The notes beneath the pieces were generated by a model, which saw only the letters and a list, made by a program, of their open reading frames with translations, had not been told where the DNA came from and searched no databases. 31,978 bases of DNA from a virus. The stretch lies in IMG/VR virus record IMGVR_UViG_3300034374_001027, positions 1-31,978 of that record, one strand, 5' to 3'. The position numbers were made by a program, and so were the translations under genes. Shown one piece after another: positions 1-31,978 of the stretch (its first letter is position 1; the number at the start of each line of letters is the position of its first letter).

Positions 1-773
1 TCCAGAGTATCTGCATCTGCATCAAGTACTGCAAATTCTGCCTCTTGATTCATATATGATTGTACATCAGCTCTACTAAGTACTCCTTGAGTTACTTGTT
101 TAACTCTTTCAGGGGATATGTACTCCACAATCTGATCTCCTTTTGTGATTGCATACTCTACCCCATCTTGAGTTTGATACCCTTGAACAGTGTACCCACC
201 TTCTTTGACTTTATCCAAAGTATTGAGCTGCTTGAGTATCTCCCCTTGGACATCTACAAACTGTGCAATTGGGGTAGATGAGTAGTAACTACCTTGAATG
301 GGGTTCCCATTGTCATCAAACTGTACTCCTGCATATTGCTTGTAATCCCCTACCTCAGGGTCATACTGCATAGAAGCTTTCTTTAACCAACCATTGTAGT
401 CAGCTAAAGTAATCTTCCCTTGCTGTAGCAATTGCTCTTTCTCAGCTTTATCTGTATTGTACAGCTGTGCATTCTTAGCTAAGGGGGTAGCCCTATTTTG
501 ATAATCCCTAGCAGTATTAACTACTTGCATAGTTAGATTCTCATAGTCCCCACGCTCTGACAACTCATTGAGCTTTGATCTAACTTCTTCAGCCAGCTGC
601 TCTTTTGCTTTCTCATCTCCTGCAAACGGGGCAGTCTCTAACTCAAGTAACTGTTGCTTTAAGTTATCTTGAGCAGCAAAGTTTTGTACAAATCTATCTC
701 TAAGAGTTTTAGCTATCTCAGGACTACGCTGAGATACGTACATACTTTTATAAGGTTGATACTGTACTGGCAT
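1..773 (-). CDS. Large internal virion (cargo/ejection) protein, 3' end outside window
   Basis: An open frame starts with ATG at 773 and runs for 257 codons without a stop to the left edge, so only the N-terminal part is visible. It begins MPVQYQPYKSMYVSQRSPEI and is mostly helical and rich in Q, E, K and A, with a helical stretch at residues 17-110 (for example FVQNFAAQDNLKQQLLELET). It lies directly after the 1110-residue cargo protein, sharing the TAATG stop/start, which implies translational coupling. In crAss-like phages long helical proteins at this place are packed in the capsid or tail and ejected with DNA, and the N-terminus fits that group. I infer a cargo/ejection role; no catalytic motif is visible. 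The frame is easily missed because it has no stop in the window. Confidence 0.75.
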   Translation of the reverse strand, partial: MPVQYQPYKSMYVSQRSPEIAKTLRDRFVQNFAAQDNLKQQLLELETAPFAGDEKAKEQLAEEVRSKLNELSERGDYENLTMQVVNTARDYQNRATPLAKNAQLYNTDKAEKEQLLQQGKITLADYNGWLKKASMQYDPEVGDYKQYAGVQFDDNGNPIQGSYYSSTPIAQFVDVQGEILKQLNTLDKVKEGGYTVQGYQTQDGVEYAITKGDQIVEYISPERVKQVTQGVLSRADVQSYMNQEAEFAVLDADADTL

Positions 774-3700
774 TACTTCTTCTTTTTACGTCCAATCTTT
801 TTAGACCTCTTGATATAACCTCCGTACTTGTTTTCTTGAGTCTGTTCTGGTTGTTGATTTTGCATTGCAGACAATAACTGTTTAGCTAAACCTGGGTTGT
901 TTTGCATAAATCTAAGGTAAGACCCAGTCTCATCAGTAGCTGCAGCTAATCTTTCATCTGCTCTATACCCCATAAAGTCTCTCCCCACTCCAGCAATTGT
1001 ATCGCCCACAGCTTGTTGACGAAGTAAGTTCTGCTGATACTTTTCTAAGTCTCTAGCATACTTAGACTGCTCATTGAACTGTTGAGCCCCCATCACATTT
1101 GCTGCATTTTGCTGTGCAATTTGAGCATTTGTCATTGTCTCTTGTGCAGCCAATTGCTTATTTGCTTGAGCTTCAGCTTGAGCAATGTTCAAGTTATTTA
1201 CTCTCTGATTGTTTGTATTGGCTATCATAGCTGCAATCTTCCCAGGACCACCCATTGAATCTTGGATTTGTCTGTTGACTGCAGTAGCCCCAGCTTGACC
1301 TGCTGCTCTTTCAGCATTGTAATTTACTCTAGGGAGTCTAATCTTCCCTGTTTGCTGAGCATTAATGTTAGCTGCACGTGGGGGCTCTTTTAATTTTCTT
1401 GGGAGTTGAGCTAACCCAAGCAAAGCTGCTCCTGCCCCAGGAAGCATATTTATTTTATCTGTTGTTGGGGTAGTTGTTTTTTCTGTCCCTGTTTCAGATG
1501 TTGGGGTTTCAGCTTCTTCTGCAGACTTTTCTTTTTCTGTTTTTGGGGAATCTGCAACTACCTCTGCAGCTTGGTTTCTTTTGTATGGGATGTATGCTGA
1601 AGCTGTTTGTTCCCCAAGCATATCATCAATTCTAATGTCTCTCCCAGTATTTGCCTTAAATTGTTCTTGGAATCTCTTAATCTCCCCCTTTGACGGTAAA
1701 TCTCCTTCTCCCCAATCAAACCAAGGATTTCTAGCTTTTAGGATTTCATAGTCAGTTTTGTTAATATCTGAGTACAATCCCAATGGGTTTTCAGATTGTG
1801 TATCTGGGAGGTCAATAAGATTTGCAGATGCTGCGTCTAATACAAAATTAGGATCATTAGGATCTGCAGGACTCAATGGCCCTTCCTCCCCAAAATTAAC
1901 ATTACTGGTTAAATACTCAAGCGGACCACCATCCTGCATCTGAGCAATCATGTTAGGATCTCTAGGGCCGTTCTCAGTCTTCCCTTCTTTTGCAGCAACC
2001 TTCTCTTGCATTTGAGCAAGCTGCTGAATCTTACGCTGAACTCTTTGTTTAGATCCCCCTCTTCTCACAATTTCCTCATGACGTTGAGCAAATGACTTAC
2101 CTCCGAGCTTTAATGTTTTAGAGAATATGTAATCAGAGTTATCCCCATCACTCATCTTAACTTGATCCATAGTCTCCCCACCTTCAACTTCAGTCATTGG
2201 GTCAATCATAATACCACCCTCTTCATGACTCTTTCCTATAAATTTCTTAGCACCTTGTGGGAGAGATGCAACCTTACCCCCAGGTACTGATTTACCCCCA
2301 TACTTAAAAGTATTTGACGTAGCGTCTAAGATATTATTGGCTTTGTAAATATTAGAACCTTCGTGTGCAAGATGTGCAGCTTTTGTGTGATGTGCTGCAT
2401 TAAGTCCTGACTTTAACTTACTAGCCATAGACCCAATAACACTTGCATCTGCTGCAGCCCCAGCTCCAGGAACCATCCCTGCTGCACTCATTACCCCTAA
2501 TCCACCATACAATGCACCTTTAGCTGCATATGCTGCATCAGAATTCATTGCACCTTTTGCCCCATAGTATGCACCTCTTGCCCCATAAATACCTGCATTC
2601 AATGCTCCTGCAGCTTGAGATGCTACTGGGATTTCACTAGCTGCTACTCCTGCTAATGCAAGTTGACCTGCATCCATAGCAAGTGATGGATCAGATAATA
2701 TTGCTTTCCCAGTTTGTACTCCTTGGTTAATGGCTTGATTTGCTCTCCCCTTATTAACCATGTTCTCATTTGCAGCCAGTTGATTCTGAGAGTAATTTGT
2801 CAACCTATCATTACTCTGAGGCATATTCTGAATCTGTGCATTCAGTGTAGGGTTAAGCTGTGCAAACAATGCTTGTTGTTCAGGACTTACTTGAATAGCT
2901 GGTCCCCCATTGTTGTACTTGCCCCCGTATCTTTTTTCTTGAGCCTTAATCTTTTTCTCTTGCTTGAGCATCTCAGCTGTAGGCTTCTTTCCTGAACCTT
3001 TATTGGCTCTGATGTTATCCCACAAGCCTCGTGGAGAATAGCTCCCATCTGCACGTTTAATCAATCCCCCATTTTTAAACATTTGATTTCCTGGGAGGTA
3101 TGCATTACTCATAGAGTTTGCTGTATTGTACCCAAGATCTTGTCCTGATGTAGTAAACCCTTGTCTAAATGCAGCATTCATAGATCTCCCCATTCTCCCT
3201 TGCTCAATTGCATCTAGTCTATCTTGCTCAGCTTTATCTTCTCTGGCTTGATTCCTATTTTTAAGAGCTTTTACCCCAGCAACTCCGGCCCCAATACCAG
3301 CAGCTGCCCACCCAAGTCCTGGGATAGCCAATGCAGGAGCTAAGCTAGTCAATGTCCCAGCTAATCCAAGACCTGAACCTGCACCTTTAAGCAGTGCCCC
3401 ACTTGTTTCCCCAACATTCATTGTTGTCTCATCTTGGTCATCAGACAATCTATCAATACCTGCACCTGCTAATCCTAATATTGCCCCTCCTGCAGCTGGG
3501 CCTAATGATCCTACCCCAGCTTTAATTCCTTGTCCTAATCCTTGTAATCCTTGTTTACCTGCGGTAAGTGGGGCCTTTTGTAAATTTCCAAGTAACCCTG
3601 AAACATCAGATACACCATCTGTCATTCTAGCTGCATCTTTAGCATATCTAGCTGCTCTAAATGCATCTGCCCCAGCTCCTAATGCTGTCCCTAATCCTTT

Positions 3701-4105
3701 AGTAGCTGTTGCCCCATATTGATTTCTTGCAGCATTAAACTCATCTTTAGTTTGTTGTTCTGCAGCTTGTTGCTCAAGTTCTTGTGCCCGCTCATTCATT
3801 CTCTGAGCACGTCTAGACTGAGCTTGCAAATTCATAAACTCTTGCTGAGCTTGTTGTTGCCCAGGCATCCCAGCCATTGTAGAAGTAGATATTGGGAGAG
3901 TAGGGTTATCGTATACACCCCCTGTATTAAACTTTGCAAGAGTATTAGCTAGATTAGCTTGTTGCACAGTTTTCTTATCATACTTTTTAGGATTTTTGAG
4001 TACAGCATTTTTAAAAGCTGCAGTACTTATTCCTCTATTTTTTGCCTTTCTAGTAAAAGCTCCTGGGTTTTTGATAGCACCCTTTATCCAATTCTTTTTT
4101 CCCAT
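773..4105 (-). CDS. Large cargo/ejection-type virion protein with GG motifs
   Basis: This 1110-residue protein starts MGKKNWIKGAIKNPGAFTRK, a basic N-terminus resembling crAss-like cargo proteins. Two Gly/Ala-rich hydrophobic stretches (about 195-285 and 466-560) could insert in membranes. Double-glycine motifs recur: FNTGG (59-63), FKNGG (343-347), RYGGKYNNGG (392-401), KYGG (601-604), SHEEGG (626-631), VEGGE (640-644), QDGG (724-727) and a C-terminal KYGG (1093-1096) before a strongly basic tail. Residues about 793-842 (FQEQF... DDMLGEQTASAY) resemble a peptidoglycan-binding PG_binding_1 repeat. The C-terminal third is helical and Q/N/A-rich. It overlaps both neighbours through TAATG, between the muzzle gene and the next cargo gene. 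I infer a protein stored in the particle and ejected through the envelope; the cargo call comes from position and composition, not from a search. Confidence 0.72.
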   Translation of the reverse strand: MGKKNWIKGAIKNPGAFTRKAKNRGISTAAFKNAVLKNPKKYDKKTVQQANLANTLAKFNTGGVYDNPTLPISTSTMAGMPGQQQAQQEFMNLQAQSRRAQRMNERAQELEQQAAEQQTKDEFNAARNQYGATATKGLGTALGAGADAFRAARYAKDAARMTDGVSDVSGLLGNLQKAPLTAGKQGLQGLGQGIKAGVGSLGPAAGGAILGLAGAGIDRLSDDQDETTMNVGETSGALLKGAGSGLGLAGTLTSLAPALAIPGLGWAAAGIGAGVAGVKALKNRNQAREDKAEQDRLDAIEQGRMGRSMNAAFRQGFTTSGQDLGYNTANSMSNAYLPGNQMFKNGGLIKRADGSYSPRGLWDNIRANKGSGKKPTAEMLKQEKKIKAQEKRYGGKYNNGGPAIQVSPEQQALFAQLNPTLNAQIQNMPQSNDRLTNYSQNQLAANENMVNKGRANQAINQGVQTGKAILSDPSLAMDAGQLALAGVAASEIPVASQAAGALNAGIYGARGAYYGAKGAMNSDAAYAAKGALYGGLGVMSAAGMVPGAGAAADASVIGSMASKLKSGLNAAHHTKAAHLAHEGSNIYKANNILDATSNTFKYGGKSVPGGKVASLPQGAKKFIGKSHEEGGIMIDPMTEVEGGETMDQVKMSDGDNSDYIFSKTLKLGGKSFAQRHEEIVRRGGSKQRVQRKIQQLAQMQEKVAAKEGKTENGPRDPNMIAQMQDGGPLEYLTSNVNFGEEGPLSPADPNDPNFVLDAASANLIDLPDTQSENPLGLYSDINKTDYEILKARNPWFDWGEGDLPSKGEIKRFQEQFKANTGRDIRIDDMLGEQTASAYIPYKRNQAAEVVADSPKTEKEKSAEEAETPTSETGTEKTTTPTTDKINMLPGAGAALLGLAQLPRKLKEPPRAANINAQQTGKIRLPRVNYNAERAAGQAGATAVNRQIQDSMGGPGKIAAMIANTNNQRVNNLNIAQAEAQANKQLAAQETMTNAQIAQQNAANVMGAQQFNEQSKYARDLEKYQQNLLRQQAVGDTIAGVGRDFMGYRADERLAAATDETGSYLRFMQNNPGLAKQLLSAMQNQQPEQTQENKYGGYIKRSKKIGRKKKK

Positions 4106-7100
4106 TATCTGAATGATTGTCGGTGCTTGGTTCCTGCCCCATACAAATATATCAAATTATTAGTATTAGCAATTAGTCTAATTCCTAAATAATTGTCTAC
4201 GAATCTCTTCTGTTCGAACCAAGGCTTATTGTTATTTATATATTCTGGGTTAATTCTACCTTCTTCTAAGAACATAGTTTCAGCAATTGGGTAGTTCCCA
4301 TTGTACTGAGTTAAATCTCTAAATGAATTAATGTACCACATTCTATCAACCAATCTACTATTAGTCAGATAATCAATGTTTGTGATATCTGATATCTGTG
4401 TAGAGTTGTAGACATAGAATGAGTTAAACCCAGGGAATGTTACTTTCCTAAATTGACTATCTGCATCTCTATCCTTATCTAGTATCTCCATGTGATAGTA
4501 GATACTAGAGAATATCTTACTTAACTGAGGAGCAGTATTGTCAATGTACTCAAACTCGAACTCATACTGTTGATTGTAGAAGTTAGTATTATTCGAGTCA
4601 CTAGAATGTTCCCATACCTCAGTATTTGTATTTGAATCAAAGTTAATTAGTGAGTAGAAGTTCGATGGGGTATTGCAGTAGAGTACAGGGAGATAGCTGT
4701 GTCTACTTCCCCATACTTTAATTTCTGGGTAGTATGACAATGTCCAACCTGAATCTTGAAAGTATTCGTTGTTAAAAGGTTCTATTCTCTGTCCTGTAGT
4801 TGTGTAAAACCAATTGTTTTCAACGACAATAATATCTCCTTTAATTGCAGCCACCAATTGATTTGTCCCAATACGCTCTCTCTTTGTGAGTAGTATCCTT
4901 TTGAATACTGGGTCATACCCTGCATGAAATCCAAAGCCTGATGTAGGGGAATCTAAGTTAACTCCTGATTCTTCTAGATTGATGTCGTAGTCGTTCTCAA
5001 TTGTGTAGTCAGTATTCTCTAAGAACCACTTCTCCATCCCAGCTGATGATGCTTCAATGATACTATCAGTCATGATATAAGCTTTCTTATCTCTTCTGTT
5101 GAAGTAAAAGTGCCCATATCTTGTTGTAACCCCAGTGTATTGAGAGTCAGTACCCCCATACCCAGTATTTGTAGAGATTACTTCTTGAGGGTCTTGACTA
5201 AATATATCCCCTGACCCAATAAATGCTTGAGTCTGATCCCCAATCTGAAGATTGTCCTTACCTGTGGTAACAAACAATGACCTCTCTGTATGCATATACA
5301 GGACAGCTCCTAGTGTAAAGAGCTTCCAGATATCTCCTCTATTTTTTGGAAGGTCTTTAAACTCTAACGCTAAGAATTGTCTGTACTTATCATTCCCTGA
5401 ACTAGCATCATTGTTAGACCTAATTGTTCTTGTTGGGAAGAAAGTAATATCTCTGTTGGTCTTTGGGTATGGGACAGTTACTCTGATGTCTTGATTCAAA
5501 GAGTAGTTTGTCATATACAGCAGATTGTCTGACTTAGTCCCATCATTTACTGGGGAGTTAAATATTACGTCAGCTGCTGCATCATAGTCAAAGAATCTAC
5601 TTTGATCTGTAGTAATCCCCTCTAAACTATCCCCAGAATGTCTAAACCCTAATAAGTCATCTGACTCACAAACAAAGTAATAGAGAGTAGACTGAGGAGT
5701 TAGATTCCCAAGACTGTAGTTAATTATATCTACATCGTAATCTATTGTAACAGACTGTCTATTGTACAAGCCCCCATAGGTCTGACCTGTGGTTCTAAAT
5801 CCATATCTCCCAATGTATGTATCTCCCCCAAATATAGAATCAGACTCAGCTCCTGTATAGTAGTTTTCTTTTGTAGCGTCCCCTGACTCCAAGTTTACAT
5901 CTGATAATGACTTAAAGTACCCAGTCCATACTAAGTTCTGCTCATCAAATGGTTTGAATACATCAGTCTTATATGCCACAAGATTAGCTAAGTACACAAG
6001 AGGGGATGTACTTTGATTGTCACGATCGTAATCAGAATGTGTAGCTTTTAATGATGTTCTACGAGATATAGCTTCTGGGTCATACCAAGGAGCATTTAAA
6101 GTATTAGATGGAATTGAATTCCCAGATGATCTTGCGAGTATTGCAGGTGGTCCTTTTACTAAGTTTGTAAATATCTGACTCTCTCCTGCAAAGTTGAATA
6201 TGGTGTCTACCCCTTTAAAGGAGTATGCACTGTCATTGGTTAGTATAGTTAACCCAGGAAGATAAGTAATACTCTTAGGTCTTATTGTGTAGATTGAGTT
6301 TAAGTTATCTAAAACCTCACTGTACACATTAGAATCTGATAACTCTGCAAAAAGAAGACTAGTAATATTTAAATCTCCTGGGTTTACATACCCATGACAG
6401 AGTAGAGCATAGGTAATAAAGGCAGTAACGCTATCATCCCCATCTACAATATTCCCGAGTTCTGCATTCACCCATTCTGGGACATAGAAATTACCATTGT
6501 CTTCTTCGTTTGGTTTTCTCCCATCAGTACCTGAGAATACTCTCATGTACATAATCTTCTGAATATCAATGTGAGAAGCCCCAGTAAGGGTATGCTTGTT
6601 CTTTAAAAGATTGAAGTCATGGAAACTGAATGCAGATACGTCTCTATATAAGTCCCCATTCTCACTATAAGCTGCTAAGTAATCAAACTTATTTGGGGGA
6701 ATTGTACCCAATGACAACCATCCAGGACTGAATGGTCCAGTCTTCCCAGCTTCTAATGTTGTAGTAATGGTTGTTAATTTCCTAAATGCAGCAGGGACAA
6801 TAGCACTCTGCCCAATGATTGTCTTGTGCTCTTGCTTTCTCTTTGCGTAGTAAATCTTATACCCTTGAACTTGCTTAAGTATAAACTTAGGTATTCTAAT
6901 GTTCCCTAATTTAATCCCAAGAATATTGATATTCTCAAGCATCTGTGTAGTCTGTGATGCCCCGTTTGGGTTTAATTCATTAGATGAGTTAATACTTATG
7001 TAACTAAACTCAGACTTATTTGATGGGAATTTATGATGCCTAACATTCTCATTTCTAAGAGAGTCCCCAGAGTTACTTGGGTCACCATCATTGTCTACAG

Positions 7101-8715
7101 ACCATACATCAAAGTCATCAGTATTTGGGTAAGTCTCATTTGCATTCTCCCAATAGCTCATATCACTGTCTACAATCTGATGTGTATCTAGTACTTGATA
7201 AGCCAGTGCATCAGGGTAGAACTCTTCAAACTCATTCAAGTTCTGGTAGTCATCTAGTATATCTGAGATTGAAGCTGTTTCAGGTACTCTCCCAGAATCT
7301 AGACTTGCTCTTCCTGGGATATGGTATGCATAAGACTCTGTCCCATCTTTGAGTACAAATGAGATATAGAATGCATATACTTCAGACCTTCTGAATGACT
7401 TGTACTTATAGCTTAGATTAGAGTCTTTATAACCCTTTTTTACATTACTATTTAACTTACTATCAACCCCCGTAAACTTTTGAATATCATACACGTCATC
7501 ATTAGTTGAAAGACTATTGTATCCCTCAGTTAATGTAGATTCACTGTAGTACCTAGGATCGAATGAGCCCAATCTATCAATGACTGGTTCAAGAGTAATG
7601 TTATTTGCAAATCTCTGATACCCAAGGTCTCCTCTAGATTGTAGGTTAGATAGAAATAGTTTGTTGTCTAATTGGACAAGAGTCTTTGCTGACTCGTATC
7701 TTACTCTATCTATAACTACTTCAGATACCCCAGCCTGTGCTACATTCTCCAGTCCTGTGTAAGTAATCTCTAAACTTCTACTTGCCCCAGGAGCAGGAAT
7801 TTCTATCTTCTGAAGACTGTATGCAAATTCACTAGACTCTTGATTCTGCCCACCCCCAAACCTTTGTATGATAACAGGTTGTACGTACTTGTAGTTAATT
7901 GCTTGTGGGAATGATACCCTCCAAGTAATAGATTTATTGCTCTGTGAACCTTGAGGATCCCCAGTAATCAACTCTGTTGGGATGGAATCTTCAGGAGCTG
8001 TTACAAGATGTACAGCATTTGAAGTAGCCATGTAGTTTGTGATGTTGTTCTCATCATCTACATAAGCCAATGCCAAGTGATATGTCCCACTAACAACACC
8101 CCCACCCTCTTCAATCTTTATTGCCCCAAACTCAGGGATATCCCCAGTAGATAAAAACAAGTCTAACTTATCTACACTGTATTCCTCAACTCCATACAAT
8201 ACCCCATAGTTAGGGTTATTGATAGAGTTAATATACTCAAGTTGTTTTGTTAGATTGAATACTCTTGGGGGATTATAGTCATTTAAGTAACTAATCCCAG
8301 TATTTGGTTCTATCTGTCTGTCTACATAGTTATCAGTAAAGTAAACGAGAATATCATTGTTATTCCCAACCTTAGCTGTAGCCTCTATTGTATTTTCTAC
8401 TTGAAAGTTTAAATCATCTGTTCTGTAAACAGGGACATGAGTATTTGCTTTTGGGTCTACGATACTGATAGTATCTAATGTTGTTTCTTGAGTCCCAATT
8501 GCTTTAGAGAATAACACAATTCTCCCATCCTCAAGGACACACTCCCCAATCAGATTGATTATCCTGATAGTAGTATTTATCCCTACTGTCCCATACTCAT
8601 TAGTTATAGCCCCCTTCTGCACATAAAGATTCGCATTCAGAGCATCTCTGTATGTACCATCAGGTTGATCCACTCTCTCTGGATCTTTAACCATCCCTGC
8701 TAAAAACTTTTTCAT
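4105..8715 (-). CDS. Muzzle/tail-hub type structural protein
   Basis: At 1536 residues this is the longest gene in the window. Its N-terminus (MKKFLAGMVKDPERVDQPDG, then TYRDALNANL and NEYGTVG) matches the widespread phage tail 'stabilisation' proteins, in which a conserved PxGxYRDALN segment opens a large beta-rich protein distantly like P22 gp10. In crAss-like phages the protein of this size and place forms the muzzle at the end of the short tail. The rest is beta-rich, with many Y, N, D and G residues, few helices and almost no Cys, as expected for a distal tail shell. It starts inside the 70-residue gene (ATGA overlap) and ends in a TAATG overlap with the cargo gene, so the three are probably translated as a coupled set. 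The exact substructure is inference. Confidence 0.75.
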   Translation of the reverse strand: MKKFLAGMVKDPERVDQPDGTYRDALNANLYVQKGAITNEYGTVGINTTIRIINLIGECVLEDGRIVLFSKAIGTQETTLDTISIVDPKANTHVPVYRTDDLNFQVENTIEATAKVGNNNDILVYFTDNYVDRQIEPNTGISYLNDYNPPRVFNLTKQLEYINSINNPNYGVLYGVEEYSVDKLDLFLSTGDIPEFGAIKIEEGGGVVSGTYHLALAYVDDENNITNYMATSNAVHLVTAPEDSIPTELITGDPQGSQSNKSITWRVSFPQAINYKYVQPVIIQRFGGGQNQESSEFAYSLQKIEIPAPGASRSLEITYTGLENVAQAGVSEVVIDRVRYESAKTLVQLDNKLFLSNLQSRGDLGYQRFANNITLEPVIDRLGSFDPRYYSESTLTEGYNSLSTNDDVYDIQKFTGVDSKLNSNVKKGYKDSNLSYKYKSFRRSEVYAFYISFVLKDGTESYAYHIPGRASLDSGRVPETASISDILDDYQNLNEFEEFYPDALAYQVLDTHQIVDSDMSYWENANETYPNTDDFDVWSVDNDGDPSNSGDSLRNENVRHHKFPSNKSEFSYISINSSNELNPNGASQTTQMLENINILGIKLGNIRIPKFILKQVQGYKIYYAKRKQEHKTIIGQSAIVPAAFRKLTTITTTLEAGKTGPFSPGWLSLGTIPPNKFDYLAAYSENGDLYRDVSAFSFHDFNLLKNKHTLTGASHIDIQKIMYMRVFSGTDGRKPNEEDNGNFYVPEWVNAELGNIVDGDDSVTAFITYALLCHGYVNPGDLNITSLLFAELSDSNVYSEVLDNLNSIYTIRPKSITYLPGLTILTNDSAYSFKGVDTIFNFAGESQIFTNLVKGPPAILARSSGNSIPSNTLNAPWYDPEAISRRTSLKATHSDYDRDNQSTSPLVYLANLVAYKTDVFKPFDEQNLVWTGYFKSLSDVNLESGDATKENYYTGAESDSIFGGDTYIGRYGFRTTGQTYGGLYNRQSVTIDYDVDIINYSLGNLTPQSTLYYFVCESDDLLGFRHSGDSLEGITTDQSRFFDYDAAADVIFNSPVNDGTKSDNLLYMTNYSLNQDIRVTVPYPKTNRDITFFPTRTIRSNNDASSGNDKYRQFLALEFKDLPKNRGDIWKLFTLGAVLYMHTERSLFVTTGKDNLQIGDQTQAFIGSGDIFSQDPQEVISTNTGYGGTDSQYTGVTTRYGHFYFNRRDKKAYIMTDSIIEASSAGMEKWFLENTDYTIENDYDINLEESGVNLDSPTSGFGFHAGYDPVFKRILLTKRERIGTNQLVAAIKGDIIVVENNWFYTTTGQRIEPFNNEYFQDSGWTLSYYPEIKVWGSRHSYLPVLYCNTPSNFYSLINFDSNTNTEVWEHSSDSNNTNFYNQQYEFEFEYIDNTAPQLSKIFSSIYYHMEILDKDRDADSQFRKVTFPGFNSFYVYNSTQISDITNIDYLTNSRLVDRMWYINSFRDLTQYNGNYPIAETMFLEEGRINPEYINNNKPWFEQKRFVDNYLGIRLIANTNNLIYLYGAGTKHRQSFR

Positions 8716-8924
8716 ATGTCGATATCTAAGATCCAGTTTAATTGAGAAACAATTTGCACTGCTTGTTCATGAGTTAACACACCTGTCTCATTGATGGGTT
8801 GCTCTTTAAACTCTACAATAAACTCTGTGTTGTCATTATTCCACCTAACATTGCTAGTAAACTTTGACAAATCAAGTCCATCATAGTCACTTGCTTGATA
8901 TACTTTGTAAAGTTTAGTAGCCAT
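8712..8924 (-). CDS. Small hypothetical protein between adhesin and muzzle genes
   Basis: This 70-residue protein starts MATKLYKVYQASDYDGLDLS. I chose ATG at 8924 because the frame's upstream extension runs back inside the LamG adhesin gene and looks like out-of-frame sequence. A purine-rich AAGGCGAG stands just upstream of this ATG, a possible ribosome-binding site. The gene overlaps the adhesin stop by 11 bases and the muzzle start by 4 (ATGA), so it is embedded in a coupled unit. The sequence is acidic, with alternating strand-like segments (TEFIVEFKEQ) and one C-terminal helix (THEQAVQIVSQLNWIL). I recognise no family. Position suggests a fibre chaperone, an adaptor or a small tail component, but nothing shows which. 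Confidence 0.7.
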   Translation of the reverse strand: MATKLYKVYQASDYDGLDLSKFTSNVRWNNDNTEFIVEFKEQPINETGVLTHEQAVQIVSQLNWILDIDI

Positions 8925-11700
8925 ATCTCGCCTTTGTGTTGTTATAGATTGTCGTGAACTGAGTCTGAGACAGCACTTCATTGTAGATGTGGGCCTCCCC
9001 TATATCGCCATACGCATAGTAAGTCGGCGCACCCAAGACGATATCCGCGGTACTGGTCGTGGTTGTGTCGATGCCTGTAGAAGTAACGCTATTTGAGCCA
9101 GCTAATCCAGAACTAGCAAAAATGTAGTGAATTAACTCGTGCGTTGTGTTGTTCCACGATGCGCAGACATAGTACCAAGTACCCGTGCTGATGGTAAGAG
9201 ATGCTTCTGGGATTGACATTGCAGTTGCGGTACCATCAGAGTCCTGTACTCTCGCGAAGAACCTATTGTTCGTGCTTGCGCAGTTGTAGTACACCTGCAT
9301 ACCCACAAGCGCAGACCCTAGTGTACCAGTAATCATCTGAAGGGAGTCGTCGTCACCTGTTATTTTGTACCATGCACCGATGCTGCAATCGCCACTTACG
9401 GTCGTTGAAGCCACACTAGCCGTGTCGTTTACCCCGTCGTAGTTGAACCACCCATTTGAGTTGTAACCACTTTCCACTCCACCATTCAGCGTTAACGTAT
9501 TACCATTACCTGACAAGTCAAATAATGAAGTGCCTGTACCAGGATATGAATCCTCATCTGCTGGGTCATAACTTGCATACAAGTTTGTCTGAGGTATTCT
9601 ATCTGGGGCAGGAGTTGGGAGAGTTGGTGGTGGGGCAGAAGCAGTAGATTCTTCTACAGCAGCATTAATAATCAATCTGATAGAGGCTACCCCATCAGAT
9701 ATACCCCCGCTTCCAAATGTTACATCTATTCGTGGGGTAGAAGTTTCGTCAAATGATTTAATCAAATCCCAACCAGCAGATACAGAACCAGAACCTGTGT
9801 CTGGGTAAGATATCTGCTTGTCAGCATCAAATGGTGATGTAGTCCATTGACTTGTAGTGATTGGGGTTCCTTCTCCACCATCGTAAGCTACAAAAATCAA
9901 TTCGTTATTGTTAGCACCTGTTATGCCTTCAACCCCAGCAATTGATTCTACACCCCCAAATGCAGTATCAGTTGTAAATGTGTTCAACCAACCTTCAGCT
10001 GTATTTGCGTTGTCTATCTTCAATCCCCACCCAACAAAGTCTGCAGAACCTAAAGATGAGTTTGATATGTAGTAATTCACCCCATCCTCTGTCCCATCAG
10101 CTATTTTGTAGAAGATACCTACGTGAACAGCTTGAGAGCTTGTTCCTGCTTCTGCGAGTTTTGTAAATCCTGCACTCCCAAAAGTATCTGTTCGTATAAC
10201 ATCATTAAATGTAGTACTTGCTGTGTCGTCATGAGCAACCAACAACAATAACAAATCTCCTGTATCTGTGGTTGTAAACCCATCTAAAATCAACCCAGAG
10301 TCAGTTGTTGCACTAAATGTCTCTTGAGCAACATTGAGTTGAATTACGTAATTCGTGTCATTGAGCGTAGCTGTCCCACTTAAAGTATTAGAATCAGTTA
10401 CATTTCTAATCTCTAATGCTACAGGCGATACAGATGATGGGAATTCACAAGCAAGAGTTAAATTCTTTGGTTCTGTAAACGTAAGAGTTGCACCGTTAGC
10501 TATTGTTGTTAACCCAGAGTATGGATCTGTTGGTACGGTTGGGACAACTCCTGCATTGTCTATTCTGTAGTACAATTGAGCAGTCGTGTCATCGTAGTTA
10601 AACGACAGCTCTACAGGCACATTGAATCCCTGAATTGTACGTGTTACGTATTCAGCTGTAGGAAAAGCACCTACGTTTTCTGTATAATCTATAGTACCGT
10701 AGTCAACAAAATAGATTGTATCTACGTCATTGATGATTGTTGGGAGAGCTGCTGGATCCTGCTGTTGATAGTACAAAGACTGATTCCCATTGACTCTACG
10801 CAAATGCTCAGGGGACGATATGGATGTAATCCCTGATTTGATAAATATAAACTCAGATACATACCCATTGAAGCTATTTGAAAATCCTCCTATGTAGTAG
10901 TTTTTAGAGCTGTCAGCAACAGTAACACCTGATGGGGGAGTATTCACTTCTAGATAGTCCCCATTAATAATCAGGCTATCTTTCTCTAATGTAGCATCTG
11001 CTGGAGTGCTTTCAAAGAAGTTATCACCCCTGTGTATAGTAGATACAACGATGAGATCATTCTGACCATTTCCTTGCAGGTCATAAACAATTTCATCAGT
11101 TTGAATTTCAATCTTAGCTGTAGTTGAATCTATGTACAAACCATAAGCATCTCCTGTTTCCCCAGTCTTTGCTTGCCCCTTAAATACAGGACCAACAGCA
11201 TCTAAGACATTGCAAACAATACTTGTAGACCTCCCATCTGCATCAAGACCTGAAGTAGATCCTTCATCAACAACAAACTCTAAGAACTTACCCCCAAAAA
11301 ATCTTATAGATGGGGCATTAGATGGCCCACTTCTTACAATGTCACCGTTTGTGTAGATGATTGGTTGTACAGAAGGAAATTCATTCTGTGCTTTATGATT
11401 GACAGTAGTGTCTAACCCTACAGCTTGATCATACCAAGCTACTATATATCCAGTAGTTCCTACACAAAAATTGTGTATTGCTTGCAAGTCTAAGTGTCTC
11501 CCTTCAAATCCAATATCTGTTTCTGCATCATCTGAACCTCTGCGTATACGTATGCAGTTACCTGTGTAGGCATCCTCAAGTTTTCTCAACGCAAACCATC
11601 CATGAAATAGAGAGCTAAAACTTTCTATGCTCTCGAAAAATGGGACAGGTGGGTAGAATGTCAACCCCCTTGAATTGGATACTGCAGAGTAAAATGACAT
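8914..11700 (-). CDS. LamG-domain adhesin / tail fibre (receptor-binding candidate)
   Basis: This 928-residue beta-rich protein has at least three parts. Residues 30-300 resemble a concanavalin-like jelly roll of the arabinofuranosidase-B type (YIVAWYDQAVG, then NEFPSVQPIIY and a C-terminal FNGYVSEFIFIKSG strand). Residues about 456-680 form a domain seen in phage fibres (GLILDGFTTTDTGDLLLLLV, SVSAGWDLIKSF). After a Pro-rich linker (PPPTLPTPAPDR, 690-701) a canonical LamG/laminin-G3 domain fills 706-928, with the hallmark YASYDPADEDSY and LFDLSGNGNTLTLNGG. Such domains bind glycans, so this is the best receptor-binding candidate. It follows the collagen-like fibre by three bases. The DNA for residues about 735-920 is much richer in CpG than the rest of the gene, suggesting a swapped tip. 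No catalytic residues are evident. Confidence 0.78.
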   Translation of the reverse strand: MSFYSAVSNSRGLTFYPPVPFFESIESFSSLFHGWFALRKLEDAYTGNCIRIRRGSDDAETDIGFEGRHLDLQAIHNFCVGTTGYIVAWYDQAVGLDTTVNHKAQNEFPSVQPIIYTNGDIVRSGPSNAPSIRFFGGKFLEFVVDEGSTSGLDADGRSTSIVCNVLDAVGPVFKGQAKTGETGDAYGLYIDSTTAKIEIQTDEIVYDLQGNGQNDLIVVSTIHRGDNFFESTPADATLEKDSLIINGDYLEVNTPPSGVTVADSSKNYYIGGFSNSFNGYVSEFIFIKSGITSISSPEHLRRVNGNQSLYYQQQDPAALPTIINDVDTIYFVDYGTIDYTENVGAFPTAEYVTRTIQGFNVPVELSFNYDDTTAQLYYRIDNAGVVPTVPTDPYSGLTTIANGATLTFTEPKNLTLACEFPSSVSPVALEIRNVTDSNTLSGTATLNDTNYVIQLNVAQETFSATTDSGLILDGFTTTDTGDLLLLLVAHDDTASTTFNDVIRTDTFGSAGFTKLAEAGTSSQAVHVGIFYKIADGTEDGVNYYISNSSLGSADFVGWGLKIDNANTAEGWLNTFTTDTAFGGVESIAGVEGITGANNNELIFVAYDGGEGTPITTSQWTTSPFDADKQISYPDTGSGSVSAGWDLIKSFDETSTPRIDVTFGSGGISDGVASIRLIINAAVEESTASAPPPTLPTPAPDRIPQTNLYASYDPADEDSYPGTGTSLFDLSGNGNTLTLNGGVESGYNSNGWFNYDGVNDTASVASTTVSGDCSIGAWYKITGDDDSLQMITGTLGSALVGMQVYYNCASTNNRFFARVQDSDGTATAMSIPEASLTISTGTWYYVCASWNNTTHELIHYIFASSGLAGSNSVTSTGIDTTTTSTADIVLGAPTYYAYGDIGEAHIYNEVLSQTQFTTIYNNTKARYGY

Positions 11701-11703
11701 TTC

Positions 11704-14157
11704 TTAAAGAGCTTCTCTTTCCCCAGTCAATACCCACTTATTCCCAGTAGCTGACGAAACAAGCTTCAAAGCCATAGTAGAGTATTGTCTGTACGATTTG
11801 AATGATTGACTTGATACAACAGAACCTCCAGTAACGGTAATCTGTCCTTCCCCAGCTTGCTCAATAACAACCTCAGCACCTAATGGGTAGCTGTTAGACA
11901 GAACATTGTATGATGTAGGAGATGAATTGTCGATTCGTATATACTTATACAAATGAGCTTCTACAAGATCATTAGATGTCCCAGTAAGCTCAACGATATC
12001 AAAAGCTACGTTAGCTGATGTAGGGATGAGGCTTATGGCATTATCATACTGCCACTCTGTCTCTCCTGTTGGGTCACCTTGATCAACAGTCTTAGGACCG
12101 TAAAGAACATAACTTGTGGTGTCAATATAGAAGTCCCCTACATTACCTGTTGTTAGCAAAGGTGGTTCACTCCCATTAAGAACTGACTTACCTGCAGCAC
12201 CTGTTGCCCCATCAGCACCCCTCAAATCACCTGTAGTTGTGTCAGTACCGTCAGTAAGATTAACTGTCAAAGTACCTGATATAGGTTCATAAATTGTACT
12301 AGATATCCCAACACCAGTTTCACCTTGAGGACCAATAATACTAACATACCCAGCTGCCCAAGCTGTCGAATCACTGTAAGGACCCCAAAATCTATTGTTT
12401 AGTGTATCAACAAAGAAGTCCCCTTCTTGATAAGGATTTGATGCGTTTGCAGGATCCGTTGGATTCCCTTCCCCATTCCATATTGTATTCCCATCAGCAC
12501 CAGCAGCACCTGTAAAATCAGATGTAGTAAATGTTGTAGCATCGTCGAATGTGAATGTAAATGTCCCATTCTCATTGTCTGTTACAGACGCTATCCCATT
12601 ACCATCAATACCGTCTGCCCCATCCGCACCTCTAGGGATTGTAAATCTAAACTCAGCATTTAAGTTTGTTCCTACATTCTGTACTAAAGCATTTGTCCCA
12701 GCGTCCCCAGTAATTGTAGAGTCTACTGCAATTGTGGCAGATTGTCCATCACTTCCGTTTGTCCCATTAACACCATCGGTCCCATCTACACCATTACTAC
12801 CTCTAAGGTCTTCTGTTGCAAACCCTAAACCATCATCACTTGTGAATGTAACAATTCCAGTAGCTGGGTCATAACTACCCCCAGTCCAACCTAATCCGTC
12901 AGCTCCGTCAATACCATTGGTTCCGTCAGTCCCATCAGCTCCATCAGTTCCATTTAATGATGCTAACCATTCAACTTCAGTTCCTGAAAACCCATTGTTT
13001 ACTGCAACTTCATAAGCGCTAGTCCCATCTGCCCCGTCTGTACCATTTGTTCCATCAACACCGTCAGTTCCATTGGCTCCTCTTGGGATTGCAAAATTGA
13101 ATACAGCGTTTGGGGATACACCTGTATTTGTGATACTTACATTCTGTCCAGCATTCAGTGTAGTTACTGTCCCTAAACTCAATGTAGGGGTAACACCTGG
13201 AGCCCCATCTTCCCCATCTGCTCCATTCGTCCCATCTGCACCTCGTGGAATCCCAAACGTAAGTGTGTAGTTATCTCCTGATTTTACAGAAGTTACTGTA
13301 GCTTGATTTCCAGCACTTAGTGTTGTAGTTCCCCCAATAGAGAATGTAGGAGTTACCCCAGGATCACCTTGTTCACCCTGAGGCCCTTGAATAGTACCTA
13401 CGTTATTCCATTGAGCACCATCCCATACATAGAGATTACCTGAAATCAAATAACCATCCCCTGCAGTATTACCTTCTGTTGGGAGTTCTGGTTCTGTAGC
13501 TACAGTTCCTAAAATAGTTACTGATGTCCCATCATCACCTTTATCCCCTTTAACACCCTGCAATCCTTGTGGTCCCTCAGGCCCCTGTGGACCTTCTGGG
13601 CCTTGGTCTCCTTGTAGACCTTGTGGACCTTGAGGACCAACTAAACTTAATCCTTGTGGTCCTGGAGGTCCTTGAGGCCCAATCAAAGAGCTTAAGAAAT
13701 CAAGCTGAGTTCCTGTATTCCCGTTATTTAACCATACTTCATATGCACTATCTCCTGGCTCTCCTTGAGGTGCAATATTTGCTGTAGATGGGCGAGAAGT
13801 TGCAACCCCATTGTCTAAGTATAAATACCCAGTTGAAGGTAGTGTCTTTACATCCTTTAAGTCAGTAATACTAAAAGTAGATGTATTAAAGAAGGTGTTT
13901 AATTCATTTGATAGCAATACTCTATCAGTGGCCCATTGACTCCCATCTAATTTTAAGATACTGGTTGTTGGGATATTTACATAGTACTCATCTAATGTAA
14001 CCTTGTCATAAATAGTAATGGCGGCAGCACTCCCAGTTTTAACAGCAAGCTGTTGAGGGTTAAATTTAAACTCCCCAATAATCTCTTGAGTTACATCGTC
14101 ATATGGAGCAATAATCTTTGATGCTCCTTCATCGTATATTTTATACTTAAGTGCCAT
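11704..14157 (-). CDS. Collagen-like tail fibre protein
   Basis: This 817-residue protein starts [20 protein letters not shown]. Residues 1-125 form a non-repetitive head (probably the virion anchor). Gly-X-Y tracts follow: the longest at 160-211 ([10 protein letters not shown] onwards) and shorter ones near 257-267, 306-321, 360-378, 403-421, 453-470 and 609-617. Between them are two SAYEV...NNG...EWLASL cassettes (137-158, 380-401) and three beta cassettes ending in IPRGA(D/N)G (about 268-308, 322-362, 472-513). The C-terminus (715-817) ends with GNKWVLTGE, a common fibre-tip ending. Collagen-like tracts in phage fibres trimerise as stiff shafts. The gene shares TAATG with the ring protein upstream and is followed after three bases by the adhesin, so the two are likely partners. 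Confidence 0.85.
13525..13680 (-). repeat. Collagen-like Gly-X-Y coding repeat
   Basis: This part of the fibre gene encodes about 17 nearly continuous Gly-X-Y triplets (residues 160-211), with an interruption at LSLV. At the DNA level it is a degenerate 9-base pattern (CCTTGTGGT / CCTTGAGGA seen on the plus strand), which could change length by slippage or recombination. It is protein-coding, not a CRISPR or intergenic repeat. Confidence 0.85.
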
Positions 14158-15515
14158 TAATTCTCAATTCTAATATTTCCAGAGATTAGCTTAACATCTG
14201 TAAGAGTTGTAGATGCTGACTGTGCTTTAACTGTTATTACTCCTCCTAAGTTATCTCCTGCGTATATATCTGCATTAACACTTACAGTTGATGCTCCAGC
14301 AGATACTGCATGTCCTGCAAGATCTATTTGAGCATTATCTAAATAAATTTGTACAGATATTGCCCCAGCTCCTTCAGCAGTATATGCAACTTCAAGATTC
14401 AACTCTATGTGAGTATTTGCATTCAGATTACTAACCTCTAACCCATCCCCATTCAGCTGTGCAGGATATGATCCTATGTTTAAGTTGACATCTGAGGTAG
14501 CTGGGAATGGGATAACAACAGCTGAGCTAGCCACATTGATACCATTAACTTCTGTATTCTGAGTCCAGTATACAATTGTTGGGGTAAGTTCAGTAGATGG
14601 GGTAGATTGTACTTGAGCAGTCTTACTGTTTAACCCAGTAGCTGTTGTCATGTAAGCGTAATCTTCTCTATTAAGATTCTCCCTAGTCCCAAGATTAGCA
14701 AACCCTTCATCATGTCTGTTGATGTTAGGGATAAGTCTAACCCACTGATTCATAAATGATTCGTATCTATCAATGTCTGGGAAGTTTGCTGCGTTTCTAG
14801 CTTGAGTGCAGTAGTACTTCCATTGTTGATCTGCAAATACATAGTCAATCCCATTCTGAGCTAACTCCCCTCTCCCAAGTAACATCTTCTTATACACATA
14901 CCAAAACATAGCTTCTTTGTATGAGATGTCATCTGGAACCAATGGGTAGCAGTCTTCATCAACAGGGAATGCCATATAGCTAAGACATATCTTACCCTCT
15001 GCAAATGAAGTCTTTATGTAGTCAGTATCAATGTAATAGCATTCTACATTGACTGCATTTTCGTTTACACAGTTCTCACAGTGAATACTTCTAGGAAAGT
15101 TTGTACCGCAGTATGAGAGTATTGATGTCTCTGCAGTAGCAAGGTATTGTTCTTGAAGTACATGCAATCTTGCATTAACTTGATTGAGTTGACTGCTTGC
15201 ATTTGCACCCCCACTCAATATGTCGTTAAGCTGATCTTTGATGATATCAATCTGATTCCCAAGAGATGCCTCATTCTGACTTGTGTTAATAGCTACTTGA
15301 TTAATGTAATACAAATCATTTGGGAGTAAAGCTTTGTAGTCCTTGATTGTGACAATGCAAGTCTTCTTCTCAAGTTGAGTACTAGCCCCAATATGTTCTA
15401 ACGCTTCCCCAATCCACTCAATAGCATCATCAACCCAGTTATCCCCAACTGGATTGATGTCTCTCATAATCTTTCTGACTATGGTTTTGCTAGATGTAGT
15501 CTTATATATTGCCAT
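14157..15515 (-). CDS. Ring / tail-accessory protein, crAss-like
   Basis: This 452-residue protein starts MAIYKTTSSKTIVRKIMRDI, and residues 17-60 (NWVDDAIEWIGEALEHIG) are typical of the helical gp4-like tail-adaptor family that builds the neck rings of crAss-like phages. Its helical part spans about 1-280. It contains SYCGTNFPRSIHCENCVNEN and NVECYY, a cluster of four cysteines that could bind metal or form disulfides. Residues about 300-452 are a separate beta-rich domain (GSYPAQLNGDGLEVSNLNAN; ELNLEVAYTAEG), probably facing outward or contacting fibres. It overlaps the IHF-like gene by 14 bases and the collagen fibre start by TAATG, so it may be made together with the fibre that attaches near it. 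The ring assignment rests on family likeness; the ring number is not resolved. Confidence 0.7.
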   Translation of the reverse strand: MAIYKTTSSKTIVRKIMRDINPVGDNWVDDAIEWIGEALEHIGASTQLEKKTCIVTIKDYKALLPNDLYYINQVAINTSQNEASLGNQIDIIKDQLNDILSGGANASSQLNQVNARLHVLQEQYLATAETSILSYCGTNFPRSIHCENCVNENAVNVECYYIDTDYIKTSFAEGKICLSYMAFPVDEDCYPLVPDDISYKEAMFWYVYKKMLLGRGELAQNGIDYVFADQQWKYYCTQARNAANFPDIDRYESFMNQWVRLIPNINRHDEGFANLGTRENLNREDYAYMTTATGLNSKTAQVQSTPSTELTPTIVYWTQNTEVNGINVASSAVVIPFPATSDVNLNIGSYPAQLNGDGLEVSNLNANTHIELNLEVAYTAEGAGAISVQIYLDNAQIDLAGHAVSAGASTVSVNADIYAGDNLGGVITVKAQSASTTLTDVKLISGNIRIEN

Positions 15516-15984
15516 GCTTCTTAAATCTCAGATAAGCCAAATCATCTTCTTTGAGTAGTTTGGAGAGCTTCTCCTTGTTCCCCTTAATTCCACGGGTTGG
15601 GGTAAACCTGTATGCTGTTTTGTTTGGGATTTTACACTTGTGCTTCTCCCAATGAAATTTACAATACCAAGGGTCGGTGTAGTAGATTAACCACTGTACA
15701 CCTTCCCCGGTATTGCTATCATATAGTTTCTTCCCTTCTTCGAGTAACTCTTTTTTGTATCTATTACTCTCCCACCAATCTACTGTTGGCTTTCTAGGGT
15801 TTCTCTCAATACGACGTACAGATAGGTAAGCTAGATTACTTCCCATATTGAATACCCCACCTTCGAGTATATGCTCAATAATTTCGATATTAAACTGTTC
15901 ACATAACTCAGTGAATAGTTTTTTATCTATTGGTGCATCTACACTCTTAGCGTAGGATTTGTATACGTCTCTGAGATAATACAT
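15502..15984 (-). CDS. IHF-like / small conserved crAss-like protein
   Basis: This 160-residue basic protein starts MYYLRDVYKSYAKSVDAPID. Residues 20-60 form helices followed by GGVFNMGSNLAYLSVRRIER, then NPRKPTVDWWESNRYKKELL and a C-terminal TAYRFTPTRGIKGNKEKLSK with DDLAYLRFKK. Small proteins of this pattern sit beside the ring genes in crAss-like genomes and have been described as IHF-like DNA-binding proteins; the hairpin-like VFNMGSNLAYLSV region followed by basic residues would fit that fold. The start is well supported by GGAGG at 15995-15999, ten bases before ATG, the clearest Shine-Dalgarno box in the window. That box is part of the coding sequence for KYGG at the end of the upstream gene. 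The DNA-binding role is inference; a purely structural role is possible. Confidence 0.55.
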   Translation of the reverse strand: MYYLRDVYKSYAKSVDAPIDKKLFTELCEQFNIEIIEHILEGGVFNMGSNLAYLSVRRIERNPRKPTVDWWESNRYKKELLEEGKKLYDSNTGEGVQWLIYYTDPWYCKFHWEKHKCKIPNKTAYRFTPTRGIKGNKEKLSKLLKEDDLAYLRFKKHGNI

Positions 15985-16950
15985 TTACTTTGCTCCTCCG
16001 TATTTCTTATACCCCATCTTGTTACGTACAGAAGTAGGGAGTTTCTTCAACCCTTTTTGATCTGCAGATGGGGTTTTCAATCCACCATCTTGTAATCTAC
16101 GAGCTGCTTTCAATCTTGCCTTAGCTGCTGATACTTCAGACTTCTTAGCCTTACGAGATTCTACTCTGTCTGCCCTCTTATTGATACGATCAGCTTTTCT
16201 ATCCATACGAGATGGAGTAGATTTTCTAGCTTCTACCTTCTCAGTACGACGGTTGATACGACTAGCTCTTTTAGATGTTGGCTCAGATTTAGTCTCAGCT
16301 GCAGCTTGCTTAGGTGCGCTACTTCTTGTCTGTAACTCAGCTTTTGCCCCACTACCTTGTACTGACTTTGCTGTCTTACCCTTAGCAGCTTCTTGCATTC
16401 TAGCTGGGCGTGGGGTAGACTTAGGTGCATTACCAGCACCAGAACCAGATGCTTGTCTAGTCTGACTAGTAGTTACATTACCCTGCTTGTCTTTAGCAGA
16501 AGAGCCTTGAGGAGTATTCTGAGCTTTTGCTCTTGGGGAATTTTTAGCAGCTTTTTCCTCTGCAAGCTTTGCCATACGCTTATCAGCTTCTGAAGCCATT
16601 TCAGCGTTAGATTTATCCATTGCAGCTTGATCACTCTTGCGAGTACCTCTAGAACGGTTTATATAGTCTGCAGCTTGCTGTGTAAGACTTCCAGCGTTTC
16701 TTTCATTTGGGACATACCTAGGGCTGCTTCCAGCTACTTTTCTACCTACCTTCTTCCCGTCTGCATCAAATACCTCTCCTTTGTAGTTAGAAGTAAATCC
16801 TTCAGGAATAGCTACAGCTTTTGTGTATGTTTTATCTCCTGCTTTCTTTTTTCCCCCAGGACCATACTTCATGGGCTTACCCCCAAACTTCAGTTCTTTA
16901 TTAGGTTCAATGAAGTTTGACTTCATCCCCATTTTCTTTGATTTCATCAT
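15985..16950 (-). CDS. Highly basic low-complexity protein with GG motifs
   Basis: This 321-residue protein is very rich in K, R, A, S and Q and probably largely disordered. Near the N-terminus it carries FGG (21-24) and MKYGPGG (27-33), then about 200 residues of low complexity. A repeated basic helix follows: SRINRRTEKVEARKS (230-244) and DRINKRADRVESRKA (254-268), 24 residues apart. It ends with RRLQDGGLK (285-292) and a C-terminal YKKYGGAK (314-321). The QDGG plus KYGG pair is shared with the 217- and 1110-residue proteins. Charge and context suggest a DNA-condensing or packaged internal protein; no domain family is recognised. Two ATGs stand in tandem at the start (16950, 16947) after an 11-base gap from the membrane protein gene. 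Confidence 0.7.
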   Translation of the reverse strand: MMKSKKMGMKSNFIEPNKELKFGGKPMKYGPGGKKKAGDKTYTKAVAIPEGFTSNYKGEVFDADGKKVGRKVAGSSPRYVPNERNAGSLTQQAADYINRSRGTRKSDQAAMDKSNAEMASEADKRMAKLAEEKAAKNSPRAKAQNTPQGSSAKDKQGNVTTSQTRQASGSGAGNAPKSTPRPARMQEAAKGKTAKSVQGSGAKAELQTRSSAPKQAAAETKSEPTSKRASRINRRTEKVEARKSTPSRMDRKADRINKRADRVESRKAKKSEVSAAKARLKAARRLQDGGLKTPSADQKGLKKLPTSVRNKMGYKKYGGAK

Positions 16951-16961
16951 AGTAGTTATTA

Positions 16962-17207
16962 TTAATTGTCAAGTTGTTTTCTTGCTAAGAGCAATTTAAT
17001 TTCCTCAATGGCTTTGAGTACTTCCTCAAGCTTCTTTTTGATATCATCAGTCTGAGCTTCGTGGGTTGCTTGCCTCATCTCCATCCTTTTGACCTCACCT
17101 CTAAATGTTTGTTTTAAGGTATTAAGATCTAATTGAATTTTAACATACAATCCGATTAGTCCTCCTGCTAATACAAGTAATTGATATATAGATAATCCTT
17201 CAGGCAT
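16962..17207 (-). CDS. Small membrane protein with coiled coil (holin-like)
   Basis: This 81-residue protein has one hydrophobic segment at residues 8-26 (YQLLVLAGGLIGLYVKIQ), after a short N-terminus starting MPEGLS. A charged amphipathic helix follows at 27-76 (TLKQTFRGEVKRMEMR; DIKKKLEEVLKAIEEIKLLL) that should form a coiled coil. This layout matches small phage holin or lysis-accessory proteins of the XhlA-like kind, which anchor in the inner membrane and oligomerise. No endolysin gene is next to it in the window, so the lysis role is inference. It could also be a membrane-associated virion protein. It lies between the DUF6321 gene (12 bases) and the basic repeat protein. Confidence 0.6.
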   Translation of the reverse strand: MPEGLSIYQLLVLAGGLIGLYVKIQLDLNTLKQTFRGEVKRMEMRQATHEAQTDDIKKKLEEVLKAIEEIKLLLARKQLDN

Positions 17208-17219
17208 TTTAGTCGTTAT

Positions 17220-17504
17220 TTACTTTGTAAACTTATCAATCCAGTTAGAACATGAACCACAATTCCACTTTCTAAGTGATTTGTTAATTCTAGAATTAGG
17301 ATCTTTGGCGTTTTTCTGATTTGTGTTCTTTCGCTTGTGGCCGCACATTCTGGAGCAGAATGAGTTTCTTCTTTTCCCACCTTTTGGTTGAGGAGCTTTT
17401 AAATCTGAACCTGGGTTCTCTCTCTCATAAGACCTTCGCCCAGCTTCATTTAACCCACCTTCTGGGTTCTTACCTTTCTTACGTTGCCAAGCTGGGGTAC
17501 TCAT
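17220..17504 (-). CDS. DUF6321-type small basic protein
   Basis: This 94-residue protein starts MSTPAWQRKKGKNPEGGLNE and continues AGRRSYERENPGSDLKAPQP, then SFCSRMCGHKRKN, DPNSRINKSLRKWNC. These segments match the DUF6321 family, which is frequent in marine phages and environmental viral contigs; its function is unknown. Cysteines at SFCSRMC and WNCGSC could form a small metal site. The protein is strongly basic (nucleic acid contact is plausible). It sits in a run of small late genes two bases after the 91-residue gene and twelve before the membrane protein. Family recognition is confident, role is not. Confidence 0.8.
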   Translation of the reverse strand: MSTPAWQRKKGKNPEGGLNEAGRRSYERENPGSDLKAPQPKGGKRRNSFCSRMCGHKRKNTNQKNAKDPNSRINKSLRKWNCGSCSNWIDKFTK

Positions 17505-17506
17505 AA

Positions 17507-17782
17507 TTAACAGGCGTTGTAGACTATCAATGTATTTGCAGCCCCAGCTGTAACTGAAGTAAATTCTCCGTAGAGTACAATACCTGCAGGAATAGCAAGA
17601 CCTGTTACTTCTAAGCTCCCTACTGTAGTTACAGTTGCTTCAGCAATAGCTTGTACAGCTCTGAAGGTTCCGGTTACTGCTGTAGTCCCAGTAATTAATT
17701 GTCCCCCACATCTCCCAAGAGATTCTTCAATCCCTTTTTTGGATCTATCTAGGAGTCTATCTGTATTAGTATTATAAGCCAT
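17507..17782 (-). CDS. Small beta-rich structural protein
   Basis: This 91-residue protein starts MAYNTNTDRLLDRSKKGIEE and then has a run of short strands (TTAVTGTFRAVQAIAEATVT, GLAIPAGIVLYGEFTSVTAG) ending in LIVYNAC. The pattern of a short helical anchor followed by a Val/Thr/Ala/Gly-rich beta unit with a 'GxxLYGxFTSVT' segment is frequent in small virion decoration or fibre-base proteins of Bacteroidota phages. It sits directly after the second ring gene, with a 6-base gap, and 2 bases before DUF6321. A virion role is inferred from context; I cannot name the family. Confidence 0.6.
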   Translation of the reverse strand: MAYNTNTDRLLDRSKKGIEESLGRCGGQLITGTTAVTGTFRAVQAIAEATVTTVGSLEVTGLAIPAGIVLYGEFTSVTAGAANTLIVYNAC

Positions 17783-17788
17783 TATTTC

Positions 17789-18457
17789 TTATTGTGTATC
17801 TTGTTGTCTATCATTTTCATCATCGTTTAATGATGAAGTTAATAATCTAAGTTCCCCACTAGCTAATCCACTTGTTATCATAGATACCATATCCGCAGGT
17901 AATGGGAATGGGGAATCTGCATCATAGCAAGATTGATTGCAATCATATCCTGCTAGTTCTTCGGGGTCTTCAAATATACCCCTAATGTTCACTTTATCAA
18001 TGCCTTTGGGATTATATAAGTACAAATAATCCTCAATCATAAATGCTTTGGTATTGTTCTTAGTATGTTTATCGTAAGGTAAATAGTCTACTTCAAATGG
18101 TTCAACCATTGGAATTCTTGTAGTCCCATTAGCTGCCCCAACAAATGTTATGGCTTCTCTAAAATTGAACCTTACTGTTCTTGGGATCTTTTGAACTGAT
18201 TTGTATACTGGGCAATCATTGGGGAGATCAAACCCACAACACTTAGATGCATTGACTGGGGTAATACTTACACACCCAATGCTTTGTTCTAAATGCCTAG
18301 TTACTAACCCATTACGAGCATAGTCCCTGCGAATAAACATCGCACGGTAATGCTTGATATTAAACTTAATCTGAGATAAGGAGATGTTGTCATCGTTAGA
18401 TGATCTACCTGCTCTTACTAAGTTTAAAATGTTGTATGCAATCTCATTGAGAGTCAT
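17789..18457 (-). CDS. Ring / head-tail connector protein, crAss-like
   Basis: This 222-residue protein starts MTLNEIAYNILNLVRAGRSS and continues DDNISLSQIKFNIKHYRAMF, then IRRDYARNG. This N-terminus is very typical of the crAss-like ring proteins related to gp4-type tail adaptors. A Cys-bearing middle follows (GCVSITPVNASKCCGFDLPN and NDCP), then beta segments (RTVRFNFREAITFVGA), GYDCNQSCYD, and a helical end with FPLPADMVSMITSGLASGEL, the last feature also typical of the family. It overlaps the preceding small acidic gene by 14 bases. Its product should form one ring of the neck below the portal. Which ring it forms is not decided here. Confidence 0.75.
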   Translation of the reverse strand: MTLNEIAYNILNLVRAGRSSNDDNISLSQIKFNIKHYRAMFIRRDYARNGLVTRHLEQSIGCVSITPVNASKCCGFDLPNDCPVYKSVQKIPRTVRFNFREAITFVGAANGTTRIPMVEPFEVDYLPYDKHTKNNTKAFMIEDYLYLYNPKGIDKVNIRGIFEDPEELAGYDCNQSCYDADSPFPLPADMVSMITSGLASGELRLLTSSLNDDENDRQQDTQ

Positions 18458-18746
18458 TGTCTTTCTCCATCTCTTGTTTAACCTTTACAAGTTCAGAGCA
18501 TTTTTCATACTCTTCATTGCTTTCAAAATATTCAATCATGTCATCCATGATTAGTTCTAATGTGTATGGTTCGGATGGATCAAATGGGAGAAACATTATT
18601 TCGTGTTTACCCTCAAGCAGTTCCTTAATTGTAACCTTTTTAGTGGCTACCAAGTAAGCATTGTTGTATGCCTCGTCTAAGATTTCAATCTCCTCTTCTA
18701 GGGAGATGTCTTCGAAATCATCTTCATAATCCTCAATCATTGACAT
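18444..18746 (-). CDS. Small acidic hypothetical protein
   Basis: I place the start at ATG 18746 (MSMIEDYEDD) or, six bases later, ATG 18740. The frame stays open upstream to 19046, but that part lies inside the phosphoesterase gene and its translation looks random. The roughly 100-residue product is strongly acidic: FEDISLEEEIEILDEAYNNA, then VATKKVTIKELLEGKHEIMF, LPFDPSEPYTLELIMDDMIE and YFESNEEYEKCSELVKVKQE. The last part, a helical 'YFE..EEYEKCSEL' segment, is seen in small proteins of several Bacteroidota phages. It overlaps the phosphoesterase stop by 14 (or 8) bases and the ring gene by 14, so it is translated as part of that set. Function unknown. Confidence 0.65.
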   Translation of the reverse strand: MSMIEDYEDDFEDISLEEEIEILDEAYNNAYLVATKKVTIKELLEGKHEIMFLPFDPSEPYTLELIMDDMIEYFESNEEYEKCSELVKVKQEMEKDNDSQ

Positions 18747-19884
18747 TGAATTGTAGATACCCAGTAAGTCCAAAAGTTTTACACCATACAAAGGCTTGAG
18801 CTGCTCGTTTGGAGTCATACCCCATCTTTTTATGCCATTCATCGTTAGGGCAAATAGAAGGTAGAAATCTGACTTTGATTCCTCTATACTCATTAACCTG
18901 CTCCTTGTGGAAATGCCCGCAATGAGCCTCCCTAAATTTTGTTCTTGCAAAGACTTCAGGCTTTTCAGTAGCCATAATAAGTGGGATATCTGCAGGTTTT
19001 TCATTGTCTCCATGAGTAAACATGAGCATGTTATTCCCATACTCATAGTATTTTCTAGAATCGTTGCTGTTATCTACAGTGACCGATGGGTCATTTCTAA
19101 ACCATCCTGAGATTACATCTCCTGCATAGAACATACGTTCATAGTCATGGTTACCTGCAACTACAATTACATGTACAGGAGCTATCTGCTTTAAGTAATC
19201 TACAGCGTGTACAATCAATTCCCAGTAACCTCTAAAAGATTCTTTCCAACCTACATCATCATGTTGAGGAGTACCCTTTGTTGTGGTTTGTTTCATCCCT
19301 TCAGAGTTCATCCCATCATTCCCAATAGGGAGTAAGAATTTTTCAATCTCCAATCCACTGGCTCTGTTGACCAAATCTTGTATAGCCAACATAAAGACCT
19401 CAGAGATAGTCAGTCTTGAGTCTTCGACAATTTTACCGTAGTGTATATCTGGGAGAGATATTTCATAAAGTACGGGTTGATTGTAAGCATTCTTTACAGG
19501 CTTATGAGGAATGTTTGTAGAGTATCTACTAGCAAACTCTTCTATTTCCTCTTTGTATGTTTTTGCATCAGTGACATCATGCTTTGTCACTACTGAGAAT
19601 CTAGGTTCTCCTGACATTGTCTGCCAGAACTTTACACTAGATACATCATTGGCATCTATATTACTGAGTTTTAGGAACTTATCAAACTCAGTAATTACAT
19701 TGTCATTATTGTTGTCGTTATCTTGCTCTAATACTCCCTCTCTGTTTAATTTTCTTACTTCAGTTAAAGCATCAACACATAAATCATAGTCAGCATCTAG
19801 ACGTGCGGATAAGCACTGAGCACTTTTCTTTAAGTACCCAGGCGTATCCTTTAGAAACCTAACTATGTCTTTATACTGTGTCAT
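18733..19884 (-). CDS. Calcineurin-like metallophosphoesterase
   Basis: This 383-residue protein carries the metallophosphoesterase motif set in order: DIH (146-148), GND (188-190), GNHD (244-247), THGD (290-293) and GHFH (323-326), so both metal sites look complete. The roughly 130-residue N-terminal part is helical (VRFLKDTPGYLKKSAQCLSA) and resembles a small winged-helix-like or regulatory domain, then a linker rich in D and N (55-62). A segment TKGTPQHDDVGWKE (202-215) precedes the core helix. Such enzymes hydrolyse phosphodiester or phosphomonoester bonds; the substrate cannot be read here. Placement amid neck and tail genes is unusual for a metabolic enzyme, although similar genes are known in related phages. 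It overlaps the coiled-coil gene by 14 bases. Confidence 0.88.
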   Translation of the reverse strand: MTQYKDIVRFLKDTPGYLKKSAQCLSARLDADYDLCVDALTEVRKLNREGVLEQDNDNNNDNVITEFDKFLKLSNIDANDVSSVKFWQTMSGEPRFSVVTKHDVTDAKTYKEEIEEFASRYSTNIPHKPVKNAYNQPVLYEISLPDIHYGKIVEDSRLTISEVFMLAIQDLVNRASGLEIEKFLLPIGNDGMNSEGMKQTTTKGTPQHDDVGWKESFRGYWELIVHAVDYLKQIAPVHVIVVAGNHDYERMFYAGDVISGWFRNDPSVTVDNSNDSRKYYEYGNNMLMFTHGDNEKPADIPLIMATEKPEVFARTKFREAHCGHFHKEQVNEYRGIKVRFLPSICPNDEWHKKMGYDSKRAAQAFVWCKTFGLTGYLQFNVND

Positions 19885-20296
19885 TATCTATAATCCCTAA
19901 TATCGGGAGTAACTGTTCAGAGTTTAACTCATTAGGAAGTTGGTCTTCTCTGAGCTTATAGATTGGGATAGAGACTTCTTTCTCAAGCAACTTTTCAACT
20001 TCTTCAAGTTGCTTTTTCCTACTCTCAATCAAATCCTTATGATCTTCCTCAAGCTTTTGAATCCCTTCGATATCTTCAGACTCAGCAAGTTTGTGTACTT
20101 GAGCTGATACCTGCATAAACTCATCTGATGGAGTAGCTAACTTGTCAATGTCTTTTAGCTCCTCAATCAATGTCTTCATATTCTTAGCAACTACAATTGA
20201 GAATCTAGAACCTTTGATGTCCTTGACCTCTTGCAATCCTTTGTAAATGTCTACTGCCTCAGACAGTTTCATTGTTACGTTTTCGAACTTACCCAT
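19871..20296 (-). CDS. Small coiled-coil protein (DUF1617-like architecture)
   Basis: This 141-residue protein starts MGKFENVTMKLSEAVDIYKG. It is nearly all helical: residues 10-55 (FSIVVAKNMKTLIEELKDID), then a long charged coiled coil at about 65-105 (IQKLEEDHKDLIESRKKQLE), and an extended C-terminus SIPIYKLREDQLPNELNSEQ ending LLPILGIIDNDTV. The 'helix, coiled coil, conserved LP..L..EQL' layout resembles small phage DUF1617 proteins, a family of unknown role; I make no firm assignment. Its 35-base leader is A/C-rich (ACCATAAAACCAAAACC) and lacks a Shine-Dalgarno box. It overlaps the phosphoesterase start by 14 bases, so the two may act together. Confidence 0.65.
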   Translation of the reverse strand: MGKFENVTMKLSEAVDIYKGLQEVKDIKGSRFSIVVAKNMKTLIEELKDIDKLATPSDEFMQVSAQVHKLAESEDIEGIQKLEEDHKDLIESRKKQLEEVEKLLEKEVSIPIYKLREDQLPNELNSEQLLPILGIIDNDTV

Positions 20297-20331
20297 TGGT
20301 GTTTGGTTTTGGTTTTATGGTTTAAGTTTTA

Positions 20332-21309
20332 TTACCCGAATACAAAGAAATGGATTTTTCTTACAATAGACGCAGCATTCTGATTCCCAGTATGTGTGAC
20401 GTTAATTGCAAAACTTCCAGTAGATACAGATGCAATACTAATATGCACCCCATTGTCAGCAGCTACGTTACTTCCAAATTCTTTTGATAAGAAGATTACG
20501 GATGTACTGGATACTTTATCATTTACTACAGTAAACTGAGTATTTGTATCTGCAACAATAGCTGCCGCAAATAATGTTATTGTCCCTGCTACAGCATTCA
20601 GTGTAACTGTGGTAGCTAAGCTTGTTGTTTGAGTAACAGCTCCTGCTGAAGATGCAGACAATGAACCTACAGTCAATGCCCCAAGAGTAACATTCCCAAG
20701 AGTGACATTGTCATTCTCCTCTACAACAGTAGATGGGAGTGTGGAGTTAATCTGAATACCCCCATCACTGTTTGTGATTGAGATGTTTGTCCCAGCAGTC
20801 AATGTACTGACTTGAGGACCTGATGCACCCCCAATAACAATTCCCCCATTCGTAGTCATGTCTAACTCTCTAAGAGCAGAGGATCCTGTCAACTGAGTAG
20901 CTACCAATGACTTACTTGTGAATGTTGACTTAGCTGTACCACCATTAGCTACTGACAATACTCCTGTAACGTTAGTAGCTAAGTTAACTGTAGTCAAATA
21001 GTTCTTAGCTGCAATCAATGAATCAATGTTAGCTTCAGAGATTGTAAACTCTACCTCATCATTTGCATTGATGGCTATCCCAAGATAATTGTTAGCACTG
21101 CTTACCTTTCTACTGGTAATGTTTGCAGTATTGATTTCTTTAACTACGTTAACCCCACTACTCCCTACGTTATTTAATGTAGGGTAAAATGTAGTAGCTC
21201 TAAGTTTCTTTGTTTCTGCCCCATTGTCAACCACAAAGAAGTTTGCAGATGCAGCTGATGCATCCCAAGAGGTTAATTCAGTTAAATCTGTTATTGTTGT
21301 ATTAGCCAT
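20332..21309 (-). CDS. Trimeric fibre-like protein (head or tail fibre)
   Basis: This 325-residue protein starts MANTTITDLTELTSWDASAA, a short anchoring domain (1-45), followed by a Thr/Ser/Ala/Asn-rich beta region with ATNVTGVLSVANGGTAKSTF (112-131), the classic phage-fibre linker 'VTGxLxVANGGTG'. The C-terminal domain (about 250-325; NDKVSSTSVIFLSKEFGSNV, ending KIHFFVFG) looks like a compact beta knob found at the end of fibre proteins. Low charge and no Cys fit an exposed trimer. It shares TAATG with the 118-residue gene. Crassvirales have both head and tail fibres, and I cannot tell which this is. Its place among neck genes, far from the collagen fibre and LamG adhesin, makes a head-fibre role possible. 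Confidence 0.68.
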   Translation of the reverse strand: MANTTITDLTELTSWDASAASANFFVVDNGAETKKLRATTFYPTLNNVGSSGVNVVKEINTANITSRKVSSANNYLGIAINANDEVEFTISEANIDSLIAAKNYLTTVNLATNVTGVLSVANGGTAKSTFTSKSLVATQLTGSSALRELDMTTNGGIVIGGASGPQVSTLTAGTNISITNSDGGIQINSTLPSTVVEENDNVTLGNVTLGALTVGSLSASSAGAVTQTTSLATTVTLNAVAGTITLFAAAIVADTNTQFTVVNDKVSSTSVIFLSKEFGSNVAADNGVHISIASVSTGSFAINVTHTGNQNAASIVRKIHFFVFG

Positions 21310-21665
21310 TACAATCCAATTAGTTCATTATTTTGAGTTACGATGTCTACATCTGATTGTGTAACCATTGTATTAGTAGGTTTTTGGGGTGGGGATTCTG
21401 TAGAATCTACACTGACATCTGCAGTAATACAATCTCTGCAACTCTTAGTCAATAAGTTAGTAAATATCTTCGTGTACGTACTCCCTGATACACTATTATC
21501 TAAACAATCTAATGTTCTTAGATAGTGCTCAAAGAGATCTACAATGATGAAGAGTCTAACAAGTTCAATTTCCTTAAACTTGACTCCCCCTTTTACATAC
21601 TTAAGTGCATCTCCCCCTTTCTGAGACAGACATATCTTAAATGTATTTAACTGTTCTTCAGTCAT
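21309..21665 (-). CDS. Small hypothetical protein, partner of Cys-rich protein
   Basis: I start this gene at ATG 21665 (MTEEQLNTFKICLSQKGGDA), two bases after the upstream stop. A longer reading from a TTG at 21680 would add five residues and overlap that gene, with no support. The 118-residue protein is helical in the first two thirds (IELVRLFIIVDLFEHYLRTL), with a conserved-looking CRDC motif near residue 80 and a Thr/Ser/Pro-rich acidic tail (STESPPQKPT). The helical part looks like a small connector. It follows the Cys-rich gene and shares TAATG with the fibre-like gene. Family unknown; context suggests a neck or fibre-attachment component. Confidence 0.65.
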   Translation of the reverse strand: MTEEQLNTFKICLSQKGGDALKYVKGGVKFKEIELVRLFIIVDLFEHYLRTLDCLDNSVSGSTYTKIFTNLLTKSCRDCITADVSVDSTESPPQKPTNTMVTQSDVDIVTQNNELIGL

Positions 21666-21667
21666 GA

Positions 21668-22144
21668 TTAACAACCGCAAGGGCAGTTTTCATTGCACAT
21701 CTCTTCTGCCTTAGTATACTTCTCAATAGCATCCTCAACATTGGATTCTAATTCAGCAGCATACAGACTAGACTTTAAGAACAAGTTGATTCTATCAGCT
21801 CTTCTGATAAATGCATCACAGTCATCACAGCTACTATCACAGTTGATTGACTTTTCAATAAGTCCTGCAATGCAGCAATCTAAATCACAGCTACCCACAG
21901 AATAGAATGTCTGTGTATTCTGAGGATCTTGAATTATTGTCAATGTAATAACCCCTACAAATGAATTCGTTGTAGTAACTGTAAATTCTAATTTTTCATC
22001 AGTTATTTCCGCTGACCCAGTCTCTGGAGATGCATTCTTATGTGTAACTACAGAATAGGTTGCAGGTGTGATACTTGCATCTATATCAGCTTCTGGAATA
22101 GACACAGTCAATGTCTTACAGTTATTTGAGGTAGTTATATACAT
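21668..22144 (-). CDS. Cys-rich small structural protein
   Basis: This 158-residue protein starts MYITTSNNCKTLTVSIPEAD. Residues 1-85 form an Ig-like beta domain (LTVSIPEADIDASITPATYS; LEFTVTTTNSFVGVITLTII). The rest is helical and carries 10 of its 11 cysteines: SCDLDCC (83-89), NCDSSCDDC (99-107), and MCNENCPCGC at the very end. CxxC pairs suggest a zinc site or disulfides. The start lies 12 bases after the T-tract of the terminator at 22157-22192, with no Shine-Dalgarno box. Its role is probably structural, near the neck or fibre base, judging from its neighbours. No family is named. Confidence 0.68.
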   Translation of the reverse strand: MYITTSNNCKTLTVSIPEADIDASITPATYSVVTHKNASPETGSAEITDEKLEFTVTTTNSFVGVITLTIIQDPQNTQTFYSVGSCDLDCCIAGLIEKSINCDSSCDDCDAFIRRADRINLFLKSSLYAAELESNVEDAIEKYTKAEEMCNENCPCGC

Positions 22145-22156
22145 TACTTAGAAATT

Positions 22157-22192
22157 AAAAAATAGGGACGAGACCTATTTCCCGTCCCTATT
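22157..22192 (-). terminator. Intrinsic terminator after the 362-residue virion protein
   Basis: On the minus strand a perfect 10-bp stem (AATAGGGACG ... CGTCCCTATT, arms at 22192-22183 and 22170-22161) with a 12-base loop runs directly into TTTTTT. It begins 16 bases after the stop of the 362-residue gene. This is the only textbook terminator I see in the window. It splits the capsid transcript from the neck/tail genes, whose first start codon is only 12 bases beyond it. Confidence 0.92.
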
Positions 22193-22208
22193 CTATTAAA
22201 CAGTCTTA

Positions 22209-23297
22209 TTACCAAATAAACTCTTGAGCAGCAGTAACATTAGCCAAAGCAAATGCTGCATCAATGGTTGTATCAGCCGCTGCCATCGCAGTGCTAGAAT
22301 CTGAAGCATAGATAACAATCTGATTCAACTCACCTGCAGGTGCAATACCTGTAGATGATGGCCAGTTGTGCTCATATTCAACAACTACTTTGTGGTACTT
22401 ATTCCCAACTGTACCAAATGTTGGGACATTTTGCGGCAAGTACATTCTGTTGAAGTTACCATAACGGCTTCTGCAACGAACTTCTTCCCCAATTACCTGC
22501 CAATCATTACCAACACCGAGTACTTGACCAGTAATAGCTAAATCAGTGGACGCATCATCATCAACGTTAGTCAAAATAACGTCAAAGACTACTCCTGGAT
22601 GAATAGCTTCAATCACAACATCATTGGTACTAACTACTGGAGTTTTGAACAATTTAGATAAAATTGGGTGCTCAGCCATTCTATCTACAATATCACTTTG
22701 AATAGTAGTATCTACAGCATCAACACCCACAAAATTAACAGTAACGTTAATTGCTTTGTGGTTTGTAGTGTTGAATGCTCCTAACGGAAAATCTCCGAAG
22801 ATGTTCAAACCAGCCTGATCGTAAAAACTCAACTGATCGGTAGGAGTAGACTTAATTACAAATTTTAAGTTTCCTTGAAATGCTCCAGAAGCTACAGCTC
22901 CAAGTTTTGTATTTGTAATTGTTGCTTTGGTTCCAACAAAATCTGTTTGTGGTTCAAAGATAATTCTACGTATGTCTCTAGTATTAATAATTGGAGACAT
23001 GATAGGATTTCCAGAACCAGTTCCCTGACCAAACTGAATTCTATTAAATAACCACAATGGGTTGGCTACAGTTAAAGCTTCTACCGTAGTATCGTCTGCA
23101 TTACTTGTATCTGTATCAACCTTCTTTGCATACAATGCACTATTGATCCAGTTATCACTGTTTGCTCCGTACTGAGTAAGATTCCAAATACCAACCTCTG
23201 ATTTTCCAAGGTCTAAAGGACTGTCAGCTCCATCAGTTCCTGGAGCTTCAAGGTTTCCATTGTTCAGGATAAATACCTGAGATAAGTTAGTTCCCAT
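22209..23297 (-). CDS. Virion protein, likely abundant (auxiliary capsid or related)
   Basis: This 362-residue protein starts MGTNLSQVFILNNGNLEAPG. It is beta-rich and low in charge, with segments such as WLFNRIQFGQGTGSGNPIMS, DIRRIIFEPQ and YHKVVVEYEHNWPSSTGIAP, and has one Cys. I do not recognise the family with certainty. It has an A-rich leader (AATAAAAATAATTAAAAA), its own terminator, and only about two GGG glycine codons, unlike most neighbours but like the major capsid gene. Those three features point to high expression. An auxiliary or decorating capsid protein fits best; a tail-tube or major neck protein is the alternative. It follows the first ring gene by 40 bases. Confidence 0.7.
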   Translation of the reverse strand: MGTNLSQVFILNNGNLEAPGTDGADSPLDLGKSEVGIWNLTQYGANSDNWINSALYAKKVDTDTSNADDTTVEALTVANPLWLFNRIQFGQGTGSGNPIMSPIINTRDIRRIIFEPQTDFVGTKATITNTKLGAVASGAFQGNLKFVIKSTPTDQLSFYDQAGLNIFGDFPLGAFNTTNHKAINVTVNFVGVDAVDTTIQSDIVDRMAEHPILSKLFKTPVVSTNDVVIEAIHPGVVFDVILTNVDDDASTDLAITGQVLGVGNDWQVIGEEVRCRSRYGNFNRMYLPQNVPTFGTVGNKYHKVVVEYEHNWPSSTGIAPAGELNQIVIYASDSSTAMAAADTTIDAAFALANVTAAQEFIW

Positions 23298-23337
23298 TTT
23301 TTAATTATTTTTATTGGGATTAAACATTAATAAAAAA

Positions 23338-24432
23338 TCATTCACTGTCCATGTTTTCCATAGACTGTGTCTGATACCTAGGGTCTTGAACAGACTCCAG
23401 GATTCCTTTAACTGCCATCTCAACTATCTCTTGATGAGTGTGTTCCGGCAATTCACACCCAACTCCCTCAATGATGTTTAATCTATTCGGGCGTCGAATG
23501 TATTTAATATGAGCTAATTTAACTAAAAAAGTAACATCAGTATAAACATCAATAAAATTTTCTTGAATCGTATACTTTACTCTGTCGTAAGTAGGACGAT
23601 TAAAGGGGTCTGATAGTACCATGTATATATCATCATGCTGAACATACATCCCCATTTCTCTAGTTATTGGGGTAATCAGAGGTTGAGTAGGCCATCTTTG
23701 TTGATGACTTACTTCAGTAGATGCTATTGTTACTGAACTCTCATCAGAGTACTTTACTGTTATATTCCCAGGATCAACAGTAGCAGCACTCAATAGAACA
23801 TGATTAGAATCTATTGTAGGAGTTTGATGACTTTCAAATGTAGCATTTGAGCCAGTCATGTAATCAGAAGCATCATCTTGAGCTATATTAGAGTCTAGTA
23901 CTACCCAACTATCAGTTAAGAACGTTGGGTTTAAAAAGAACTCTGCATCTAAAACTTGATCTTCAGATAAGTCTGCAAAAATTGTACTACCGTCATTGAT
24001 GATATCTGACACCCCAATCCCATTACTATTTACCAATGGTACTTTGTACAAGTAATTGGTTCTATTAAACGTACTAACCCAGTTTGTATTATTGCATTCG
24101 TAGTACTCTTCTACATAGAAGTTAACTAAGAACATATAGTCTCTTGGGAGAGGGGCTCTGTCAATAAAATAGTTGTTAACTGTCTGACCTTGATAGTTAG
24201 CCTCAGTTGCGTAATCCACAACTAAGTTTCTAAGATCATCAATCCTTTTTTGAGATTGCTCAAATCCATCACGATACTTATTCCCTAATGGGGAGTAACG
24301 TAATTTAATGAACTTGTCCATAGCGACATTGAGTTCATGGTCAATCTCTTGAGGTAAGAGATTGTCAACCTGGAAGGAAGCAATTTTCTGCACCCCCAGG
24401 TTGACTGCAATATGCATCTCTTGTATAGTCAT
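23338..24432 (-). CDS. Ring / tail-adaptor protein, crAss-like
   Basis: This 364-residue protein starts MTIQEMHIAVNLGVQKIASF, and residues 20-45 (VDNLLPQEIDHELNVAMDKF) are the usual helix-turn of crAss-like ring proteins. A conserved core includes APLPRDYMFLVNFYVEEYYE (113-132), and the protein ends with RYIRRP-like VKLAHIKYIRRPNR then LPEHTHQEIVEMAVKGILES and VQDPRYQT. The 'LPEHTHQEIV..AV..ILE....RYQ' ending is typical of the gp4/adaptor group. The middle part (about 190-260) is a Ser/Asp/Thr-rich insertion. It starts in a TAATG overlap with the 269-residue gene. It should form a ring between portal and tail; which ring is not decided. Confidence 0.75.
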   Translation of the reverse strand: MTIQEMHIAVNLGVQKIASFQVDNLLPQEIDHELNVAMDKFIKLRYSPLGNKYRDGFEQSQKRIDDLRNLVVDYATEANYQGQTVNNYFIDRAPLPRDYMFLVNFYVEEYYECNNTNWVSTFNRTNYLYKVPLVNSNGIGVSDIINDGSTIFADLSEDQVLDAEFFLNPTFLTDSWVVLDSNIAQDDASDYMTGSNATFESHQTPTIDSNHVLLSAATVDPGNITVKYSDESSVTIASTEVSHQQRWPTQPLITPITREMGMYVQHDDIYMVLSDPFNRPTYDRVKYTIQENFIDVYTDVTFLVKLAHIKYIRRPNRLNIIEGVGCELPEHTHQEIVEMAVKGILESVQDPRYQTQSMENMDSE

Positions 24433-25241
24433 TAACTTCTAAGTTCTTTGAGCTGAGCTCTCATGGCATTGATTTGCCCTGAGTTCTTTTTGTTGTTGAA
24501 GTAAACAATTGTGTCTGTGATGTTCTCCCCAATTGTTTCATCACCATAGATGATTTGATTCCCAATTGTACGAAGTACCCCAAGCTCAATCATTTCCTCA
24601 ATCTCAGCTCTTGTATCTAAGTTTTTATCTAAACTCATCTTCAAGAACGCATCAGGCTTACTGTTTTTGATTTCGTAAAGCTGATTCTCTACTTCAAGTT
24701 CAGACAGTTGTTCTGGTTTAGAACCCTTAGACAATACTCTGAGCAATCGTCTCATCTTGTCTGTATCTGCACTGATCTTGATGAACTCCTTATCAGCATC
24801 TTTACGAAGCTTAACATTAGCGTTCTTCTTGACGAGGTCTTTTTGTGGATCGTAGATGTAGAATTTCTTCAATGGGTCTGAGTTCATCTCATCCTCACTC
24901 ATAGCTACTTGACGATGCTTTTGACACCACTTGTAAGTAACGTAGTCCATGATGTTGTGAGGTTCCCCATCTTCATCTACTGTAATATCCAACTCTACTC
25001 CTTCGAATGGGACTTTTAAAGTCATTGATGCCCAAAACTGTTTCTCTTGTTTTGGCCAATCCTGATGAGTAGGTGGGACATCTAAAATCTTTGAAAGAAT
25101 CTTGTGTGACTCTTCTTCATCTAACCCCTTAAGAGGTTGTCGGTTTACATAAATAGAGCCAATGCTAATTTTAGCCCCAGCTCTAATTTCTTTTGGGAGG
25201 TGGTTTAATACCTCCTTGCGCCTGATCATGATTTTTTTCAT
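24432..25241 (-). CDS. Conserved protein downstream of major capsid gene
   Basis: This 269-residue protein starts MKKIMIRRKEVLNHLPKEIR. It has an N-terminal beta/alpha part (AGAKISIGSIYVNRQPLKGL; LKVPFEGVELDITVDEDGEP), a middle with NIMDYVTYKWCQKHRQVAMS, and a charged helical C-terminus (RRLLRVLSKGSKPEQLSELE, then EIEEMIELGVLRTIGNQIIY). A gene of this type follows the capsid gene in crAss-like genomes, but I know no assigned role. It has a 90-base leader with the strong hairpin at 25284-25313 and then AATAAAAAAGAAC before ATG. The C-terminal region resembles small domain-sized regulatory or adaptor helices; the function is unknown. Confidence 0.65.
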   Translation of the reverse strand: MKKIMIRRKEVLNHLPKEIRAGAKISIGSIYVNRQPLKGLDEEESHKILSKILDVPPTHQDWPKQEKQFWASMTLKVPFEGVELDITVDEDGEPHNIMDYVTYKWCQKHRQVAMSEDEMNSDPLKKFYIYDPQKDLVKKNANVKLRKDADKEFIKISADTDKMRRLLRVLSKGSKPEQLSELEVENQLYEIKNSKPDAFLKMSLDKNLDTRAEIEEMIELGVLRTIGNQIIYGDETIGENITDTIVYFNNKKNSGQINAMRAQLKELRS

Positions 25242-25283
25242 GTTCTTTTTTATTAAGATTAAGAATAACTATTTATGGTTAAT

Positions 25284-25313
25284 GGGGGACAACCGCCGTT
25301 GCAGTCGTCCCCC
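25284..25313 (-). promoter_or_regulatory. Strong GC-rich hairpin at 3' end of the capsid transcript
   Basis: On the minus strand GGGGGACGACTGC (25313-25301) pairs with GCGGTTGTCCCCC (25296-25284) over 13 bp, including two G-T pairs, around an AACG loop. It starts 18 bases after the capsid stop. It is not followed by a T-tract (ATTAACCATAAATAG follows), so it is not a standard terminator. It may mark a processing point, stabilise the capsid mRNA or act as a partial terminator. Confidence 0.75.
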
Positions 25314-25331
25314 TTGCAAACCAAACACAAA

Positions 25332-26762
25332 TTACGATGCTACACACTGAAGATCTAAGCTAGTATCGAACCTTCTGAGTAAGATACCTGCTGTTTTCAA
25401 CATGTGTACAGATGCACCGTCTATATCACTTGCGCGAGTGTCAGTTTCAGTAAATCCTTTCGGAACAACTGAACCTGCAACAGCCCAACGCAACATTTCA
25501 CGACCCTTCTTGTTGATCATCTGGAGGTTGTTTTCTCCATCATAAGATGATTGGTCAACGAAGGTCATTCTGTATGACTCCAATGGCAATCCAGATTCTG
25601 GGTGCTTAGCAGAAGCTTGAGCAACAGGACCGTGGTCAAACAATGGAACTTTAACTACGTTCACTCTGTGACCATCAATGTGATCGTAAGAAGTGAAGTA
25701 ACCAGTAATTCCAAGATTACGACCGCTACCTGTGATGAACTTAGCTTCAGTAGTCTGGAGGTAAGAGTTGCCTTGTGCTCCACCAGTAGCATAGTAGTTA
25801 CGCAGAGCCTTATCGAACTCACGTGCACCCCCAATACCAGTGTAGAGAGTAACTTGCTTATCAGTAGCATCAGTCATGCCGTAGAACAAATCACCGATAA
25901 CATCCTCAATCTTCTTCTGAGTCAAAGTTGAGTAAGTATCCTTGTTGATGATTTGCTCAAACAAACCAGGACCAGAGATTACTGGTTGACCGTTCTCATC
26001 GAGCATCTGGTTAGTACCCTTATCATCATAAGTCTTTTGACCATACCAGTAGTACATCTCACACTCTTCCTTAAACTTGAGCATGTGACGGTACTCTTCG
26101 TAATCCATCCACAACTTAGTAGTTTGTCCATCCTTCATTGGGAGAGTGAACTGAGCTACATAGTCCTTAGCGTTACCTGCGAAGTGGTAAGACTTACGTA
26201 CTGTACCGATCTTAGAACGTACGAGACCTGGAGCAGTCCAGTTAGATGCATTACCACGAGAGAAGTCAATCCCTACGTTAGCATACAACATACCCCACAA
26301 TGCACCTGCGGCAAGGTCTGCAGTTGGGACAGCTGATACATCAGGAGATACAATCTTCAAAGTGTACTTATACCCACCACCTTCAGGAGTTGGTTGCTCC
26401 ATAATACGAGCAAGTACCCCAGACTGAGATACGAGAGTGTATGGGAAGATGAACCACTTGTCAGGGAAAGTAACAGTAAACATAGAACCACCTGCACCAG
26501 TACCTACAGATGCAACAACTGGACGAACATTTACTTCATGAGTTTTAACTCTGTACTCATACTCAAAGCGATCAATAGAGCGAGTGTTACCCACACCTTC
26601 AGTCAAGAAAGACAATGGGAACTTCTTCTCCTCACGACCTGCGAGGTGAGTAATAATTGGGGAGAGTTCTTCTGGTTTCTCCATAAGCGCATTAACCAAC
26701 GAGTTAGTGTCGGTCATCTGCTGATCATTGTAATAGGTCTTTAAAACCTGCTGTAAAGCCAT
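25332..26762 (-). CDS. Major capsid protein, crAss-like (HK97 fold)
   Basis: This 476-residue protein carries signature segments of the crAss-like capsid family: FLTEGVGNTRSIDRFEYEYR, then GSMFTVTFPDKWFIFPYTLV, GVDFSRGNASNW, VRKSYHFAGNAKDYVAQF, TKLWMDYEEYRHMLKFKEEC, EMYYWYG and LDENGQPVISGPGLFEQI. Its length is normal for the family. It should form the icosahedral shell. The gene sits between the scaffold-like gene (37-base A-rich leader with AATTAAAATTAAAATC) and the conserved 269-residue gene, the usual order. Codon use differs from most neighbours (few GGG glycine codons), fitting high expression. It ends with a Cys (LDLQCVAS). Confidence 0.93.
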   Translation of the reverse strand: MALQQVLKTYYNDQQMTDTNSLVNALMEKPEELSPIITHLAGREEKKFPLSFLTEGVGNTRSIDRFEYEYRVKTHEVNVRPVVASVGTGAGGSMFTVTFPDKWFIFPYTLVSQSGVLARIMEQPTPEGGGYKYTLKIVSPDVSAVPTADLAAGALWGMLYANVGIDFSRGNASNWTAPGLVRSKIGTVRKSYHFAGNAKDYVAQFTLPMKDGQTTKLWMDYEEYRHMLKFKEECEMYYWYGQKTYDDKGTNQMLDENGQPVISGPGLFEQIINKDTYSTLTQKKIEDVIGDLFYGMTDATDKQVTLYTGIGGAREFDKALRNYYATGGAQGNSYLQTTEAKFITGSGRNLGITGYFTSYDHIDGHRVNVVKVPLFDHGPVAQASAKHPESGLPLESYRMTFVDQSSYDGENNLQMINKKGREMLRWAVAGSVVPKGFTETDTRASDIDGASVHMLKTAGILLRRFDTSLDLQCVAS

Positions 26763-26799
26763 GATATTCTAGATTTTAATTTTAATTGTTTTGTATATA

Positions 26800-27879
26800 T
26801 TAGAAGAGAGCATTTAAATCCAGATCATCTGTATCAAATTGTCTCTGTCGGCGTTGGGTGCGTCTGGCGTTTTTAACCTGCTGCTCATTAGAGACAATCC
26901 TTTCTCTCAATGATTGAACACTCTTTGTTCTAGCTCTTGTGTTGATGATGTCATCAAGTTTAAAGCCATTGTACATTAAGTAGTCCATAGCAAGTTTAAC
27001 TTCTAATTCTGATTGACTGTAATCTAAATCTCTTTGAGTCTCCCCATTAGGACCTACAGGCTCAGAGATGTAGTCAAAGAATTTTGCTTTTTGATTGTCT
27101 GGGATACGTACCCCAGCAAACTCATTCCCAGTCTCAATTCTATTTGCTACACCCTCCCAGAACTCTTCTGTTTCTTCTTGTTGTCTTTGGAACTCAGCTT
27201 GCTGCTTTTCAAACAACTCTTGACGATATTGTTCTTGTGCAGTAGCAAGCTCTTGTCTAGCCACTTCTGATTTGCTAAACAATGAACCTCTTGACTCCAA
27301 TGATTCAAGCATATCTTCGATAAACTCATTGTCATGACCTTTTGCTTGAAAGTAGTTTGCTAAGATGATACGCTGAGTACTTACATCTTCTTGATCAATC
27401 TCAACAGCAGAGAAATCTACTTGTGGATTGTAAGCCTGCATAAACTCTTCAGAGTTACCTCCAGACATTACGTAATCAAGATGTCTTTGTACCTCAGGGT
27501 ACTGCTCAAACAATTGACTCAACTGTTCTTCTGCAGCCTCTTGTGACATATCTCTTACGAAATTTGTCAACCCTTCTACAGTATCATCATACTCATCATT
27601 TAACTCTAACCCAAGAGTATTAGCTATTTCGAAAATAACTCCTTGTCCTGCTGAATCTTCTTCAGCATCGTCATCTTCTGTTTCTTCGTACTCTTCTGTT
27701 TCTGACTCCTCTTCGTATTCTTCGGTTTTTGATTCATCTACAATGTCTTCGACTTCTTCATCTACCTCAGAATCAATTTTTTCAACCGTCTCCGGTTCTG
27801 CTGGCATAGTCTCCAGCCCATCCCCCAACATATCGTCAAAGGAGATTGCGCTGATATCTAACTTGTTTTCTTCCGCCAT
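26800..27879 (-). CDS. Scaffold-like acidic protein upstream of capsid gene
   Basis: This 359-residue protein starts MAEENKLDISAISFDDMLGD. Residues 28-75 are almost pure Glu/Asp (EEVEDIVDESKTEEYEEESE). A helical core follows (about 80-300; EGLTNFVRDMSQEAAEEQLS and a Q/E-rich coiled coil RQELFEKQQAEFQRQQEETE), then a basic C-terminus with ARRTQRRQRQ before DTDDLDLNALF. An acidic N-terminus, coiled-coil middle and basic capsid-binding tail, placed immediately before the major capsid gene, is the classic layout of a scaffolding protein. No protease motif is visible. The ATG is preceded by a 71-base AT-rich gap that includes the inverted repeat at 27929-27946. Confidence 0.75.
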   Translation of the reverse strand: MAEENKLDISAISFDDMLGDGLETMPAEPETVEKIDSEVDEEVEDIVDESKTEEYEEESETEEYEETEDDDAEEDSAGQGVIFEIANTLGLELNDEYDDTVEGLTNFVRDMSQEAAEEQLSQLFEQYPEVQRHLDYVMSGGNSEEFMQAYNPQVDFSAVEIDQEDVSTQRIILANYFQAKGHDNEFIEDMLESLESRGSLFSKSEVARQELATAQEQYRQELFEKQQAEFQRQQEETEEFWEGVANRIETGNEFAGVRIPDNQKAKFFDYISEPVGPNGETQRDLDYSQSELEVKLAMDYLMYNGFKLDDIINTRARTKSVQSLRERIVSNEQQVKNARRTQRRQRQFDTDDLDLNALF

Positions 27880-27928
27880 TTTACAAATGTATTTAGTTTG
27901 TGTTTTAGTTTACTTGTTTAATTTGCTT

Positions 27929-27946
27929 TTATAACTGTTGTTATAA
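27929..27946. repeat. Short AT-rich inverted repeat in the portal-scaffold gap
   Basis: TTATAAC and its complement GTTATAA (7 bp arms) flank a TGTT loop on the plus strand, ending five bases after the 217-residue gene's stop. The 71-base gap around it holds nothing else I can name. The stem is weak and there is no T-tract. It could be an operator-like site or chance in AT-rich DNA. Confidence 0.4.
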
Positions 27947-27950
27947 TATA

Positions 27951-28604
27951 TCACTTCCTTCGTATTTTACGTTCAAAATACTTCTTTGTTCCTCCGTATT
28001 TCTTGCTATCCAAAAACCCAGTCTCATCTTCTAATGCATCTAATGCATTTGCACTGTTTATTACGTGTCTCCCAACATTATTGTAAAACTCAATTCCGTA
28101 ATATTTTAGTGGCTTCTGAGCTTTCTTAGCTAGATTAAACGTAAATTTTGCTTTTCCAAGCATTGGTACAGCCCCAAGCATATCTACTGCTTCATCTAAA
28201 TTTGGGTACGACGCGCCTCTATCTTGCATAGAGTTCCATGCACGATAAGCATCATCCCAAGATGATACTCCTGTAGGATCAAATGCTTCTACAGCATTTT
28301 CAAATGTAGAATCGTCTTGAGAATTGTGAGTTTTCACATCTCTCCAAAAATCCATTGAGTCGTAAGGTCTTTGCCTAATCGTGCCCTCATCTCTAACCAT
28401 TGGAGTTGGGGTAGCTGGGTTTAAAGCAACTTGTGGTGAAAGAGGTGTACTGACTCTAGTATTATCTGATGCAGCTGTATAGGGAGGATCAGTAGGTCCC
28501 CCATCTTGCATCTTGCGGTAATTACTAAACATATCTAATAGAGATTCCTTTCTATCAGATAGCCTGTATTCATTTAGTAATTTACGTCGCTCTGCATTAG
28601 TCAT
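27951..28604 (-). CDS. Small protein with QDGG and C-terminal KYGG motifs
   Basis: This 217-residue protein starts MTNAERRKLLNEYRLSDRKE. It has a MQDGGP motif at 32-37, a Pro/Thr/Ala-rich disordered part (38-75), a helical section (DAYRAWNSMQDRGASYPNLD; AVDMLGAVPMLGKAKFTFNL) and a C-terminal KKYGG (201-205) before KKYFERKIRRK. The MQDGGP and KYGG-basic pair also occurs in the 1110-residue cargo protein, and a variant in the 321-residue basic protein. It sits between the portal and scaffold-like genes, with a 21-base gap from portal. A packaged internal protein or portal-associated factor is plausible; no family is recognised. Confidence 0.65.
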   Translation of the reverse strand: MTNAERRKLLNEYRLSDRKESLLDMFSNYRKMQDGGPTDPPYTAASDNTRVSTPLSPQVALNPATPTPMVRDEGTIRQRPYDSMDFWRDVKTHNSQDDSTFENAVEAFDPTGVSSWDDAYRAWNSMQDRGASYPNLDEAVDMLGAVPMLGKAKFTFNLAKKAQKPLKYYGIEFYNNVGRHVINSANALDALEDETGFLDSKKYGGTKKYFERKIRRK

Positions 28605-28625
28605 TACACAAGAAATTTAAATCTC

Positions 28626-30821
28626 TTACTCCCCGTCTGGGGTTAGGTCATTTTCTTTATCCAATGCTTGTTGCTTAAGGTCAAGTTCTCTCTCCTTGAG
28701 TTCAAATTGTTTCATCATCTTCTCAAGATCTAAGTTTAACTTCCCTTCAACATCCTTAGCTTCAGCATTAATCAAGGCAATCTCAATATCCTTCTGTCTG
28801 TCTTTTTCTTTCTCAAGAGATTCCCTCTCTACTTTAGCTTGCTCCATCTGCATCTGCTGTTGTTGCATTTGCATCTGAGCTTCTTGTTGTTTCTGAGCAA
28901 GTTCTTGTTGAGCTTGTTCTGCTTTACGCATCTTATCTTTCAACCCAGTAAAGCTATCAGTATCAAACAATTCCATAACTGCAGATGCTGGCATCCCGTT
29001 CTGAACCATAGCTTGAGACATCTGACGTGCTTGATTGAGATTGTCTTGATCCTTACCTGCATCAGATACGAATACACCGTACTCTGATTCCATATGCCCT
29101 AAAGAATCTAAGTCTAAGAACTGTGCTGTGGTATCAGGCATGAAGTACATTGCTGACTTCCCATCTATCCACGCTTCCTTCGAATAATCCAATAAGCCTT
29201 GGAGTTCTCTTTGCTCAAATCGTGCAAATTTCCTGAAAAGATCTTCAGTAATGTGCGACGACTGAACAATGGCTTGTTGACTTGTGGACTTACCTTCGTA
29301 TGTCCCGATTGTTCCTTGACGTTGTCTGTTGACTCCTGAGATTTTTTCCCACTCTTGCATGATTGATTCAAGCAAGACGATGTACTGCTCAATTGTCTTA
29401 ATCGACATATCGAGTACAGATTGATGCTGGGGAGAGAGCATAACACCCTCTTTATTGTAGTCAACCCATGCAATACCAGTTCCTTCAACATAGTACATGA
29501 ATTTATCCATATCCCATTTCTTTGGGATCATGTTGATATCAAACTGAGCAATGATATCCTTAGACCTAGCAATAGCTAGTTCCATTCTGTACTTGAAGAT
29601 ATTGTAGTTCAGCTGATATGGAATCCCAAGCTGTACAAGAGAGACATTGTTTGAGTTAATATCTGAATACTTCCTCCCATTAACTGGGAGTTTACATCTT
29701 GAAGGATTGTCAATAGAAGTACGTTGATTTGGGATTGGGGAGATGTTTACATAAAAGCGTCCATCAATCTTTGTTCCTTCCCACACTTCATTTACCCACT
29801 CCCAATTCAACTTAGCTCCTTGTTCTTTGAGTTCTCCTGGGAGTCTGTAAGTCTCATCAACTTCAAACTCCTCAAGTTGACCAGTATTTTGGTCAATGTA
29901 CTCCACAAACCCAATTCTCTTACGAGACTTCCAATAGACAGTAACTACTTCAACAAGTCTGTTTCTGTAGATATTGTCATCAGCACCTGAAGCTTCTGCT
30001 CTGTATAGAAGATACGAATCAACAGAGTTTTGCTGTGGGTTTTCTAATTCAAGTACTTGCTCAGCAGTTAAGTAATCATTGTAGTTATCAATGACTGTAG
30101 ATGCGTGTGCATATCTTCTAATAATTGCCCAATCCCCATCCTCTACAAACTCTACATCTGGGTCTTTATCATAGTCAATGTCGAGAGTGTTGAGGATCTC
30201 ATAGAATGGTTCCCTGTTTCTAACCCCCTTGTGAGAATAGCATTCCCCTGCAACTAAGAAGTGAAAGAATGCTTTTTGAAACTTATCATATATCTCTTGG
30301 TCATACATGATGTAGTTAAGAGCAGCTTGTCCTTTGATTGCTCTATCATCTACATACGTACGTTCAAACTGCTCAATGATTTGTTTTGGGAGTTGAGGTT
30401 CTTGCTGTTCACCCTCTAATGCTTGTAAGAACATTTGCTCTGCAGTTTGCAGTATCTTGTTCTTTTTGGCTTCTTCTTTGAGACTTACTGAGTCAGCATT
30501 CTTAACTGCTACTGAGTAATTGAGTGGTCTCTTTGATTTCTCCCCAAGCAATAAGTCAATGATAGGCTTAATGATTGGGTAGTTCCTAAGTTTAGATGGG
30601 AAGTTCTCCCTAGTCTTACCGTAAGGTTTGATTACATACTTGTAGTCAAGTTCATCTATCTCCCCATTGTAATAATCATACAATTGTTTGAGAGCATTGC
30701 GACGTTCACTTAACCCAAACTTAGAAAGATTTATAAATGCATCAACACACTGCTCTCTCCACTTTTCAGTTTTCTGCCTTAATGGGAGCCGTTGTTGAGG
30801 TATTTTTGCATCTCCGTACAT
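28626..30821 (-). CDS. Portal protein
   Basis: This 731-residue protein starts MYGDAKIPQQRLPLRQKTEK. Typical portal parts include LRNYPIIKPIIDLLLGEKSK near residue 90, the clip/stem region and a long central beta-helical part (YRLPGELKEQGAKLNWEWVN; GRFYVNISPIPNQRTSIDNP), and the helical section with LAIARSKDIIAQFDINMIPK. Then comes a helical crown region and a Gln/Met-rich coiled coil (QAQQELAQKQQEAQMQMQQQ). The size and layout fit the crAss-like portal, which forms the 12-mer that DNA passes through. It starts 18 bases after the terminase stop, the usual terminase-portal order. The start is the only well-placed ATG. Confidence 0.88.
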   Translation of the reverse strand: MYGDAKIPQQRLPLRQKTEKWREQCVDAFINLSKFGLSERRNALKQLYDYYNGEIDELDYKYVIKPYGKTRENFPSKLRNYPIIKPIIDLLLGEKSKRPLNYSVAVKNADSVSLKEEAKKNKILQTAEQMFLQALEGEQQEPQLPKQIIEQFERTYVDDRAIKGQAALNYIMYDQEIYDKFQKAFFHFLVAGECYSHKGVRNREPFYEILNTLDIDYDKDPDVEFVEDGDWAIIRRYAHASTVIDNYNDYLTAEQVLELENPQQNSVDSYLLYRAEASGADDNIYRNRLVEVVTVYWKSRKRIGFVEYIDQNTGQLEEFEVDETYRLPGELKEQGAKLNWEWVNEVWEGTKIDGRFYVNISPIPNQRTSIDNPSRCKLPVNGRKYSDINSNNVSLVQLGIPYQLNYNIFKYRMELAIARSKDIIAQFDINMIPKKWDMDKFMYYVEGTGIAWVDYNKEGVMLSPQHQSVLDMSIKTIEQYIVLLESIMQEWEKISGVNRQRQGTIGTYEGKSTSQQAIVQSSHITEDLFRKFARFEQRELQGLLDYSKEAWIDGKSAMYFMPDTTAQFLDLDSLGHMESEYGVFVSDAGKDQDNLNQARQMSQAMVQNGMPASAVMELFDTDSFTGLKDKMRKAEQAQQELAQKQQEAQMQMQQQQMQMEQAKVERESLEKEKDRQKDIEIALINAEAKDVEGKLNLDLEKMMKQFELKERELDLKQQALDKENDLTPDGE

Positions 30822-30839
30822 TCTTGTAAAGTTACTAAA

Positions 30840-31978
30840 TTATCTATAGTTTTTATCAAACCAATCATCTTGAGATCTATCGTCTATAGTTTCTAGGACT
30901 TCTTTATTATATAGCTCTCGTGTATGGTACATCCCAACCATAAAAGCCATCACTCTGTCGAAGTTACCTTTGTGATTGAATTTGATTAATTCTTGCAATA
31001 ATGCAGGATCATAAATAGTATGCAAGTTTAACGTAACATTCCCATCCTCATCTTGACCTCTAGGTGATATTAACCAGTCTCTTATATATAGCTCACCCTG
31101 ACGCTTACGTTGTTCAGTCATGTGCATCCCATACTGACGACGTACATTCCTTGATTGCAATTCTCTCTTATCAAGCATCTCAAACTCTTCCTGCAGTTTG
31201 TGTAGCTTTCTGTATCGTTTTGCATAAGCTATTAATTCACCTCTATCATTCTCAAACCCAATTTTAGCATTGTAGAAGTCTGCAAGCATAAAGAGTATTC
31301 TGTTGTACTCATCTTGAGTATCTGGGCGACCTATATAACTTGCTACAATTAAGTCATCCGGTTTTGATAGATTGTTAGGTCTCTTGATAACATACGCAGC
31401 TCCGAGGGACTCATTGTTAGATGATTTCCCTTGTGCATATGGGTCATGACAAATGATGTATAGATTGTGTGGGACCAATCCTTCTTTTGTTTTGTATGGG
31501 GTATCGTACACGATAACTCCTCCTGTGATGTTGTCATCTTTTCTATGTGGGAATTTAAGAACTGGTTTTATTGAAGGGTCAGGTCTAAATTGAACTTCAT
31601 CCCCTTTGTGATACAATATCCCAGGTGTCCCATTCTTTTCAAGGTTATGTGCCTTGACTCTGTTATATTGTTCCTTTAATGAACTTACATCAAAGATGTT
31701 AATAGTAGTCTGAAGAGTAGCTTCTTGTGGGGTGAATGGGTGTTCAGCTATATACTGGTCAAAGCTCTTGGGGTCATTGGCTTTCTTCTTATTCTCTCTA
31801 GCTGCTTCTTCAAACTCTTTGGCTTTATCAATTAACGAGTTCCCGTCATCATCCATAAACCCGTCCAAGTTTTGGTAGATAGGGACAAAATACCCACACT
31901 GAGTTCCCATTGCTCCTGCATCCCATTCATTGTCAAATGCTAAGCAGTTGTATGCATCTGGGTGATAGAACAGCTCTT
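30840..31978 (-). CDS. terL: Large terminase subunit, C-terminal nuclease part (5' end outside window)
   Basis: The frame has no start in the window: it continues in frame to the right edge (ELFYHPDAYNCLAFDNEWDA lies upstream of the internal Met at 31910), so the ATPase half is missing. The visible part is about 379 residues. It contains HKGDEVQFRPDPSIKPVLKF, NLYIICHDPYAQG (first acidic residue of the RuvC-like nuclease), AKIGFENDRGELIAYAKRYR (second) and, near the end, FDRVMAFMVGMYHTREL (third). These match the nuclease half of phage terminases, which cuts concatemeric DNA for packaging. It is followed by the portal gene. The likeness to crAss-like terminases is by eye. Confidence 0.9.
   Translation of the reverse strand, partial: ELFYHPDAYNCLAFDNEWDAGAMGTQCGYFVPIYQNLDGFMDDDGNSLIDKAKEFEEAARENKKKANDPKSFDQYIAEHPFTPQEATLQTTINIFDVSSLKEQYNRVKAHNLEKNGTPGILYHKGDEVQFRPDPSIKPVLKFPHRKDDNITGGVIVYDTPYKTKEGLVPHNLYIICHDPYAQGKSSNNESLGAAYVIKRPNNLSKPDDLIVASYIGRPDTQDEYNRILFMLADFYNAKIGFENDRGELIAYAKRYRKLHKLQEEFEMLDKRELQSRNVRRQYGMHMTEQRKRQGELYIRDWLISPRGQDEDGNVTLNLHTIYDPALLQELIKFNHKGNFDRVMAFMVGMYHTRELYNKEVLETIDDRSQDDWFDKNYR

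Follow-up and report, generated by a model that had tools for sequence, protein, structure and literature searches.

We analyzed a viral stretch of 31,978 nt (hereafter, the window), which carries a crAss-like structural module comprising capsid, ring protein 1, portal, and terminase genes identified with Pfam and PHROG. The main genes of the window are all encoded on the minus strand. Markers of crAss-like phages (Crassvirales) were present, namely Crass_capsid (1.5e-79) and CrAss_Ring_1 (7.5e-59) in Pfam and portal and terminase in PHROG, and the capsid was only ~30% identical to those of named crAss-like phages. A listed ORF at 18444-19046 overlaps a 383-aa gene (18733-19884) by ~300 nt in another frame, and its true start probably lies further downstream.

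The gene of interest (8914..11700, minus strand) is an ORF encoding a tail-fibre or adhesin protein of 928 aa with a C-terminal LamG tip. It lies between a collagen-like fibre gene and a stump gene, as in the nearest relative, the crAss-like contig L002. The upstream neighbour is the collagen-like tail fibre gene (11704..14157, minus), which matches Pfam Collagen and PHROG tail fibre families and is 40% identical in L002; beyond it, the gene for crAss ring protein 1 (14157..15515, minus), recognized by CrAss_Ring_1, borders the variable fibre interval on one side. Downstream, a CpG-poor gene of 70 aa (8712..8924, minus) overlaps the fibre stop by 11 nt; it is absent from L002 and gave no tblastn match among the retrieved loci. 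It is followed by a stump-like virion structural protein of 1536 aa (4105..8715, minus; phrog_15100, 7.9e-52), which is 66% identical in L002.

Within the fibre protein, the N-terminal part (10822..11700, minus) weakly matched ArabFuran-catal at residues 38-94 (Pfam, 1.2e-6) and also matched phage proteins, some of which are annotated as arabinofuranosidase. The tip, when searched alone against Pfam, matched Laminin_G_3 with 36.3 bits against a curated cut-off of 27.6 (E 7.5e-9), and the whole fibre protein gave no match at 1e-3. An AlphaFold2 model built from an alignment of 48 tips (pLDDT 88.5, pTM 0.89) was a ConA-like jelly-roll, and Foldseek matched it to phage LamG/ConA-like proteins with TM up to 0.83. 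Matches to clostridial neurotoxin binding domains in the PDB (12-18% identity, TM ~0.65) reflect generic jelly-roll likeness and say nothing on toxicity. The first-pass annotation had described a glycan-binding LamG tip; the LamG/ConA-like domain is borne out, and the predicted fold and the position of the tip suggest that it may bind a glycan or receptor.

Four features of the tip, all on the minus strand, are relevant here. The LamG domain starts with ~30 residues (9499..9603) that align to other tips, are CpG-poor, and have phage-like codon usage. They end in a conserved 5' block, DLSGNGN (residues 728-734; 9499..9519), a proposed junction. Directly after this block begins a CpG-rich patch (residues 735-924; 8929..9498), which makes up the LamG tip's core and is the proposed import. 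The gene closes with a 3' block (residues 910-928; 8914..8973) ending in NTKARYGY and the stop codon, which is the conserved C-terminus of LamG tips and the second proposed junction.

The earlier hand count of about 35 CpG at 8941-9540 and about 7 at 9541-10140 was reproduced almost exactly by a direct count, which gave 34 and 7. The corresponding CpG observed/expected ratios were 0.97 and 0.26, compared with 0.35 for the whole window; for the patch itself the ratio was ~1.0, against 0.33 elsewhere. The CpG positions of the patch run from 8929 to 9497, and each flank is CpG-free for ~210 nt (8720-8929 and 9496-9708). Among all 570-nt windows, the best one started at 8929 and held 35 CpG, whereas outside the patch the maximum was 20 (mean 7.4, standard deviation 4.1). 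When codons were resampled from the phage's own usage with the protein sequence kept constant, 60-codon windows within the patch had CpG z-scores of +2.4 to +5.2, and the mildly CpG-richer residues ~300-460 of the fibre gene stayed within expectation. The fibre gene's raw maximum CpG count was equalled in 0.3% of synonymous-codon shuffles, and the share of its CpG falling in a single 570-nt window was 0.51, compared with a null maximum of 0.38 in 5000 within-gene shuffles.

The windowed scan of CpG and codon usage proposed in the first-pass annotation also set the patch apart: with a codon z of -11.5 against the rest of the phage, residues 731-916 were the strongest codon-usage outlier in the window, and the worst segment of the other genes reached about -3.6. 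GC3 was 0.43-0.60 in patch windows compared with 0.18-0.40 across the remaining fibre gene. The shift is not one of CpG alone, because two-fold Y-ending codons that are not followed by G also favour C (26 of 32 in the patch, or 81%, vs 53 of 111 before it, or 48%; p = 0.001).

The composition changes at both conserved blocks. A codon-likelihood analysis placed the change point at residue 735 (window position 9498), with a 2-lnL interval of residues 719-737, in agreement with the break just after DLSGNGN that had been noted by eye at about this residue. Assigning residues 705-734 to the patch costs ~5 log units; the foreign-looking part therefore begins ~30 residues inside the LamG domain and not at its edge. 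In the predicted structure, the patch starts at tip residue 36, where a loop gives way to a strand. On the 3' side, the limit is the last CpG at 8929, within the NTKARYGY-stop block, and the 70-aa gene that starts at 8924 is CpG-poor.

CpG depletion was strong (observed/expected 0.23-0.36) across the whole window and in the related contigs L002-L004 and L008-L010. TpG/CpA was raised in the window (1.20), matching the expectation from CpG deamination, and only slightly in the relatives (1.05-1.11). The earlier description of everything outside the patch as CpG-poor was slightly too strong, as residues ~300-460 are mildly richer and the major capsid gene (25332-26762) has a ratio of 0.61. In the relative L003, the capsid portion (L003:1-579) has a ratio of 0.74 compared with 0.27 for its remainder; CpG-richer stretches therefore need not all be imports. 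This capsid portion is 93% identical in protein, compared with ~38-82% for other genes, a pattern that may reflect either exchange or selection acting on a gene with high expression. Another CpG-richer stretch, at 27601-28200 (17 CpG, ratio 0.95, normal GC of 0.36), covers the gene adjoining portal on its 3' side and the one after it.

Comparison with relatives showed that fibre content varies at this locus. The only close relative with a complete fibre is L002, which lacks a LamG tip: its fibre is 38% identical over residues 1-682 and ends at 675 aa, with the stump gene directly next, so that the linker, the LamG domain, and the 70-aa gene are missing together. The tip is therefore a presence/absence module. 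A search for relatives of the fibre body returned only the same contig and one truncated contig, and none of the retrieved relatives combined the same fibre body with a different LamG tip. In the more distant crAss-like contigs L013, L016, L015, and L018, unrelated fibre genes precede the stump gene (the L015 and L018 loci are cut upstream), and L005 has no fibre gene there. These differences indicate that the interval between ring protein 1 and the stump gene is a fibre-exchange region. Some stretches of the fibre region in L013 and L015 have CpG ratios of 1.2-1.4 compared with ~0.65 for their genomes.

Small, mutually unrelated ORFs lie between the stump gene and the last fibre gene in several of these loci, with 70 aa here and 66, 82, and ~100-117 aa in L013, L016, and L018. 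They adjoin the stump gene where the fibre carries its own tip, and none is found in L002, which is without the LamG tip. Speculatively, these ORFs could be fibre chaperones.

We further compared the tip with LamG tips of other phages. Among 59 other non-redundant tips, the difference in CpG observed/expected between the tip and the rest averaged 0.03 (standard deviation 0.20, maximum 0.56), whereas the tip in the window, at 0.71, ranked first of 60. Because the 59 other tips match their genomes, LamG tips are not intrinsically CpG-rich. A reverse case was observed in L097, whose LamG tip has a ratio of 0.12 compared with 0.64 for its contig and recurs in L030, L031, and L032; it was perhaps imported from a CpG-depleted phage, as one would predict if each tip had its own history.

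Exchange of tips between the same blocks was seen directly in T4-like cyanophages. In two S-RIM44 isolates (L023 and L103), the gene downstream is 99-100% identical in most blocks and the tips are unrelated, with identity restarting at LTATEVSQNFNATR.KYGV-stop. Sf-FR1 (L021) and L103 have a tip that is ~90% common from near APTTVKNLSS onward, and the preceding sequence is unrelated. Between L021 and L062, identity is 95% until ~80 nt beyond the motif, after which the two diverge. In a set of 61 tips, the short stretches of DNA shared by otherwise dissimilar tips fell mostly at either edge of the domain and very rarely in the core, a clustering that stems in part from the retrieval of loci through peptide patterns in or near the conserved blocks. 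The window's own weak DNA matches to other phages' tips lie at 9552-9498 and 8950-8921. Identical codons were only slightly in excess at the 5' block (0.43 vs 0.39), and the 3' block showed no excess (0.47 vs 0.48); the DNA similarity of the blocks is therefore mostly protein conservation. Accordingly, we rejected a reading of repeated recombination from silent-site identity at the blocks.

A different base composition of the donor had been proposed at the outset, and the composition of the patch does differ from that of the phage. However, no donor was found by single-protein search of viral_contigs, nor in phages at E 1e-3, and alignment-based searches recovered distant tips only, the best with 33% identity over most of the domain. 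Short matches of 40-47% over the conserved 5' part of the tip came from marine Bacteroidetes contigs and a Flavobacterium. Codon usage in the patch is near uniform among synonymous codons and was best fitted by contigs of 0.47-0.49 GC, one of them crAss-like (L016); this fit was too unspecific to name a donor.

The composition of the patch and its boundary, the LamG fold, the presence or absence of the tip between relatives, and the cyanophage exchanges lead us to consider it likely that the patch is a recently imported LamG tip core of a crAss-like fibre, acquired via recombination at conserved junctions. The earlier interpretation is thus borne out in part: a foreign, recent tip with a break at a motif is well supported by the composition, the change point, the LamG control set, and the cyanophages, and a swap in this fibre's own lineage is what we infer from them. 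Recombination with the LamG tip of another phage may have taken place at DLSGNGN, close to where the domain begins, and at NxTKxRYG-stop, where it ends. Such an event would have exchanged the variable core but preserved the fold, the reading frame, and the beginning of the next gene downstream. The insert would retain the donor's normal CpG and C-ending codons, not yet worn away, and it would still be visible because CpG is strongly depleted throughout the remainder of the phage lineage. The expected outcome is that the phage would adhere to a different surface structure.

The main rival is that the whole LamG module and its linker, perhaps with the 70-aa gene, was added once to a tipless fibre and that nothing was replaced. 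The joint absence of these three elements from L002 is what such a gain would leave, although the tip may instead have been lost in L002. Direct comparison cannot separate gain from replacement of an older tip, since the only close relative is without LamG. Both the 70-aa gene and the ~30 LamG residues that precede residue 735 share the composition of the phage itself, and because they are CpG-poor, replacement of an older tip is favoured. We therefore regard a single gain of the whole module as unlikely, though it is the most credible of the competing accounts. Composition might also have shifted in place, with selection for expression, structure, nuclease avoidance, or the like raising CpG and GC3 in a native patch, and the less CpG-poor capsids of the window and L003 show that composition can vary without import. 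However, the break is sharp, falls within one gene at a conserved block, and has no counterpart in the 59 other LamG tips, and windows in the capsid region reach at most 20 CpG per 570 nt compared with 35 in the patch; selection in place thus appears very unlikely.

Two further accounts are more improbable still. This is a metagenomic contig, and assemblers can be misled by conserved motifs, so two phages might have been joined artificially at the LamG motif. Past the patch, however, the phage's own composition returns in frame, the gene overlap is intact, and the gene order is conserved; moreover, at the blocks the contig matches the DNA of other phages only over short, imperfect stretches, which makes two such false joins unlikely, and we give an assembly chimera very little credence. 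Least probable of all is that the patch is the hypermutated variable region of a diversity-generating retroelement. It does occupy the 3' terminus of a fibre gene, and if A were replaced at random, CpG would rise in a genome so depleted of it, but no direct repeat of the patch of at least 30 nt occurs within the window, the fold is LamG, and the shift spans 190 codons, mostly at silent positions.

Changes in the receptor-binding tips of crAss-like phages are hard to detect, as few of these phages have been cultured and few sister genomes exist. CpG depletion gives a clean backdrop against which an import can be recognized without a sister genome, and a boundary that falls on blocks where other phages exchange tips offers junctions that can be tested. 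Local loss of CpG depletion may thus serve as a simple screen for metagenomic phages whose host recognition has recently changed, tip swapping being a known route by which phages alter their adhesion targets.

Swapping of distal tail-fibre adhesins between conserved motifs was reportedly described in T-even phages by Tetart, Desplats, and Krisch in 1998. As in those adhesins, the region exchanged here would be a C-terminal specificity region with conserved motifs as recombination sites; unlike them, the fibre belongs to another phage order and another adhesin with a LamG tip, and the evidence comes from composition and comparison instead of isolates of one species. The type of event, an adhesin tip exchange of the T-even kind, is thus known, and what is new is its occurrence in a CpG-depleted crAss-like phage, where the import is legible from composition alone. 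The tips of the T4-like cyanophages S-RIM44, Sf-FR1, and S-H9-2 are likewise C-terminal LamG domains with xKYGV or xRYGY directly before the stop, and are exchanged at the same blocks, but they belong to an unrelated phage group, share 23-24% protein identity with the tip studied here, and carry NLSSxS in place of DLSGNGN. We tentatively raise the possibility that LamG tips with DLSGNGN-like and xRYG-stop ends are a common exchange cassette across unrelated aquatic phages, crAss-like phages included, and that CpG-depleted phages record how recently a tip arrived. Tail fibres and spikes were the only places where recent mosaicism between phage families was observed (PMC10684548). It has been proposed that tailspike receptor-binding domains are exchanged between genera at the conserved DNA motifs that flank them (PMC10408124); the T-even work is cited there as well. 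The fibre resembles those tailspikes in having conserved stretches on either side of the receptor-binding domain, but in the enterobacterial tailspikes one motif lies in the downstream non-coding region, whereas here both blocks are coding.
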